Part shown: piece after piece, positions 1-64,000 of the stretch | Layout: the number at the start of each line of letters is the position of its first letter | How positions within the stretch are numbered: position 1 is the first letter of the stretch | From: Jatrophihabitans cynanchi | GTDB taxonomy: Bacteria; Actinomycetota; Actinomycetes; Mycobacteriales; Jatrophihabitantaceae | DNA length: 64,000 nt | Direction of reading: 5' to 3' | Assembly: GCF_027247405.1 (NCBI RefSeq) | Contig: NZ_CP097463.1 | Coordinates: forward strand, 3,100,001-3,164,000 | Position numbers and translations under genes: made by a program | Notes under the pieces: model-generated | Databases searched by the model: none | What the model saw: the letters and a program-made list of their open reading frames with translations, nothing else | What the model was told of the DNA's origin: nothing

Positions 1-1
1 T

Positions 2-319
2 CGCACCGAGGTCGCGATGTACCTCGACGTGGTGGCCGCGCTCGACGTCACCGTGCAGGTGCCCGACGACGTGCTCGTCCCGCTGCGGGCGGCGCTCGCC
101 TCGGGCGATGCCGAGGCGGCCGGCCGGCTCATCCCGGACGACGTGCTCGACCGGTTCGCGTTCGCGGGCACTCCCGAGCAGGTCGCCACCCACGCCGCGG
201 CGCTCGTCGACGCGGGCGCCAGCCGCATCGAGTTCGGTACCCCGCACGGGCTCACCGACGCCGAAGGCGTCGAACTGCTCGGCAAGCGCGTCCTGCCCGC
301 GCTGAGGGAGGTTCGATGA
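2..319 (+). CDS. LLM-class flavin-dependent oxidoreductase, C-terminal part (5' end outside window)
   Basis: The reading frame is open from base 2, so this is the end of a longer gene and the ATG at 17 is internal. The 100 visible residues finish with an alpha-helical segment in which a GTPEQVA turn is followed by IEFGTPHGL and a closing LGKRVLPAL helix. That is the usual C-terminus of luciferase-like / methylene-tetrahydromethanopterin reductase-like enzymes, which use FMN or F420. The substrate cannot be inferred. The stop overlaps the start of the DUF885 gene in an ATGA arrangement, so the two are probably co-transcribed. Confidence 0.7.
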   Translation, partial: RTEVAMYLDVVAALDVTVQVPDDVLVPLRAALASGDAEAAGRLIPDDVLDRFAFAGTPEQVATHAAALVDAGASRIEFGTPHGLTDAEGVELLGKRVLPALREVR

Positions 320-1929
320 ACGCGGCCGAGATCGCCGACCGGTTGCTGGCGGACCTGGCACCCATCGACACCGACGCCGCCGAGGCGCTCGGTACCGAAC
401 CGGTCTCGTTGATGCCGGCACTCGCGCCGGCCGACTTCGCCGCGCGGCACGAGGCGTACCTGCGTGCCGAACGCGCGCTCGCCCAACCGGATGACGACCC
501 GACCGCGGGCGTGCTTGCCGCAGCGCTGCGCGAGCGGGTGGGCAGCGAACTCGCGCTCGACGAGGCCGGGTTCACCACTGCGCTGCTGGCCCCGCTGGCG
601 ACGCCGGTCCACGCGGTCCGCGAGGTCTTCGACAAGCTGCCGCGGGAAAGCGCCGGCGACTGGGAGCGCGTCGCCGCGCACCTCGCGCAGGTTCCGCCGG
701 CGCTGCAGGCCTATGCGGCGACGCTGCGCGAGAGTGCGGGCCGCGGGCACGTCGTGGCCGCCCGCCAGGTGCTCGGCGCCGCCGCTCAGTGCGAGCGCTG
801 GATCGGCCCGGACGACTTCTACGGCCGGCTCGCCAGGTCCGGCCCGGACGATCCGCGCCTGGCCGCCGGCGCCGCGGCGGCTACCCGGGCGACCGCGGAG
901 TTCGCCCGGTTCCTGCGCGAGGAACTGCTGCCGCTGGCGCCGGAACGCGACGCCGCCGGGCGCGAGCTGTACACGGTGACGGCCCGCGCGTTCCTCGGCG
1001 ACGGTGTCGATCTGGACGAGACGTACGCGTTCGGCTGGGACGAGCTGGCCCGGCTAACCGCGGAGATGAACGCCGTCGCGCGCGAACTCGGCGCGACGTC
1101 CGTCGAGGAGGCGGCGGCCGCGCTGGACGCCGACCCGGCGCGCAGGTTGCACACCCCGGACGAACTGCTGGGCTGGCTGCAGCAGCGGGTGGACGAAACG
1201 GTCGAGGCGATCGACGGGGTGCACTTCGACCTGCCCGCGGTCTCACGCGCGCCGCAGTGCCGGATCTCCGACGCGTCGGCCGGTGTCATGTACTACTCGC
1301 AACCGGACCCGGCGTTCACCCGCCCGGGCCGGATCGTGTGGGCGCCGGCCGAGACCTCGCACACCTGGCGCGAGGTCACCACGCTGCACCACGAGGGGGT
1401 TCCGGGCCACCACCTGCAGATCGTCACCGCCCTCGCCGAACCGGGACTGCACCCGTGGCAGCGCTCGATGGCGCACGTGCACGGCTACGTCGAGGGGTGG
1501 GCGCACTACGCCGAGCGGCTGTGCGGCGAACTCGGCCTGCTGCGCGATCCGGGCGAGCGGCTCGGCATGTTGTACGGCCAGCGCTGGCGGGCGGCCCGCA
1601 TCGTGATCGACATGGGGCTGCACCTGGACCTGCCGATCCCGCCCGGGAACGGCTTCACCGAGCAGACCCACTGGACGCCAGAGCTCGGCGTCGCCGTGCT
1701 GCGGGCGGCGTCCGGCGCCGAGGAGCAGGCGGCCCGGTTCGAGGTCGACCGCTACTTCGGCTGGCCCGGGCAGGCGCTGTCGTTCCGGATCGGCGCGCGG
1801 CTGTGGCAACAGATCCGTGAGGCGGCCGCGCGGCGTCCCGGCTTCGACCTGCGCGCGTTCCACACGTCGGCGCTGCGGCTGGGACCGCTCGGCCTCGGCC
1901 CGCTGCGAAAGGTGATGCTCGATGCCTGA
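316..1929 (+). CDS. DUF885 family protein (putative metallopeptidase)
   Basis: This 537-residue protein matches the usual DUF885 length. The diagnostic stretch lies near residues 355-367 and reads LHHEGVPGHHLQ; its HE pair and HH pair look like zinc ligands of a gluzincin-type peptidase. A further conserved VEGWAHYAERL segment follows around residue 395. No signal peptide is visible, so it is probably cytoplasmic. It overlaps the oxidoreductase gene before it by four bases and the TIGR04076 gene after it by eight, so the three form one unit. Peptidase activity is inferred from the family; the true substrate is unknown. Confidence 0.8.
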   Translation: MNAAEIADRLLADLAPIDTDAAEALGTEPVSLMPALAPADFAARHEAYLRAERALAQPDDDPTAGVLAAALRERVGSELALDEAGFTTALLAPLATPVHAVREVFDKLPRESAGDWERVAAHLAQVPPALQAYAATLRESAGRGHVVAARQVLGAAAQCERWIGPDDFYGRLARSGPDDPRLAAGAAAATRATAEFARFLREELLPLAPERDAAGRELYTVTARAFLGDGVDLDETYAFGWDELARLTAEMNAVARELGATSVEEAAAALDADPARRLHTPDELLGWLQQRVDETVEAIDGVHFDLPAVSRAPQCRISDASAGVMYYSQPDPAFTRPGRIVWAPAETSHTWREVTTLHHEGVPGHHLQIVTALAEPGLHPWQRSMAHVHGYVEGWAHYAERLCGELGLLRDPGERLGMLYGQRWRAARIVIDMGLHLDLPIPPGNGFTEQTHWTPELGVAVLRAASGAEEQAARFEVDRYFGWPGQALSFRIGARLWQQIREAAARRPGFDLRAFHTSALRLGPLGLGPLRKVMLDA

Positions 1930-2236
1930 CATGGAGCTGTTCGACCTGCGGGTCACCGTCGAGCGGATCGAAGGCCGGTCGGTGTGCGGGCTGCAGGTGG
2001 GGGACTGGTTCGAGCTGGTGAACAGCGCCGAACTGCGCATCCCCGACGGCAAGCACTTCTGCATCTTCGCGCTGCAGTCCGTGCTGCCGTTGTTGCCCGC
2101 CAAGCAGCGCCGGCTGCCCGCGAACGACTGGCTGGAACGTGACTCGCTGGTGTGCTGCCCCGACCCGGACGAGCGGGTGGTCATGCGGATCGAGCGGATC
2201 GGCACCCGGACGATGGATTCGGGCGACCTCACCTGA
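1922..2236 (+). CDS. TIGR04076 family protein
   Basis: A 104-residue protein with the layout of the TIGR04076 family: a short beta-rich start, a CGLQVGDWFEL segment near residue 29, a KHFCIFALQSVLPLLPAKQR core, and a late VCCPDPD cysteine pair. Family members are small, cysteine-containing and uncharacterised. The ATG at 1922 lies inside the end of the DUF885 gene, which fixes the start and indicates translational coupling. No membrane segment or signal peptide is seen. Function is unknown. Confidence 0.75.
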   Translation: MPDMELFDLRVTVERIEGRSVCGLQVGDWFELVNSAELRIPDGKHFCIFALQSVLPLLPAKQRRLPANDWLERDSLVCCPDPDERVVMRIERIGTRTMDSGDLT

Positions 2237-2346
2237 GCCGAGGGCACGAACCCGCGGTCGCGAGCGACGCCGGCGCGTGCAGTGCCGGACGGGAGAAGAC
2301 CCCGTCCAGGATGCGCGACCTCGATGCGGCTGTGCTGTCCACGCAT

Positions 2347-2384
2347 ATCGGGCTCTGCTAGCACATACGCTCGCAGAGCCCGAT
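2347..2384. terminator. Strong stem-loop between convergent genes
   Basis: Arms ATCGGGCTCTGC (2347-2358) and its exact complement (2373-2384) form a 12-bp perfect stem with a 14-nt loop. It sits between the end of the TIGR04076 gene and the tail of the convergent LysR gene, so it could end transcription from both sides. No T-run follows, as is common in actinobacteria. Confidence 0.6.
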
Positions 2385-2436
2385 CAAGGGCGATCAGGGT
2401 GATCAGGGCGATCAGGGGCGCTCAGGGGCGCTCACC
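2382..2436. repeat. Short degenerate tandem repeat (GATCAGGGC-like)
   Basis: Four 9-10 nt units of the GATCA(A/G)GGG type run head to tail and grade into two CGCTCAGGGG units. The array starts on the distal arm of the stem-loop. Together with the next repeat it fills most of the 297-bp gap between the TIGR04076 and LysR genes. No coding potential is seen there. Confidence 0.6.
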
Positions 2437-2489
2437 CCGGTCGCGCGGGCCAGGAGAGCTGTCGCCCGCCCGACGGTGCGCCGCCGCAC

Positions 2490-2521
2490 GACGGCCGCAC
2501 AGCAAGACGGCCGCACAGCAC
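2490..2521. repeat. Two exact-length tandem copies of a 16-nt unit
   Basis: GACGGCCGCACAGCAA is followed directly by GACGGCCGCACAGCAC, then a further GACAG. The array ends 12 bases before the LysR stop codon. It is probably slippage-derived and no function is visible. Confidence 0.7.
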
Positions 2522-2533
2522 GACAGCCTGACC

Positions 2534-3463
2534 TCACCGCGGCGAGATGAGGCCGGCGGCCACCGCGTCCAGATGCTCGAGCAGGGCGTGTGCCGACGGG
2601 CTGAGCGTGCGCTCGGCCGGCCCGGTGACGCCGACCGTGTGGCTCATCGGCTCCAGTGAGATCGGCAGCGGCCGCAGCCGGGCGTCGTCCTGTGCGATCA
2701 GCATGGGCAGCGCGGCGATCATGTCGGTCTCGACCAGCAGGTTGCGCAGCGTGAGGATCGAGGTGCACTCGATCCGGTTCGCCGGCAGCGGCAGGTCGTG
2801 GCGCAGGAACACCTGCTCCAGCTCGCGGCGCAGCGCGGTCTCGGTTCCCGGCAGCACCCACGGGTAGTCGATCAGGTCGGCGACGGTCGGATCGGCCAGC
2901 CGGTGGCTGGGATGTCCGCGCCGGGCGACCAGCCGCACCGGCTCGTCGTACAGCCGGCGCTGCACCGTCCCGTGCGCCGGGACGCCGGTCAGCCGGCCGA
3001 CCACGAAGTCGACGCGGCCGGCCTGCAGGTCGGCGAGCAACGCCTCAGGGCTCGCCTCGTGGATCACCACCGTCAGGTGCGGACGGTCGGACTTCAGCGC
3101 CGCAATCGCCCGTGGCAGCAGCAGGTTCGAGCCGGCCAGGTGGGTACCCACGGTGACCGTGCCGAGCCCGGCGTCGGCGAGTTCGGCCAGGTGCCGGCCG
3201 GCCTGGGTGAGTTGGGCCAGCACGGTGCGGGCGTGCTCGGTGAACGCGCTGCCGTAGAGCGTCGGGGTGATCCCGCGGGGGCCGCGGTCGTACAGCGAGA
3301 CGCCGAGGATCTCCTCCAGGTCGCGAAGCGCGCGGGTGAGCACCGGCTGGGTGACCCGCAGGTGCGCGGCGGCCCCGACCACGCTGCCGTGCTCGGACAG
3401 CGCGTCCACCAGCCGCAGGTGCCGCAGCTTGAGGCGGCCGTCCAGCAGGCGCGGCGCGTCCAT
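2534..3463 (-). CDS. LysR-type transcriptional regulator of the kynurenine-degradation operon
   Basis: 309 residues, normal LTTR length. Residues 8-65 are the winged helix-turn-helix (LKLRHLRLVDALSEHGSVV, then VTQPVLTRALRDLEE), followed by a periplasmic-binding-like effector domain to about residue 295. The ATG at 3463 is chosen because a GGCGGG purine run lies just upstream and the helix-turn-helix starts at the usual distance; an in-frame ATG at 3490 lacks any such site. It is divergent from the aminomuconate dehydrogenase gene with 84 bases between them, the classic layout for a LysR protein controlling its neighbour. The likely inducer is kynurenine or a pathway intermediate (inference). 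Confidence 0.88.
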   Translation of the reverse strand: MDAPRLLDGRLKLRHLRLVDALSEHGSVVGAAAHLRVTQPVLTRALRDLEEILGVSLYDRGPRGITPTLYGSAFTEHARTVLAQLTQAGRHLAELADAGLGTVTVGTHLAGSNLLLPRAIAALKSDRPHLTVVIHEASPEALLADLQAGRVDFVVGRLTGVPAHGTVQRRLYDEPVRLVARRGHPSHRLADPTVADLIDYPWVLPGTETALRRELEQVFLRHDLPLPANRIECTSILTLRNLLVETDMIAALPMLIAQDDARLRPLPISLEPMSHTVGVTGPAERTLSPSAHALLEHLDAVAAGLISPR

Positions 3464-3474
3464 CCCGCCAGGGT

Positions 3475-3484
3475 ATACCTGTAT
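3475..3484. promoter_or_regulatory. Candidate LysR operator
   Basis: Interrupted palindrome ATAC-CT-GTAT in the 84-bp divergent region between the LysR gene and the catabolic operon. It is A/T-rich against a G/C-rich background and partly overlaps a GGTATACC palindrome at 3472-3479. Position fits a LysR site; no experimental or family-specific consensus supports it. Confidence 0.3.
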
Positions 3485-3547
3485 GGGCATGGCGATGGGC
3501 ACTATCGGTATTTGTTCGGCATGGCCTGATGCGTCAGGCTGGTCGGC

Positions 3548-5008
3548 ATGACGCCGCGCATCCTTCGCAACTTCGTGGCCGGTGAGTTCGTCGAGTCCGG
3601 CCGTACCTGGGACAAGATCGGGCCGGTCGACGGCACCGTCATCGCCCGGGTGCACGAGGCGGACGCCGCGCTCGTCGACCGCGCCGTGTCCGCGGCCCGC
3701 GCCGCCCTCGACGGCGCGTGGGGCGCCACTACCGTCGCGCAGCGAACCGCCCTGCTGCGCCGGGTCGCCGACCGGATCGAGGAGCGGTTCGAGGAGTTCG
3801 TCCTCGCCGAGTCGGCCGACACCGGCAAGCCGCTGGCGCAGGCCCGCGCGCTGGACGTGGCCCGGGCGGTGGCGAACTTCCGCTCCTTCGCCGACACGGT
3901 GGCCGCGGCCGGGCAGCCCTCGTTCATGACCGACCTGGCGGGCGGCCGGCAGGCGCTGAACTACGCGGTGCGCAAGCCGCTCGGCGTGGTCGCGGTGATC
4001 GTGCCGTGGAACCTGCCGCTGTTGCTGCTCACCTGGAAGGTCGCGCCGGCGCTGGCCTGTGGCAATGCGGTGGTGGTCAAGCCGAGCGAGGAGACGCCGT
4101 CGACCGCCACGCTGCTGGCCGAGGTACTGGACGAGGCAGGTGTGCCCGCCGGGGTCTACAACGTGGTGCACGGCTTCGGGCCCGATTCGGCCGGCCAGTT
4201 CCTCACCGAGCACCCCGGCATCGACGGCGTGACGTTCACCGGTTCGTCGGCCACGGGTGCGGGCATCATGCGCGCGGTGGCGCCGCGGGTGCGTCCGGTG
4301 TCCTTCGAGTTGGGCGGCAAGAACGCCGCGCTGGTGTTCGCCGACGCCGACCTGGACGCGACGCTGGACGGCCTGACCCGGTCGGTGTTCGCGAACACCG
4401 GGCAGGTGTGCCTGTGCACCGAGCGGGTGTACGTGCAGCGGCCGGTGTTCGACGAGGTGGCGGCCGGGCTGGTCGAGCGGGCTCGGGGGCTGCGGCTCGG
4501 CCGTCCGGACGACGCGGCGACCACGACCGGCCCACTGATCTCGGCCGAGCACCGCGAGAAGGTGCTGTCGTACTACCGGCTCGCCGAGGAGGTGGGCGCG
4601 AAGACGCTGGTCGGCGGCGCGGTTCCGTCGCTCGGTGACGGCCTCGACGGCGGCTGGTGGATCGAGCCGACGTTGTGGACCGGGCTGGGCAACGCCGACC
4701 GCCCGATGCGCGAGGAGATCTTCGGCCCGTGCGCCGCGCTCGTCCCGTTCGACACCGAGGACGAGGCGATCGCGCTGGCCAACGACACCGACTACGGGCT
4801 GGCGTCCTCGGTCTGGACGAGCAACCTATCCCGCGGGCACCGCGTCGCGCAGGCGATGAACGTCGGCATGTCGTGGGTGAACACGTGGTTCCTGCGCGAC
4901 CTGCGTTCGCCGTTCGGCGGCGTCGGGTTGTCCGGCATCGGCCGCGAGGGCGGCGTGCACTCGCTGGACTTCTACACCGAACCCACCAACGTCTGCGTCC
5001 AACTGTGA
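3548..5008 (+). CDS. 2-aminomuconate-6-semialdehyde dehydrogenase (aldehyde dehydrogenase family)
   Basis: 486 residues, full-length ALDH. Visible landmarks are the cofactor-binding [13 protein letters not shown] and [13 protein letters not shown] segments, FTGSSATG near residue 235, the general-base FELGGKNA, and the catalytic cysteine in [14 protein letters not shown] near residue 288. The closest named relatives by pattern are 2-hydroxymuconic / 2-aminomuconic semialdehyde dehydrogenases. The gene sits beside a RidA-type deaminase, HAO and ACMSD, which makes aminomuconate semialdehyde the likely substrate, giving 2-aminomuconate with NAD+. It is first in the operon and its stop overlaps the next GTG start. 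Confidence 0.87.
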
Positions 5009-5400
5009 AGGCAACTCCGCGCGGACGGTTCCCGCACAGTCGGCGGGTCGGCGAGTTCGTGTACGTCAGCGGCACGTCGGCGCGCCGGCCGGACAACACG
5101 ATCGCGGGCGCATCCGTCGACGAGTTGGGCACCACCAGCCTGGACATCCGCGCCCAGACCCGCGCCGTGCTGGACAACATCAAGACGATCCTGGCCGACC
5201 ACGGCGCAGGCCTGACCGACCTCGTCCAGGTGACCAGCTACCTGGTCAGCATGAACGACTTCGGCGGCTACAACGAGGTGTGGGCCGAGCACTTCGACGA
5301 GTCCGGCCCGACCCGCACCACGGTCGCCGTCCACCAGTTGCCGCACCCGCACCTGCTCATCGAGATCCAGGCCGTCGCGTACCTAGGAGACACGTCGTGA
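5005..5400 (+). CDS. RidA family 2-aminomuconate deaminase
   Basis: 131 residues starting at a GTG that overlaps the dehydrogenase stop by four bases. The fold is Rid/Yjg[11 protein letters not shown] near residue 20, a central [17 protein letters not shown] helix, [11 protein letters not shown], and the [22 protein letters not shown] strand block. In the 2-nitrobenzoate/kynurenine meta-cleavage route this family hydrolyses 2-aminomuconate to 4-oxalocrotonate (2-hydroxymuconate) plus ammonia. That specific role is inferred from the operon, since Rid proteins also act as generic imine deaminases. Confidence 0.82.
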
Positions 5401-5927
5401 TCAACCTGCAGCCGATCAACTTCCCGAAGTGGATCGAGGACAACCGGCACCTGCTCAAGCCGCCGGTGGGCAACAAGACGATGACGGTGGGCAACGACTT
5501 CATCGTGATGATCGTCGGCGGCCCCAACTCGCGCACCGACTACCACGTCGACCCGTACGAGGAGTGGTTCTACCAGCTCGAGGGGAACATCCACGTCGAC
5601 CTGATGGTCGACGGCAGGCCCGAGTCGGTGCACATCGGTCCCGGCGAGACGTGGCTGCTGCCGGGCAACACGCCGCACTCGCCGCAGCGGCCCGAGCCCG
5701 GTTCGGTCGGCCTGGTCATCGAGCGGGTGCGCGAGGAGGGCACGCTGGAGAAGTTCCAGTGGTACTGCCCGAACTGCGACGCCCTGGTGCACGAGGTCGA
5801 ACTGCAGGTGCGCGACATCGTCGTCGACCTGCCGCCCGTGTTCACCGCGTTCTACGAGGACGAGGCCGCGCGCGTCTGCAAGAACTGCGGGCACGTGCAC
5901 CCCGGCCGAGTCGCGAACGGCGGCTGA
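5397..5927 (+). CDS. nbaC: 3-hydroxyanthranilate 3,4-dioxygenase
   Basis: 176 residues. The GTG start at 5397 follows a TAGGAGA ribosome site 7-13 bases upstream and overlaps the deaminase stop. This is a cupin. Iron ligands are suggested by [13 protein letters not shown] (His and Glu near residues 47-53) and by [11 protein letters not shown]. Two CxxC pairs, YCPNC near 123 and VCKNC near 161, form the rubredoxin-like iron site typical of bacterial enzymes. It opens the 3-hydroxyanthranilate ring to 2-amino-3-carboxymuconate 6-semialdehyde, the substrate of the next gene product. The symbol follows the Pseudomonas nitrobenzoate nomenclature. Confidence 0.93.
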
Positions 5928-5936
5928 TCGCGGCGC

Positions 5937-6938
5937 ATGGACCGAGTCATCGACGTCCACACCCACTACGTGCCGAAGGGGTGGCCGGATCTCGCGCGAC
6001 CCGACGGCACCGGGCCGGCCGTCCCGTCGCTGCGGCTGGAGTCCGAGACCGACGCGCTGATCATGCTCGGGACGCGTGAGTTCCGGCGGATCCGTTCCGA
6101 CTGCTGGGACGCCGACGTGCGGCTGGCCGACATGGACGCCGACGGAGTGCGGGCGCAGGTCGTCTCGCCGACCCCGGTGTTCTTCTCCTACGCGCACGAC
6201 GTTCGGCAGGCGGCGCGCATCGCGACCATCGTGAACGATCTGGCGCTGGAGATCTGCGCGCCCGCGGCCGGACGGCTGGTGCCGTTCTGCCAGGTGCCGC
6301 TGCAGGACACCGACGCCGCCTGCCGCGAACTGGAACGCTGCCTGGCGGCGGGCCATGTGGGTGTCGAGATCGGCAACCACGTCGGTGACCGCGACCTGGA
6401 CGACGAGGGCATCGCGACGTTCCTGCAGCACGCGGCCTCGCTCGGCGCGCCGGTGTTCGTGCACCCGTGGGACATGCCGACCTCACCGCGGCTGGACCGG
6501 TGGATGGCGCGCTGGCTGACCGGCATGCCCGCCGAGACGCACCTGTCGATCCTCGCGATGATCCTCGGCGGGGTGTTCGACAAGGTCGGTGACGACCTGC
6601 GGATCTGCTTCGCGCACGGCGGCGGCTCGTTCGCGTTCTGGGTGGGCCGGATGGACAACGCGTGGCGTGCCCGAAACGACATCGTCGGCACGTCCGCGTA
6701 CGAACCGTCGCACTACCTGGGCCGGTTCTACGTCGACAGCGTGGTGTTCGACGAGCGGGCGCTCCGGTTGCTCGTCGACACGGTCGGCGGCGACCGGGTG
6801 ATGGTCGGCAGCGACTACCCGTACCCGCTGGGCGAGCGGCCGGCCGGCGGGCTGGTGCGCGGCAGTGCTTTCCTGGACGACTCGACGAGAGCGAAGATCC
6901 TGCACAGCAACGCAGAAAGGTTCCTCGGCACCCGATGA
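5937..6938 (+). CDS. nbaD: 2-amino-3-carboxymuconate-6-semialdehyde decarboxylase (ACMSD, amidohydrolase fold)
   Basis: 333 residues, normal ACMSD length. Zinc-site motifs are all present: DVHTHYVP at the N-terminus (His 8 and 10), VHPWDMP near residue 176, ICFAHGGG near residue 226, and MVGSDYPYP with the Asp near residue 286. The enzyme removes the 3-carboxyl group non-oxidatively to give 2-aminomuconate 6-semialdehyde, diverting carbon from spontaneous quinolinate formation. Lying nine bases after nbaC and overlapping the kynureninase gene, it is firmly within the operon. Confidence 0.93.
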   Translation: MDRVIDVHTHYVPKGWPDLARPDGTGPAVPSLRLESETDALIMLGTREFRRIRSDCWDADVRLADMDADGVRAQVVSPTPVFFSYAHDVRQAARIATIVNDLALEICAPAAGRLVPFCQVPLQDTDAACRELERCLAAGHVGVEIGNHVGDRDLDDEGIATFLQHAASLGAPVFVHPWDMPTSPRLDRWMARWLTGMPAETHLSILAMILGGVFDKVGDDLRICFAHGGGSFAFWVGRMDNAWRARNDIVGTSAYEPSHYLGRFYVDSVVFDERALRLLVDTVGGDRVMVGSDYPYPLGERPAGGLVRGSAFLDDSTRAKILHSNAERFLGTR

Positions 6939-8263
6939 CCACTCTTGGCCCCTCAGCAGGGCGACACGCCGCGACGGACCCTGCAACGGGGCCAACCCGG
7001 GCGGAGGCGCTGGACGCGGCCGACCCGGTGCCCTCGCATCGGTCCGAGTTCCACGTCCCGCCGGACCCGTCCGGCCGCTACGCCGAGGCGGCCTACTTCG
7101 CCGGCAACTCGCTCGGCCTGCAGCCGCGGGTGATCCGCGAGCGGCTGCACAGCGAACTCGACGACTGGGCGCGGCTCGGCGTGGAGGGCCACACCGAAGG
7201 CACGCGGCCCTGGGTGAGCTACCACGAACTGCTGCGCGAGCCGGCCGCCCGGCTGGTGGGGGCGCTGCCCCGCGAGGTCGTCGTGATGAACTCGCTGACG
7301 GTGAACCTGCACCTGATGATGATCAGCTTCTACCGGCCGACCGCCGAGCGGCACGCGATCGTGATCGAGGACAGCGCGTTCCCGTCGGACAGTTACGCGG
7401 TGCGTAGCCAGGCCGCCTTCCACGGCTACGACCCGGACGAGGCGGTGATCAGGCTGCGTCCGCGCGACGGGGAGGCGGCACTGCGCACCGAGGACATCGC
7501 CGAATTCCTTGGCACGCATGGCGATCGGGTCGCACTCGTGCTGCTCGGCGCGGTGAACTACTACAGCGGGGAGTTCCTCGACATCCCGGCCGTCACCGCG
7601 GCCGGGCGCGCGGCGGGCGCGGTGGTCGGCTGGGACCTCGCCCACGCGGCGGGCAACGTCCCGCTGCGACTGCACGACTGGGACGTCGACTGGGCCGCCT
7701 GGTGCTCGTACAAGTACCTCAACAGCGGACCCGGCTCGCTGGCCGGCGCGTTCGTGCACGAACGGCACCTCGCCGATCGGTCGCTGCCCAAACTGGCCGG
7801 CTGGTGGTCGACCGATCCGGCCACCCGGTTCCGTATGGACCCGGTCGTCACGCCGGTCGACAGCGCCGACTCGTGGCAGCTGTCCAACCCTCCGATCCTG
7901 TCGATGGCCGCTGTCCTGGCGTCCCTGGAGATGTTCGACGCGGTGGGCCTGGATGCCTTGCGGGACAGGTCGATCCGGCTCACCGGGTACCTCGAGACGC
8001 TGCTCGATCAGCTCTGTGCCGGGCGCGAGGTGGAGCTGCTCACCCCGCGCGACCCGCAACGCCGCGGCGCGCAGCTGTCGGTGCGCATCGGTGGCCTGCG
8101 CGCGAGCGAGGTCAGCCAGTGGCTGCGCGCCGAGCACGGCGTGTTCGCCGACGCACGCAACCCGGACGTCATCCGGCTCGCGCCTGCGCCGATGTACAAC
8201 ACTTTCCACGACTGCTGGCGCGCGGCCACCGCGCTCGCCTCGGTGATGGACGACCATGGCTGA
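6935..8263 (+). CDS. kynU: Kynureninase (PLP-dependent)
   Basis: 442 residues from an ATG overlapping the nbaD stop. Kynureninase landmarks: FAGNSLGLQP near residue 50, VVMNSLTVNLHLMM, DLAHAAGNVPLRLHDWDVD, and the PLP lysine in WCSYKYLNSGPGS near residue 258. It cleaves 3-hydroxykynurenine (or kynurenine) to 3-hydroxyanthranilate (or anthranilate) and alanine. The presence of kmo and nbaC beside it favours hydroxykynurenine as the physiological substrate. The last eight bases overlap kmo. Confidence 0.93.
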   Translation: MTTLGPSAGRHAATDPATGPTRAEALDAADPVPSHRSEFHVPPDPSGRYAEAAYFAGNSLGLQPRVIRERLHSELDDWARLGVEGHTEGTRPWVSYHELLREPAARLVGALPREVVVMNSLTVNLHLMMISFYRPTAERHAIVIEDSAFPSDSYAVRSQAAFHGYDPDEAVIRLRPRDGEAALRTEDIAEFLGTHGDRVALVLLGAVNYYSGEFLDIPAVTAAGRAAGAVVGWDLAHAAGNVPLRLHDWDVDWAAWCSYKYLNSGPGSLAGAFVHERHLADRSLPKLAGWWSTDPATRFRMDPVVTPVDSADSWQLSNPPILSMAAVLASLEMFDAVGLDALRDRSIRLTGYLETLLDQLCAGREVELLTPRDPQRRGAQLSVRIGGLRASEVSQWLRAEHGVFADARNPDVIRLAPAPMYNTFHDCWRAATALASVMDDHG

Positions 8264-9605
8264 GCAGCAGCGCGTCGCCGTCGTCGGGGCGGGCCTCGCC
8301 GGCTGCCTGCTCGCCACTCTGCTCGGCCGGCGTGGCATCGCGGTGAGCGTCTACGAGCGGCGCGAGGACCCGCGGGTGACCGGCGCCGAGCGGGGCCGTT
8401 CGATCAACCTGGCGATCTCCGCACGCGGCCTGGACGCGCTCGAGCACGTGGGGCTGCGCGAGCAGGCGCTCGGCCAGGCGCTGCCGATGCACGGGCGGAT
8501 GATCCACGGCACCGACGGCACGCAGGGCTTTCAGTCCTACAGCGCGGACGGGACGCGGGCGATCAACTCGATCAGCCGCAGCGAGCTCAACCATGCGCTG
8601 CTGGACGCCGCCGAGAAGACGCCCGGCGTCACGCTGCACTTCGGCCGCCGGCTGCGCGACGTGGACCTCAACACCGGCACGCTGGCGTTCGACGACGGCA
8701 CCAGCGCACCGGCCGACATCGTGCTGGCCAGCGACGGCTCGTACAGCGCCGCGCGCAGGGCGGTGACCTTCCGCGAGGGCTTCACGTTCAGCCAGGACTA
8801 CCTCGAGCACGGCTACAAGGAGCTGACGATCCCGGCGCAGAACGGGGCTCCCGCCGCCAATGGGGGCGTAGCCGGCGGGGGAAGCAAGTTCGCGCTCGAC
8901 CCGGACGCGCTGCACATCTGGCCGCGCGGCGAGTCGATGATGATCGCGCTGCCCAACCTGGACCGCTCGTTCACCTGCACGCTGTTCTGGCCCAAGGGCG
9001 AGCTGGCCGCGCTGCAGACCGACGAGCAGATCACCGGCTACTTCCGCACGCACTACCCGGACGCCGCCCCGCTGATGCCCACGCTGGTCGAGGACTACCG
9101 GCTCAACCCGGTCGGATCCCTGGTCACGGTCAAGGCGTGGCCCTGGGTGCATCACGGTGGATCCGCGACATTGGCGCTGGTCGGCGACGCCGCGCACGCG
9201 ATCGTCCCGTTCTTCGGCCAGGGCGCGAACTGTGCATTGGAGGACTGCGTCGAGATCGATCGTTGCCTGGGCGAGTTCGGCGGCGACTGGCAGCGGGCGC
9301 TGGCCGAGTACGAGCGGCGGCGCAAGGCCAACTGCGACGCGATCGCCGAGATGGCGCTGGACAACTTCGTCGAAATGCGGGACCGGGTGAACTCGCCGGT
9401 GTACCGAGCGAAGATGGCCGGGCAGCACTTCCTGGAAAGGCGGCTACCCGGCCACTACGTCTCGCGCTACGAGCTGGTGTCGTTCACGACGATGCCCTAC
9501 GCGCGCATCCCGGCACGGATGCGGCGGCAGGGCCGGCTGACAGCCGTCGCCGGTGCCGGGCTGCTGGCTGGCACGCTCGCGATAGTGCGTCGCGCGCTTC
9601 GGTGA
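8256..9605 (+). CDS. kmo: Kynurenine 3-monooxygenase (FAD-dependent)
   Basis: 449 residues. The N-terminal VVGAGLAGCLLA dinucleotide-binding loop and the GDAAHAIVPFFGQGAN segment near residue 310 identify a class A flavin hydroxylase. The linker TVKAWPWVHHG and ALHIWPRGESMM are typical of KMO. It adds the 3-hydroxyl to kynurenine with NADPH and O2 and is the last gene of the operon. A C-terminal GAGLLAGTLAIV stretch may be a membrane tether. Residues about 196-212 are a Gly/Ala-rich insertion (GAPAANGGVAGGG) that replaces the short loop usual at this place; its DNA is an imperfect palindrome. Confidence 0.92.
   Translation: MAEQQRVAVVGAGLAGCLLATLLGRRGIAVSVYERREDPRVTGAERGRSINLAISARGLDALEHVGLREQALGQALPMHGRMIHGTDGTQGFQSYSADGTRAINSISRSELNHALLDAAEKTPGVTLHFGRRLRDVDLNTGTLAFDDGTSAPADIVLASDGSYSAARRAVTFREGFTFSQDYLEHGYKELTIPAQNGAPAANGGVAGGGSKFALDPDALHIWPRGESMMIALPNLDRSFTCTLFWPKGELAALQTDEQITGYFRTHYPDAAPLMPTLVEDYRLNPVGSLVTVKAWPWVHHGGSATLALVGDAAHAIVPFFGQGANCALEDCVEIDRCLGEFGGDWQRALAEYERRRKANCDAIAEMALDNFVEMRDRVNSPVYRAKMAGQHFLERRLPGHYVSRYELVSFTTMPYARIPARMRRQGRLTAVAGAGLLAGTLAIVRRALR
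8847..8885. repeat. Imperfect palindrome inserted in frame in kmo
   Basis: The outer segments GCTCCCGCCG and CGGCGGGGGAAGC are nearly complementary around a short spacer. The segment encodes a low-complexity Gly/Ala loop between two conserved KMO segments (ELTIPAQ and ALHIWPR). It looks like a palindromic element tolerated in a surface loop. Confidence 0.4.
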
Positions 9606-9624
9606 ATGAAGCGCCACACGGCGC

Positions 9625-10452
9625 TCACGACGATGCTGTCGCGGTGGGCGCGGGGTTGGGCTGACGCGCGTTGCCGCCGGAGTGGTTCGAGTGCGTCGGC
9701 TGCGGCGAATGCGTGTTCCGTGCCTGGCTGGGCATGGCCGGATGCGTCGGGTGGGCCGGATGGGTCGGGTGCGTGCTCGGCTTGCCCGGGTGCGCGGCCG
9801 ACGAGCTGAGCAGTGTCGCGCAGTAGCCGCTGACGCCGTCCGCGCCGCCCGCGGCGTTGATCAGGACGGTGAACGCCGGGTTCTGCAACGCCTTGCCGTG
9901 CGAGTTCGCCACCCCGGCCAGGTAGGCGGTGCACAGCCCGTGCAGCGACGGCGACGGGACCGCGCCCGAGGGCTCCGCGCTGCCGCTGGTCTCGTCCGCG
10001 GACGAGGAAGTCGAGGTGCCGTCGGTCGGGGGAACCGACGGCACCGTCGGCGAGGCATCGGTGCTGGAGTCCGATTCCGCCGGGTCGGTCGGCTGCGCTG
10101 ACGAGATCGCCGGCGCGGCCAGCCGGGAGTGAGGTGAGAAGTGGCCGTCGGCGGCAGCGAGAGCGACACCGCCGGTGGCTGCTGCGACAGCGGTGCCGGC
10201 GAGGATCTTGGCCGCTACTGCCTTGGTCAACAAGGACTTGATCATCGAGGTTCTCCGCGTGGGGGGCGCGAGCTGGGGAGCGTGAGCCCGGAACTGCGCC
10301 AGTGCCGCCATTTCGGCAGCGGACTCGCCCGGTGCCGGTGCCGCGGAAGCGGCAGCGAGCAGCCGGCTGAGCGCGTCGTCGCCAGCGTGGTGCTGGTCGA
10401 GGATCGCGCGCGCCCGGCTTCGGGAGAGTCGCGCATTCGGGTGTGTGCTCAT
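9625..10452 (-). CDS. Single-pass membrane protein, probable partner of the adjacent sigma factor
   Basis: 275 residues with no clear family. An N-terminal cytoplasmic stretch of about 75 residues (ARAILDQHHAGDDALSRLL and following) leads to one membrane segment near residues 77-98 (AVAAKILAGTAVAAATGGVALA). A long Ser/Thr/Pro-rich outside region follows, then a small two-cysteine domain (LHGLCTAYLAGVA ... SGYCATLL) and a His/Pro-rich tail with repeated HPTHP. The ATG overlaps the sigma factor stop by four bases, the usual position of an anti-sigma gene, but no zinc-binding HxxxCxxC motif is present. Anti-sigma function is an inference from context only. Confidence 0.65.
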   Translation of the reverse strand: MSTHPNARLSRSRARAILDQHHAGDDALSRLLAAASAAPAPGESAAEMAALAQFRAHAPQLAPPTRRTSMIKSLLTKAVAAKILAGTAVAAATGGVALAAADGHFSPHSRLAAPAISSAQPTDPAESDSSTDASPTVPSVPPTDGTSTSSSADETSGSAEPSGAVPSPSLHGLCTAYLAGVANSHGKALQNPAFTVLINAAGGADGVSGYCATLLSSSAAHPGKPSTHPTHPAHPTHPAMPSQARNTHSPQPTHSNHSGGNARQPNPAPTATASS

Positions 10453-11087
10453 GACAACTCTTCAGCGATGAGGGCGCGGAAAATGTCACTGTCGGCGTCG
10501 TGCGGCCGAGTTCCGGGCGCCTCGGCCGGCATCGCGCGGTCCAGGTCCGCGGCCAGGGTGCGCAAGCCGCGGAAGGCGGCGGTGCGTACCGCCCCGGCCC
10601 GCTTGCCGAGCACGTGGCCGGCGGTCTTGGCGTCCAGCCCCATCACGACGCGCAGCAGCACCGCCTCGGCCTGTTCCTGTGGCAGCGTCCGGATCAGCGC
10701 GAGCGCGTCCTGGGTGGAGATCGCGGTGAGCGCATCGGTGTCGGCCTGATCGGCGGATGGGCGCTCGGCCAGGACCGCCTCGCTCGTTCCCGACGTCTGC
10801 GGGCGGCGGCGGGCGGTCCGCAGGTGGTCCATTGCGCGGTGCCGGCCGATGGTGCTGACCCAGCCGCGGAAGCCGTCGCCGTCGCCGCGGAACTTTCTCA
10901 GGTCGCGGCAGACCTGCGCCCAGGTCTCGGAGGCGACGTCCTCGGCGTCACCGGGCCCGACGAGTGCGCTCAGGTAGCGCACCAGGGCGGGATTGAGTGA
11001 CCGGTACATGCGGCGGAACGCGTCCTCGTCGCCCGTCAGCAGGTCAGCCAGCGTGGCGTCGAATTCCTCCGCGGTCGGGCCGCCCAT
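10449..11087 (-). CDS. ECF-like RNA polymerase sigma factor (sigma-70 family)
   Basis: 212 residues. Region 2 (DEDAFRRMYRSLNPALVRYLSALVG, then AEDVASETWAQV and FRGWVSTIGRHRAMDHLR) spans residues 20-95, and region 4 (LPQEQAEAVLLRVVMGLDAKTAGHVLGKRAGAV) spans 130-175. The start at 11087 is chosen because an AAGGAGG ribosome site lies 12 bases upstream; the longer frame to 11147 has none. It forms an operon with the downstream membrane protein. A TGTGAC/GTCACA inverted repeat upstream may be the regulatory site. Confidence 0.87.
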   Translation of the reverse strand: MGGPTAEEFDATLADLLTGDEDAFRRMYRSLNPALVRYLSALVGPGDAEDVASETWAQVCRDLRKFRGDGDGFRGWVSTIGRHRAMDHLRTARRRPQTSGTSEAVLAERPSADQADTDALTAISTQDALALIRTLPQEQAEAVLLRVVMGLDAKTAGHVLGKRAGAVRTAAFRGLRTLAADLDRAMPAEAPGTRPHDADSDIFRALIAEELS

Positions 11088-11099
11088 GCGTGATCCGGT

Positions 11100-11106
11100 C
11101 CTCCTT
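11100..11106 (-). promoter_or_regulatory. Ribosome binding site of the sigma factor gene
   Basis: AAGGAGG on the minus strand, 12 bases before the ATG at 11087. It decides the start in favour of the shorter frame. Confidence 0.7.
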
Positions 11107-11115
11107 CGGGTCCAT

Positions 11116-11148
11116 TGTGACAGCGCCTCGGGGCGCGAAAACGTCACA
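11116..11148. promoter_or_regulatory. Inverted repeat in sigma/PAP2 divergent region
   Basis: TGTGAC (11116-11121) and GTCACA (11143-11148) are exact inverted copies 21 bases apart, in the 116-bp region between the sigma factor and PAP2 genes. On the minus strand, TGTGACG followed about 16 bases later by a GC-rich -10 region would also fit an autoregulated ECF promoter. Both readings are tentative. Confidence 0.35.
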
Positions 11149-11203
11149 CGGCCGCCGGATCTGTATCGGCAGCCATCGCCGCGACCTTTAGGCTCGCCGG
11201 ACC

Positions 11204-11860
11204 ATGACCCGCTGCCCGAGGCCCGATTCGCCTGCCTTGATCGCGCCGTCGCGCCGCGTTGCTGCCGGGGTGGTCGTCGCGGTCGCGGTGGCCGTGCTGG
11301 TCGTCCTGGCGCTGCGGTACCACGACGGCCGGTCCGCCGGGCGGTTCGACCGCACGGTGGACGGGTGGTTCACCGCGCACGTGAACTACCGCACCGCGCT
11401 CTGGTTCGCCGACCTGGGAAACGGGCCGGTCGTGCTGCTACTCGTCGTGCTGGCGGCCGCCGGCTGCCTCTGGCTGCGGTGGGTGCGGGGTGCACTGCTG
11501 GTGGCGCTCGCGCCGGCGGCCGCGGCCGCGGTGACCGAGTGGGTCGTCAAGCCGCTCGTGCACCGGACCAAGGACGGCTGGTTGGCCTATCCGAGCGGGC
11601 ACACCAGCGGCTTCGGCGCGCTCGCGCTGGCGGTCGTGCTGCTCGTCCTGGGGCGGCGAGCGTTGTCCCGGGCCGTGCGCGCGACGGTGGCGGTGCTCGC
11701 CTCGCTGCTGCTGCTGGCCTGCATGCTCGGGCTGATCGCGTCCGACTACCACTACGCGACGGACGTGATCGGCGGGTTCTGCGTCGCCCTGGTCTGCGTC
11801 GTGGTCACGGCGCTGGCACTGGACGCGGCGGGCCCGCAGGCGCCGGCGTGGTTCGATTGA
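11204..11860 (+). CDS. PAP2 superfamily membrane phosphatase
   Basis: 218 residues with five or six hydrophobic segments. The phosphatase motifs are in order: KPLVHRTKDGW (motif 1), YPSGHTSGFGAL with the catalytic His (motif 2), and IASDYHYATDVIGGF (motif 3). Motif 3 has SD where SR is more usual, but the His and Asp of the H-x-x-x-D are in place. Members dephosphorylate lipid phosphates such as undecaprenyl pyrophosphate or phosphatidate at the membrane; the substrate here is not determined. The TetR gene follows after five bases. Confidence 0.85.
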   Translation: MTRCPRPDSPALIAPSRRVAAGVVVAVAVAVLVVLALRYHDGRSAGRFDRTVDGWFTAHVNYRTALWFADLGNGPVVLLLVVLAAAGCLWLRWVRGALLVALAPAAAAAVTEWVVKPLVHRTKDGWLAYPSGHTSGFGALALAVVLLVLGRRALSRAVRATVAVLASLLLLACMLGLIASDYHYATDVIGGFCVALVCVVVTALALDAAGPQAPAWFD

Positions 11861-11865
11861 CCACG

Positions 11866-12507
11866 ATGACCGAGTCAGATGGCAGGCCCCGAGTCCGGAT
11901 GACCGGCCGCGAACGGCGCGAGCAGTTGCTCGACGTCGGGCGCACGCTGTTCGCGCAGAAGGGTTTCGAGGCGACCTCCATCGAGGAGATCGCTGCGCGG
12001 GCCGGGGTGAGCAAGCCCGTCGTGTACGAGCACTTCGGCGGTAAGGAGGGGCTCTACGCCGTCGTCGTCGACCGCGAGATGAGCGACCTGCTCGAGCGGC
12101 TGACGTCCGCGCTGCGGGTCGGCCACCCCCGCAAGCTCGTCGAGCAGGCCGCGCTCGCGCTGCTCACCTACATCGAGGAGCAGACGGACGGGTTCCGCAT
12201 CCTGTCCCGCGACTCGCCCGTCGCGAGTTCGACCGGGGGCACGTTCTCCTCGCTGCTGAACGACATCGCCAGCCAGGTGGAGCACATCTTGTCGCGCGAG
12301 TTCGAGCAGCGGAAGATCTCGACCAAGCTCGCGCCGATGTACGCGCAGATGCTGGTGGGGATGGTCGCGCTGACCGGGCAGTGGTGGCTGGAGGAGCGCA
12401 AGCCCAAGCGCGAGGTGGTGGCCGCGCACCTGGTGAACCTGGGCTGGAACGGCCTGGCGCACCTGGAGCCGGACCCCAAGCTGGTGACCCGCCCGCGCAA
12501 GGACTGA
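11866..12507 (+). CDS. TetR/AcrR family transcriptional regulator
   Basis: 213 residues. The DNA-binding helix-turn-helix occupies residues 12-58 (REQLLDVGRTLFAQKGFEATSIEEIAARAGVSKPVVYEHFGGKEGLY), a textbook TetR head, followed by an all-helical ligand-binding domain. The start at 11866 lies five bases after the PAP2 stop, so the two are probably co-transcribed. Ligand and targets are unknown; the adjacent phosphatase is the simplest candidate target. Confidence 0.88.
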   Translation: MTESDGRPRVRMTGRERREQLLDVGRTLFAQKGFEATSIEEIAARAGVSKPVVYEHFGGKEGLYAVVVDREMSDLLERLTSALRVGHPRKLVEQAALALLTYIEEQTDGFRILSRDSPVASSTGGTFSSLLNDIASQVEHILSREFEQRKISTKLAPMYAQMLVGMVALTGQWWLEERKPKREVVAAHLVNLGWNGLAHLEPDPKLVTRPRKD

Positions 12508-12535
12508 CCTGCCCCGGCGAGTTCTGCCTGCCCTG

Positions 12536-12604
12536 CCGAGTGGCGACCGCGCTCCCCGAGTGGCGAGCTGATCGGCGCCACTCGACGGGTTCAGTCGCCA
12601 CTCG
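12536..12604. repeat. 69-bp symmetric repeat, copy 1
   Basis: The element has two direct CGAGTGGCGA units (12537-12546, 12557-12566) followed by two inverted units (12575-12584, with one mismatch, and 12595-12604). The spacing is mirror-symmetric (10, 8, 10 bases), so the outer pair and inner pair can fold as a nested hairpin. It differs from copy 2 at only three of 69 positions and has the same orientation. It lies 28 bases after the TetR stop. Confidence 0.9.
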
Positions 12605-12636
12605 CCGACGCAGTGCAGGACTTGTGGCCGATCGCC

Positions 12637-12645
12637 TGTGGATAA
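12637..12645 (-). promoter_or_regulatory. Perfect DnaA-box sequence upstream of the VSR-like gene
   Basis: TTATCCACA on the minus strand is identical to the consensus high-affinity DnaA box. It is a single copy 20-30 bases before the start of the VSR/DUF559-like gene and just inside the left repeat. Its A/T-rich character stands out from the surroundings. Whether DnaA binds here is not known. Confidence 0.45.
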
Positions 12646-12665
12646 CGTCGCCGCGCCACCGCGGA

Positions 12666-13502
12666 ATGCCGCACACTGCCGTCATGATCGGGGTGGCACC
12701 GGACGCGGTGGACGAGCTGGCGCACCGTTGTCGGGCGGCGCTCGCCCGCCTGCCGGACGGCACCGTGCTCGCCGGCCTGACCGCGGCGCGGTTGCACGGG
12801 GTGTGGTTGCCGTCGGCGCGCGCCGAGGAACCGATCGAGGTGATCCTGCGTGGAGTCGGCATCGTCCCGCGGGCCGTGTCCGGTTCGATGCGCCCGGACG
12901 TACGGGGCCGGCGGCGGCAGTTGCGGCGCGCTGAGGTGGTGGTGCAGGACGGCCTGCCGCTCACCTGCGCGCCCCGCACCTGGGTCGACCTCGCGGAGCG
13001 GTTGCCGATGCCGGACCTGGTCGCGGCCGGTGACAGCCTGTTGCGGCGGCATGCCAATGCGCGCGAAGTGGAGCTTCTCATCGCCGATGCGCGCGGCCGG
13101 CGGGGGATCGTGCGCGCCCGCAGCGCTGTGACCCTGCTGGATCCTCGTTCCGGGTCGCGTCCGGAGAGCCATCTGCGCCTCGGGCTCCTGGCGGCGGGGC
13201 TCCCCGCGCCGGCCGTGAACACCGCCATCTACGACGAGCACGGGCAATGGCTGGCCGAACCCGATCTGCACTACAAGCAGGCGCGGCTGTGCCTGGAGTA
13301 CAACGGCGCCATGCACGCGGACGTCGGCCGAATGCGCAGGGACATCACCCGCGCGCTCGATGTGGCCCGCGCGGAGTGGCTGACGCTGACGTTCGGCCCC
13401 GTCCAGGTCTTCCAGCGGATGTCCGAGTCGGTACAGATCGTCCGTACCTACTTGGACATTCGCGATGCTGGCTGGCGCCGGCGCCTACGCAGCTCGGCCT
13501 GA
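12666..13502 (+). CDS. DUF559/VSR-like endonuclease-fold protein in a repeat-flanked module
   Basis: 278 residues from the ATG at 12666; an in-frame ATG at 12684 is equally possible and neither has a ribosome site. The N-terminal 130 residues resemble the AbiEi-like/type IV antitoxin-like region found in many actinobacterial proteins (AGLTAARLHGVWLP, LTCAPRTWVDLAERL). The C-terminal half has a PD-(D/E)XK-like pattern: SRPESHLRLGLLAAGLP, then AEPDLHYKQARLCLEYNGAMH. The predicted metal-binding acids are the E, the D of EPDL and the E of LEYNG. Nuclease activity is inferred only. The gene lies between two 69-bp repeats. Confidence 0.6.
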   Translation: MPHTAVMIGVAPDAVDELAHRCRAALARLPDGTVLAGLTAARLHGVWLPSARAEEPIEVILRGVGIVPRAVSGSMRPDVRGRRRQLRRAEVVVQDGLPLTCAPRTWVDLAERLPMPDLVAAGDSLLRRHANAREVELLIADARGRRGIVRARSAVTLLDPRSGSRPESHLRLGLLAAGLPAPAVNTAIYDEHGQWLAEPDLHYKQARLCLEYNGAMHADVGRMRRDITRALDVARAEWLTLTFGPVQVFQRMSESVQIVRTYLDIRDAGWRRRLRSSA

Positions 13503-13519
13503 CCAGCCGTCCAGCACCG

Positions 13520-13588
13520 CCGAGTGGCGACCGCGCCCCCCGAGTGGCGAGCTGATCGTCGCCACTCGAAGGGTTCAGTCGCCACTCG
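13520..13588. repeat. 69-bp symmetric repeat, copy 2
   Basis: Direct repeat of copy 1 (66 of 69 bases identical). Here all four CGAGTGGCGA units are perfect (13521-13530, 13541-13550, inverted 13559-13568, inverted 13579-13588). It begins 17 bases after the VSR-like gene and overlaps the 3' end of the ABC-F gene: the element supplies the last codons (Ser-Gly-Asp) and the stop of that gene. Confidence 0.9.
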
Positions 13589-15365
13589 GCTCGGCAGCGA
13601 GCAGTAGCCACGACTCCTCGGCCGCCTCGCGGTCGGCGATCACGGTCCGCAGGTCGGCGTCGAGCTCGGCCACCCGGGCGAAGTCGGTCGCGTGCTCGGC
13701 CAGCGCCGCGTGCAGGGCGCGTTCACGCCTTTCCAGCGTGGCGATCTGCCGCTCCAGCCGGGTCAGCTCCTTGCGGGCGGCGCGGGTGTCACCGCGCTTC
13801 TCCCGCCGCTCGCCCGTACCGAGCAGAGCAGCTTTGCTCGGTACGGGCGAGCCGGCGGCGGACGCGGCGCGCCGGCGGTCCAGGTAGTCCTCCACCCCGC
13901 CAGGGAGTGCCGCGATCGTGACACCGCCACCTGCGCTGTCGAGCAGCGCGACCGTCGAGTCGCAGACCCGTTCCAGCAGGTAGCGGTCGTGGCTGACGAC
14001 CACCAGCGTGCCGGCCCACGAGTCGAGCAGATCCTCCAGCGCGGCGAGCGTGTCGGTGTCCAGATCGTTCGTCGGCTCGTCCAGCAGCAGGACGTTCGGC
14101 TGCGCCAGCAGCAACCGCAGCAGCTGCAGCCGGCGCCGCTCGCCGCCGGAGAGCTCGCCGACCCGGGTCCACTGCTTGTCGTTGGCGAAGCCGAAGCGTT
14201 CGGCCAGTTGGGTCGCGGAGAGCTCGACGCCGGCCAGCTCGGCGGTGGTGCGCACCTCGCGCACGGCCTCGATCACCCGCAGCTCGGCCGGCAGCTCGGC
14301 GACCTCCTGGGACAGGTAGGCCGCGTGCACGGTCTGCCCGATCCGCACCGTGCCCGACGCCGGTTGCAGCGTCCCGGCCAGCAGCCGCAGCAGGTGCGTC
14401 TTGCCCGACCCGTTGACACCGATGATCCCGATCCGGTCGCCGGGCCCCACGTGCCAGCTCACCCGGTCCAGCAGCACGCGATCGCCGACCCGCACCGTCA
14501 CGTCCTTCAGCTCGAACACGCTGCGCCCGAGCCGCCGTTGCGCCAGCGCCCGCAGCTCCACCGCTGACCGTGGCGCCGGGACGTCGGCGATCAGCGCCTC
14601 CGCCGCCTCGATGCGGAACTTCGGCTTGGACGTGCGGGCCGGGGCGCCGCGCCGCAACCAGGCCAGCTCCTTGCGCAGCAGGTTCTGCCGACGCGCCTCG
14701 GACGCCTCGGCCTGCCGGGCCCGCTCCGCCCTGGCCAGGACGTACGCCGCGTACCCCCCGTCGAACTGGCGGACGGTGCCGTCGGCGACCTCCCAGGTAC
14801 GCGAGCACACCGCGTCCAGGAACCACCGGTCGTGGGTGACCGTGATCAGGGCGCCGCGCCGCGCAGAGAGATAGGACGCCAGCCAGGCGATGCCCTCGAC
14901 GTCCAGGTGGTTCGTCGGCTCGTCCAGCACCAGCAGGTCGGCCTGCTGCACCAGCGCGGCCGCCAGCGCCACCCGCCGCCGTTCCCCGCCGGACAGCCGA
15001 GCGACGTCCGCATCGAGCCCGACCGAGGCCAGACCGAGCCCGGTCAGCACCTCGCGCACCGCCGCGTCACCGGCCCACTCATGGACGGCCGCCGCGCCGA
15101 CCACCAGCGAGCGCACGTCCGCGCCTGCGGGGAACTCGCCACGCTGTGACACCGACGCGACCGTCACACCCCCGGTGCGGGTCACCCGGCCGCTGTCGGG
15201 CGCCTCGTCGGCCAGGATCAGGCGCAGCAGGGTGGTCTTGCCGCCACCGTTGCGCCCGACGACGCCGATCCGCTCGCCGGCCGCGATCCCGAGCGACACC
15301 GACTCGAACACGCGCGTCGTGCCGTAAGCCTTGTCGACGGCTTCCAGGTTGATCAGGTTCGCCAT
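13575..15365 (-). CDS. ABC-F family ATP-binding protein
   Basis: 596 residues with two nucleotide-binding domains and no membrane segment. Domain 1 has Walker A GRNGGGKTT (near 37) and signature LSGGERRRVALA; domain 2 has Walker A GVNGSGKTH (near 317) and LSGGERRRLQLL. The interdomain linker is charged and helical (about 235-265). A C-terminal coiled-coil extension (RKELTRLERQIATLERRERAL) ends the protein. ABC-F proteins act on the ribosome in translation or antibiotic resistance. The join between domain 2 and the coiled coil contains a palindrome-encoded segment, and the last three residues come from the 69-bp repeat. Confidence 0.9.
   Translation of the reverse strand: MANLINLEAVDKAYGTTRVFESVSLGIAAGERIGVVGRNGGGKTTLLRLILADEAPDSGRVTRTGGVTVASVSQRGEFPAGADVRSLVVGAAAVHEWAGDAAVREVLTGLGLASVGLDADVARLSGGERRRVALAAALVQQADLLVLDEPTNHLDVEGIAWLASYLSARRGALITVTHDRWFLDAVCSRTWEVADGTVRQFDGGYAAYVLARAERARQAEASEARRQNLLRKELAWLRRGAPARTSKPKFRIEAAEALIADVPAPRSAVELRALAQRRLGRSVFELKDVTVRVGDRVLLDRVSWHVGPGDRIGIIGVNGSGKTHLLRLLAGTLQPASGTVRIGQTVHAAYLSQEVAELPAELRVIEAVREVRTTAELAGVELSATQLAERFGFANDKQWTRVGELSGGERRRLQLLRLLLAQPNVLLLDEPTNDLDTDTLAALEDLLDSWAGTLVVVSHDRYLLERVCDSTVALLDSAGGGVTIAALPGGVEDYLDRRRAASAAGSPVPSKAALLGTGERREKRGDTRAARKELTRLERQIATLERRERALHAALAEHATDFARVAELDADLRTVIADREAAEESWLLLAAEPSGD
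13811..13849. repeat. Perfect 15-nt palindrome inserted in frame in the ABC-F gene
   Basis: CGCCCGTACCGAGCA (13811-13825) and its exact complement (13835-13849) flank a 9-nt loop. It encodes SPVPSKAALLGTGE in the linker between the second ATPase domain and the C-terminal coiled coil. A perfect 15-bp stem inside a gene, in a disordered linker, suggests a palindromic insertion element rather than ordinary coding sequence. Confidence 0.65.
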
Positions 15366-15370
15366 CAGCC

Positions 15371-15411
15371 CAGCACCCTCATCGGCCCAGCACCCTCATC
15401 GGCCCAGCACC
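15371..15411. repeat. 17-nt tandem duplication at the ispE/ABC-F junction
   Basis: CAGCACCCTCATCGGCC occurs twice in tandem (15371-15387, 15388-15404) and is followed by seven bases of a third copy. On the minus strand each unit carries the GATGAG that forms the ispE stop, so the stop region has been duplicated and now separates ispE from the ABC-F start by 30 bases. Confidence 0.75.
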
Positions 15412-16277
15412 GTCGCGCCGGGGACCGGACCGCGCGCAACCGTGGCGCGCGGCAGGTCAGCAGCCACCCGGCGCGCCGCGGGTTCGTCCGCGCACAGGAA
15501 CGCGCAGGTCGGGCCGGAGCCGGAGACGATGCCGGCCAGCGCGCCTGCCTTCCGCCCGGCGGCCAGCACGGCGTGCAGCGCCGGCGCGAGCGAGAGGCAG
15601 GCCGGCTCGAGGTCGTTGTGCAGCGCCGCCGCGACCTCGTCCGGCCGCCCCGAGACGAGTGCGGCGCGCAACCCGGTCACGTCGAGCGCCGGCGGCGGCA
15701 CCGCGCCCTCGGCCCGCAGCCGGTCCAGCTCGCGGTAGGCGTCACCGGCCGCGATGCCGAACTCCGCGGGCACCAGCACCCAGTGCAGTTCGCCGGTGGT
15801 GGGCAGCGGTTCGAGCAGCTCGCCGCGCCCGGTGCCCAGGGCCGTCCCGCCGACCAGCCCGAACGCCACGTCGCTTCCCAGCTCGGCCGCCAGCTCCGGC
15901 AGCACGACCGGGTCGGCGCCCCACAGCCGGGCGCAGCCGAGCAGCGCCGCCGCCGCGTCGGCCGACCCGCCGGCCATGCCGCCGGCCACCGGGATCTGCT
16001 TGGCGATCTCGACGCGGACCGGCGAACCGGCCCGGCAGCGGCTCGCGAGCAGCTCGGCCGCGCGCCACACCAGGTTGTCCGACCCGGTCGGCACGCCGGC
16101 CGCCGCCGGCCCGCTGACCCGCACGCCCATCGCGTCGGCCACCTGCACCGTCACCACGTCGTGCAGCCCGACCGCGTGAAACACCGTGACCAGCTCGTGG
16201 AAGCCGTCCGGGCGCAGCCCGCCCACGCCGAGATGCAGGTTCACCTTCGCGGGGACGCGCACGCGGGTGGGGGACAC
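15396..16277 (-). CDS. ispE: 4-diphosphocytidyl-2-C-methyl-D-erythritol kinase
   Basis: 293 residues from a GTG start. GHMP kinase motifs: VPAKVNLHLGVGGLRPDGFHEL at the N-terminus and the ATP-binding PVAGGMAGGSADAAAALL near residue 95, plus IVSGSGPTCAFL near the end. It phosphorylates CDP-methylerythritol in the non-mevalonate route to isoprenoids, in the cytoplasm. Followed on the same strand by the ABC-F gene, a pairing common in actinobacteria. Confidence 0.95.
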   Translation of the reverse strand: MSPTRVRVPAKVNLHLGVGGLRPDGFHELVTVFHAVGLHDVVTVQVADAMGVRVSGPAAAGVPTGSDNLVWRAAELLASRCRAGSPVRVEIAKQIPVAGGMAGGSADAAAALLGCARLWGADPVVLPELAAELGSDVAFGLVGGTALGTGRGELLEPLPTTGELHWVLVPAEFGIAAGDAYRELDRLRAEGAVPPPALDVTGLRAALVSGRPDEVAAALHNDLEPACLSLAPALHAVLAAGRKAGALAGIVSGSGPTCAFLCADEPAARRVAADLPRATVARGPVPGATVLGR

Positions 16278-16356
16278 CGCGCCGATGCTAATGGCGGGCG
16301 ATCCGGTGCCTGCCGCCGCTCAAGATCCGGTACCGGGTATTTGTCCCGGATGAGCA

Positions 16357-16371
16357 TTGACAGCGCTTACG
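16357..16371. promoter_or_regulatory. Candidate LacI-family operator / -35 region of the glucodextranase gene
   Basis: TTGACAGCGCTTACG lies 80-95 bases before the GH15 start. The AGCGCT core with flanking TGAC and TTAC resembles LacI-family sugar-repressor sites, and TTGACA could serve as the -35 of the same promoter. A repressor of starch or glucan use would make sense, but none is encoded nearby. Confidence 0.3.
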
Positions 16372-16451
16372 GGCCGGCGCTTGGATGAGATCCGGCTCAC
16401 ATAAGTTCACCCAAAGAACATACCTCGGGGCCGGACGGCGAGGGAGCGGGC

Positions 16452-19400
16452 ATGGCCAGGTTGCGTACGGCATTCAGCGGCGTCCTCACCGCCATCACGG
16501 TGTTGGCCCTGGCCCAAGTGGCCGGCGCGACCCCGGGCACGGCGTCGCCGGCCGGCGCCCCGGGCGCACCCGGCGCGCTGAGCCACTTCGACCTGGCTCG
16601 CAAGGACTGCCTGGGCACGGCCCGCAACACCACGTCCAAGATCTGGTACACCGTCGCGAACGGGGTGCTCTCGGACGTCTATGCCCCGACGATCGACACC
16701 ACCGACGTCGAGACCATGCAGTTCGTGGTCACCGACGGTGCGACCTTCACCGACCTGCAGACCCGCGACACGACCTACACGGTGCACACCGATCGCACCG
16801 GCATGCTCTGCACGATCACCTCGACGGCGCGGTCCGGCGCCTACCGGCTGATCACGACCTACCTCACCGACCCGTCGCGGGCGAGCGTCGTCGTCAACAC
16901 CCGCTACCAGCCGCTGACCCGCGCCGCCCGCAGCTACGAGCTGTACGTACGCCTGGACGCGACGGTCGCAGGCAACGGGGGAGGCGGAGCCGCGGATACG
17001 GCAAACGGCGGGGCGGACAGCGCCACCGTCGATGCGGCAACGGGCGCGCTCGTCAGCTTCGACACCAACACCCGGACGAACGCCGCGAACCGCGACTACG
17101 CCGTCCCCAGCTACCTCGCGCTGCGCGCCGACCGGCCGTTCACCGCGGCGAGCTCCGGCTTCGTCGGCACCGCCAGCGACGGCCTCACCGAACTGGACGC
17201 CGGCCACGCGCTCGCCCCGCGCTACCCCGACGCGACCGGCGGCAACGTCGAGCAGACCGCGCGGCTGCAGCTCGACCGGCGCGGCAGCGCCACCCTGGCG
17301 CTCGGCTTCGGCACCACCCAGGCCGCGGCCGTCGACACCGCCGGGCGCACCGTCGGCACGCCACTCGCCGAGCTCGCCGGCCGCTACCTCGCCGGCTGGT
17401 ACGGCTACGACGCGCAGCTGCGCCGGCCGAGCCGACACCTGCCCGGCCTGACCCGCGGCCAGCAGCGCGCCGCCGAGCACGAGTACTGGACGTCGGCGAA
17501 CGTGCTGAAGGCCAGTGAGGACAAGACCTTCCCCGGTGCGATCGTCGCCTCGCTCGCCTCGCCGTGGGGCCAGGCGGTCTCGGCGGGCGACCCGAACAAC
17601 ACCTACTGGGGCTCGTACCGCGAGGTGTTCGCGCGTGACCTGTACGAGGCGTTCACCGGACTGCTCACCGACGGCGACCTCGCGACCGCCCGCGCCGCCA
17701 CCCGCTTCCTGTTCCTGCGGCAGCAACAGCCGGACGGCTCGATGCCGCGCAACTCGCTCGTCAACGGCAAGACGGCGCCCGACTCGTTCAACACGCAGCT
17801 GGACGAGGCCGCGTACCCGATCCTGATGGCGTGGCAGTCCGGACTGGCCGGCGACGCGCAGCTGTGGCCGCACATCAAGGCGGCCGCCGACTTCCTGATC
17901 AGCCACGGGCCGGCGTCGGGCGTCGAGCGGTGGGAGGAGCAGAGCGGCTACTCGCCCTCGACCATCGCAGCCGAGATCGCCGGCTTGACCGCGGCCGGCG
18001 CGATCGCGGCGCGGCACGGCGACCGCGCGTCCGCCCGCGTCTTCCTCGCCACCGCCGACCAGTACCAGCGCAGCATCAAGGGCTGGACCGTCACCACCGA
18101 CGGCCCGCTGTCGGACCGGCCCTACTTCATCCGGCTGTCCAAGACCGGCGACCCGAACGCCGCGATCAGCTACAACCTCAACAACGGCGGCCCGACGCTC
18201 GACCAGCGCACCGTCATCGACGCCGGCTTCCAGGAACTCGTCCGCCTCGGCGAGCTGGCCGCCGACGACCCGGACGTGCAGAACTCGCTGCGCGTCGTCG
18301 ACGCGACCATCGCCAGGCAGACACCGAGCGGCACCGGCTACCTGCGCTACAACGGCGACGGCTACGGCGACTGCCATGTCGGCGCCGGGACGTCGTGCTC
18401 CGCCGAAGGCGCGCCGTGGGCGCCGTCGGGGGTGGGCACCGGGCACGTCTGGCCGGTGCTCGCGGCCGAGCGTGGGCAGCAGGAACTGGCTGTCGGCGAC
18501 CGCGCCGCGGCTGCACGGCAGCTGGCCGCGATCGACGCGATGTCGACGGCCGGCGCGCTGGTGCCCGAGCAGGCGTGGGACGCACCGGACGTCCCCGCGG
18601 CCCCGTGGGGGAGCGACCCGACGACCGCGTCGATCGGGTTCACCGACGGTGCGCCCGCCGGGTCGGCCGCGCCGCTGACCTGGGGCGCGGCCGCACAGGT
18701 GCGGCTGGTCGCCGACCTGTCCACCGGCCGCATCCTGGACAAGCCCGACCTCACCACGTCCCGGTACGTGACGCACCGCCAGCGCGGCACGTCACTGACC
18801 GTCACCTCGCCTCAGGACAAGACCGCCGTCACCGGCACGACGATCGCGGTCGCGGGCACGGCCGTAGCGGGCGCGACCGTGGACATCGCCGACGTCGCGA
18901 CCGACCGCAACGACGTCACGACCACCACCACGGTCACTGCGGCCGCCGACGGCAGCTTCCACGCCGACGTCACGGCGGCGGCGGGCACCAACGTGGTCGT
19001 CGTGACCAGCACCGCGCCGGACGGCGGTACCGCACAAGCTGTGCGCACCGTCGTGAACGACGTCGTCGAGGGGACGCTGCTGTTCGACGCGAGCGACCCG
19101 ACGGGCGACGACAACGGGCCGGGCAACTACGCCTACCCGACGGCCGGCGACTTCCACGCCGGTGCCTACGACCTGACCGACTTCCAGGTGTACGACACGG
19201 GCGACACGGTCACCTTCCGGGTGCAGACCCGCGACCTGGCGCCGACGTTCGGCAGTGCGCTCGGTGCCCAGCTCGTGGACGTGTACGTGCACGAGCCCGG
19301 GACGGCGCCGACCTCGACCGCCGCGTCGTTCCCGCAGCGCAACTACACGATCGCAGCTGCGGACGCGTGGAGCCGGCTGATCGAGGTGCAGGGCTTCGGC

Positions 19401-19772
19401 CAGCGGTTCGTCGACGCGTCCGGCGCCACGGTCGGAACCGTCGCGATCAGCGCGAACGAGATCTCCCGCTACATCACCTTCTCGGTCGCCAAGTCCGCGC
19501 TGGGCGGGACGCCCGCCGCGGGCTGGGCGTTCACGCTCGCGCTGACCGGGCAGGACGGCTACAGCCCGGACCAGGCGCGCGCGTTCACGCCCACGCCGGG
19601 CGGGTACTCGTTCGGCGTCTGCGCGAGCGCGAGCAGCGCGCCGGTGTGCACCGTCGACCCGGCCACCGTCCCGAAGGTGATGGACACGATCACCCCGGCG
19701 GGGACGGCCCAGTCCGACGAGCTGGACTACCTGGCGCACCACCCGGTCACGCTCGGCGGCCTGCCGCTCTGA
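16452..19772 (+). CDS. Secreted glucodextranase-like GH15 glycoside hydrolase
   Basis: 1106 residues. A signal peptide covers about residues 1-26 (LTAITVLALAQVAGA). A beta-rich N-domain follows (about 40-315), then the (alpha/alpha)6 catalytic domain (about 325-760) with YREVFARDLYEAF, a probable acid Glu in RWEEQSGYSPSTIA (near 494) and probable base Glu in LVPEQAWD (near 705). An Ig-like domain (about 780-870) and a C-terminal glucodextranase-type module (about 875-1100, LLFDASDPTGDDNGPGNYAYPT onward) complete it. The four-part order matches Arthrobacter glucodextranase. It probably releases glucose from alpha-glucans or dextran outside the cell. A Gly/Ala/Asn stretch at 175-195 looks inserted. 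Confidence 0.87.
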   Translation: MARLRTAFSGVLTAITVLALAQVAGATPGTASPAGAPGAPGALSHFDLARKDCLGTARNTTSKIWYTVANGVLSDVYAPTIDTTDVETMQFVVTDGATFTDLQTRDTTYTVHTDRTGMLCTITSTARSGAYRLITTYLTDPSRASVVVNTRYQPLTRAARSYELYVRLDATVAGNGGGGAADTANGGADSATVDAATGALVSFDTNTRTNAANRDYAVPSYLALRADRPFTAASSGFVGTASDGLTELDAGHALAPRYPDATGGNVEQTARLQLDRRGSATLALGFGTTQAAAVDTAGRTVGTPLAELAGRYLAGWYGYDAQLRRPSRHLPGLTRGQQRAAEHEYWTSANVLKASEDKTFPGAIVASLASPWGQAVSAGDPNNTYWGSYREVFARDLYEAFTGLLTDGDLATARAATRFLFLRQQQPDGSMPRNSLVNGKTAPDSFNTQLDEAAYPILMAWQSGLAGDAQLWPHIKAAADFLISHGPASGVERWEEQSGYSPSTIAAEIAGLTAAGAIAARHGDRASARVFLATADQYQRSIKGWTVTTDGPLSDRPYFIRLSKTGDPNAAISYNLNNGGPTLDQRTVIDAGFQELVRLGELAADDPDVQNSLRVVDATIARQTPSGTGYLRYNGDGYGDCHVGAGTSCSAEGAPWAPSGVGTGHVWPVLAAERGQQELAVGDRAAAARQLAAIDAMSTAGALVPEQAWDAPDVPAAPWGSDPTTASIGFTDGAPAGSAAPLTWGAAAQVRLVADLSTGRILDKPDLTTSRYVTHRQRGTSLTVTSPQDKTAVTGTTIAVAGTAVAGATVDIADVATDRNDVTTTTTVTAAADGSFHADVTAAAGTNVVVVTSTAPDGGTAQAVRTVVNDVVEGTLLFDASDPTGDDNGPGNYAYPTAGDFHAGAYDLTDFQVYDTGDTVTFRVQTRDLAPTFGSALGAQLVDVYVHEPGTAPTSTAASFPQRNYTIAAADAWSRLIEVQGFGQRFVDASGATVGTVAISANEISRYITFSVAKSALGGTPAAGWAFTLALTGQDGYSPDQARAFTPTPGGYSFGVCASASSAPVCTVDPATVPKVMDTITPAGTAQSDELDYLAHHPVTLGGLPL

Positions 19773-19837
19773 CTACCAGCTGCCGCACAGCCGGACCAGC
19801 AGGTACCGCACAGGAAGGGTCTGCGACAATCGGCGGC

Positions 19838-21487
19838 ATGCAAGGCGACTCCGCGTTGCAGCACAGCGAGCTGCCGGCATCGCTGCCGACGGATCGCGCT
19901 GCCCGATCGACGATCGGGGTGGGTTCGGCGTCCGCGCCGCCCGGCTCGTACTGGGGCCGGGTCGCCGCTGCCCCGCGGCCGGAGCCGGAATCGGAGCCGG
20001 AATCGGCGCCGGAGCAGTACCAGCAGCCGGCCTCGCCGGCGGCCACGGTCGCGCCGCCACAGTCGCCGCTACAGTCACCGCCACCGACCGAGCCGCCGGT
20101 TCCGAGCCCGCCAGCTCCGATCCCGCCGGTTCCGGCCCCGCCGAGCGATGCCGAGCGGCGGCTGGCCGAGGCGCACGAGGAGGCGCAGGCGCTCATCGCC
20201 GACGCGGTGGAGCAGGCCGGGCTGCTGGCCCGCCGGGCCGAGGCCGACGCCGACGCGCTGCTCGTCGAAGCGCGTGCCGAGGCCGACCAGATGACGGCCG
20301 CCGCGCGTGAATCGGCCCGCGTCGTGCGCGAACAGGCCGATGCGATCATCGCGGCCGCGCGCACCGGCAGCCAGGAGCAGCGCGACAGCGCGGCGGCCGA
20401 GGTGGCCCGGCTGCGCAGCGATCACGACGCCCGGCTGGCCGCCGAGCAGGCCGCCCACGAGGAGCAGCTGCGCGGCCTGCGGGTCGAGGCCGAGGCCGCC
20501 GCGGAGCGGCACACCGCGGCTGCCCGCGCCGAGGCCGAGCGCATCGTGGCGGCGGCACTGCGCGATGTCGAGGACGCCCGGCTGGACGCCGAGACGGTCC
20601 GCGCCGACGCGCGGGTGCAGGGTGAGCGGCTGGTCGAGGCGGCCCGGGTGAACGCCGCCCGCGAGATCGCCGACGCCGTCGAGCACACCAAGTGGACCCA
20701 GCAGACCATCGCCGACCTGCTCGCCGCCGCGGAGGAGGACGGCGCGATCATCCGCCGGCGCGCGCACCACGACGCGGCGGCGGCCGTGCGCTCCACCCGC
20801 GCTCATCTCACCGGCATCCTGGCCGCGGCCCGCGGGCGGCTCACCGAGCAGTTCGAGCAGCTGCGCCGCGACGAGCGCGAGCAGGCCGACCGCGCCGCGG
20901 CCATCCTCGCCCGCGCCGAGGCAGAGGCCGAGAAGCTCCTGGCCGAGGCGCACGTGGAGGCCGAGCGCACCGTCAGCCGGGCCGAAGCCGACGCCGGAGC
21001 CCGGCTCGAGCGCGCCGAGCGGCGGCTGGCCGAGGCGGAGGCAGGTGCCCGCACCGTCCGCGAACGGGTCACCGACGACCTCAGCCGAGCGCACCGCGAG
21101 GCCCAGGACCTGCGCCGCACCGCGAAGGACGAGGCGATCGCCATCGTCGCCGCCGCGCGCACCGAGTCGGACGCGATCCGCAGCTCGGCGCGCGGCATGC
21201 TCGCCGAGGCGCGCGCGGAGGCCGCGGTGCTCAAGGCGCATCGCGACGCGATCGCCGACGAGCTCGGGAACCTGTCCGGCGTCATCGAGGCGCTGGCGGT
21301 GTCCGAACGGGCCCGCGCACCCGAGTCCGGGGCCGCACCCGTCCGGGACGACGCGCCCGGCCCGGAAGCCGAACCTGTCCGAGAAGCTGCGTCCGTTCAC
21401 GCGCCCGACCAGACACCACCCACCGACGCCGATTGGCCAACCGGTCCGATCCGGCTTTGCGACGAGATGGATCCCACGGATGACTGA
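19838..21487 (+). CDS. Large coiled-coil protein (Scy-like cytoskeletal candidate)
   Basis: 549 residues. The first 105 residues are low complexity with Pro/Glu repeats (PESEPESAPE, then PPVPSPPAPIPPVPAPP). Residues 106-480 are almost continuous Ala/Glu/Arg-rich coiled coil (AEADADALLVEARAEADQ type heptads), and the tail is acidic. No enzyme motif or membrane segment is seen. Its ATGA-type overlap with a DivIVA-headed coiled-coil gene recalls the adjacent scy and filP genes of Streptomyces, which organise polar growth. Homology to Scy is not shown by sequence and rests on architecture and position. Confidence 0.6.
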   Translation: MQGDSALQHSELPASLPTDRAARSTIGVGSASAPPGSYWGRVAAAPRPEPESEPESAPEQYQQPASPAATVAPPQSPLQSPPPTEPPVPSPPAPIPPVPAPPSDAERRLAEAHEEAQALIADAVEQAGLLARRAEADADALLVEARAEADQMTAAARESARVVREQADAIIAAARTGSQEQRDSAAAEVARLRSDHDARLAAEQAAHEEQLRGLRVEAEAAAERHTAAARAEAERIVAAALRDVEDARLDAETVRADARVQGERLVEAARVNAAREIADAVEHTKWTQQTIADLLAAAEEDGAIIRRRAHHDAAAAVRSTRAHLTGILAAARGRLTEQFEQLRRDEREQADRAAAILARAEAEAEKLLAEAHVEAERTVSRAEADAGARLERAERRLAEAEAGARTVRERVTDDLSRAHREAQDLRRTAKDEAIAIVAAARTESDAIRSSARGMLAEARAEAAVLKAHRDAIADELGNLSGVIEALAVSERARAPESGAAPVRDDAPGPEAEPVREAASVHAPDQTPPTDADWPTGPIRLCDEMDPTDD

Positions 21488-22475
21488 CAACGCCCCCACC
21501 GCTTCCTTCCGCACCGTGATGCGCGGTTACGACCCGAACGAGGTCGACCGGTACGTCGGCGAGCTCGGCGCCGTCGCCGCGAACGCGAAGCTGCAGGCCG
21601 CCGAGCTGTCCCGCCAGGTCGAGCAGCTGAAAGCCGTCGTCGAGGAGGCCCGCCGCAGGGCAGACGAGCCGCCGCCGACCCCGACGTTCGCCGACTTCGG
21701 CGCGCGCGTCGGGCAAATCTTGGAGCTGGCCGAGCAGGAGGCGGCCGAGCTGCGAACCGGCGCCGCCGAGGAGGCGGACAAGCTGCTCGCCGAGGCCGAG
21801 GAGACGACCGGCAAGCAACGCGCCGACGCCGAGCGGTACGCGCGCGACACCCGCAGCGCGGCCGATCAGGAGGCGTCCAGGATCGTCGAGGAAGCCAAGC
21901 GCACGTCCGACCAGCTGCTCGACGACGCCGACCGGCAGGCGACCGCCCGCCGCGAGGAGGCCGAGGCGCTGTACGAGCAGCAGCGGGCCAAGGCCGCCAA
22001 GTCCGCGGCCGATTTCGAGCAGACGCTCGCGATCCGCCGCAGCGAGGCCGAGAAGGTGTTCCGCGAGCGGACCGCCCTTGCCGAGCAGCAGCTCGCCGAG
22101 GCGCAGGCCCACATCGCCGGGCTGCGGCAGGAGAACGAGCGCGCCAACGCCGAGGCGGCCCGGGCGGCCGCCGCGCTGACCGCGGAGTCGCAGCAGAAGG
22201 CCGAGCAGATCGTGGCCGACGCCGTCGCGCGCGCCGACCGGATCCGCGCCGAGTCCGAGCGTGAGCTGGCCGCCGCCACGCAGCGTCGCGACAGCATCAA
22301 CGCGCAGCTGACCAACGTGCGGCAGATGCTCGCGACGCTGTCCGGGACGAATCCGGCCGCCTTCGGGCTGGGGGCCGACGACCTGGCGACCGAGCCGGCC
22401 GAGCAGTCCGAGGACCTCGACGGCGCCGCTCGGGCCGACGAGCCGGTCGCGCTCCAGAAGGGCAAGAAGGGGTAG
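21480..22475 (+). CDS. DivIVA-domain coiled-coil protein (FilP-like)
   Basis: 331 residues from an ATG inside the end of the preceding gene (8-base overlap). The N-terminus SFRTVMRGYDPNEVDRYVGEL (residues 9-29) is the DivIVA-type membrane-curvature and oligomerisation motif with its MRGYDPNEVD core. The rest is Ala/Glu/Arg-rich coiled coil to about 290, then an acidic tail ending KKG. Streptomyces FilP has the same size (about 310 residues) and a similar GYD head, so an intermediate-filament-like role in polar growth is plausible. It could also be a second DivIVA/Wag31-type protein. Confidence 0.72.
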   Translation: MTDNAPTASFRTVMRGYDPNEVDRYVGELGAVAANAKLQAAELSRQVEQLKAVVEEARRRADEPPPTPTFADFGARVGQILELAEQEAAELRTGAAEEADKLLAEAEETTGKQRADAERYARDTRSAADQEASRIVEEAKRTSDQLLDDADRQATARREEAEALYEQQRAKAAKSAADFEQTLAIRRSEAEKVFRERTALAEQQLAEAQAHIAGLRQENERANAEAARAAAALTAESQQKAEQIVADAVARADRIRAESERELAAATQRRDSINAQLTNVRQMLATLSGTNPAAFGLGADDLATEPAEQSEDLDGAARADEPVALQKGKKG

Positions 22476-22519
22476 CCGGGCACGTCGAATACTCCTGGTC
22501 CGTTGTCACAGTCGGCTCA

Positions 22520-22525
22520 TAGGGT
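22520..22525 (+). promoter_or_regulatory. Candidate -10 of the DrrAB-like operon
   Basis: TAGGGT followed by GGGCC, 36 bases before the ATG at 22561. It resembles the TAGGCT element upstream of rplY and mfd. No convincing -35 is seen at normal spacing. Confidence 0.3.
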
Positions 22526-22560
22526 GGGCCGGCATCCGGCGGACGACGGGGGTACTGACG

Positions 22561-23574
22561 ATGGTGGACGTGATCCGGGCTACCGGCCTGGTCAAGAAGT
22601 ACGGCGCGGTGCACGCGCTGGACGGGCTCGACCTGGCCGTCCCGGAGGGCACCGTGCTCGGGCTGCTGGGCCCGAACGGGGCGGGCAAGACGACCGCCGT
22701 GCGGATCCTGACCACCCTGCTGCAGGCCGACGGCGGTCACGCCGAGGTCGCCGGCTTCGACGTTGCCGAGCGGCCCGGCGAGGTGCGGGCACGGATCGGG
22801 CTGTCCGGGCAGTATGCGGCGGTCGACGAGTACCTGACCGGCTACGAGAACCTGGACATGGTCGGGCGGCTGTACGGGCTCGGTGGGCGGACCTCGCGCG
22901 AGCGGGCCCGCGAACTGCTGCGGCGGTTCGATCTGGTCGACGCCGGCGATCGCCCCGTCAAGACGTACTCCGGCGGGATGCGGCGCCGGCTCGACCTGGC
23001 CGGGGCCCTCGTCGCCGAGCCGAGGGTGCTGTTCCTGGACGAGCCGACGACCGGCCTGGACCCGCGTAGCCGTGCCGACATGTGGGACGTGATCGTCGAA
23101 CTGGTGAGCGGCGGGGTCACCCTGCTGCTGACCACCCAGTACCTGGAGGAGGCCGACCGGCTGGCCGACAAGATCATGGTGATCGACCACGGCCGGGCGA
23201 TCGCCCAGGGCACCGCGGACGAGTTGAAGGCCCAGGTCGGCGGCGAGCGGGTCGAGGTCGTCGTCGGCCGGGCGGACGAACTGGCCCGGGCCGAATCGAT
23301 CCTGGCCGAACTCGCGGGCGCAGCGGTCACCGTCGAGCCGCACACCCGGCAGATCACGGCGCCGGTGCAAGGCGGTGCGCGCGTGCTCACCGAGGCGCTG
23401 CGCCGACTGGACGCGGCCGGCGTGGTCGTCCTGGACGTCGCGCTGCGCCGTCCCACCCTCGACGACGTCTTCCTCACCCTCACCGGCCATGCTGCCGAGG
23501 ATTCGGCCGGCGACGCGGGAGACAGCGAGCGGCTCGAGGATGCGGACCAGCCGAGCGCGGCGGCACGCTCATGA
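22561..23574 (+). CDS. DrrA-type ABC exporter ATP-binding protein
   Basis: 337 residues. Walker A GPNGAGKTTAVR (near 40), signature YSGGMRRRLDLAGALV (near 138) and Walker B VLFLDEPTTGLDP (near 158), followed by the LEEADRLADKI region. The extra C-terminal domain (about 225-315) containing VARLA-type beta strands and RPTLDDVFLTLTG is the hallmark of the daunorubicin-resistance DrrA family. It overlaps the permease gene by four bases, so the two make one exporter. The exported compound is unknown. Confidence 0.9.
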   Translation: MVDVIRATGLVKKYGAVHALDGLDLAVPEGTVLGLLGPNGAGKTTAVRILTTLLQADGGHAEVAGFDVAERPGEVRARIGLSGQYAAVDEYLTGYENLDMVGRLYGLGGRTSRERARELLRRFDLVDAGDRPVKTYSGGMRRRLDLAGALVAEPRVLFLDEPTTGLDPRSRADMWDVIVELVSGGVTLLLTTQYLEEADRLADKIMVIDHGRAIAQGTADELKAQVGGERVEVVVGRADELARAESILAELAGAAVTVEPHTRQITAPVQGGARVLTEALRRLDAAGVVVLDVALRRPTLDDVFLTLTGHAAEDSAGDAGDSERLEDADQPSAAARS

Positions 23575-24368
23575 GCGGCAATGCATTGGCAGACGGGGCG
23601 ATCATCGCCAAGCGCAACCTGATCAAGATCAAGCGGGTTCCCGACCTGCTGGTGTTCTCGACGCTCTCGCCGATCATGTTCATCCTGCTGTTCGCCTACG
23701 TGTTCGGCAGCGCGATCGACGTCCCGGGTCAGAGCTACCGCGAGTTCCTGATCCCCGGGATCTTCGCGCAGACCGTCATCTTCGGCGCCACGATCACCGG
23801 CGCGGGCCTGGCCGACGACATGCAGAAGGGCATCATCGACCGGTTCCGGTCGCTGCCCATCTCCCGGTCGGCCGTGCTGGTCGGGCGCACCGGCAGCGAC
23901 GTCATGAACAACGTGCTGGTCATCTTCATCATGTCGGTCACCGGGCTGATCGTGGGCTGGCGGATCCGTTCGTCCGTGCCGGAGGCGATCGCCGGCTTCC
24001 TGCTGCTGCTGGCCTTCGCCTACGCGGTCAGCTGGATCATGGCCTGGGTCGGCCTGCTCGTGCCGAGCCCGGAGGTCGTCAACAACGCCTCCTTCATGAT
24101 CATCTTTCCGTTGACGTTCATCGCCAACACGTTCGTCCCGACGAACAACTTCCCGGCCGTGCTCAAGGCGATCGCGAACTGGAACCCGGTGTCCTCGGTG
24201 ACGCAGGCGGCCAGGAACCTGTTCGGTAACACCAGCGACAAGGCCAAGACGCCCGGCGCCTGGTCGCTCGAGCATCCCGAGCTGTACACCCTCGGCTGGG
24301 TGGTCGTGATCCTCGTGGTGTTCATCCCGCTCTCGGTGCGCCAGTATCAGCGGGCCGCCAGCCGCTGA
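23571..24368 (+). CDS. DrrB-type ABC-2 permease
   Basis: 265 residues with six hydrophobic segments. Residues 15-45 (NLIKIKRVPDLLVFSTLSPIM) and the DMQKGIIDRFRSLPISRSAVLVGRT cytoplasmic loop near 85-105 are the ABC-2/DrrB pattern. The late PLTFIANTFVPTNNFPAVLKAIANWNPVS segment is also typical. Start ATG overlaps the ATPase stop. Forms the membrane channel of the exporter. Confidence 0.9.
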   Translation: MSGNALADGAIIAKRNLIKIKRVPDLLVFSTLSPIMFILLFAYVFGSAIDVPGQSYREFLIPGIFAQTVIFGATITGAGLADDMQKGIIDRFRSLPISRSAVLVGRTGSDVMNNVLVIFIMSVTGLIVGWRIRSSVPEAIAGFLLLLAFAYAVSWIMAWVGLLVPSPEVVNNASFMIIFPLTFIANTFVPTNNFPAVLKAIANWNPVSSVTQAARNLFGNTSDKAKTPGAWSLEHPELYTLGWVVVILVVFIPLSVRQYQRAASR

Positions 24369-24399
24369 GGGCGCCTGCGCGGGCGGGCGTAGCAGCCGG

Positions 24400-24405
24400 T
24401 AGGCT
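24400..24405 (+). promoter_or_regulatory. Candidate -10 element upstream of rplY
   Basis: TAGGCT followed by GGTG, about 135 bases before the rplY GTG. The same TAGGCTGG appears upstream of mfd (61514-61519), supporting a housekeeping -10. The 130-nt leader has no obvious attenuator. No clear -35 is seen. Confidence 0.4.
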
Positions 24406-24539
24406 GGTGTGGTTGCCCCGGCGAGGGATCGGCTCGCACGTCGAGCGTCCGTGATCGACGCGGTGTCGTTCGTCGACGCGCGTCCCGCGTCCGAGGCACC
24501 GCGAGTGACCACCGTCGAAGTTTCCAGAGGAGTTCTGCC

Positions 24540-25190
24540 GTGTCCGAGGTCCGTCTGCCCGCCGAAGTGCGTTCTGAGTTCGGCAAGGGCGGTGCCCGCC
24601 GCACCCGCCGTGCCGGCAAGATCCCCGCAGTCATCTACGGGCACGGTGCCGACCCGCGGCACGTCTCGCTGCCCGCCCGCGAGTTCACCAACGCGATCCG
24701 CCACGGCGGCACCAACGTGCTGCTCACCCTCGAGCTCGACGGTGAGGAGCAGCTGGCGATCCCGAAGGCGATCCAGCGGCACGCCATCAAGGGCACGTTC
24801 GACCACGTCGACCTGCTCGCGGTACGCCGGGGCGAGAAGGTGCACATCGACGTCCCGCTGTCGGTGGTGGGCGACCTGGCGCCCGGCGGGATGCTCACTC
24901 AGGAGCACACCTCGGTGAGCGTCGAGGCCGAGGCGACCCACCTGCCGACCGAGATCGAGGTCAGCATCGCCGGCCTGGCGATCGGCACCCAGGTCACCGC
25001 GGCCGATCTGCGGCTGCCGGACGGCACCTCGCTGACCGGCGACCCGGAGCAGGTGCTGCTCATCATCCAGGAGGCGACCGAGGCCAAGCTCGAGGAGCCG
25101 ACCGAGGGCGAGCAGGCCGTGGCCACCGGCGAGGCGGCCGCGCCCGCGGCCGGCGAGGGCACGAGCACCGAGCGCGAATCGGGCGAGTAA
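24540..25190 (+). CDS. rplY: 50S ribosomal protein L25 (CTC form)
   Basis: 216 residues starting at GTG, preceded by AGAGGAG at 7-13 bases. The N-terminal L25 domain (residues 1-92: RSEFGKGGARRTRRAGKIPAVIYG, then LRVDL-type strands and VDLLAVRRGEKV) binds 5S rRNA. The CTC-type C-terminal beta domain continues to about residue 185, and a Glu/Ala-rich tail ends the protein. It is followed by pth, the standard bacterial arrangement. Confidence 0.95.
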   Translation: MSEVRLPAEVRSEFGKGGARRTRRAGKIPAVIYGHGADPRHVSLPAREFTNAIRHGGTNVLLTLELDGEEQLAIPKAIQRHAIKGTFDHVDLLAVRRGEKVHIDVPLSVVGDLAPGGMLTQEHTSVSVEAEATHLPTEIEVSIAGLAIGTQVTAADLRLPDGTSLTGDPEQVLLIIQEATEAKLEEPTEGEQAVATGEAAAPAAGEGTSTERESGE

Positions 25191-25223
25191 GCCGGCACGG
25201 TCAGACCGGCCCGGGGATCACGC

Positions 25224-25796
25224 GTGGGCGAGGAGCGCTTCCTGCTCGTCGGCTTGGGGAACCCCGGGCCGCGCTATGCGGCGACCCGGCACAACGCCGG
25301 GTTCTTCGTGCTCGACCTGCTGGCCGAACGGCTCGGCGCGGCGTTCAAGGCGCACAAGAGCCAGTGCGACGTCGTGGAGGGCCGGCTCGCGGGCGTGCCC
25401 GTCGTGCTGGCCAAGCCACGCTCGTACATGAACACCTCCGGCGGTCCGGTCGCCGGGGTCTCCCGGTTCTACAAGGTGCCGCCCGAACGCATCGCCGTCG
25501 TGCACGACGAACTCGACCTGCCGTTCGGCGCGCTGCGGCTCAAGCGCGGCGGCGGCGACGGCGGGCACAACGGGCTGCGCTCGGTGACCGCCTCGCTGGG
25601 CAGCAACGAGTATGCGCGGGTCCGCTTCGGCATCGGCCGCCCGCCCGGTCGGCAGGATCCCGCCGACTACGTGTTGCGCGAGTTCGCGGCGTCCGAACGC
25701 AAGGAGCTGGGCTTTCTCGTCGACCGCGCCGCCGACGCGGTCGAGCTACTCGTCGGCGAAGGGCTGTCCGCCGCGCAGAACGAGTACAACGACTGA
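25224..25796 (+). CDS. pth: Peptidyl-tRNA hydrolase
   Basis: 190 residues from a GTG start, 33 bases after rplY. The family motifs are present: [19 protein letters not shown] with the Asn and catalytic His, [42 protein letters not shown] and [10 protein letters not shown]. It recycles tRNA from prematurely released peptidyl-tRNA. Confidence 0.96.
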
Positions 25797-25813
25797 GTTC
25801 GGTCGCGAACGGG

Positions 25814-26302
25814 TCACAGCGCGAACAGTCCGGAGTGAGCGGCCTCGAGGGACAGCAGGAACTGCTTGGCCGGCAGCCCGCCGCCGTACCCGGTGAGCGA
25901 CCCGTCGGCGCCGATCACGCGGTGGCACGGGACGATGATCGAGATCGGGTTCTGCCCGTTCGCCAGCCCGACCGCTCGCGCGCCGTCGGGCACCCCGACC
26001 TCGCGCGCGATCTGGCCGTAGCTGGCCGTCTCGCCGTACGGGATGGCGACCAGCGCCGCCCACACCCGCTTCTGCCACAGCGAACCGGCCGCGGCCAGCG
26101 GCACGTCGAACTCGCGGCGCTCGCCCGCGAAGTACTCGGCCAACTGGGTGCGCACCTCGGCGAAGGCCGCGTCGTCGCGGATCCAGTCGCTGCGCATGCG
26201 CACCGGGTAGCGCGTCGTGTGCAGGTACAGCCCGCGCAGCCCCGCGTGATCGCCGATCAGCAGCAGGTCGCCGAGCGGTGAGTCCGCGTAGCCGTATCGC
26301 AT
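25814..26302 (-). CDS. Methylated-DNA-[protein]-cysteine S-methyltransferase (Ogt type)
   Basis: 162 residues. The active-site PCHR with methyl-accepting cysteine sits in ISIIVPCHRVIGADGSLTGYGGGL near residue 127, and the helix-turn-helix segment IPYGETASYGQIAREVGVP precedes it. The start at 26302 is set by a TGGAGG ribosome site six bases upstream; ATGs further out lack one. It transfers O6-alkyl groups from guanine to itself. It lies 14 bases downstream of the Ada-AlkA gene on the same strand, so alkylation repair functions are co-expressed. Confidence 0.93.
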   Translation of the reverse strand: MRYGYADSPLGDLLLIGDHAGLRGLYLHTTRYPVRMRSDWIRDDAAFAEVRTQLAEYFAGERREFDVPLAAAGSLWQKRVWAALVAIPYGETASYGQIAREVGVPDGARAVGLANGQNPISIIVPCHRVIGADGSLTGYGGGLPAKQFLLSLEAAHSGLFAL

Positions 26303-26316
26303 CGGTGCCTCCATGG

Positions 26317-27738
26317 TCAGTGTGCCGCCCACAGGTGGTGCGTCACGTACGAGCGCCAGGGCGCCCAGTCGCCGCGGCCGCCGGCCAGCTCGATGCCGAG
26401 CGCCTGCGCGGACCGGCGCACCCCGAGGTCGCCGGCGAGCAGGACGTCCGGATCTCCCAGCGCGCGAAGTCGCAGGTAGTCCGCCGTCCACGGGCCCACC
26501 CCGGGCAGCGCGAGCAGCCGGGCGCGCTCGTCCCCCCGGTCGACGCCGGGGTCGAGGCCGAGGGTTCCCTCGGCACAGGCGCGCGCGATCGTCACGATGG
26601 TGCGCCCGCGGGCACGTGGCATCGGCAGCGTCGCCGGGTCCAGGGCCGCGAGCCGCTCGGCGGTGGGGAACTGCAGCCGGCCGCCGAACGCCCGCGCGCC
26701 GTGCTCGGCAGCGAGCCGGCCGAGCACGGTGCGAGCCCCGGCCACCGAGATCTGCTGGCCGACGATCGCGCGCACCGCCAGCTCGAAACCGTCGACGGCA
26801 CCGGGCGAGCGCAGCCCGGGGCGTTTGCTGACGAGTGGCGCGAGGGCCGGATCCGCCCCGAGCGCGTCATCGACCGCGACCGGGTCGGCGTCCAGGTCGA
26901 GCAGCCGGCGGACGCGCGCGCTCACGGTGACGAGATCGCGGACCTCCGCCAGCGTCGCCCGGCAGGCCAGGTAGCCGTCGCCCGGTGACAGCGTGACGAG
27001 CGCGGGTCCGTGCGGTGCGGAAATCACCCGGGTGAACGTGCCGTCGGTGAACTGCTCGACGCCCGGGATCGCGCGCGCGCCGAGGAACTCGAGCGTGGCG
27101 CTCAGGTCCATCGGGGCGCGGTACGGCAGGCGCAGCGTGATGGTGCCGATGTCCGGGTCGCCTGCCGCATCGGGCCGTCCGGCTGCGCGCAGCCCGGTCG
27201 GGGTGCTCGCGAACACCGCGCGCACGGTGTCGTTGAACTGCCGCACGCTCGCGAAGCCGGCGGCGAAGGCGACGTCCGCGACGGGCAGCGTCGTGGTCTC
27301 CAGCAGTGTCCGGGCCGTCTGCGCGCGCTGCGCCCGCGCGAGCGCGATCGGGCCGGCACCGACGGCGTCCAGCAGCGCGCGGTTCACCTGGCGCTGCGAG
27401 TAGCCGAGTCGGCGGGCCAGCCCCGGGACGCCCTCGCGGTCGATCAGCCCGTCGCCGATCAGGCGCAGCGCGCGACCGGCGAGGTCACCGCGCAGGTCCC
27501 ACTGCGCCGAGCCGGGCGTGGCATCCGGGCGGCACCGCTTGCAGGCGCGGTAGCCGGCCCGCTGCGCCGCGGCGGCGCTGGCGTGGAACGTGACATTGCG
27601 CCGCTGCGGGGTGATGGCCGGGCAGGACGGGCGGCAGTAGATGCCGGTCGTGCGTACCGCGGTGAAGAACCAGCCGTCGAAGCGCGGGTCGCGGCTCCGT
27701 ACCGCGAGGTAGCAGGTGTCGAAGTCGGGCAGCAGCAC
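26317..27738 (-). CDS. Ada regulatory domain - AraC - AlkA fusion (DNA-3-methyladenine glycosylase 2)
   Basis: 473 residues from the GTG at 27738, probably leaderless because AAGAGG directly abuts it. Residues 1-80 are the Ada N-terminal zinc domain, with YCRPSCPA and CKRCRPD supplying the four cysteines (one being the methyl acceptor). Residues 85-185 are an AraC helix-turn-helix pair (GVPGLARRLGYSQRQVNRAL, VADVAFAAGFASVRQFN). Residues 200-470 are the AlkA HhH-GPD glycosylase with LPGVGPWTADYLRLRALGDPDVLLAGDLG, whose Asp is catalytic. The fusion senses methyl phosphotriesters, activates the adaptive response and excises alkylated bases. Confidence 0.92.
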   Translation of the reverse strand: MLLPDFDTCYLAVRSRDPRFDGWFFTAVRTTGIYCRPSCPAITPQRRNVTFHASAAAAQRAGYRACKRCRPDATPGSAQWDLRGDLAGRALRLIGDGLIDREGVPGLARRLGYSQRQVNRALLDAVGAGPIALARAQRAQTARTLLETTTLPVADVAFAAGFASVRQFNDTVRAVFASTPTGLRAAGRPDAAGDPDIGTITLRLPYRAPMDLSATLEFLGARAIPGVEQFTDGTFTRVISAPHGPALVTLSPGDGYLACRATLAEVRDLVTVSARVRRLLDLDADPVAVDDALGADPALAPLVSKRPGLRSPGAVDGFELAVRAIVGQQISVAGARTVLGRLAAEHGARAFGGRLQFPTAERLAALDPATLPMPRARGRTIVTIARACAEGTLGLDPGVDRGDERARLLALPGVGPWTADYLRLRALGDPDVLLAGDLGVRRSAQALGIELAGGRGDWAPWRSYVTHHLWAAH

Positions 27739-27800
27739 CCTCTTAGTGTGGGCCGCGGAACCGACAACGTCCGGCGGTTTTCGGACATGAGCGTCGCGCG

Positions 27801-30611
<2,811 letters not shown>

Positions 30612-30713
30612 CGGTCCAGTCTTCCAGCAGCGGCAACCGCGCTCGGCGGCGCACGGCCCGGCGAACGGATCGCGATGCGCGACACGACAGGGGCGGATGC
30701 TGCGGATGCCAAG

Positions 30714-30753
30714 GCGCCCAGGCGGTCGATCGGGGGAACGACCGCCTGGGCGC
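30714..30753. other. 15-bp perfect stem-loop with TCGGGGGAA in its loop
   Basis: GCGCCCAGGCGGTCG (30714-30728) and its exact complement (30739-30753) enclose a 10-nt loop ATCGGGGGAA. The loop contains the 9-mer found beside island start codons. It sits about 100 bases upstream of the ppc start, in the ppc leader on the minus strand. It could be a terminator of counter-transcripts or a regulatory hairpin; no T-run is adjacent. Confidence 0.6.
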
Positions 30754-30889
30754 AAAGACCACTCTACCTGCTGAAGCCGCAAGATCGTGCATCGGCGCGA
30801 GGCGTTGTGGCCGGTCCCACGCGTGCGGCCCGGGGGAGCGCCACCGACGCGGCGTCCGGCCGCCGTCGAGAACGATCACGAACAGAGAC

Positions 30890-30918
30890 TTGACAACGAG
30901 TTTGTTTCTGCGGAAGAT
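30890..30918 (+). promoter_or_regulatory. Candidate promoter P1 of the surface island
   Basis: TTGACA (30890-30895), 17-base spacer, GAAGAT (30913-30918; AAGATA one base later). It lies in an A/T-rich patch unlike its surroundings. It would give a leader of about 415 nt before the ATG at 31340. Confidence 0.4.
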
Positions 30919-30993
30919 ATTTCCATTCTCAGTGATCGCCTGGATGTCGGTTAGGGTCGGGGGGCCGAATCGGCATCGCGGTGACACTGGGGC

Positions 30994-31023
30994 GGCCGGC
31001 CCGGGCGTTCGTGCGGGCCGGCC
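30994..31023 (+). other. 10-bp GC stem-loop in the island leader
   Basis: GGCCGGCCCG and its exact complement flank a 10-nt loop. It lies within the predicted P1 transcript about 70 nt after its start, so it could act in attenuation. Confidence 0.45.
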
Positions 31024-31167
31024 GATCTGCCTCACCGGCCGTGCGAGGTGGCAGGTTCTGCACCGCTCGACGCTGTCGCCGGGCACCACGTGTACAGCTC
31101 GTCCCGGCAAGACGGACCTTTCGGTACGGCACCAGGACACATCCGGACACGGCGTGCGGTAACGGCT

Positions 31168-31196
31168 TCCCAACATGGGGCGCCAAGCGATATAAC
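31168..31196 (+). promoter_or_regulatory. Candidate promoter P2 of the surface island
   Basis: TATAAC at 31191-31196 is a good -10 in GC-rich DNA. The matching -35 region (TCCCAA, 31168-31173) is weak. It would start RNA about 137 nt before the first gene. Confidence 0.35.
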
Positions 31197-31246
31197 TCAA
31201 GGGTCGCTTCGTTGATCACGAACGTGGTGAGCGACGGGCGACAGTG

Positions 31247-31254
31247 TCGGGGGA
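31247..31254 (+). promoter_or_regulatory. TCGGGGGA motif, distal copy
   Basis: TCGGGGGA followed by C, 86 bases before the first island start codon, inside the predicted leader. A variant TTGGGGGAA follows at 31293-31301. Confidence 0.35.
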
Positions 31255-31329
31255 CGCTGCTCGCCCCGCTCCGCGGAGCGGGCAGCGACAAGTTGGGGGA
31301 ACGCGGTACGCCGCAAGGCGCGCTGCACA

Positions 31330-31338
31330 TCGGGGGAA
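31330..31338 (+). promoter_or_regulatory. TCGGGGGAA motif at the first island start codon
   Basis: TCGGGGGAA ends one base before the ATG at 31340. It is too close to be a normally spaced ribosome site. Confidence 0.5.
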
Positions 31339-31339
31339 C

Positions 31340-32902
31340 ATGTTCATCGGGGGCCTTGAGGCCGCCGAGGGGGGGACAACCACGCTAGCCGCCCACGGGC
31401 GAGCTGGTCACACGTTGTCCGCCTCTGCGGCGACGGACGTACGTCAGAGTTCACTTTCGGCATCGCGCGCGGCTACCGCGCGTACGCGCGATGCCACCAG
31501 GGCGCGGATGCCGCGCCGCCATGCGCCGTTGCTCATCGTGGGCGATCTGGTGTGTGCCACGCTGGGCGTGCTGCTGGCCTGCGTGCTGCGGCCGCACCAC
31601 TTCGATCTGGGCTCGGTCTCGCTCGCGCTCGCCGTCGCTGCGCCGATCGGCTGGGTGGTGCTCGTCGCGCTGAACCGCGGCTACGAGGTGCGCTTCCTGG
31701 GTGCCGGCAGCAGCGAGTTCGCGCGGCTGTTCTACGCGTTCTTGCAGTGCGTGGCGCTGATGACCTTCGGCTCGTACGCGGTCGACCCGCACGCCACGCG
31801 CGATCTGACCGTGCTCGCGCTGCCGGCCACGCTGCTGTGCAGCCTGGCCTACCGGGCTGTCGGACGCACCTGGCTGCACCGCCGCCGCGCTCGCGGGCAG
31901 TCGGTGATCGGAGTGGTCGCCGTGGGCAGCCCCGAGGCGGTGGCCCAGTTCGCCGACACGATGCGCGAGAACAGTGCAGCCGGCATGCGCGTCGTCGGCG
32001 CGTGCGTGTCGGGCGCCGAGCGCCGGGCGACACGCGCCCTGCGTGAACGGGACATCCCGGTGATCGGCGATCTCGACTCGGTGCTGCAGGCGGTGGCCGA
32101 CTCGGGCGCGCAGCGCGTGGCGGTCCTGTCCGGTGACACCGCCGCCCTGTCGGTGCGCCGCATCGCCTGGCAGCTCGAGGGCGCCGACGCCGAACTCGTC
32201 GTCGTGCCCGGCATCGAGGACGTGTCCGGCCGGCGGCTGCACATCCAGCCGGTGGCGGGCGTGCCTCTGCTGCACGTCGACGAACCCCAGTTCGGCGGTG
32301 TCGGCCGCGCGATCAAGTCGATCTTCGACCGGACGGCTGCACTGCTCGGCCTGCTGATCCTGTCTCCGGTCCTGTTGCTGCTCGCGCTGCTCGTCAAGCT
32401 CACCAGCGAGGGGCCGGCGCTGTTCGTGCAGACCCGGGTCGGCCGGGACGGCCGGACCTTCCGGATGATCAAGTTCCGCTCGATGTACTCCGGCGCGGAG
32501 CGTCAGGTCAGCGAGCTGAAGAACCGCAACGAGGCAGCCGACGGCCTGCTGTTCAAGATCCGCAACGACCCTCGCGTGACGCCGGTTGGGCGGTTCCTGC
32601 GCAAGTCGTCCCTGGACGAGTTGCCCCAGCTGTTCAACGTGCTCACCGGCTCGATGTCCCTCGTCGGCCCGCGCCCGGCGCTGCCGAGCGAGGTCGCGCA
32701 GTACGGCCAGACGGTGTACCGCCGGCTGCTCGTCAAACCGGGACTGACCGGGCTGTGGCAGGTCAGCGGTCGCAGTGACCTGTCCTGGGAGGAGTCGGTA
32801 CGGCTCGACCTGCACTACGTGGAGAACTGGTCACTGGCGCTCGACGTGTCCGTGCTGGTGCGCACCGCACGGGTCGTGTTCAGCGCAGCGGGGGCCTATT
32901 GA
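31340..32902 (+). CDS. Polyprenyl-phosphate sugar phosphotransferase (WbaP/CpsE type priming enzyme)
   Basis: 520 residues from the ATG at 31340. Four hydrophobic segments lie between about residues 60 and 180, followed by a Rossmann-like CoA-binding-type region (SVIGVVAVGSPEAVAQF). The C-terminal catalytic bac_transf domain (about 325-520) has KSIFDRTAALLGLLILSP, the QTRVGRDGRTFRMIKFRSMY segment, KSSLDELPQLFNVLTGSMSLVGPRP and KPGLTGLWQVSGRSDLSWEE. It transfers a hexose-1-phosphate to undecaprenyl phosphate and starts each polysaccharide repeat unit. It is the first gene of the island. Confidence 0.92.
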   Translation: MFIGGLEAAEGGTTTLAAHGRAGHTLSASAATDVRQSSLSASRAATARTRDATRARMPRRHAPLLIVGDLVCATLGVLLACVLRPHHFDLGSVSLALAVAAPIGWVVLVALNRGYEVRFLGAGSSEFARLFYAFLQCVALMTFGSYAVDPHATRDLTVLALPATLLCSLAYRAVGRTWLHRRRARGQSVIGVVAVGSPEAVAQFADTMRENSAAGMRVVGACVSGAERRATRALRERDIPVIGDLDSVLQAVADSGAQRVAVLSGDTAALSVRRIAWQLEGADAELVVVPGIEDVSGRRLHIQPVAGVPLLHVDEPQFGGVGRAIKSIFDRTAALLGLLILSPVLLLLALLVKLTSEGPALFVQTRVGRDGRTFRMIKFRSMYSGAERQVSELKNRNEAADGLLFKIRNDPRVTPVGRFLRKSSLDELPQLFNVLTGSMSLVGPRPALPSEVAQYGQTVYRRLLVKPGLTGLWQVSGRSDLSWEESVRLDLHYVENWSLALDVSVLVRTARVVFSAAGAY

Positions 32903-32931
32903 TGAGCTTGTCGATCCAGACCCGCAGTGGC

Positions 32932-32962
32932 GAAGGGGCGTCCGTCGGGGGGACGCTCCTTC
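32932..32962 (+). terminator. Stem-loop terminator after the priming transferase
   Basis: GAAGGGGCGTCC (32932-32943) pairs with GGACGCTCCTTC (32951-32962) over 12 positions with one G-U pair and a 7-nt loop, 30 bases after the stop. There is no T-run. Confidence 0.6.
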
Positions 32963-33005
32963 ACCGCTGTGCTCACCCACCTGACCCGCGCGCAGCGAGC
33001 TCGCC

Positions 33006-33113
33006 ATGAGCCGCGCCCGGATCGCCCGGCGCCGCATCCGTTGCCGCGCCGACCAGGTGATCACATACTGCGCCGCTTGCGGCGCACGCATCCGGCGGCG
33101 CGAGGATGTCTAA
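33006..33113 (+). CDS. Possible 35-residue CxxC microprotein
   Basis: An open frame of 36 codons in the 285-bp gap after the priming transferase. The product is strongly basic at both ends and contains YCAACGARIRRRED, a CxxCG zinc-knuckle-like motif, with a third cysteine at residue 13. No ribosome site is visible. It may be chance coding in GC-rich sequence. Confidence 0.22.
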   Translation: MSRARIARRRIRCRADQVITYCAACGARIRRREDV

Positions 33114-33187
33114 CGCCTTCCCCCTGCGTTGGCTCCTCGCGTCGCCCCTGCGTCCGGCCGGTGACGGACGCGGGGCCCGTACGGCTA

Positions 33188-35631
<2,444 letters not shown>

Positions 35632-35635
<4 letters not shown>

Positions 35636-36534
35636 GCGGACCGTCCGTTGCCGGCCAGGTACTCCGCCGCAGCCTGCCGCACGTACTCGCCGTAGCCGGA
35701 CTTGCCCATCGCTTCGCCCAACTCCAGCGCGCGCTCGGGCGTGATGAAGTCATGCAGCATCGCGATCTCCTCCAGGCAGGCGATGGTGATGCCCTGGCGA
35801 CGCTGCAGCACCTGGACGAACTGGCCTGCGTCCAGCAGCGAGTCCTGCGTGCCGGTGTCCAGCCAGGCCGCGCCGCGGCCGAGGTCCACCAGGCGGGCCT
35901 GGCCGTTCTTCAGGTAGCACCGGTTGAGGTCGGTGATCTCCAGTTCGCCGCGCGGGGACGGTTGCAGCGACTCGGCGAAGCCGGTGACCTGGTCGTCGTA
36001 GAAGTACAGGCCGGTGATCGCGATGTTGGACGGTGGCTGCGCCGGCTTCTCCTCGATGTCGAGCAGGGTGCCGTCGTGCCCCAGGACGGCCACGCCGTAG
36101 CGCTCCGGATCGCTCACCCGGTAGCCGAACAGCGTGCAGCCGCCGTCGGTTTCGATGGCTGTGGTCGCCGCGGCCAGTTGCCCGCCCAGCCCGTGACTGA
36201 AGAAGATGTTGTCGCCCAGTACCAGCGCGGCGCTGTCGCCGGCGATGTGTTCGGCGCCGATCAGGAACGCCTGGGCCAGACCGTCCGGGGAGGGCTGCAC
36301 CGCGTAGCTCAGCGAGATGCCCCACTGCGCACCGTCGCCGAGCAGCCCGACGAACTGGCCGCGATCCTGCGGCGTGGTGATGATCAGGATGTCGCGGACG
36401 CCGGCCAGCATCAGCACCGAGATCGGGTAGTAGATCATCGGCTTGTCGTAGACCGGCAGCAGTTGCTTGCTGACGACGCGAGTGATCGGGTGCAGCCGGG
36501 TGCCGGTGCCGCCGGCCAGAACGATCCCCTTCAC
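35632..36534 (-). CDS. rmlA: Glucose-1-phosphate thymidylyltransferase
   Basis: 300 residues if started at the GTG at 36534, giving the usual KGIVLAGGTGTRLHP N-terminus; a GTG nine bases further out is also open. The signature SKQLLPVYDKPMIYYPISVLM and the sugar-binding LGDNIFFSHG identify the family. It makes dTDP-glucose from glucose-1-phosphate and dTTP. First gene of rmlACBD, divergent from the glycosyltransferase at 36781. Confidence 0.93.
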
Positions 36535-36598
36535 GGCCAGCACTCTAGCGGGCGCGTCCGGCGCCCTGCTTCGACTTCCTCATCCGGACCAAACACGG

Positions 36599-36604
36599 TA
36601 TAAA
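36599..36604 (+). promoter_or_regulatory. Candidate -10 in the rmlA/glycosyltransferase divergent region
   Basis: TATAAA in GC-rich surroundings, reading rightward toward the small ORF and glycosyltransferase. No good -35 at 16-18 bases. Confidence 0.35.
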
Positions 36605-36659
36605 TGAGCAGCCGCATGCTTTATCGGGCCGGGACGACCGGACTCGGGCAGGCGATGAA

Positions 36660-36668
36660 TCGGGGGAT
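36660..36668 (+). promoter_or_regulatory. TCGGGGGAT motif before a 24-codon ORF
   Basis: TCGGGGGAT ends three bases before the ATG at 36672. Confidence 0.45.
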
Positions 36669-36671
36669 TCG

Positions 36672-36746
36672 ATGGCGCTGTATCACTTCGCGTGCGCGCG
36701 CCACCTGGTGGGTAGCGCCCGGCAACTGAGGTTGCGCGGGCGCTGA
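36672..36746 (+). CDS. Possible 24-residue leader peptide
   Basis: ATG to TGA frame of 24 sense codons starting three bases after a TCGGGGGAT motif, and ending 12 bases before the double motif of the glycosyltransferase gene. The product is basic (MALYHFACAR then an Arg-rich end). The placement of the motif at its ATG, as at real island genes, is the only argument that it is translated. Confidence 0.3.
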   Translation: MALYHFACARHLVGSARQLRLRGR

Positions 36747-36758
36747 CTCGCTGTTTTT

Positions 36759-36776
36759 TCGGGGGATTCGGGGGAA
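36759..36776 (+). promoter_or_regulatory. Double TCGGGGGA motif before the DUF1972 glycosyltransferase
   Basis: TCGGGGGAT and TCGGGGGAA lie back to back, after a TTTTTT run, ending four bases before the GTG at 36781. The second copy also forms GATTC-GGGG-GAATC, a short hairpin with a G4 loop. Confidence 0.5.
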
Positions 36777-36780
36777 TCAC

Positions 36781-37974
36781 GTGAAGATCGCGCTCGTCGG
36801 CACGCGCGGTGTGCCGGCTCGCTACGGCGGGTTCGAGACCTGTGTCGAGCAGGTCGGGCTGCGCCTGGTCAAGGCCGGCCACGAGGTCGTCGTCTACTGC
36901 CGCACGGCCGAGAGCGAGCCGAGGCCCACCGAGCACGAGGGCATGCGACTGGTGCACCTGCCGGCTCTTCGCAAGAAGTCGCTGGAAACGCTGAGCCATT
37001 CGGCGCTGTCCACGCTGCACACTATGCGGCACAAGCCTGATGCCGCGATCGTGTTCAACTCGGCGAACGCGGTGTTCCTGCCGATGTTCCGCGCCCGCGG
37101 GATCCCGGTCGCCACGCACGTCGACGGCCTGGAGTGGAAGCGCACCAAGTGGCAGGGCGCCGGGCGCGCGTACTACCGGATGGCCGAGTCGCTCGCGGTG
37201 CGCTGGTCCGACGCGCTGATCGCCGACGCGCAGGGCATCGCCGACTACTACGACGCCGAGTTCGGCGCGGCCACCGAGCTGATCGCCTACGGCGCACCCA
37301 TCCTCGCCGGGGAGCGTTCGGACCGGATCGCCGAGGTCGGCCTCGCCCGGCACGGCTACCACCTGGTGGTGGCCCGGTTCGAACCGGAGAACCACGTGCA
37401 CGTCATCGTCGACGGCTACCGGCGCAGCAGTGCCCGGCTGCCGCTGGTGGTCGTGGGCTCTGCCCCGTACTCGGACGGCTACACGGCGTCGCTGCACGCA
37501 CTCGCCGACGAGCGGGTGCGGTTCCTCGGCGGTGTGTGGGACCAGGAGCTCCTTGACCAGCTCTACGCGAACTCGGCGACCTACCTGCACGGGCACTCCG
37601 TCGGCGGCACCAACCCGTCGCTGTTGCGCGCGCTCGGCGCCGGCGCTTCGACGATCGCCTACGACGTGAACTTCAACCGCGAGGTGCTGCTCGACACCGG
37701 TCGCTACTTCGCCGATGCCGTCGCAGTGACCGCCGAACTCGAGCTCGCCGAGGCCGATCCGGAGAGCACCCGGAAGCGCGGGCTCGCGGCGCGCGCCTCG
37801 GCCTATCGCTATGACTGGGACGACGTAGCGCAGCGCTACGAGGCGTTGTGCCAGCTACTGGCTTCGGGCAAGTCCGGTCGTACCGCGCGCCCGTCCGGCC
37901 GGCGGAACGCGCTTGGCCGTTCACGCGGCGATACAGCGGAGCCACGCGTCGTGCCTTCTTGTTCGGACGGCTAG
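36781..37974 (+). CDS. DUF1972-type family 4 glycosyltransferase
   Basis: 397 residues from a GTG. The N-terminus KIALVGTRGVPARYGGFETCVEQVG is the DUF1972 signature of rhamnosyl- and related transferases. The C-terminal GT-B half has LVVARFEPENHVHVIVDGY and HSVGGTNPSLLRALGAGASTIAYD, whose Glu-rich nucleotide-sugar site is altered to NPSLL. No membrane segment; it probably acts at the inner membrane face. With rmlACBD divergent next to it, dTDP-rhamnose is a natural donor (inference). Confidence 0.85.
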   Translation: MKIALVGTRGVPARYGGFETCVEQVGLRLVKAGHEVVVYCRTAESEPRPTEHEGMRLVHLPALRKKSLETLSHSALSTLHTMRHKPDAAIVFNSANAVFLPMFRARGIPVATHVDGLEWKRTKWQGAGRAYYRMAESLAVRWSDALIADAQGIADYYDAEFGAATELIAYGAPILAGERSDRIAEVGLARHGYHLVVARFEPENHVHVIVDGYRRSSARLPLVVVGSAPYSDGYTASLHALADERVRFLGGVWDQELLDQLYANSATYLHGHSVGGTNPSLLRALGAGASTIAYDVNFNREVLLDTGRYFADAVAVTAELELAEADPESTRKRGLAARASAYRYDWDDVAQRYEALCQLLASGKSGRTARPSGRRNALGRSRGDTAEPRVVPSCSDG

Positions 37975-38057
37975 CTCGACCGGCCGTGTGCAGCATGAAG
38001 CGCTTGTATGCTCGTCAATATTCGAGCGGCACCATCGGATCATCATGGATGCGAACC

Positions 38058-38067
38058 TAGGGGGGAA
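38058..38067 (+). promoter_or_regulatory. TAGGGGGGAA motif before the dioxygenase
   Basis: A variant of the island motif with six G residues, ending two bases before the ATG at 38070. Confidence 0.4.
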
Positions 38068-38069
38068 CC

Positions 38070-38858
38070 ATGTTGCAGTATCCCGTCGCACCCGGGCTGT
38101 TCGAGCGTCGCGCCGAGTTGGCCGATACGTTCAACTCGGCCGTGCCATGTCGGCATGTCGTCATCGACGACTTCCTCGACGCCGAGTACGCGCAGCGGTT
38201 ATACGAAGATCTGCCGCAGCCTGACGAGATGCCAAAGTCGCGCGACTACATGTTCAGTGACAAGCGCGAACTATCCACGCTTGACAGGCACTCGGAGATC
38301 TCCCGTCAGCTGCATGACGTCTTCATGAGTAAGGAATTCGCAGAGTTCTTGGAGCCGCTTGCGCGTCACGAGGTCTTCATCGACCCAGAATACGTCGGTG
38401 GGGGCTTTCATGCCGGTGCGGAAGGCAGCTTCCTTGACCTGCACTGCGACTTCAACATTCACCCCGCGCACCAGGATTGGCTCCGGGAGTTCAACATATT
38501 GCTGTACCTCAACCCGGGCTGGCAGCCTGAGTGGGGAGGTCACTTGCTACTCACGGACGACCCGTCCGTGCCGACGATCGAGGTCGAACCGAGGTTCAAC
38601 CGCCTTGTGATCATGGAGTCGACCGACCGGTCGTTCCACGGTTACAAGCGCATCAGTTTTCCGCCTGGTCGCTCACGGCGCTCGATCGCTGCCTACGCCT
38701 ACTCGATCGTGCCGGTTGGCAGCATCTCGCGCCACACGACCAATTGGGTACCTCGGGACGGCAGCCCCTTCAAGCGGGTGCTAGCCAAGAACTGGAACTG
38801 GATCGTGCTTACCAAGAACAAGTTCTTTGGTAGTGGCACTCTCAAGAACCGCCGATAG
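38070..38858 (+). CDS. 2-oxoglutarate/Fe(II)-dependent oxygenase
   Basis: 262 residues. The HxD iron pair is in FLDLHCDFNIHPAHQDWLREFN near residue 128, the distal His is in ESTDRSFHGYKRISFPPGRSRRSIAAYAYS near residue 190, and the 2OG-binding Arg follows. The LLYLNPGWQPEWGGHLLL strand between them is typical of the prolyl-4-hydroxylase-like superfamily found in polysaccharide clusters. It could hydroxylate a sugar, lipid or protein; the substrate is unknown. Confidence 0.82.
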   Translation: MLQYPVAPGLFERRAELADTFNSAVPCRHVVIDDFLDAEYAQRLYEDLPQPDEMPKSRDYMFSDKRELSTLDRHSEISRQLHDVFMSKEFAEFLEPLARHEVFIDPEYVGGGFHAGAEGSFLDLHCDFNIHPAHQDWLREFNILLYLNPGWQPEWGGHLLLTDDPSVPTIEVEPRFNRLVIMESTDRSFHGYKRISFPPGRSRRSIAAYAYSIVPVGSISRHTTNWVPRDGSPFKRVLAKNWNWIVLTKNKFFGSGTLKNRR

Positions 38859-39957
38859 CAGCTTGACCGTTCATCCGTTTCTCTTCGTTCATCCGTCCGA
38901 CGAGCTTTACGGCGCCGATCGCATGCTCCTGGAGATGCTGGCAGCGTTGCCAAAAGAACAGCCTACAGAGGTGTGGCTACCTACCGATCTCGTCCATCCG
39001 GTTGCTCCACTGTGCGCCGAAATCGCTGCTCTCGGAATCACTGTTCGGCACGTGGACTTGCCGGTTCTGCGCCGTGCCTACCGTGCGCCGGGTGCGTTGT
39101 TCGCGCTTCAACGACGCTGCCGCGCGTTCGCTAGGGAACTGCGTCTGGTCAAGGCGGCGACCGTGTACTGCACAACCAGCGCAACATTCCTGGCGGCGGC
39201 GGTCGCCCGCCACGTCGGCGTTCCGTGCGTCGTCGGACACGTTCAGGAGATCTGGACGCGCGGCGACAGGCGTATTCTCGCTCCGCTGGCGCGACATTGT
39301 GAGCGCCTGGTTGCGATCTCCTCGCCGGTCGCGGAGTCGCTCACACCGCGCCTGCGTGCACGTACGTCCATCGTCCCGAACGCAACCCCCGAACCGGCTA
39401 CGCGCACCCCGCTCGATGACCATGCCGGACCGCTTCGCTTTGTGATTGCGAGCCGGTGGAACGGTTGGAAGGGTCACCGAACGCTACTTGCGGCGTGGGA
39501 CCGGCTTACCACGTCTGCACAGCTGGTCATCTTGGGTGGGCCGCCACCGAGCGGTGAGAGCGTCGACGTGCACGCCATGGTCGCAGGCCTGCGTCGTCCT
39601 GAGACGGTGAGCGTTGTCGGGGAGGTCGTCGACCCTTCGGCCTTCATCGATGCGGCCGACGTCGTACTCGTGCCGTCCGACCAGGCTGAGCCATTCGGGT
39701 TGGTCGCCATTGAAGCGTTCGCGATGGGACGCCCGGTCATCGGGAGCGCCGCAGGAGGATTGCGCGACATCATCACGCCGCAGCAGGATGGGTGGCTTTT
39801 TCCGCCGGGTGACGTCGATGCCCTCGTCGGACTGCTGTCCGGTTTGACTCGATCCGAGGTCACCGCTGCGGGGAGTGAGGCGCGGCGAACGTACCAAGAC
39901 CGATACAAGAGTGAGAGCTATGCCGTGCGGTGGCGCAAAGCTGTGTTCGATCAATGA
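38833..39957 (+). CDS. Family 4 glycosyltransferase
   Basis: 374 residues from the GTG at 38833, which overlaps the dioxygenase end by 26 bases; a TTG at 38827 is also open. The N-terminal FVHPSDELYGADRMLLEML motif is typical of exopolysaccharide GT4 enzymes, and the C-terminal SDQAEPFGLVAIEAFAMGRPVIGSAAGGLRDII contains the E-x7-E nucleotide-sugar site. It probably adds a sugar to the lipid-linked repeat unit. Base composition is lower in GC than the rml genes. Confidence 0.85.
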   Translation: MALSRTADSSLTVHPFLFVHPSDELYGADRMLLEMLAALPKEQPTEVWLPTDLVHPVAPLCAEIAALGITVRHVDLPVLRRAYRAPGALFALQRRCRAFARELRLVKAATVYCTTSATFLAAAVARHVGVPCVVGHVQEIWTRGDRRILAPLARHCERLVAISSPVAESLTPRLRARTSIVPNATPEPATRTPLDDHAGPLRFVIASRWNGWKGHRTLLAAWDRLTTSAQLVILGGPPPSGESVDVHAMVAGLRRPETVSVVGEVVDPSAFIDAADVVLVPSDQAEPFGLVAIEAFAMGRPVIGSAAGGLRDIITPQQDGWLFPPGDVDALVGLLSGLTRSEVTAAGSEARRTYQDRYKSESYAVRWRKAVFDQ

Positions 39958-40011
39958 CCGGTATGGAGTGCTGGCGCGGCTAGTGTGAGCACCACGTCGG
40001 CGATGCCGCGC

Positions 40012-40749
40012 TCAGCGCCGAAAACGCGCTTCGCGAATCGCAGATCCGTGGGTGAGGGCTTCGCCGAGGGTGCGCGCCGCCAAGCCGCGCTCGCGGTACG
40101 CATCGAGGATGCCGAGTGCGACCTGACCGCGGTCCACCGTGGGAGCCGGTCCGTTGGCGACGCTATCCCTTGCATCGGCGAAGCCGTCATGGCACAGCAC
40201 GATCGATCCGGCGTGCACCGTCTCGTGAACGCGCGCGACCCGTGCCTCGTCTGCCATCGGCTTCCAGTCCCAGCTACTGCAGCCCCACAGGACGGGCGTC
40301 AGGCCGGCGCGCCGCATCGCCATCCACGTCGCGGGTGTCTGCGCGCCGTATGGGGGGCGGATCCAGCGCACCGGCCGTCCCGTGCGGTCTTCCAATTCAG
40401 CGCGGCCGGCAGCAGATCGCTGGCGGACCTCGGCTGCTGAGAATGAGGTCAACCGACGGTGATCAAGGCCGTGCAGTGCGATCTCGTGACCCGCGGCGAC
40501 GACCTCACCGAGCAGGCTGGGATACAAGCGGGCGCGGCTCACGAGAACGAAGAAGGTTGCTCGCGCGTCGTGCGTGGCGAGTGCGGCCAAGACACGTTCG
40601 GTCCCGCCCGGCTCTGGTCCGTCGTCGTAGGTGAGCACAGCCGTGGGGACCGTCGTTCGTACAGCGACCACCGAGCCAACGGGCGCGGCCAGGCGCCGGA
40701 CCCGCCTCTTGAGCCTTGCAGGATCCGAGGATGAAGCCGACGCGGTCAT
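40012..40749 (-). CDS. Polysaccharide deacetylase (CE4)
   Basis: 245 residues from the ATG at 40749. NodB motifs are in order: LTYDDGPEPGGTERVL (motif 1, catalytic Asp-Asp), GHEIALHGLDHRRL (motif 2, metal His pair in an H-x3-H with Leu-Asp), RWIRPPYGAQTP (motif 3), LWGCSSWDW (motif 4) and IVLCHDG (motif 5). No signal peptide is clear in the 40 N-terminal residues. It removes N-acetyl groups from a polysaccharide or a precursor. It begins four bases after the GT2 gene, so they form one operon. Confidence 0.88.
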   Translation of the reverse strand: MTASASSSDPARLKRRVRRLAAPVGSVVAVRTTVPTAVLTYDDGPEPGGTERVLAALATHDARATFFVLVSRARLYPSLLGEVVAAGHEIALHGLDHRRLTSFSAAEVRQRSAAGRAELEDRTGRPVRWIRPPYGAQTPATWMAMRRAGLTPVLWGCSSWDWKPMADEARVARVHETVHAGSIVLCHDGFADARDSVANGPAPTVDRGQVALGILDAYRERGLAARTLGEALTHGSAIREARFRR

Positions 40750-40753
40750 TCGA

Positions 40754-41704
40754 TCAGGCCTCCCGAGCCGCGCTGCGCGCGTATTCGTCGAACCGCGCAC
40801 CCCGCGCTCCTGCCAGCATGCCTTGGCCGCGACGGAGGGTGCGCATACCTCGTGCCTCATGCCGCTCTATGCCGAATAGCCGACCAATTCCGAACCTGAC
40901 TCCGCCGCCGGCGATTCGCAGCGAGCCGTGTGCCGCGTACCGAAGTCGTGACAGGTAGCGTCGCGCCGCAGTGTCGGCGAGATATTGATCGGCAATCGCA
41001 GTGCAGTTACCCACCCGCCATGCGCGCTGCAGCACCCAGTTGCGAGTTGCTCGCTCTGGCGATACGAAGTCGTCGGCGACCGATTCATCGCACCACAAGA
41101 TCCGACCGCCGCGCCGTACGATCAGCCGGCTGAACAGTGTGTCCTCACCGCCGCTCAGTCCCAGTCGCGGGTCGAAGCGCACGTCAAGCGCGCGAACTTG
41201 TCGAAGGTCAAGAAGCAGGTTCCCAGCCGCCGCGACGGCCATTCCCGTGCCTGTCCGTCGTCGGGCGCGGTTGAAGAAGCCGCCGGCCACCACCCAGCTG
41301 TCAGCGTCGTCGGGAACATTGAAGAACACTCGTCCCATGACTGCCGCCGGGCGCGTCGGCAGCCACGTGTCGATCAGCGCGCTGAGCCAGCCAGGCCGTG
41401 GCACCTCGTCATCGTCGATGAACGACAGCAAGTCCGCATCTCCGGCCTCGTCCAACGCACGGTTGCGACCGGCACTAATACCGGGGGCCGGTTCGTGCAC
41501 GTAACGCACGCGATCGTCCCCGAGACCCTCGACCGCTGATCGCGCGCTGGCGGCGGGATCATTGTCGACGACAAGTACCGTCCCCGTGACACGCCCATCG
41601 GCGTCCATCTCTCGCACCTGGGCGAGGATCGCGTCAAGGCTGACTAGCAATCGATCGGGTCGCTGATAGGTCAGGACGCCGACGACGAGCGTGTGCAACG
41701 GCAT
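40754..41704 (-). CDS. Family 2 glycosyltransferase (paralogue of the one at 50003-50992)
   Basis: 316 residues from the ATG at 41704, with GGAGGG just before it. GT-A fold: VVGVLTYQRPDRLLVSLD, VLVVDNDPAAS, the PGISAGRNRALDEAGDADLLSFIDDDEVP Asp cluster that binds nucleotide sugar and metal, and later GGEDTLFSRLIVRRGGRILW. The same blocks, including PGISAARNRALDE and FIDDDEEP, recur in the second GT2 of the island, so the two are paralogues. Operon with the CE4 deacetylase. Confidence 0.88.
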   Translation of the reverse strand: MPLHTLVVGVLTYQRPDRLLVSLDAILAQVREMDADGRVTGTVLVVDNDPAASARSAVEGLGDDRVRYVHEPAPGISAGRNRALDEAGDADLLSFIDDDEVPRPGWLSALIDTWLPTRPAAVMGRVFFNVPDDADSWVVAGGFFNRARRRTGTGMAVAAAGNLLLDLRQVRALDVRFDPRLGLSGGEDTLFSRLIVRRGGRILWCDESVADDFVSPERATRNWVLQRAWRVGNCTAIADQYLADTAARRYLSRLRYAAHGSLRIAGGGVRFGIGRLFGIERHEARGMRTLRRGQGMLAGARGARFDEYARSAAREA

Positions 41705-41752
41705 CCCTCCATGGGCTGACGCGCGCAGCTGCGCGACAGCAAGCGCTCTCCG

Positions 41753-41905
41753 ATGACCGGAGCGATCGTATGTGGCCGGCTGATCTTCATCCACTCGTCC
41801 GACGGACTCTACGGTGCCGACGAACGGCCGGACCGGTTGACAAGCCGAAGCGGCGGGCGCGTCGCGAATGTCCGGACGTCCGTTCGTCGCGTGAGGTCCG
41901 TGTAG
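41753..41905 (+). pseudogene. Truncated N-terminus of a family 4 glycosyltransferase
   Basis: A 50-codon frame reads MTGAIVCGRLIFIHSSDGLYGADERP and then becomes Arg/Val-rich and stops. The segment IFIHSSDGLYGAD matches the start of the intact GT4 at 38833 (LFVHPSDELYGAD) in 9 or 10 of 13 positions, on the same strand. After that all similarity is lost. It looks like the 5' stub of a deleted glycosyltransferase gene left behind in the 330-bp gap before the lipoprotein. Confidence 0.55.
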
Positions 41906-41959
41906 AGGGCATCAGTCGGACATCCCACGACGCATCTGGCGCTAACGCGGATTTCAACC

Positions 41960-41965
41960 TATGAT
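41960..41965 (+). promoter_or_regulatory. Candidate -10 of the lipoprotein/1481-residue protein operon
   Basis: TATGAT, 70 bases before the lipoprotein ATG. No clear -35. Confidence 0.3.
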
Positions 41966-42005
41966 CTGGAAGGTCGGCCCGCGCCTAGGCGCTGCCGCCA
42001 CGCAT

Positions 42006-42027
42006 TCGGGGGAATGATTCGGGGGAA
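42006..42027 (+). promoter_or_regulatory. Double TCGGGGGAA motif before the lipoprotein
   Basis: Two perfect TCGGGGGAA copies (42006-42014, 42019-42027) 13 bases apart. The second ends seven bases before the ATG at 42035, normal ribosome-site spacing, and forms GATTC-GGGG-GAATC. Confidence 0.55.
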
Positions 42028-42034
42028 TCGGCAA

Positions 42035-42742
42035 ATGCAGGCTCTGTCTGCTGTGCTACGCCGCACAGTTTTTCTACCTGTTCAGGTCACGGGAGTTGCG
42101 GTGCTCTGCGCCGCCGTCCTCGTCGGCTGCACGGCCGGCGCGAACACGCATCGGGCCGCGGCACCAAGTGCGGCGACGACTGCCTCGGGACCCTCGGCGG
42201 CGGCAGAAAAGTCTACCCCCCGTCCGCATGCTGCTACTACTCCCGTAGCGCCGCCTCAGCCCGGCAACATCCATCAGAACGTGCGCGCTGAGAAGGTGAT
42301 CACCAGACCACCGGTGGCGTTGCACGCTGTTGCTGATTTCGGAACTGGAGTTTCCGCGCGGATAACATCGATCAAGGCCGTCAAGGTTCAGGCCGTCGGG
42401 CCGGGCTCTGTTTCCGGCCCCGGCCTGAACGTCGTCATCCAGGTCACGAACCACACGGCGAAGGCGCTCAATCTCAACAACGCGGTTGCGAGCGTTGCCA
42501 GCGCTGATGGCACGCCCGGCGTGCTGATGGTATTCACGCCGAACGAGGGCGGCGACGAGGACATCCCGCTACCGGGGCCGGACAGCTTCTCGCATCCGAT
42601 GAACGGCTCGCTACTTCCGCGGGCGACAGCTAGCGGTACCTACGTCTTCACGATTCCGGTCGTCAATCGCAATCCGATCACCGTCAGTTTCAGCTACGCC
42701 GGTGGCGGTCCGGTAGTGCTCTTCAAGGGGGACGCTTCATGA
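42035..42742 (+). CDS. Secreted lipoprotein, partner of the downstream giant protein
   Basis: 235 residues from the ATG at 42035; an ATG 21 bases earlier falls inside the first motif copy. A lipoprotein signal ends in AVLVGC with the lipidated Cys near residue 31. A Ser/Thr/Ala/Pro-rich spacer follows to about residue 75, then one beta-sandwich-like domain (VSARITSIKAVKVQAVGPGSVSGP, LNVVIQVTNHTAKALNLN), which resembles DUF4352-like immunoglobulin folds. The stop overlaps the ATG of the 1481-residue gene, so the two are made together. Confidence 0.75.
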   Translation: MQALSAVLRRTVFLPVQVTGVAVLCAAVLVGCTAGANTHRAAAPSAATTASGPSAAAEKSTPRPHAATTPVAPPQPGNIHQNVRAEKVITRPPVALHAVADFGTGVSARITSIKAVKVQAVGPGSVSGPGLNVVIQVTNHTAKALNLNNAVASVASADGTPGVLMVFTPNEGGDEDIPLPGPDSFSHPMNGSLLPRATASGTYVFTIPVVNRNPITVSFSYAGGGPVVLFKGDAS

Positions 42743-45700
42743 GCAGGCGCGCAGCATCACTGGTCGCCGCAGCGGCCACGGTTCTCGGCGGGCTGGTCGC
42801 GCCACTCGCGCTCGGTGTCGGCCCTGCCGCCGCCGACACGGTGTCGGGACCGCCCCCCGTCATTCAGCGCACGCCGAGCGCGGTCACCGCTGACGGGCTG
42901 CCGACCGTGCAGATCGACGGCGTGGTCTGGTCCTTGGCTGTCGTCGGGAACACCGCCTACGCCGGCGGCAGCTTCGCGAACGCGCGACCCGCCGGCGCAG
43001 CGCCGGGTACCAACCTCACGCCGCGGAACAACCTGCTGTCGTTCAACCTGAGCACGGGCGTCCTGAACAACTCCTTCGCGCCGTCCCTCAACGCACAGGC
43101 TCTGGTGGTCACGGCATCGCCGGACGGATCGCGCATCTATGTCGGTGGTAGCTTCACGACCGCAAACGGCGTGCTGCGCGACCGCATCGCCGCGTACAGT
43201 ACGGCCACCGGCCAGCTGATCTCGAGCTTCGCGCCGAACCTCGACGCGACGGTCAACGCGATCACCGCCACAAACACGACCGTGTACGTCGGCGGAAACT
43301 TCTCGCGCGCCAACGGTGTGCCGCGCAGCCGACTGGCCGCCTTCAGCGCCGCAGACGGCTCTGTGCTCGGCTGGGCGCCGACAGCGGACGACAGCGTCAA
43401 GACGATGGTTCTGACTCCGGACAACAGCCGGGTCATCGTCGGCGGGATGTTCCTCAACCTTAACGGCTCGACGGCGTACGGCTTGGGCGCCCTCGACGCG
43501 AACAACGGCACACTGTTGCCGTGGGCTGCCACCAGTCTGATCCAAGAGGGCGGCTCCGGATCGTCCATCGCCGACCTCAGCACCGACGGAACCTCCATCT
43601 ACGGCGTGGGCTGGGCCTTCGGCTCGAACATATCCACCCTGGAAGGCGGATTCTCGGCCGACCCGAACTCGGGAACCCTTAACTGGATCGAGAACTGCTG
43701 GGGCGACGTCTATAACATCTTCGGCGTCAACGGGACCGTCTACAACGTCGGCCACAACCACGGCTGCACGGCGGTGAACGGGTTCCCCGACACGAACCCG
43801 CGCAACTTCCACCGTTCCATGGCGTTCACCGCGCAGGCGACCGGAACGCTCGGACACGACATCGGCAACCCCGACTCGCACAGCACGGACTTCTACGGTC
43901 AGCCTGCGCCGTCCATCATGGACTGGTGGCCCGACCTCGACATCGGCTCCTACACCGGTATGGACCAGGGTCCGTGGGCAGTTCGTGGCAACTCGCAGTA
44001 CCTCGTTCAAGGCGGCGAGTTCCAGCACGTGAACGGCGTCGCCCAGCAGGGTCTGGTGCGGTTCGCGGTGTCGTCCATAGCACCGAACAAGCAGGGCCCA
44101 CGGCTGTTGTCCGCTCAGCTGGCACCCAACCTCGTCGCACGATCAAGTTCGTCGGTCCGGGTCGCGTGGAGCACGGACTGGGACCGCGACGACAAGACCC
44201 TCACCTACACGCTGCAACGTGACGGCGTGGATGTGTACACGACGACGGCCGACGGACAGTTCTGGGATCTGCCCACAATGGGCATCATCGATACCGGGCT
44301 GAGCCCGGGCACTACGTACACCTATCGGGTGCGGGTCAACGATCCCGATGGCAACACGACGTGGGGGGCGACGTCTTCGATCACAACGCCGACCGGCTCC
44401 AGCGCGCCCGACGGTGCGTATGTCAAGGACGTATTGGGCGCTGGGGCGACCCACTACTGGCGGCTTGATCAAGCGGCAGGAAGCGTGAATTACGACTACG
44501 CAGGGTTCGACGACCTGACGCTCAACTCTGGCGTGACCCCCGGCGTGACCGGCGCTCTTCTGAACGACGCTGATACCGCATCGAGCTTCGACGGTTCGAC
44601 TGGACTGGGTGCGACCAGCAACGCCGTTCCGGGGCCGAACACATTCACGGTGTCGGCCTGGTTCTCCACGACACGTTCCGGTGGTGGAAAGATCGTCGGC
44701 TTCGGAGACAAGAACTCCGGAAACAGCAGCAATTACGACCGGCACATCTACATGGACAGCGCGGGCCGTATCAACTTCGGCGTGTACAACGGCGCTTCGT
44801 TCGTCATCACTTCGCCAAGTACCTACCGCGACGGCAGCTACCATTTCGCGGTGGGGACGCTATCAAGCGCTGGCATGGCTTTGTACATCGACGGCAAGCT
44901 GATCGGCACCAATGCCGGCACGACAGTGGGGCAGAGCTACAACGGCTACTGGCGGGTCGGGGGCGACTCGACGTGGAGTGGAAACCGTTACTTCAACGGC
45001 AGCATCGACGACGTCGCGATCTACCCCACCGCGCTCAGTGCGGCACAGATTCGCCAGCAATACGTCGACAGCGGACGCACGATCGTCGGCAGCACGGCGC
45101 CCTCGGACGGCTACGGCAGCACAGTCTGGAACGACTCGCCTGCCCTGTACTACCGGCTCGACGAGACCTCCGGAACCACGGCCACGGACCGGTCTGGCAA
45201 CACCAACAACGGTAGCTTTGCCGGCGGATACACCCTCGGCGTCGCAAGTCCGGTGAGCGGAGCCGGACACACGGCGGTCACTTTCGACGGCACGACGGGC
45301 ACCCTCGCGTCGGGCGCCCAGACCGCCGGGCCGAACGTCTACTCCGAGGAACTGTGGTTCAACACGACATCTACGTCGGGCGGCAAGCTAATCGGCTTCG
45401 GCAACGCACGCACGGGCAGCAGTTCAAACTATGACCGCCACGTGTACATGCTCGCTTCTGGTCAGCTCGTGTTCGGTACATACACCGGACAGATCAACGT
45501 GGCGACCTCGAGTGGCACTTACAACGACGGGAAATGGCACTACGTTGTCGCGACACAGGGCGCGGATGGAATGTCCCTGTATGTGGACGGGCAGCTAGTA
45601 GCCACCAACCCGCAAACGCAGGCGCAGAGCTTCAACGGTTACTGGCGGATTGGGGGTGACAATCTCAATGGCTGGGGTGCGAACAACGCCTACTTCGCCG

Positions 45701-47184
45701 GCACGATCGATGAGGCGGCGGTCTATCCGACCGAGCTCACGCCTGCCCAGGTGTCTGCGCACTACTTCTCCTCTCCCGCGGCTGTGAACGCACCGCCGGT
45801 CGCTTCCTTCACCTCTTCCACCAACGGGGCGAGCGCGGCGTTCGACGCGACGGCGTCCTCGGACCCGGATGGGACGATCGCAAGCTACGCGTGGGACTTC
45901 GGCGACACGGCGAGCGGTGTTGGTGTAACGCCATCGCATACGTACGCGGCCAGCGGCACCTATCACGTCACGCTCACAGTCACTGACAACCTGGGGGCGA
46001 CAAACTCCGTCACGCACGACGTCTCGGTGACTGTGCCAGCGAACCAACCTCCGGCTGCGGCCTTTACTTCATCGTGCAGCAACCTGGGTTGCTCGTTCGA
46101 TGCTGGGGGCTCCTCCGACCCTGACGGATCGGTGGCGTCGTACGCATGGGATTACGGCGACAGTTCGGCTGCCGGCTCCGGTGCGACGCCGCAGCACACC
46201 TACGCGTCGGGTGGCACCTATCACGTGACTCTGACTGTCACCGACAACCAGGGCGCAACCGGGACGGTGACGCACGACGTGACCGTCGCACCGCCGCCGA
46301 ACCAGCCGCCCACGGCTGCGTTCACCTCGTCGATTGACCTGCTCACTGCGAGTTTGGACGGCTCCGGTTCATCCGACCCGGACGGCTCGATAGCGTCGTA
46401 CTCCTGGGACTTCGGGGACGGTTCCGGAGCCGGGTCGGGCGCGACCACGCAGCACCTCTACTCGGCGCCGGGCTCGTATCAGGTCACGCTGACCGTGACG
46501 GACAATGACGGTGCCTCCGCCTTCATCACGAAGACGGTCACGGTCACGACGGTGGTTGCTGCTGACGCATTCGGTCGAACGGTGTCCACTGGTTGGGGCA
46601 CGGCAGACAGCGGAGGACCATGGACGCTCACCGGTACCGCGAGCAGGTTCTCGGTCGGCAGCGGTGTCGGAAAGGTCAACATCGAGGCGGGAGGCGTCGG
46701 TCCGACCGCATACCTGAACGCGGTTTCGCAGGACAACCTCAACGCTGTTGTCGACGCCTCGGTGAGCCAATCCTCCGGCAACGGTGATTACGTTCAGCTG
46801 ATCGGTAGGCACAGCGGCACGAGTGACTACCGGCTCAAGGTGATCTATCGCGCGGACGGAACCGTTCAGGCGTTGATGTCCAAGGTCGTCAGCGGTACGG
46901 ACACCACCCTGCGGTCGCTTGTCATACCCGGTCTCACCTACGTCGCGGGCGCGCCGCTGCGCATACGGTTCGTCGTGTCGGGGAATGGCACCGCCACCAG
47001 CTTGTCGGGAACGGTATGGCGCGTCGGGGCCACTGAGCCGGCTTCACCGCAGATCTCGGTGACTGACTCCACCGCGGCGCTCCAGTCGGCGGGAAGTTTC
47101 GGCATCCAGTCCTACATATCTGGCAACTCGACGGCTGTGCCGGTGGTGTACACCTATGACAACCTGACGGTCACGACCTCGTGA
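42739..47184 (+). CDS. Giant secreted protein: beta-propeller, FN3, two LamG, three PKD domains
   Basis: 1481 residues. Signal peptide to about residue 33. Residues 40-450 have repeated VYVGGSFTTANG / VYVGGNFSRANG blades as in delta-60/kelch-like propellers. Then FN3 (454-553), two laminin-G-like concanavalin domains (562-777 and 783-1013) with the shared YNGYWR(V/I)GGD core, three PKD domains (1014-1099, 1100-1184, 1185-1270) each with SSDPDGS(I/V)ASYAWDFGD-type cores, and a C-terminal domain (1270-1481) also found at the start of the PL14-like protein. No catalytic motif or LPXTG is seen. Probably a surface adhesin or polysaccharide-binding scaffold. Confidence 0.82.
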   Translation: MSRRAASLVAAAATVLGGLVAPLALGVGPAAADTVSGPPPVIQRTPSAVTADGLPTVQIDGVVWSLAVVGNTAYAGGSFANARPAGAAPGTNLTPRNNLLSFNLSTGVLNNSFAPSLNAQALVVTASPDGSRIYVGGSFTTANGVLRDRIAAYSTATGQLISSFAPNLDATVNAITATNTTVYVGGNFSRANGVPRSRLAAFSAADGSVLGWAPTADDSVKTMVLTPDNSRVIVGGMFLNLNGSTAYGLGALDANNGTLLPWAATSLIQEGGSGSSIADLSTDGTSIYGVGWAFGSNISTLEGGFSADPNSGTLNWIENCWGDVYNIFGVNGTVYNVGHNHGCTAVNGFPDTNPRNFHRSMAFTAQATGTLGHDIGNPDSHSTDFYGQPAPSIMDWWPDLDIGSYTGMDQGPWAVRGNSQYLVQGGEFQHVNGVAQQGLVRFAVSSIAPNKQGPRLLSAQLAPNLVARSSSSVRVAWSTDWDRDDKTLTYTLQRDGVDVYTTTADGQFWDLPTMGIIDTGLSPGTTYTYRVRVNDPDGNTTWGATSSITTPTGSSAPDGAYVKDVLGAGATHYWRLDQAAGSVNYDYAGFDDLTLNSGVTPGVTGALLNDADTASSFDGSTGLGATSNAVPGPNTFTVSAWFSTTRSGGGKIVGFGDKNSGNSSNYDRHIYMDSAGRINFGVYNGASFVITSPSTYRDGSYHFAVGTLSSAGMALYIDGKLIGTNAGTTVGQSYNGYWRVGGDSTWSGNRYFNGSIDDVAIYPTALSAAQIRQQYVDSGRTIVGSTAPSDGYGSTVWNDSPALYYRLDETSGTTATDRSGNTNNGSFAGGYTLGVASPVSGAGHTAVTFDGTTGTLASGAQTAGPNVYSEELWFNTTSTSGGKLIGFGNARTGSSSNYDRHVYMLASGQLVFGTYTGQINVATSSGTYNDGKWHYVVATQGADGMSLYVDGQLVATNPQTQAQSFNGYWRIGGDNLNGWGANNAYFAGTIDEAAVYPTELTPAQVSAHYFSSPAAVNAPPVASFTSSTNGASAAFDATASSDPDGTIASYAWDFGDTASGVGVTPSHTYAASGTYHVTLTVTDNLGATNSVTHDVSVTVPANQPPAAAFTSSCSNLGCSFDAGGSSDPDGSVASYAWDYGDSSAAGSGATPQHTYASGGTYHVTLTVTDNQGATGTVTHDVTVAPPPNQPPTAAFTSSIDLLTASLDGSGSSDPDGSIASYSWDFGDGSGAGSGATTQHLYSAPGSYQVTLTVTDNDGASAFITKTVTVTTVVAADAFGRTVSTGWGTADSGGPWTLTGTASRFSVGSGVGKVNIEAGGVGPTAYLNAVSQDNLNAVVDASVSQSSGNGDYVQLIGRHSGTSDYRLKVIYRADGTVQALMSKVVSGTDTTLRSLVIPGLTYVAGAPLRIRFVVSGNGTATSLSGTVWRVGATEPASPQISVTDSTAALQSAGSFGIQSYISGNSTAVPVVYTYDNLTVTTS

Positions 47185-47256
47185 CCCCGGTGTAGCGGGG
47201 CGGCCGTCGGTCATCGATCATGGTCCTGTTACGGAGGTAAAAGCGAAGGGCCGACG

Positions 47257-48543
47257 GTGACGCACACGATGATGCCGGCGGCGTCGCGCGTGGACGCCGT
47301 CGGCCCGAGTGACCTGATCCGTTCGCGCCTCGAGACGGCACTGATCCTGCTGGTCGGCGTGTGGTTCTTCGTGCCGCGGTTCATCCAGACTCTTTCGATC
47401 AGCAAGGAGCACATCGGTGTCGGCGGTCAGGCCCCTCCGTACACTGCGTTGGCGAGCGCGGCGCAGCGTGGTCTGTTCTATCTGACGATTGGGCTGTGTC
47501 TCTGGATCATCGTGCTGTTCTGGAGGTATTCGCCGAGCCGTCGCGGTCTCGCGCTGATTGTGTTCCTGCTGCCCTGGGCGTACCTCGTGATCCGCGACCG
47601 ATATGCCGAACAGACGCCGGAGAACATCTACCGGCTGATGCCCGTGCTGGCTATCGCCCTCTGGATGCTTCGACCCAGGCTCGCGCGGCTCCAGGTCCTG
47701 GGGTACGTGGTCGGTGCCACGGTGGTGGCCAGCCTGCTGGTCGGTGTGGCACTACCCGACCACGGCGTCCTACGCAACGCAAGCGGGCAGTTCGTTTCTG
47801 TGGACAAGCAGATTCTTCCGTGGGGTTCGCTGGTTGGCGTCTTCACCAACGGCAATAACCTCGGGCAGTTCATTGCGATGGGGCTGCCCGCGGTTATGCT
47901 CATCCGTGCACGGATGGCGCGTATCGTCTTCGCTCTGTGCTGCCTCTTCGCTCTCGTGTGGAGCGCTTCGCGTGGGTCGATGCTGGCGGTCGGGCTTGCG
48001 ATCCTCGCGTATCTCCTCGTATCCCGCGTTCGCGCTGGTTGGCGCGCAGCCTTTGCAGTGATCTTCCTCGGTGCCGTCTTCGCGACGACCTGCATCGTGC
48101 CACTCGTAACCACCGATCCCGCAGCGTTCACCAATCGTGGCTACATCTGGCAAGCAAGCCATGCGGCCTGGGCGCAACACCCACTAGTCGGCAACGGGAG
48201 CGACTGGTTCTCGATAGTCGGATCGTCGTCCGCGTCGCTTGGTCCGACGGTCTTCCATGCCCACAACCAGTTCCTGCAGTTGCTCGTTACCGGCGGCATC
48301 GTCCTCGCCCTGCTGGTCGGCCTTCTGATCGCTACTGCCGTGGGCGCAGCGGCCCGTCTTGCGGCGCGCGGGCGTCTTGTCGGGGTCAGCTATCTCGCCG
48401 CGTTCGGGGGCACCTGCCTGCTCGAAGTCTCACTGGTCATCGTCGACAACAGTCTGGTCTTTCCGGTGGCCGTGCTGCCGCTGTTGTTTGTCTTGTTCAC
48501 GTCTGACCTCCACGAGCCGGCCGTCACGAATGCGACTGCCTGA
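47257..48543 (+). CDS. O-antigen ligase/polymerase-like membrane protein (Wzy type)
   Basis: 428 residues from a GTG with about eleven hydrophobic segments. The NRGYIWQASHAAWAQHPLVGNGSDWF loop near residue 290 followed by FHAHNQFLQLLVTGG is the Wzy_C pattern with its conserved Arg and His. It would polymerise lipid-linked repeats outside the membrane. Its stop overlaps the flippase start by one base. Confidence 0.85.
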   Translation: MTHTMMPAASRVDAVGPSDLIRSRLETALILLVGVWFFVPRFIQTLSISKEHIGVGGQAPPYTALASAAQRGLFYLTIGLCLWIIVLFWRYSPSRRGLALIVFLLPWAYLVIRDRYAEQTPENIYRLMPVLAIALWMLRPRLARLQVLGYVVGATVVASLLVGVALPDHGVLRNASGQFVSVDKQILPWGSLVGVFTNGNNLGQFIAMGLPAVMLIRARMARIVFALCCLFALVWSASRGSMLAVGLAILAYLLVSRVRAGWRAAFAVIFLGAVFATTCIVPLVTTDPAAFTNRGYIWQASHAAWAQHPLVGNGSDWFSIVGSSSASLGPTVFHAHNQFLQLLVTGGIVLALLVGLLIATAVGAAARLAARGRLVGVSYLAAFGGTCLLEVSLVIVDNSLVFPVAVLPLLFVLFTSDLHEPAVTNATA

Positions 48544-50054
48544 TGGTCGGATTGGGCAAGATCGCGGCGCGCGGTGCAGGCATCACCCTGATGTCCCAGG
48601 TGATTCGCTTTGCCCTGCAGTTAGGTTCGCTCACGGTGCTGGCCCGACTGCTCAGCCCACATGACTTCGGCGTCGTCGCCATGGTCACCGCGATCACGAA
48701 CGTGATGGAAATTGTCCGCGACTTCGGGCTGTCCTCGGCGGCCGTCCAGGCCAAGAGACTCAACGACGCCGAGCGGACAAACCTGTTCTGGGTCAACACC
48801 GGTATTGGGACTGCCTGCGCGGTCGCAGCCGCGCTCGGCGCACCGCTCGTCGTCCGAATCTACGGAACCTCGGTCGTTGGCCCTATCGTCCTTGCCTTGG
48901 CGTGGCTGTTCATCGTCAGCGGGATCAATACCCAGTTCCGCGCCGAACTGAGTCGAAGCCTGCGGTTCAAGGCCCTTGCGGTGACCGATATAGCAGCGCA
49001 AGCGGGCAGCATTGCGGCGGCGATCTCGCTTGCCGCAGTCGGTGCCGGCTACTGGGCGATAGTCGGGCAGCAGATCACGCTTGTCCTGTTGACCTGCATA
49101 TCGAACATCGTGCTGTGCAATTGGCGCCCCGGCCGTCCTCGTCGCTCGGTTTCTATCCGCCGATTCTTCCGCTTCGGTGGCGGCGTTCTCGGGACCCAGT
49201 TGATCGGTTACGCGACCAACAATCTCGACAACGTTGCCATTGGCGTCCATTCCGGTTCCGGTCCGCTCGGCCTCTACAGCCGGGCCTACCAGTTGCTGAT
49301 GGTTCCGCTGACTCAGGTCAACGACCCGATGACGCGCGTAGTGCTGCCGGTGCTGTCCCGAGTCCAAGATGACGGCGAGACTTATGCCCGTTACCTGCGC
49401 AAAGCACAACTGCTCGGTTGCTATGTGCTCGCCAGCGTTTTTGCGGTCGCCGCCGGCGTCAGTGTGCCGCTGGTGACCCTACTGTTCGGGCCACAATGGA
49501 GCGGCGTCGCACCGATATTTGCTGCGCTGGCTATTGGAGGCATCTTCCGCGGCATCGGTCAGATCTCCTACTGGATGTACCTGTCCCGCGGGCGGGCGGG
49601 CGCGCAGCTCAAGCTATATCTGATCGCTCGCCCGGTCATGATCGTCATCATGATCGCCGGACTGCCGTGGGGCCCAGTGGGCGTTGCCGTCGGACACTCC
49701 ATCGGCTTCTTCCTGTACTGGATCGTGTCGCTATGGGCGGCAGGACGTGCAGTTGGAACCAGCACCCGACCGCTCTTCGTCCAAGCGATCCGTACCCTTC
49801 TGGTGATCAGTGTGCCGGCCGGCGCGATCGCGTATCTCGGCGCGATGCTTGTCAGTCCAGTGCCCGCGAGCCTGGTGCTGGGCGTGGCGCTCAGCGTCGG
49901 CTACCTCGCGCTGGTCTCGCGCTTGTCGCCCCCCGAGCGAGCCAATCTACATTTCATGATCGAAGTGTTCCTGCGCCGTCGACGCATGCCCGAGGCGACA
50001 GCTCAGCACGCGCCCGCAGCGCCGGAACCGGCAGTCGTCGTCGAGCGAGACTGA
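48543..50054 (+). CDS. Oligosaccharide flippase (Wzx / MATE-like)
   Basis: 503 residues with twelve or more hydrophobic segments. The N-terminal ISLMSQVIRFALQLGSLTVLARLLSPHDFGVVAMV pattern is typical of the polysaccharide transporter family, and YSRAYQLLMVPLTQVNDPMTRVVLPVLSR marks its middle. It would move the lipid-linked unit across the membrane for Wzy. The last 52 bases overlap the end of the convergent GT2 gene. Confidence 0.88.
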   Translation: MVGLGKIAARGAGITLMSQVIRFALQLGSLTVLARLLSPHDFGVVAMVTAITNVMEIVRDFGLSSAAVQAKRLNDAERTNLFWVNTGIGTACAVAAALGAPLVVRIYGTSVVGPIVLALAWLFIVSGINTQFRAELSRSLRFKALAVTDIAAQAGSIAAAISLAAVGAGYWAIVGQQITLVLLTCISNIVLCNWRPGRPRRSVSIRRFFRFGGGVLGTQLIGYATNNLDNVAIGVHSGSGPLGLYSRAYQLLMVPLTQVNDPMTRVVLPVLSRVQDDGETYARYLRKAQLLGCYVLASVFAVAAGVSVPLVTLLFGPQWSGVAPIFAALAIGGIFRGIGQISYWMYLSRGRAGAQLKLYLIARPVMIVIMIAGLPWGPVGVAVGHSIGFFLYWIVSLWAAGRAVGTSTRPLFVQAIRTLLVISVPAGAIAYLGAMLVSPVPASLVLGVALSVGYLALVSRLSPPERANLHFMIEVFLRRRRMPEATAQHAPAAPEPAVVVERD

Positions 50055-50992
50055 GCCGCCGCGCGGCGGTACTCGCTTGCGACGTAACCGTACGCGCCGA
50101 GCGTCACCCCCGCGGCCTCCACGACCTCGACAGCCCCCCGGGCGCGGCGGTTCATGTCCCGTAGGAACGTGCCGAGCAACCAGTGCCGCGCCCCCCGGGA
50201 GACGCGAACGATCCCGCGGGCCGTCAGGTCGGCGCGCTCGCGCAGCCGTGACCAGCGGCCGGGAGCGAGGTCGAGCGCGACGCGGCTCCAGTCGTTACTG
50301 GTCCGGAACGACCGCTTGAGCACCCAGGAGCGGGTTGCCCGGCCTACTGGGATGTGGTCCACGACTTCTGCCTCGTCCACCCAGCGGATGACGCCGCCCC
50401 GTGCAACCAGTTCGTGCGTAAGTCTTGTGTCGCTCCCTCCGGTGAGCCCGTAACTGTCGTCGAACCTGAGCCCAAGTCCGCTCAGTTGCGCAATGTCGAG
50501 CAGCAGGTTGTTGGATGCCGCACCACGCAGCGACTCGCCTGTCACGTGGCGGCGTCGGTCGAAAACCCCGCTCGCAACGACCCAGGGGTCGGGTGGGCCA
50601 CCGTCGAACGTGGCGACGACGGGTCCGGTGACGGCCGCACAGCGCCAGTCGGTCCAGCGCTCTACGAGCGTCGTAAGCCACTGCGGACCTGGTTCCTCGT
50701 CGTCGTCGATGAAAACCACGGCATCTGCCGATCGGCTCTCGTCGAGCGCGCGATTCCGCGCGGCGGAAATGCCAGGGTGAGGCTCGTGGACATAACGGAC
50801 CACCGGAGATGCGAAGCGTCGGACGTACTGCGCGGCACCGCCATCCGGGTCGTTGTCCACCACGAGAACAGACGCAGTCGCACCCGCTGATGCAACCTGC
50901 TCGACGAGTTGTGGCAGCACGCGGGCCAGGCAATCCGGACGTCGGAATGTGGCAACCGCTACGATCACCGAAATCTGCCGCTGCTGCGTCAC
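50003..50992 (-). CDS. Family 2 glycosyltransferase
   Basis: 329 residues from the GTG at 50992. ISVIVAVATFRRPDCLARVL, VLVVDNDPDG, PGISAARNRALDE and VVFIDDDEEPGPQW are the GT-A sites; TGGSDTRLTHELVARGGVIRWVDEAEV follows. It is a paralogue of the GT2 at 40754. A longer frame exists upstream to 51235 but has low-quality coding. It is convergent with the flippase and divergent from the Wzc-like kinase. Confidence 0.88.
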   Translation of the reverse strand: MTQQRQISVIVAVATFRRPDCLARVLPQLVEQVASAGATASVLVVDNDPDGGAAQYVRRFASPVVRYVHEPHPGISAARNRALDESRSADAVVFIDDDEEPGPQWLTTLVERWTDWRCAAVTGPVVATFDGGPPDPWVVASGVFDRRRHVTGESLRGAASNNLLLDIAQLSGLGLRFDDSYGLTGGSDTRLTHELVARGGVIRWVDEAEVVDHIPVGRATRSWVLKRSFRTSNDWSRVALDLAPGRWSRLRERADLTARGIVRVSRGARHWLLGTFLRDMNRRARGAVEVVEAAGVTLGAYGYVASEYRRAAAQSRSTTTAGSGAAGAC

Positions 50993-51168
50993 ATCGTCCC
51001 CGTTGATCTCGTCGTCTCGCCGATCGGCATCTGTCCGTATGCTGTGGGTGCGCCGAGCGCACCGCGGGTACGAGGGTACTGGCCGGTACGATGGAGGTGC
51101 TATTGAACCGCAGCCTCGCCTGACGGGCGGAGCTGCCGACTTGGGTACCGCGCCGGAGAGCGAGAACT

Positions 51169-52716
51169 GTGGACTTTCGCGGCTTTTTCCTCGCGATTCG
51201 CAAGCGCTGGTGGGCGGTTGTACTCCTAACAGCAATCGGCGCCGCAGCGGCGGTAGGAATCACGAGCCGGCAGGCAGAGCAATACCGCAGCTCGGTGACG
51301 TTCTTCCTCTCGACGCCCACGGCAGAGCCGGGGCAGGCGTACCAAGCGAGCCTCTATGCCCAGCAGCTCGTCAACTCGTACGTGAAGTTGCTCGGCAGTG
51401 ATGAGCTTGCCCGCCGGGTGATCGCGGATGCCGGCCTCCAGGCGAGTCCCCAGTCCGTAGCCGCAAAGATCAGCGGAACGGCCGATCTGAACACCGTGCT
51501 GATTACGGCCCGCGCAACCGATTCGACTCCGGCGGCCGCACGCCGGCTGTCGACAGCGGTGGCTGCCGTGTTCGGCCCCATGGTCAGCTCGCTGAACAAC
51601 AACGCTGCGAGCGCCGGCACGCCGTCCATCGTGTTGTCAGTGGTATCGGGGCCGACCAACCCGGTCAAGATAGCGCCGCGCCGCACCCTGAATTACCTTC
51701 TCGGCATCCTCGGGGGCCTGATTGTGGGCCTTGCGGTTGCAGCGTTGCGTGAACTGCTCGACACGTCCATTCGATCCGATGAACAAGTGGCGGCGACCGG
51801 TGTCGGCGTTCTAGCCTCGATCACCCAACTCCAGGGCAAGGACGTGCTGCCGCTCATGGTCGGCAACCTCGACCACTCATTCCTCGCCGAGGAGATGCGG
51901 CAACTCCGGACGAATCTCCAGTACGCACAGGTCGATCGCCCGGTGCGAGTCATCGCCGTGGTGTCGTCTGAGGCGGGCGAAGGCAAGTCGACCGTCGCGA
52001 CTAACCTCGCGCTGGTCTTTGCCGAGGCTAACCGGCGAACGCTGCTCATCGACGCGGATCTGCGGAAGCCCCGTATCGCCGATTACCTGGGACTAGAGGG
52101 CGCCGTTGGGCTCTCGGACGTCCTCGCGCAGCAGGTCGACCTGGATGCGGTGATACAGCCGTGGGGCGAACAGAACCTGCGTGTGCTCACGAGCGGGTCA
52201 CCGCCGCCGCATCCTGCTGATTTGCTCGGCAGCCGACAGATGGCTGACCTGATTGCTCGCCTGCGCGACGATTTCGACATCATCGTCATCGACACACCCC
52301 CGCTGTTGCCGGTCACCGACGGCGTGGTAACCACCCTGCTCGCCGACGGCGCCATCGTCGTGGTCCGCAACGGCCGGACGAAGCGAGCCCAACTAGGTGA
52401 GACGCTGCAAGCTCTGCGCGGCGTCGACGCGTCGATTCTCGGTGCCGTACGCAACATGGTTCGACAACGGCGCGCGGGGAAAAGCGTCTACGGAGACTAC
52501 GTGGCAGCGGAGAGGTCGCATAGCTCACGTGAGGTGGAGGCAACCGAAACCGCTGACGCGAAGGAAGGCCAAGCGACCCCATTACGCGCAGTGCAGGCGA
52601 AAGACGTGGCCAAGGCTAGTGAACGGCCGGAAACCGATGGGCGGATCAAGGGCCCGCCCCGGCGACCGATGGTCGGTGGGTCCGAAAAACGTCCGGCCAA
52701 GTCCGACCACGGCTAA
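51169..52716 (+). CDS. Wzc-like polysaccharide co-polymerase and bacterial tyrosine kinase
   Basis: 515 residues from a GTG. A Wzz domain (residues 1-190) has two membrane segments (WWAVVLLTAIGAAAAVGI and LLGILGGLIVGLAVAALR). The BY-kinase half has Walker A SSEAGEGKSTVATNLA near 265, Walker A' LLIDADLRKP near 292 and Walker B IIVIDTPPLL near 370. The C-terminus has only a weak tyrosine cluster (VYGDYV near 443) before a charged tail. It controls chain length and export together with Wzy. The stop overlaps the phosphatase gene by four bases, tail to tail. Confidence 0.92.
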   Translation: MDFRGFFLAIRKRWWAVVLLTAIGAAAAVGITSRQAEQYRSSVTFFLSTPTAEPGQAYQASLYAQQLVNSYVKLLGSDELARRVIADAGLQASPQSVAAKISGTADLNTVLITARATDSTPAAARRLSTAVAAVFGPMVSSLNNNAASAGTPSIVLSVVSGPTNPVKIAPRRTLNYLLGILGGLIVGLAVAALRELLDTSIRSDEQVAATGVGVLASITQLQGKDVLPLMVGNLDHSFLAEEMRQLRTNLQYAQVDRPVRVIAVVSSEAGEGKSTVATNLALVFAEANRRTLLIDADLRKPRIADYLGLEGAVGLSDVLAQQVDLDAVIQPWGEQNLRVLTSGSPPPHPADLLGSRQMADLIARLRDDFDIIVIDTPPLLPVTDGVVTTLLADGAIVVVRNGRTKRAQLGETLQALRGVDASILGAVRNMVRQRRAGKSVYGDYVAAERSHSSREVEATETADAKEGQATPLRAVQAKDVAKASERPETDGRIKGPPRRPMVGGSEKRPAKSDHG

Positions 52717-53306
52717 TCAGAGGCCAGTTGCCGGTGGCCGGACGCCAGCGGTCGCAACGACGTGGCGATGGCAGCGTGGATCGTTGCGGCGCAGGCGTCG
52801 AACGCAGCTCGTCGACCGCCGATCGGATCGACGATGTCAGCGGAGTAGTGCCTGACCGGCGCGATCCGACTGCGGGCAGCGTTTGCCGCAGTACACAGAT
52901 CCGGTAGGGATCGGACGTTGTCGTTCGACGCTGCCCGTACGAGCTCGGCGAACTGCAGGAGTAGAAACGTCCGGGCCACCGCGGACGGCTCGAGTTGCGC
53001 TACGCGGCTGCGGTGGCTCGCTTCCGCGACGAGAATCAAGTCCGCCGTCTGGATAGCGCTGCGATCGAGCAGACGCGACGACCAAGTCGGCGCAACTGCG
53101 ATACCGCGCCGCGTGAGGGTCTCCGCCGCCAGCGGATGGATGGGCTCGCCCGCGATCGCGTCCGTGCCTGCCGAATCCGCTTGCAGGGCCAGCCCCAACT
53201 CGGCCGATGTGCTGCGGGCGAGGTGCTCGGCCAGCGGCGATCGACAAAGGTTCGCGGTGCAGACGAACAACACCGAGAACTCAGCTGAGTGCCGTGGATT
53301 AGCCAC
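52713..53306 (-). CDS. Low-molecular-weight protein tyrosine phosphatase (Wzb-like)
   Basis: 197 residues from the GTG at 53306, which directly follows a TCGGGGGAA motif; a GTG at 53333 is also in frame. The catalytic VLFVCTANLCRSPLAEHL (C-x5-R-S) is near residue 15, and the acid loop DIVDPIGG is near 160. It would dephosphorylate the BY-kinase and so cycle polysaccharide assembly. The two genes overlap tail to tail, an unusual arrangement for this pair, which is normally one operon. Confidence 0.88.
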   Translation of the reverse strand: MANPRHSAEFSVLFVCTANLCRSPLAEHLARSTSAELGLALQADSAGTDAIAGEPIHPLAAETLTRRGIAVAPTWSSRLLDRSAIQTADLILVAEASHRSRVAQLEPSAVARTFLLLQFAELVRAASNDNVRSLPDLCTAANAARSRIAPVRHYSADIVDPIGGRRAAFDACAATIHAAIATSLRPLASGHRQLASD

Positions 53307-53315
53307 TTCCCCCGA
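53307..53315 (-). promoter_or_regulatory. TCGGGGGAA motif at the phosphatase start
   Basis: Perfect 9-mer on the minus strand, directly abutting the GTG at 53306. Confidence 0.45.
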
Positions 53316-53403
53316 CCCGCTCGTGACATGCACTAGCTTACCGGGCGCATGGAGGAGCCTCCAGTGCTGCTAAGCTCGCTGCCGCAAGTCGGCTACGTCC
53401 GCA

Positions 53404-53432
53404 TTGACGCACGGAGCCGATCCATGTAAAGT
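53404..53432 (+). promoter_or_regulatory. Promoter of the PL14-like gene
   Basis: TTGACG (53404-53409), 17-base spacer, TAAAGT (53427-53432), a good vegetative promoter. Transcription would begin near 53439, giving a 54-nt leader that holds a TCCGGGGGAT motif. Confidence 0.55.
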
Positions 53433-53443
53433 CGGCGTGAATT

Positions 53444-53453
53444 TCCGGGGGAT
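53444..53453 (+). promoter_or_regulatory. TCCGGGGGAT motif in the PL14-like leader
   Basis: One-base variant of the island motif, 40 bases before the start codon and just after the predicted transcription start. Confidence 0.35.
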
Positions 53454-53492
53454 AGCCGAAGGGGGCGGACGAGCGCACCTTAGGAGTCTCCC

Positions 53493-55412
53493 GTGCAACA
53501 TCGTGCAAGCACCCCGACGCACCGTCGCGCCGGTGGCCGGCACCGCGCTGCACCGCGATCGGCTGCGTCGTCGACGGGGCATCGGTCGGTCCGCCGGGCC
53601 TCCACGCCGCGCAGACCATCCCGTGTGCTGTTCGCGATGTGCGTCTCGATCCTCACGGTCGGTGGCGTCGCAGCACTCGGCGGCTCAGCAGCTGGCGAGA
53701 GTGCGGCGCCCCGCCAGGCGAGGCTGATCGCGTCGGATACCTTCCACCGGACAATCCCTTCGGGTCTTGGCCGCGCCGATATGGGCGGTGCTTACCGCGT
53801 CGTACGGCCCGGCAACGTCTCGGTCCGGGTGGTGCCCGCGCACGCCTCGATAGCCGGCTTCGCGCCAGGGCAGTCCTTCGCTGCGGAGTTGCCCTCGGTC
53901 TCGGCGGCTGACGTGATGCTCGGGGCTTCGTTCGTGGTGCCGACGCTTCCTTCGGCCTACCCGGGCCTGTACTTCGGTTTGGAAATGCGCGCGCAGGCAG
54001 ACGGGCGCGCCTACCGTGCCAAGCTCAAGATCGGCGCAAGCGGCCAGATCTCGATCGGACTGTCGCGGCTCGGCGCACACCGTGCCGAAACAGATCTCGC
54101 GACCCGTACGCTGCCGCTTCGAATCCGGCCCGGACAGGTTTTGAACCTGGAAGGTATGGTGACCGGCTCGACGCCGGCGAAACTCGCGGTGAAGGCCTGG
54201 CGAGCCGGCACCAGTGTGCCGGACTGGCAGCTGCGCAAGGACGACTCGAGCGGCCGCGTACCTTCATCGGGCCACGTCGCGGAGTGGGCGTTCTTGTCCC
54301 AGTCCGGGCACACGGTCGCGATCCAGCAAACGCAGCTGCGCGTGTGGTCAATAGAGGCTAAGCCGGGTGCTGTCCACGCGCCGGCTCCGATAACCAACTC
54401 GAAGAGCGCGGTCCCTTCGTTGTCGCCGCCGGCGACGACGTCCACGCCCCCGCCGGTAGTGACTTCCTCTCGCGCACCCACCTCGGGACCGGAGTCGTCG
54501 TCTCCGTCCGCCACCTCGCCGTCCCCGACGGCGAGTTCACCCCAGACATCGCCGGCCGCGTCGTCGACTTCGGCGGCATCGGTACCGCCGAGTACAGCGC
54601 TCAGCCCGCCCCACGATCCGACGCCGGCCGGTGAGGTGCTGTTCGCTCAGGACTACGACGGTTTGCCGATCTCCGACCCGGTCTCCGTTGCTACCGAGCG
54701 GCTTGCACTGGGCGATCCGACGCTGAGTCTCGGCGGCTCGAACGTTGCGCGAACCGCAATCGTGGCGGCGAGCGGCCGGGGCAACGTCATGCGCGTGACC
54801 ATGCCGGCGAAGGCGATCAGTGAGGCGAGTGGCGTGATCATCGACGCCAAGCTTGCGAAGTCGGTCGACGCGGCGAGCATCCAGTACGACATTCGTTTCG
54901 ATTCAGGCTTCGACTGGAGCAGGGGCGGCAAGCTGCCGGGGCTCGGTGGTGCTATGCCCAACGTCTCGCCGTCGGTCGCCGGCGGGTGTAACGCTGGAAG
55001 CTCCTCTGCCTGGTCGGGCAGGGGCATGTGGATCACGCCGTCGTCGTACCCATCCGTCACAGCTGCCAACGAGTGGATCGGCTACATGTACGACTACAAG
55101 AAGGCGGCAGCGTGCGGTGACAATCTGCGCACCGGCAAGGCTCTCACAGCCGGGACCTGGCACACCGTGAAGCAGTACTACAAGCTGAACAGCATCAGCG
55201 CGAGCGGGACGCCGAACGCCGACGGTGTATCCAAGATGTGGCTGGACGGCGTCCTCGTCCGCAACGCCAGCGACGTGCTGTATCGCAGCAGCGCGGGCCT
55301 GCACATCAACTATCTCTACTGGGAGGTTTTCCGCGGCGGCGGTGACTCGACATGGGCCAGTCCCACCGAGGGCACGGTCGACTTCGACAATCTGGTGATC
55401 AATTCGTCGTGA
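53493..55412 (+). CDS. Secreted two-domain protein with a PL14-like polysaccharide lyase module
   Basis: 639 residues from a GTG with AGGAG six bases upstream. An Arg/His-rich 45-residue head precedes a hydrophobic export segment (VLFAMCVSILTVGGVAALG). Residues 62-295 form the beta domain shared with the C-terminus of the 1481-residue protein (ASDTFHRTIPSGLGRADMGG). A Ser/Thr/Pro linker (297-380) leads to the C-terminal module (382-639) with DSGFDWSRGGKLPGLGG, WSGRGMWITPSSYP, GTWHTVKQYYKLN and YLYWEVFRGGGDSTWAS, the pattern of PL14-family lyases. It may trim or release the island polysaccharide; lyase activity is inferred. Confidence 0.72.
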   Translation: MQHRASTPTHRRAGGRHRAAPRSAASSTGHRSVRRASTPRRPSRVLFAMCVSILTVGGVAALGGSAAGESAAPRQARLIASDTFHRTIPSGLGRADMGGAYRVVRPGNVSVRVVPAHASIAGFAPGQSFAAELPSVSAADVMLGASFVVPTLPSAYPGLYFGLEMRAQADGRAYRAKLKIGASGQISIGLSRLGAHRAETDLATRTLPLRIRPGQVLNLEGMVTGSTPAKLAVKAWRAGTSVPDWQLRKDDSSGRVPSSGHVAEWAFLSQSGHTVAIQQTQLRVWSIEAKPGAVHAPAPITNSKSAVPSLSPPATTSTPPPVVTSSRAPTSGPESSSPSATSPSPTASSPQTSPAASSTSAASVPPSTALSPPHDPTPAGEVLFAQDYDGLPISDPVSVATERLALGDPTLSLGGSNVARTAIVAASGRGNVMRVTMPAKAISEASGVIIDAKLAKSVDAASIQYDIRFDSGFDWSRGGKLPGLGGAMPNVSPSVAGGCNAGSSSAWSGRGMWITPSSYPSVTAANEWIGYMYDYKKAAACGDNLRTGKALTAGTWHTVKQYYKLNSISASGTPNADGVSKMWLDGVLVRNASDVLYRSSAGLHINYLYWEVFRGGGDSTWASPTEGTVDFDNLVINSS

Positions 55413-55420
55413 ACGGTAGG

Positions 55421-56362
55421 TCAGCCGCCGAGAAGTGCTAGCAGCCGTTGCCGCAGACGCTGTTCAACTGGTGATGTCTCCCGGTCGGCGATGATCGCCG
55501 CCCAGTATGTGCTGGCTTCTCGTTCCTCGGGCCGCAATCGCATCCGGCGCGGCGGACCCGGCCTCAGCGCGCTTGCAATCGCACGTAGGTAGACGGCGTC
55601 GGCATGCGGGGGTGCCAAATCGGCGTCCTCCCAGTCGATGAGCCATGTGGTGCCACGACCTCGTCGCAGGTTCCACGGCGTGAGATCGCGATGAGCGCCG
55701 CGCCAATGATCCGGCACTTCGGCGGCTCGGCGGATCGCTACCTCTACCAGCGCGGAGATCTCCTGGTATCCGTCGCCGTCCAATCGAAAGCGCGGGGCAT
55801 GCGGCCGCGAGCTCATCGCCTCGTAGCCCACCCAGTGCCATTCATCGATCTGACCCGACTCGATCAGGCGGGGCACCCGGAAGCAGCGTGTCCCGCGCTC
55901 GTGGGCGATCGTGCTGATCGCGCGTTCGAGTTCCAGCGACGCGGGGTCGCGACGGATCCGCACCAACATTGAGCGTGCGCCCGCGCACACCATGAGCGTG
56001 AGATTCTGTCGTCCGGACTGTAGTCGCTCATAGATCGCGATCCCGTCCGGCTCTCGGCCAACAGCCCGCGCCCACGCCGCCCACATACTTGCGGTCACGC
56101 TCCGCGGGAATGGTAAGGACCAGGTCTCGCGCGGTCCGGGTAGCGCGCGCCCACCGATGGCCTTGGCCGCAAGCCAGAGGCCATACTGCGCGGCGAGTGG
56201 AATCGGCTTCGACGCGGTGTAAAGGCTCATGGCTGTTGTCGTTGCTGCTGCCGGTCCGATCGGCACGAGGACGTTGTGCCAGCGCGGCGGAAACCGTACG
56301 TAAATCTCGCCGAACGGAGCACCACCGGCCCGCGCAGACGGCGCGCTGGAGGACTCGGCCAT
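55421..56362 (-). CDS. Phosphotransferase-fold (APH-like) kinase
   Basis: 313 residues if started at the ATG at 56362. The kinase-like catalytic core reads RGAHRDLTPWNLRRGRGTTWLIDWEDADLAPPHADAVYL near residue 235, with the HxDxxPxN and DWE metal sites of aminoglycoside/choline kinase-like enzymes. The N-terminal lobe is poorly conserved. In this setting it more likely phosphorylates a sugar, lipid or small molecule than an antibiotic, but the substrate is unknown. Confidence 0.75.
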   Translation of the reverse strand: MAESSSAPSARAGGAPFGEIYVRFPPRWHNVLVPIGPAAATTTAMSLYTASKPIPLAAQYGLWLAAKAIGGRALPGPRETWSLPFPRSVTASMWAAWARAVGREPDGIAIYERLQSGRQNLTLMVCAGARSMLVRIRRDPASLELERAISTIAHERGTRCFRVPRLIESGQIDEWHWVGYEAMSSRPHAPRFRLDGDGYQEISALVEVAIRRAAEVPDHWRGAHRDLTPWNLRRGRGTTWLIDWEDADLAPPHADAVYLRAIASALRPGPPRRMRLRPEEREASTYWAAIIADRETSPVEQRLRQRLLALLGG

Positions 56363-56379
56363 GCCATACAGTATTGCCG

Positions 56380-57294
56380 GTGACCGCACGCGACGCGAAA
56401 CCGCGAGCCGGGCGCTCGACGAGCCCCGTCGTGTCCCTCGGACGCGAAGTCATCCACGCCTATGGCTGCGCCACGGCACGGTGGCGGCCCGATCCGGATT
56501 TTCTGATCATCGGGGCGAAGCGCGGCGGGAGCACGTCGTTCTACTACGACCTACTCCGCCACTCGCAGATCGCGCCGCTCTTCCCGCGTCCGGACCATCT
56601 ACCGAAGGCGGCCGCCACTAAAGGAGTGCACTACTTCGACCAGAACTACCATCGCGGCGAACGCTGGTACCGAAGCCATCTGCCCTCCGGGTTCGTACGC
56701 GGACGTCAGGCTCGCCGGCTCGGTTTGCCCGTGATCACAGGTGAGGCGTCGCCGTACTACCTGTTTCATCCCGCTGCCGCCGAACGGGCCGCGGCCATGT
56801 TGCCCGGGGCAAAGATCATTGCGGTGCTGCGCGATCCGGTACAACGCACGTACAGCCATTGGAAGGAACGGCGACGCGAGGGCGCAGAGGAACTGGACTT
56901 CAGCGCGGCGCTCGAGGCGGAGGATATCCGGATCGGCGCGATCGAGGATGAACTCCGGCGCGATCCGGCCGCCTACAGCTATGCCCACGAGCAGCAGTCC
57001 TATGCCCGGCAGAGTGAGTACGTAACGGGATTGGCGCGCTGGTACAAGCACTTTCCCAGGGAGCAGTTCCTCATCCTGTCCAGCGAGGAGTATTACGCCG
57101 ACCCGCAAGCCGCCCTCCGGGAAGCGCAGGTGTTTCTCGGCCTAGACCGAGAAGAGCTCGCTTCCGGAGAAGTGCGCAACGCTGCGGCGGGCGATGCCAT
57201 CGACCCTGTCGTGGAAGCGGAGCTGCGGAATCGGTTCGGGCCGTACAACGACCAGTTGTGCCAGCTCACCGGTCGGACCTTTCCGTGGCCCTAG
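56380..57294 (+). CDS. Sulfotransferase of the surface-polysaccharide island
   Basis: 304 residues from the GTG at 56380; a GTG at 56431 would give 287. The PAPS 5'-phosphosulfate loop is DFLIIGAKRGGSTSFYYDLL near residue 45, and the 3'-phosphate site is VLRDPVQRTYSHWKERRREG near 150. This is the Sulfotransfer_1/heparan-sulfotransferase-like pattern. It suggests that the polysaccharide or a glycolipid is sulfated. It is divergent from the APH-like gene with 17 bases between the starts. Sulfate activation genes are not in the window. Confidence 0.85.
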   Translation: MTARDAKPRAGRSTSPVVSLGREVIHAYGCATARWRPDPDFLIIGAKRGGSTSFYYDLLRHSQIAPLFPRPDHLPKAAATKGVHYFDQNYHRGERWYRSHLPSGFVRGRQARRLGLPVITGEASPYYLFHPAAAERAAAMLPGAKIIAVLRDPVQRTYSHWKERRREGAEELDFSAALEAEDIRIGAIEDELRRDPAAYSYAHEQQSYARQSEYVTGLARWYKHFPREQFLILSSEEYYADPQAALREAQVFLGLDREELASGEVRNAAAGDAIDPVVEAELRNRFGPYNDQLCQLTGRTFPWP

Positions 57295-57424
57295 TGGGCT
57301 AAGAACGAGGCCTAAGACGCCGACCTTGCCGAGCCTCGGTCCGCCGAACACGCGATCGGCACGCTCAGCTGTCCAACAACTCGGGGTGGTGCGCCTCGCG
57401 ATGGCATGCGGCGGCGACAAGCGG

Positions 57425-58228
57425 CTATTGCGCTCGCTCAAACAGGAGGAACAGGTGCGGATTGAGCGGACTTTTCGCTAGCCAGGGCACGCTCGGCAGC
57501 TTCAGCAGCATTCTGCTCGCAGCTTGACCAGGCCGACCCAAGACCCGGCGAACTCGCTCCAATGCGTAATACCCCTCAGCGTTGCCGAACGACCGCAGCG
57601 TGAACCCGTTCGGCGCGAAAAGCTGTTGAAGATCGGACGCGGATAGCGTGAAGCCTTCGAAGGGCGAGTGCAACCGGAAGCCGTGCCGGCCGCGTCGGTC
57701 CTCCGCATGCTCGTCAGCGGGGAAGAGTCGGTTCGGGGTGGCGATGAAGACATACCGCGCGCTCACCCGACACAACTCCGCAACGAATGCGGCGCGCTGC
57801 TCACTCACATCCTCAGCCAACTCACGTGCCCGGAACCGGGCCCCGACATGCTCGATCACCTCGAGGGAATAGACCAGGTCGAAGAACCGGTCCTCATGCG
57901 GAAGGTGCTGGCCGTCGGTGGAGGCCAGGTAGGCGTACTGATCCGTGATCACAGGCTGCAGTGAGGGATCGACACCAAACGCCTCATACCCGAGGTCACG
58001 CAACCAGATCGGGAAGGCGGCGCTACCGCAACCGACTTCGAGGACGCGACGTGCGTCAAGGCGCTCAAGCAGCGGCAGTAGGAAGTTATCGAGCTTGCGC
58101 TTGGACTTACTGAGTTCATGCTCGCTGGCGTAGAAGCTCCAGTGCGAGTCGTCCTGGCTCAGCCGGGGAACAGTGGCCCGGTGGCTGCTGCCATCGCCGT
58201 CCTCATGGTGAGCTTCTGATCGGGACAT
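57425..58228 (-). CDS. SAM-dependent methyltransferase
   Basis: 267 residues. Class I motif I is RRVLEVGCGSAAFPIWL near residue 60, motif II lies in YEAFGVDPSLQPV, and FFDLVYSLEVIEHVGAR near 120 is motif IV. The FIATPNRLFPADEHAED region is typical of the Methyltransf_23 type found in glycan clusters. It probably methylates a sugar or a lipid-linked glycan; the acceptor is unknown. Confidence 0.82.
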   Translation of the reverse strand: MSRSEAHHEDGDGSSHRATVPRLSQDDSHWSFYASEHELSKSKRKLDNFLLPLLERLDARRVLEVGCGSAAFPIWLRDLGYEAFGVDPSLQPVITDQYAYLASTDGQHLPHEDRFFDLVYSLEVIEHVGARFRARELAEDVSEQRAAFVAELCRVSARYVFIATPNRLFPADEHAEDRRGRHGFRLHSPFEGFTLSASDLQQLFAPNGFTLRSFGNAEGYYALERVRRVLGRPGQAASRMLLKLPSVPWLAKSPLNPHLFLLFERAQ

Positions 58229-58401
58229 ACGCGCATACTAGTGGCCGGCCCTCCGCGCAGCCATACAGGCTTCCGTGCCTCTTGAATCCGCCCAGTCGCC
58301 CTAGTGAGCTACGTCCGACGCGTCGGGACGACCCACGCGCTCGTCGGGCTGGGGAAGGCCCGTCAGTGACTACAGCCGCACCATAAGCCTCGCTGTCGTA
58401 C

Positions 58402-60189
58402 TCAGGTGCAGGCCTGCTCGTGCGTGGAAACTGTCACTGGGTTGACTAGCGGCTGACGCAAGATGGTGACAGGTGCCGTCGAGGCCGGATCGTCGGTCAC
58501 GACGGTGACGGTGCGCGTTGCTCCCGCCGGTAGTTCGAGATCCGCGGTGACCGTAACGAGACCGTTCTCCTGGATCGATGCCAGCGTGACCGCTTTGCCG
58601 TCGATCGCAACCGACCGTACGGTGGCGCCAGCTGATCCGTAATACGTGACCAGTAGCCGGTTGTCGCCCGGCTCGGCGCCCTTGGGTGGTGTATCAGCGC
58701 GGATGGTCACGTACCGGGGTAGTCCGGTGCTCGGTGCGCTGTTGGTGACGGTGAAGGTCGCGACCGATGTGCTGTTCGCTCCGCAGCCGCTGCGGGTGTA
58801 GGTCATCGTGCGGTCGAGGTAGTAGTCCAGCTTGCTGCCCGCAGCGTTGTTGACCACGAAGCCGCTGAACGGCCCACCGCCGGCGTCCAGTACCCCGGCC
58901 CAGCCACCCTCGACGATGAGCTTCTCTACCGTTGGGTCGGCGCTCCACACCACGAGCCGCCGCTCTCGTGCGGCGTGCGAGAGCGCGCGCACCATCGCCG
59001 TGCCGTTCCCTCCGTGGGCGATCTTGTCAGCGGCAGCCTTTGCCAGCGTGGCCAGGTATGCCTTGCGGGCCTCTTTGTCCGCTGCGCTTTCCGAGCTGAA
59101 CATCTTGTACTGCTTCTGCTGGGTGAGGGCGACGACGTCGGCTGCGTCGAGCCTCGTCCCGTCCGGGAGCGTGGCGGGGCCGGTCACCTTCAGCAGGTAG
59201 CTGAGGGCGGTCGGATCCACCGCAAGCGCGCCGTTGATCTGCTGGCCGGTCTTGGCCTGCCACATGCCGGCCCAGATTCGTGCTGCGTAGCTGAAGTCGG
59301 GGCTCAGGTTCGAGTTCTGGATGACGCCGGTCGGGTCGTCCTGCTTGTATCGCGCGTCGAACTCCGAGCCGAGGTCGACCTTGGCGCGAACCCCGTGCAA
59401 CTCGTCGTCGGAGCCGAAGTGCGTGAAGGTGATCTTGCCGTGGTCGGCAGTGACGATCGCGAACGCGCCGGGGATGCCGCCCAGGCCGCGGGACTCCGCC
59501 TCGTTCATGAAGCCGATGAAGTAGCGCTGCTGCCCGGACTGGCCGAGCATCGGCAGCAGTACTTGGACCGTCCGGTCGGCGCCGGAAAGCTCGGCGTCCA
59601 GTCTCGTCAGCGCGTCGGACACCGAGTTCCGGGCGGAGGAAACAGCGCCGAGCCAGGACCCTGCAGTCGCGGATACGGTCTGCGCGGCTTCATGTGCCGC
59701 GGCTGCGGCGCTGTGCAGACCGGGTGCTGCGGCTGCTAGCCGGCCAAGATCGATCGTCGAGTTGCGCAGGTGCGGCATGTCCGCGACGTCCTGCGCCAGC
59801 TTGATCACCCCGGGCAGGACGTTCGTGCCGACACCGTCGGCCTGCTCAGCAATGACGCGCGCGGTGTGTAGCGGCGTCCCGAGGACCGGCAGGTTCGCGC
59901 TCACCCACCACGCGGGCCCGGTCGACAGCTCGTGCGCTCGCGCGGCATGGGTGGTGATGTTCGCTGCCAGGCTGCGCGCCGCGCCCATATCGCCTGCGGT
60001 GAGCGCGGCTCGCAGCTTCGGCAACTCGCTGCGCACCGTGTTGAGTTGGCTGCGGGCCAGCAGTGCGGTGACCATCACCCAGATCACGCCCACGAGGGCG
60101 ACGGCCAGGGCGGACCAGCCGAGCAGCAGCAGGATTAACCGACCCCGCGGACGCGCCTCGGCACGTCCGCGGTTGAGCGCGAGTCTCAC
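58402..60189 (-). CDS. DUF4012 membrane-anchored extracellular protein
   Basis: 595 residues from a GTG. One N-terminal membrane segment (LILLLLGWSALAVALVGVIWVMVTALL, about residues 18-44) anchors a large outside part. The DUF4012 core includes QRYFIGFMNEAESRGLGGIPGAFAIV near residue 225 and SYAARIWAGMWQAKTGQQINGALAVDPTALSYLL near 300. The last 130 residues are Ig-like. DUF4012 proteins accompany actinobacterial polysaccharide clusters and are uncharacterised; a role in chain transfer or anchoring is possible. Confidence 0.82.
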   Translation of the reverse strand: MRLALNRGRAEARPRGRLILLLLGWSALAVALVGVIWVMVTALLARSQLNTVRSELPKLRAALTAGDMGAARSLAANITTHAARAHELSTGPAWWVSANLPVLGTPLHTARVIAEQADGVGTNVLPGVIKLAQDVADMPHLRNSTIDLGRLAAAAPGLHSAAAAAHEAAQTVSATAGSWLGAVSSARNSVSDALTRLDAELSGADRTVQVLLPMLGQSGQQRYFIGFMNEAESRGLGGIPGAFAIVTADHGKITFTHFGSDDELHGVRAKVDLGSEFDARYKQDDPTGVIQNSNLSPDFSYAARIWAGMWQAKTGQQINGALAVDPTALSYLLKVTGPATLPDGTRLDAADVVALTQQKQYKMFSSESAADKEARKAYLATLAKAAADKIAHGGNGTAMVRALSHAARERRLVVWSADPTVEKLIVEGGWAGVLDAGGGPFSGFVVNNAAGSKLDYYLDRTMTYTRSGCGANSTSVATFTVTNSAPSTGLPRYVTIRADTPPKGAEPGDNRLLVTYYGSAGATVRSVAIDGKAVTLASIQENGLVTVTADLELPAGATRTVTVVTDDPASTAPVTILRQPLVNPVTVSTHEQACT

Positions 60190-60236
60190 GTCGGATCTGG
60201 GCTTCCGTCGGCGCGCACGCCCGGAAGCCTAGGCGA

Positions 60237-60776
60237 TCAGGACTGGCGACGCCGACGACCCAGCAGCAGCAGCATTCCGCCACCCACGAGCAGCACGCCG
60301 GCGATCAGCGAGGCGGTGAGCGTGTGGAAGCCGGTGCTGGCCAGGCCGCCGCCCGAGCTGCGGTGGGTCGAGACACCGGCAACACCGGCTCCGCCGAACG
60401 GGTCGAACTGGCAGGTGGTGCTGCCCGCGTCGGCGACGATCAGGTGGCCCGTCCCGGTGATCGACGTCGGGATCGTGACCTGATCGCGGAACGCGCCGGT
60501 GCCGTCGGTCTGCACCGAGCCCAGGCTGACCGGGGTCGACGAGTGCACCGACAGGTTCACCGTGGTGTTGGCCGGGAAGCCGCTGCCGAGGATGGTGAGG
60601 CTGTCGCCACCGCTGACGGTGGTGTCGCTCGAGGAGATGGTGCAGCTCGACGACGGCGGGTACGGATCGGCCGCGGCGCGGCTGTGCCACGAGGTCAAGG
60701 TGACGAGAGCCAGCGCGGTGATCAGCGCGGCGAACAGGAGCGCCGTACGGCGCGCGCGCAGGATGGACATGCTCAT
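60237..60776 (-). CDS. LAXTG sortase-anchored surface protein
   Basis: 179 residues from the ATG at 60776 (an ATG at 60770 is also open). Signal peptide to about residue 33. The mature part is one Ig-like/Big domain (CTISSSDTTVSGGDSLTILGSGFPANTTV). The C-terminus has GLASTGF, a membrane segment (TLTASLIAGVLLVGGGMLLLL) and GRRRRQS, a complete cell-wall sorting signal of the class E (LAXTG) kind. The start lies eight bases after a TCGGGGGAA motif. No sortase gene is in the window. Confidence 0.8.
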   Translation of the reverse strand: MSMSILRARRTALLFAALITALALVTLTSWHSRAAADPYPPSSSCTISSSDTTVSGGDSLTILGSGFPANTTVNLSVHSSTPVSLGSVQTDGTGAFRDQVTIPTSITGTGHLIVADAGSTTCQFDPFGGAGVAGVSTHRSSGGGLASTGFHTLTASLIAGVLLVGGGMLLLLGRRRRQS

Positions 60777-60784
60777 AACACTGA

Positions 60785-60808
60785 TTCCCCCGATGTGCTA
60801 TCCCCCGA
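60785..60808 (-). promoter_or_regulatory. Double TCGGGGGA motif before the LAXTG protein
   Basis: TCGGGGGAT (60800-60808) and TCGGGGGAA (60785-60793) on the minus strand, 15 bases apart; the proximal copy has normal ribosome-site spacing to the ATG at 60776. Confidence 0.5.
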
Positions 60809-60881
60809 TAAGACAGTCAACGTGAGGCTAGCGCACTTTTACACCGATCGCACGTAAGACCTTCCGGCTGTGGATCACGGC

Positions 60882-61394
60882 TCAGTCCCGGCGCCGGTAC
60901 GTGCCCAGCAGAACCAGGGCGAACCCGCCGATAACGAGCACGAGAACCCAACCGAGGGTCAGGACGAGGGCGTCCAAACCTTGCGACGGCCGGCTCGGCT
61001 CCGCCTCCGGGGGTGTGCCGACGGGGACCGAACTCGGCGGTGGAGTCGGCGCAGCGCTCTGCGCGCTCGGGCGGGTGCTCCTGCTTCGCGTGGCCGTGCT
61101 GCCTGGCAGCGCCGGCACACCCGTCAGCCACGAGCCGCTGCCCGCGGATCGGGTCGCGCCGGTCGGCGTGCTTCCGGATGATCCGGTGTTCCCTGTGCCG
61201 GGTGAACCGGTGGACCGCGACGGGCTCGGTGACGGCGTAGGGGTGGTCACCACGCCCGTCGGCGCGGTCGGCGGATACGGCGCCGGCGTTCCGGCACGCG
61301 CTGCACCGGTCGCGACGAGCGCGAACGTCAGCGCAGCCGCGATGAGCAGCGCGACGCGGGCATGCGTCGACGCCAGGACGGCAGATCCAGCCAC
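60882..61394 (-). CDS. Secreted Pro/Ser/Thr-rich protein with C-terminal membrane anchor
   Basis: 170 residues from a GTG. Signal peptide to about residue 34 (VALLIAAALTFALVATGAARA). The rest is low complexity (TPTPSPSPSRSTGSPGTGNTG), ending in one membrane segment (ALVLTLGWVLVLVIGGFALVLL) and GTYRRRD. The layout resembles a sortase substrate, but no LPXTG-like motif precedes the membrane segment, so it is probably a plain C-tail anchor. It follows a TCGGGGGAA motif and lies just upstream of the LAXTG gene. Confidence 0.68.
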   Translation of the reverse strand: MAGSAVLASTHARVALLIAAALTFALVATGAARAGTPAPYPPTAPTGVVTTPTPSPSPSRSTGSPGTGNTGSSGSTPTGATRSAGSGSWLTGVPALPGSTATRSRSTRPSAQSAAPTPPPSSVPVGTPPEAEPSRPSQGLDALVLTLGWVLVLVIGGFALVLLGTYRRRD

Positions 61395-61399
61395 GTACT

Positions 61400-61408
61400 T
61401 TCCCCCGA
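61400..61408 (-). promoter_or_regulatory. TCGGGGGAA motif before the secreted Pro/Ser/Thr-rich protein
   Basis: Perfect 9-mer on the minus strand, ending five bases before the GTG at 61394. Confidence 0.5.
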
Positions 61409-61513
61409 TTCCACGTCCGTCCCACCGTTAGATCCGTGTGAGTTGGCCGTGATGGGCGACAGTCTAACCACAGTCGGCCCGCTTGGCCACGGTTGGCTGT
61501 CAGAAGGCACGCG

Positions 61514-61519
61514 TAGGCT
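61514..61519 (+). promoter_or_regulatory. Candidate -10 of mfd
   Basis: TAGGCT followed by GG, the same sequence as upstream of rplY, 62 bases before the mfd start. A weak TTGGCT lies 15 bases upstream. Confidence 0.4.
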
Positions 61520-61528
61520 GGCAAAGCA

Positions 61529-61553
61529 GCCCCTGTCTTTCGCGGACAGGGGC
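61529..61553 (+). other. Hairpin at the 5' end of the mfd leader
   Basis: GCCCCTGTC and its exact complement form a 9-bp stem with a 7-nt loop, just after the predicted -10. It ends 27 bases before the mfd start codon. It may stabilise or regulate the mRNA. Confidence 0.45.
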
Positions 61554-61580
61554 GATTACTGCTGTGCTGAAAGGGAAATC

Positions 61581-64000
<2,420 letters not shown>

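Follow-up and report, generated by a model that had tools for sequence, protein, structure and literature searches.

The window, the whole 64,000-nucleotide stretch of Jatrophihabitans cynanchi DNA analysed here, contains a gene for an AbiEi-like/Vsr-like (DUF559-type) nuclease flanked by two near-identical palindromic elements, with a TetR-family regulator gene on its left and an ABC-F type ATPase gene on its right (Table 1). The initial annotation described two near-identical copies in the same orientation enclosing one gene and one perfect DnaA box, and both statements are borne out. The stretches 12536-12604 and 13520-13588 agree at 66 of 69 bases, and between them lie a single gene and a single exact TTATCCACA, which is the only one in the window and one of 10 in the 4.5-Mb genome. 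Each palindrome is 68 bp long and consists of four 10-mers, two direct followed by two inverted, separated by spacers of 10, 8 and 10 bp. We refer to elements with this plan, CGAGTGGCGA-N10-CGAGTGGCGA-N8-TCGCCACTCG-N10-TCGCCACTCG, as family A; one base is changed in the window's left copy. The spacers of the two window elements are 93% identical, versus a mean of 43% for other family-A copies, and the pair is therefore probably a recent duplicate and not a product of chance.

Table 1 Coordinates of the features at the nuclease locus (window positions).
Feature	Position	Strand	Details
TetR-family regulator gene, left neighbour	11899..12507	+	Pfam TetR_N 2.5e-18; synteny
Left palindromic element, family A	12537..12604	.	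66/69 identical to right copy
Left element 10-mers, CGAGTGGCGA	12537-12546, 12557-12566; 12575-12584, 12595-12604	.	First two direct; last two inverted (12575-12584 with one mismatch)
DnaA-box-like exact 9-mer, TTATCCACA	12637..12645	-	38 bp before the ATG used; follows the left element
AbiEi-like/Vsr-like (DUF559-type) nuclease gene	12684..13502	+	272 aa
PD-(D/E)XK core codons	13164..13298	+	E161 13164-13166; D194 13263-13265; E205 13296-13298
Right palindromic element, family A	13521..13588	.	Four exact 10-mers
ABC-F type ATPase gene, right neighbour	13575..15365	-	Pfam ABC_tran and ABC_tran_CTD

The right element begins 18 bp past the nuclease stop codon and overlaps the stop codon of the ABC-F gene, whose final codons (PSGD and the stop) derive from the element and are absent from the ends of the same gene in relatives. 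In those relatives, the TetR gene is the convergent partner of the ABC-F gene. The right neighbour is identified as ABC-F by its two-domain layout, and its AAA_21 match is read as a match to the ATPase superfamily. An alternative start of the nuclease gene, an ATG at 12666 giving 278 aa, is preferred by the codon-model gene caller.

The nuclease comprises an AbiEi-like N-terminal part and a Vsr/DUF559-type PD-(D/E)XK C-terminal part. E161, D194, E205 and G208 are invariant across 21 aligned homologues, and the three acidic residues are the presumed catalytic residues of the family. Profile searches with the C-terminal domain matched the solved chains 3hrl (E 3.2e-8) and 3r3p, the homing endonuclease I-Bth0305I (E 0.015). 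The predicted structure of the protein (mean pLDDT 90.7) gave no match in the PDB at E <= 0.001 with Foldseek; a second-look aligner superposed it on 3hrl (Z 9.5, r.m.s.d. 2.1, 92 aligned residues), on 3r3p (Z 9.1, r.m.s.d. 2.3, 95 aligned) and on Vsr itself (1vsr, Z 7.4). The PD-(D/E)XK-like C-terminus proposed in the initial annotation is thus upheld by alignment, by profile matches to solved chains and by structure prediction. Residues 7-153 align to nucleotidyltransferase-like chains and to Rv2827c with Z scores of about 6-8.5, a range in which, as the tool cautions, a match may reflect just a common arrangement. Of the 21 aligned members, 20 match one and the same PADLOC AbiEi model.

Family databases place few of these proteins. 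A Pfam scan of the window protein gave nothing above cut-off and no transposase match, and an NCBIfam scan left it unmatched, with no above-cut-off match for any of the nine proteins scanned. Among ten relatives scanned against Pfam, three exceeded the cut-off (with AbiEi_4, with DUF559, and with DUF559 plus MTES_1575), three matched more weakly and four had no match. Profile matches are widespread, occurring in at least 128 of 140 genomes of the order.

We assembled 112 homologous loci for comparison: 31 from family f1 (32 loci, of which L059 was dropped for having no start) and 81 from an order-wide set, the latter consisting of 30 returned loci minus nine from f1, plus 60 that we chose manually from the listed profile matches, without sight of their flanks, so as to sample widely. 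For each gene, 500 bp upstream was compared with 530 bp downstream for ungapped repeats (match +1, mismatch -2), omitting from the count eight loci with less than 300 bp of either flank. One of these eight, L053, was bracketed when tested with 290 bp. A direct or inverted repeat scoring at least 20 brackets 64 of the 104 remaining genes (direct in 48, inverted in 49, since palindromes can score as both); 54 are still bracketed at a score of at least 25 and 41 at a score of at least 30. Dereplication leaves similar fractions, 56 of 93 at 70% protein identity and 30 of 53 at 50%. Brackets are found in most of the families sampled (f1 19/26, f16 23/34, f3 10/18, f15 4/13, f7 4/6, f9 2/3, f12 1/1 and f10 1/1; f4 0/2), and in 9 of 11 named records (Tsukamurella tyrosinosolvens 6/7; Arthrobacter 3/3; Nonomuraea 0/1). 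By this measure 40 of the 104 genes have no bracket, among them the own-genome paralogue L033/L047; a second paralogue, L034/L048, has a 29-bp repeat with a borderline score of 20 and is counted within the 64. Our statements on brackets of paralogues in this genome cover four of at least seven profile matches.

Bracketing is rare in every control. Pairing the upstream flank of one locus with the downstream flank of another gave no score of 20 or more in 300 comparisons, and moving both windows 500 bp outwards left 3 of 103 genes bracketed. DUF222 genes were bracketed in 2 of 63 cases (0/27 and 2/36); this sample comprised 29 of 30 loci (L265 was unused) plus 40 picked ones, of which 27 and 36, respectively, entered the bracket test, and some of these genes are close copies of one another (for example L323 and L324). 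Ordinary genes of the own genome scored in 5 of 262 cases, or 4 of 261 without the window gene, and all four belong to one tandem cluster that, from its sequence, we take to be flagellin-like. In another genome, G117, 3 of 233 genes were bracketed; the top score was that of its DUF559-type gene, leaving 2 of 232 other genes. The tested stretch of G117 also holds a second DUF559-type gene, which is not among the three. The initial annotation called for a count of DUF559-like genes with the window's repeat unit on both sides; for repeats of any sequence, that count is 64 of 104, on a background of about 0-3%.

The bracketed units share a compact anatomy. The right repeat starts a median of 9.5 bp past the stop codon (within -30 to +60 in 55 of 64), the left repeat ends a median of 26 bp before the first DnaA-like box (49 genes), and the median repeat length is 63 bp. 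Clear palindromes make up 34 of the 64 repeats, compared with 16 of 320 random segments; the other 30 fall below the threshold. Bracket and box occur together in 49 genes, and in every one of them the gene-proximal box sits between the left repeat and the gene.

Most bracketed units carry their own repeat sequence. When bracketed pairs from different genomes were compared, all six at 70% identity or more shared their repeat sequence, as did 3 of 34 at 55-70% and about 1% or less at lower identity. Over the whole set, repeat similarity follows protein similarity weakly (Mantel rho 0.16, a value equalled or exceeded in 2 of 500 permutations). By eye, the window's clade keeps a similar repeat plan of short motifs about 19-20 bp apart while the motif itself drifts, through CGAGTGGCGA, TTGAGTGGCG, CGAGTGGCTA, GTCGACTGGCG, GCCACCGACG, GCGAATGGGCAG and CGACCACTCGG; in L051, GTTGAGTGACG stands at the repeat ends and the inner sequence is different.

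We examined the upstream box in the same loci, omitting from the overall count four of the 112 with less than 350 bp upstream. An exact TTRTCCACA lies upstream of 35 of 108 homologues and a version with one mismatch upstream of 39 more. The resulting total of 74 of 108 extends the link between DnaA boxes and such genes, proposed from the window alone, to an association seen throughout the order's sequences. In family f1, the 400 bp upstream contain an exact box in 13 of 31 genes; the other 92,498 bases of these loci contain none, the reversed motif is absent, and shuffling gives a mean of 0.04. Among the other families, 25 of 81 genes have an exact box. Every one of the 28 sites falls 124-472 bp ahead of the start, which in this set is the start of the profile match and not the start codon; none lies elsewhere in these loci. 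Family f16 is poor in exact boxes (2 of 36 genes). With at most one mismatch allowed, coding controls contain the box in 1 of 107 cases and shuffled sequences in 11 of 540. A chance origin is rejected by the f1, order-wide, coding and shuffle controls. Among 166 genes next to the nucleases, nine have an exact box in the 250 bp upstream. All nine belong to the 36 genes whose upstream region is also that of the nuclease; the 130 with a separate upstream region have none.

The boxes keep a consistent position and form. Exact boxes lie 34-71 bp (median 50) before the start codon in 34 of the 38 exact-box genes, the start codons having been picked by eye from in-frame candidates. The 94 sites with no more than one mismatch show 57 departures, 41 of them at positions 1-2, and the boxes between dnaA and dnaN of the own genome vary at positions 1-2 as well (TTG, CTG or TCG before TCCACA). 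A second box in the same orientation, more loosely defined, stands 18-19 bp away in 27 of 108 genes, with a gap of 9-10 bp between the pair; no other spacing between 10 and 59 bp is seen in more than two genes. In the named records, a box that is exact or has one mismatch lies close to the start of 6 of 12 genes (Arthrobacter 3/3, Tsukamurella 2/7, Nonomuraea 1/1, Collinsella 0/1). The initial annotation held that its proposal would be refuted if orthologous genes in sister strains lacked the flanking repeats and the DnaA box; relatives instead commonly have them. Box and bracket show no significant association with each other (Fisher p 0.26). Moreover, DUF222-HNH genes have an exact box in 15 of 69 cases and one with at most one mismatch in 24 of 69, some as pairs 18-20 bp apart, and these are mostly without brackets; the box may therefore be a matter separate from the bracket. 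That DUF222-HNH genes have the box yet rarely the bracket points to a host factor rather than to an operator of the nuclease itself.

The window's repeats have relatives elsewhere in the same genome, and the idea that they are unique to this gene is rejected: family A occurs at 11 further loci, where spacers are divergent, the 10-mers are nearly invariant and their spacing is exact to the base. A second family, B (TTGAGTGGCG, spacing 19/18/19), occupies at least 17 loci fetched with one exact pattern, which biases the motif variants that appear; since further B copies with variant motifs exist, this count is a lower bound. The closest paralogue of the window protein, L046/L032 (53% identical), is itself bracketed by two near-identical palindromes, and these belong to family B (97% over 87 bp; the inner motif of its repeats is CAGTGGCG); a box, TGTGGACAA, follows the left copy and precedes the gene. 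The window gene is thus bracketed by A and its closest paralogue by B, each of these two nucleases having its own repeat family.

The 6-kb loci of the 28 solo elements (11 of family A, 17 of family B) contain no match to the nuclease profile or to DUF222. The elements lie close to gene ends, and only 1 of 28 is between divergent genes, compared with 59 of 401 gene pairs in a comparison sample. According to gene calls made with our own codon model, for which this genome served as training set, three of the 28 (L041, L122 and L126) share more than 80 bp with a predicted gene, and a predicted stop codon falls inside the element in five B cases and at the ABC-F gene. A scan of 249 sampled genomes of the order with the family motif pattern gave 47 matches in the own genome and 0-4 in each of the other 248, where the motif is not above background; an exact-pattern scan of wider genome contigs found eight stretches, in four actinobacterial genera and two MAGs. 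Such exact-pattern scans are uninformative because each lineage carries its own repeat sequence.

We considered what else the elements might be. That families A and B are constrained by a conserved hairpin, in RNA or DNA, is disfavoured by spacer and pairing data: spacer complementarity is no higher within elements than between them (A, 0.40 vs 0.48; B, 0.50 vs 0.60), and of the 11 A and B elements with an inner G-to-C change, 9 carry it on one side only, so that the pair is lost. A known RNA family was set aside, as Rfam gave no match in the window at gathering score, and so was a phage or plasmid origin, as the left element has no DNA match in phages or plasmids. The relative L054 has no match in phages or viral contigs. 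A plasmid search with the window protein returned four records.

Solo copies also occur outside this genome. The palindrome of the Tsukamurella unit L298 is found at 11 places in nine records. Five Tsukamurella solo copies that we inspected have no nuclease-profile match within 2 kb, all abut the 3' end of a gene, and three lie between convergent genes; three of the nine best places of the L298 palindrome overlap annotated genes. The L289 repeat occurs at three places, all in one record, and for L195, a search of 400 kb of its genome revealed no solo copy of the repeat.

Comparison of the window's site between relatives reveals empty sites. At 9 of 19 relatives' loci, the TetR gene directly faces the ABC-F gene with neither nuclease gene nor GAGTGGC motif between them; two others have a different ORF there, and the rest differ or are cut. 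One of the nine empty sites, L269 in genome G020, holds a solo palindrome exactly between the two genes, with the predicted TetR stop codon inside it. This palindrome is 80% identical over 70 bp to the bracket of a nuclease in genome G007, from another genus, and different members of the repeat family thus occupy the site. The initial annotation had suggested a mobile or gene-conversion-driven unit with REP/RAYT-like logic, and the brackets, private repeats, solo copies and empty sites lend sequence support to that suggestion. It also counted occurrence of the repeat at many places unrelated to such genes against the proposal. Taken literally, the repeat does occur at such places; yet they are not fatal to a mobile unit, because a REP-like model predicts solo copies.

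Overall, we consider it probable that the locus represents a widespread selfish unit, arranged as palindrome, DnaA box or boxes, nuclease gene and palindrome, which would spread in a REP/RAYT-like manner and be expressed from a DnaA-coupled promoter. The architecture and its generality, the private repeats, the solo copies, the empty sites and the conserved promoter box are features of the genome sequences themselves; driving of repeat or unit spread by the nuclease through palindrome cutting, and timing by DnaA, are what these features suggest. We propose that the AbiEi-like part would recognise the unit's private palindrome and the Vsr-like domain would cut there, after which repair or recombination could place a copy, either of the palindrome or of the entire unit, at gene ends. 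Spread would then resemble that of REPs as thought to be driven by RAYTs, with an unrelated enzyme. Through binding of DnaA at the promoter, the nuclease could be expressed in step with replication, at a time when a sister or homologous template is available.

A different origin of the bracket would be passive: terminator-like palindromes at gene 3' ends might be moved by another enzyme, such as an unlinked RAYT, and a mobile nuclease gene captured between two of them by homologous recombination. The solo copies fit this, as they lie at gene 3' ends and often between convergent genes, as described for REPs in PMC3733652. We nevertheless judge it unlikely, given that other genes are bracketed at about 1% and DUF222, another multi-copy nuclease family, in just those 2 of 63 cases, that the repeats vary by nuclease and are common only to close nuclease relatives, and that they hug the nuclease gene closely. 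The palindromes might instead be binding sites of the AbiEi-like part, serving as an operator or as self-protection marks, in a defence or toxin-like module that is not mobile. The near-universal match to one AbiEi model, the position of the left copy just upstream of the promoter region, and the conserved 10-mer cores of A and B with their one-sided, pair-breaking changes, as expected for a protein-bound site, would all suit such a role. It leaves unexplained why a near-identical second copy lies past the stop codon and why solo copies are dispersed at gene ends with lineage-specific insertion, and we regard it as quite improbable.

A further question concerns the factor that reads the box. 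The TTRTCCACA sites could be real promoter elements bound by something other than DnaA: the 18-19 bp tandem spacing differs from the 2-3 bp gap between boxes that, according to PMC11317965, E. coli DnaA prefers, and this spacing is absent among the boxes listed in the own dnaA-dnaN region. Set against this, the sequence and its tolerated changes fit both actinobacterial DnaA boxes, the high-affinity box of M. tuberculosis and S. coelicolor being TTGTCCACA in Table 1 of PMC4285127, and the boxes of the own dnaA-dnaN region. Moreover, the motif also precedes DUF222 genes and is thus not an operator private to the AbiEi/DUF559 protein. On balance we find a factor other than DnaA somewhat unlikely.

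Genes of the DUF559/AbiEi type are annotated as unknown or antitoxin-like. The open-access literature that we surveyed, mostly at the level of titles, yielded no description of palindrome-bracketed DUF559/AbiEi nucleases or of their DnaA boxes, and a nuclease family lying between its own private palindromes with a DnaA box looks like a previously undescribed selfish gene unit. If this is correct, REP-like repeats would have a second, unrelated class of enzyme, and intergenic palindromes in GC-rich genomes would have a source. The units would also offer candidate nucleases whose target sites can be read from their own flanks, and a promoter class that possibly ties nuclease expression to the replication initiator. 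We put forward more tentatively, with the odds falling a little short of even, that the units constitute a new class of bacterial selfish element, common across Actinomycetes and independent of HUH, DDE and recombinase enzymes, in which an AbiEi-Vsr nuclease would cut its private palindrome and the unit would be copied to gene ends under DnaA timing. Most copies of such a class would be hidden as "DUF559/AbiEi domain-containing protein" or "hypothetical protein".

Several known systems share parts of this architecture. AbiEi antitoxins of type IV toxin-antitoxin systems resemble the N-terminal part, which matches AbiEi models, with AbiEi_4 found in some relatives, and DUF559/MTES_1575 proteins resemble the DUF559-type C-terminal part. 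Unlike the antitoxins, the unit has a single gene with a fused nuclease domain and a palindrome bracket; no AbiEii toxin partner lies beside the window gene, whose neighbours are the TetR and ABC-transporter-type genes. The Vsr-like homing endonuclease I-Bth0305I (3r3p) has a related C-terminal domain, as judged by profile and second-look fold alignment, and a similar selfish-gene logic. In contrast to it, the nuclease gene here lies outside introns and conserved genes, is flanked by a duplicated palindrome and not by the halves of a split target site, and has an AbiEi-like N-terminal part. The exact DnaA boxes in the predicted promoter region of many nuclease genes recall DnaA-regulated promoters, from which these differ in the 18-19 bp box pairs; binding and regulation by DnaA are putative.

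The closest parallel is with RAYTs and REPs, for which PMC2817692 and PMC3733652 describe a gene flanked by cognate palindromes, solo copies mostly downstream of genes, and lineage specificity. Each of these features has a counterpart here: a DNA-processing gene between two cognate palindrome copies (64 of 104 genes, the repeat being a clear palindrome in 34 of them), solo copies scattered mostly at the 3' ends of genes in the own genome and in Tsukamurella, and palindromes specific to each gene lineage. The systems differ in that the repeats here are longer and of low copy number where counted, and in the presence of a DnaA-box promoter; by eye, we noticed no GTAG or CGTC tag at the ends of A and B elements. 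The enzyme here is an AbiEi-Vsr/PD-(D/E)XK protein and not the Y1 (HUH) tyrosine transposase that defines RAYTs, and we therefore do not class the nuclease unit as a RAYT, despite its apparently REP/RAYT-like working.

The dnaA-dnaN intergenic region of Jatrophihabitans cynanchi is likely its oriC (see table for its DnaA boxes). Further exact boxes (TTRTCCACA) lie in this genome within gyrB, approximately 200 bp upstream of dnaK, and next to a gene read as dnaB. Exact boxes, by sequence, also lie upstream of 15 of the 69 DUF222-HNH genes, at distances of 129-299 bp counted to the profile start, with tandem pairs of 18-20 bp at some of these genes. Most of the box-bearing DUF222-HNH genes have no repeat brackets. 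In genome G016, the repeat adjoining the nuclease gene of locus L067 has further copies next to a DUF222 gene.

In the palindromic A and B elements (L035-L045, L119-L135), a G-to-C change is tolerated within the inner motif of each quadruple, giving CAGTGGCG, and this change is one-sided in 9 of the 11 elements that carry it. We did not find the change in the outer motifs of the same elements, an outcome biased by our search pattern, which influences which motif variants are seen.

The main background match of the bracket test in J. cynanchi is a tandem cluster of genes that, from their sequence, we take to be flagellin-like.

Coordinates of features at the loci examined
Feature	Locus and position	Details
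dnaA-dnaN intergenic region	L340:1266-1583 (G000:C1:2441266-2441583)	Boxes TTGTCCACA, CTGTCCACA, TCGTCCACA
Four presumed flagellin-like genes in tandem	L350:11995-16235	Spacers near-identical, partly palindromic
Repeats around a further DUF559-type paralogue (J. cynanchi)	L048:1706-1829 and 3477-3734	GC-rich, tandem and dispersed
Repeat copies by DUF222 gene (G016)	L336:2057-2174	
DUF222 genes with exact box	L237, L238, L254, L256, L306, L310, L316, L318, L319, L321, L323, L324, L325, L333, L336	

The GC-rich repeats at L048 differ from the usual palindromic brackets. At three Agrococcus loci (L112, L114, L116), GAGTGGCGCCCGCGGTGGGT-type units of about 20 bp apiece form tandem direct repeats with inverted copies at the end; these resemble the GAGTGGCG elements, yet are arrayed.
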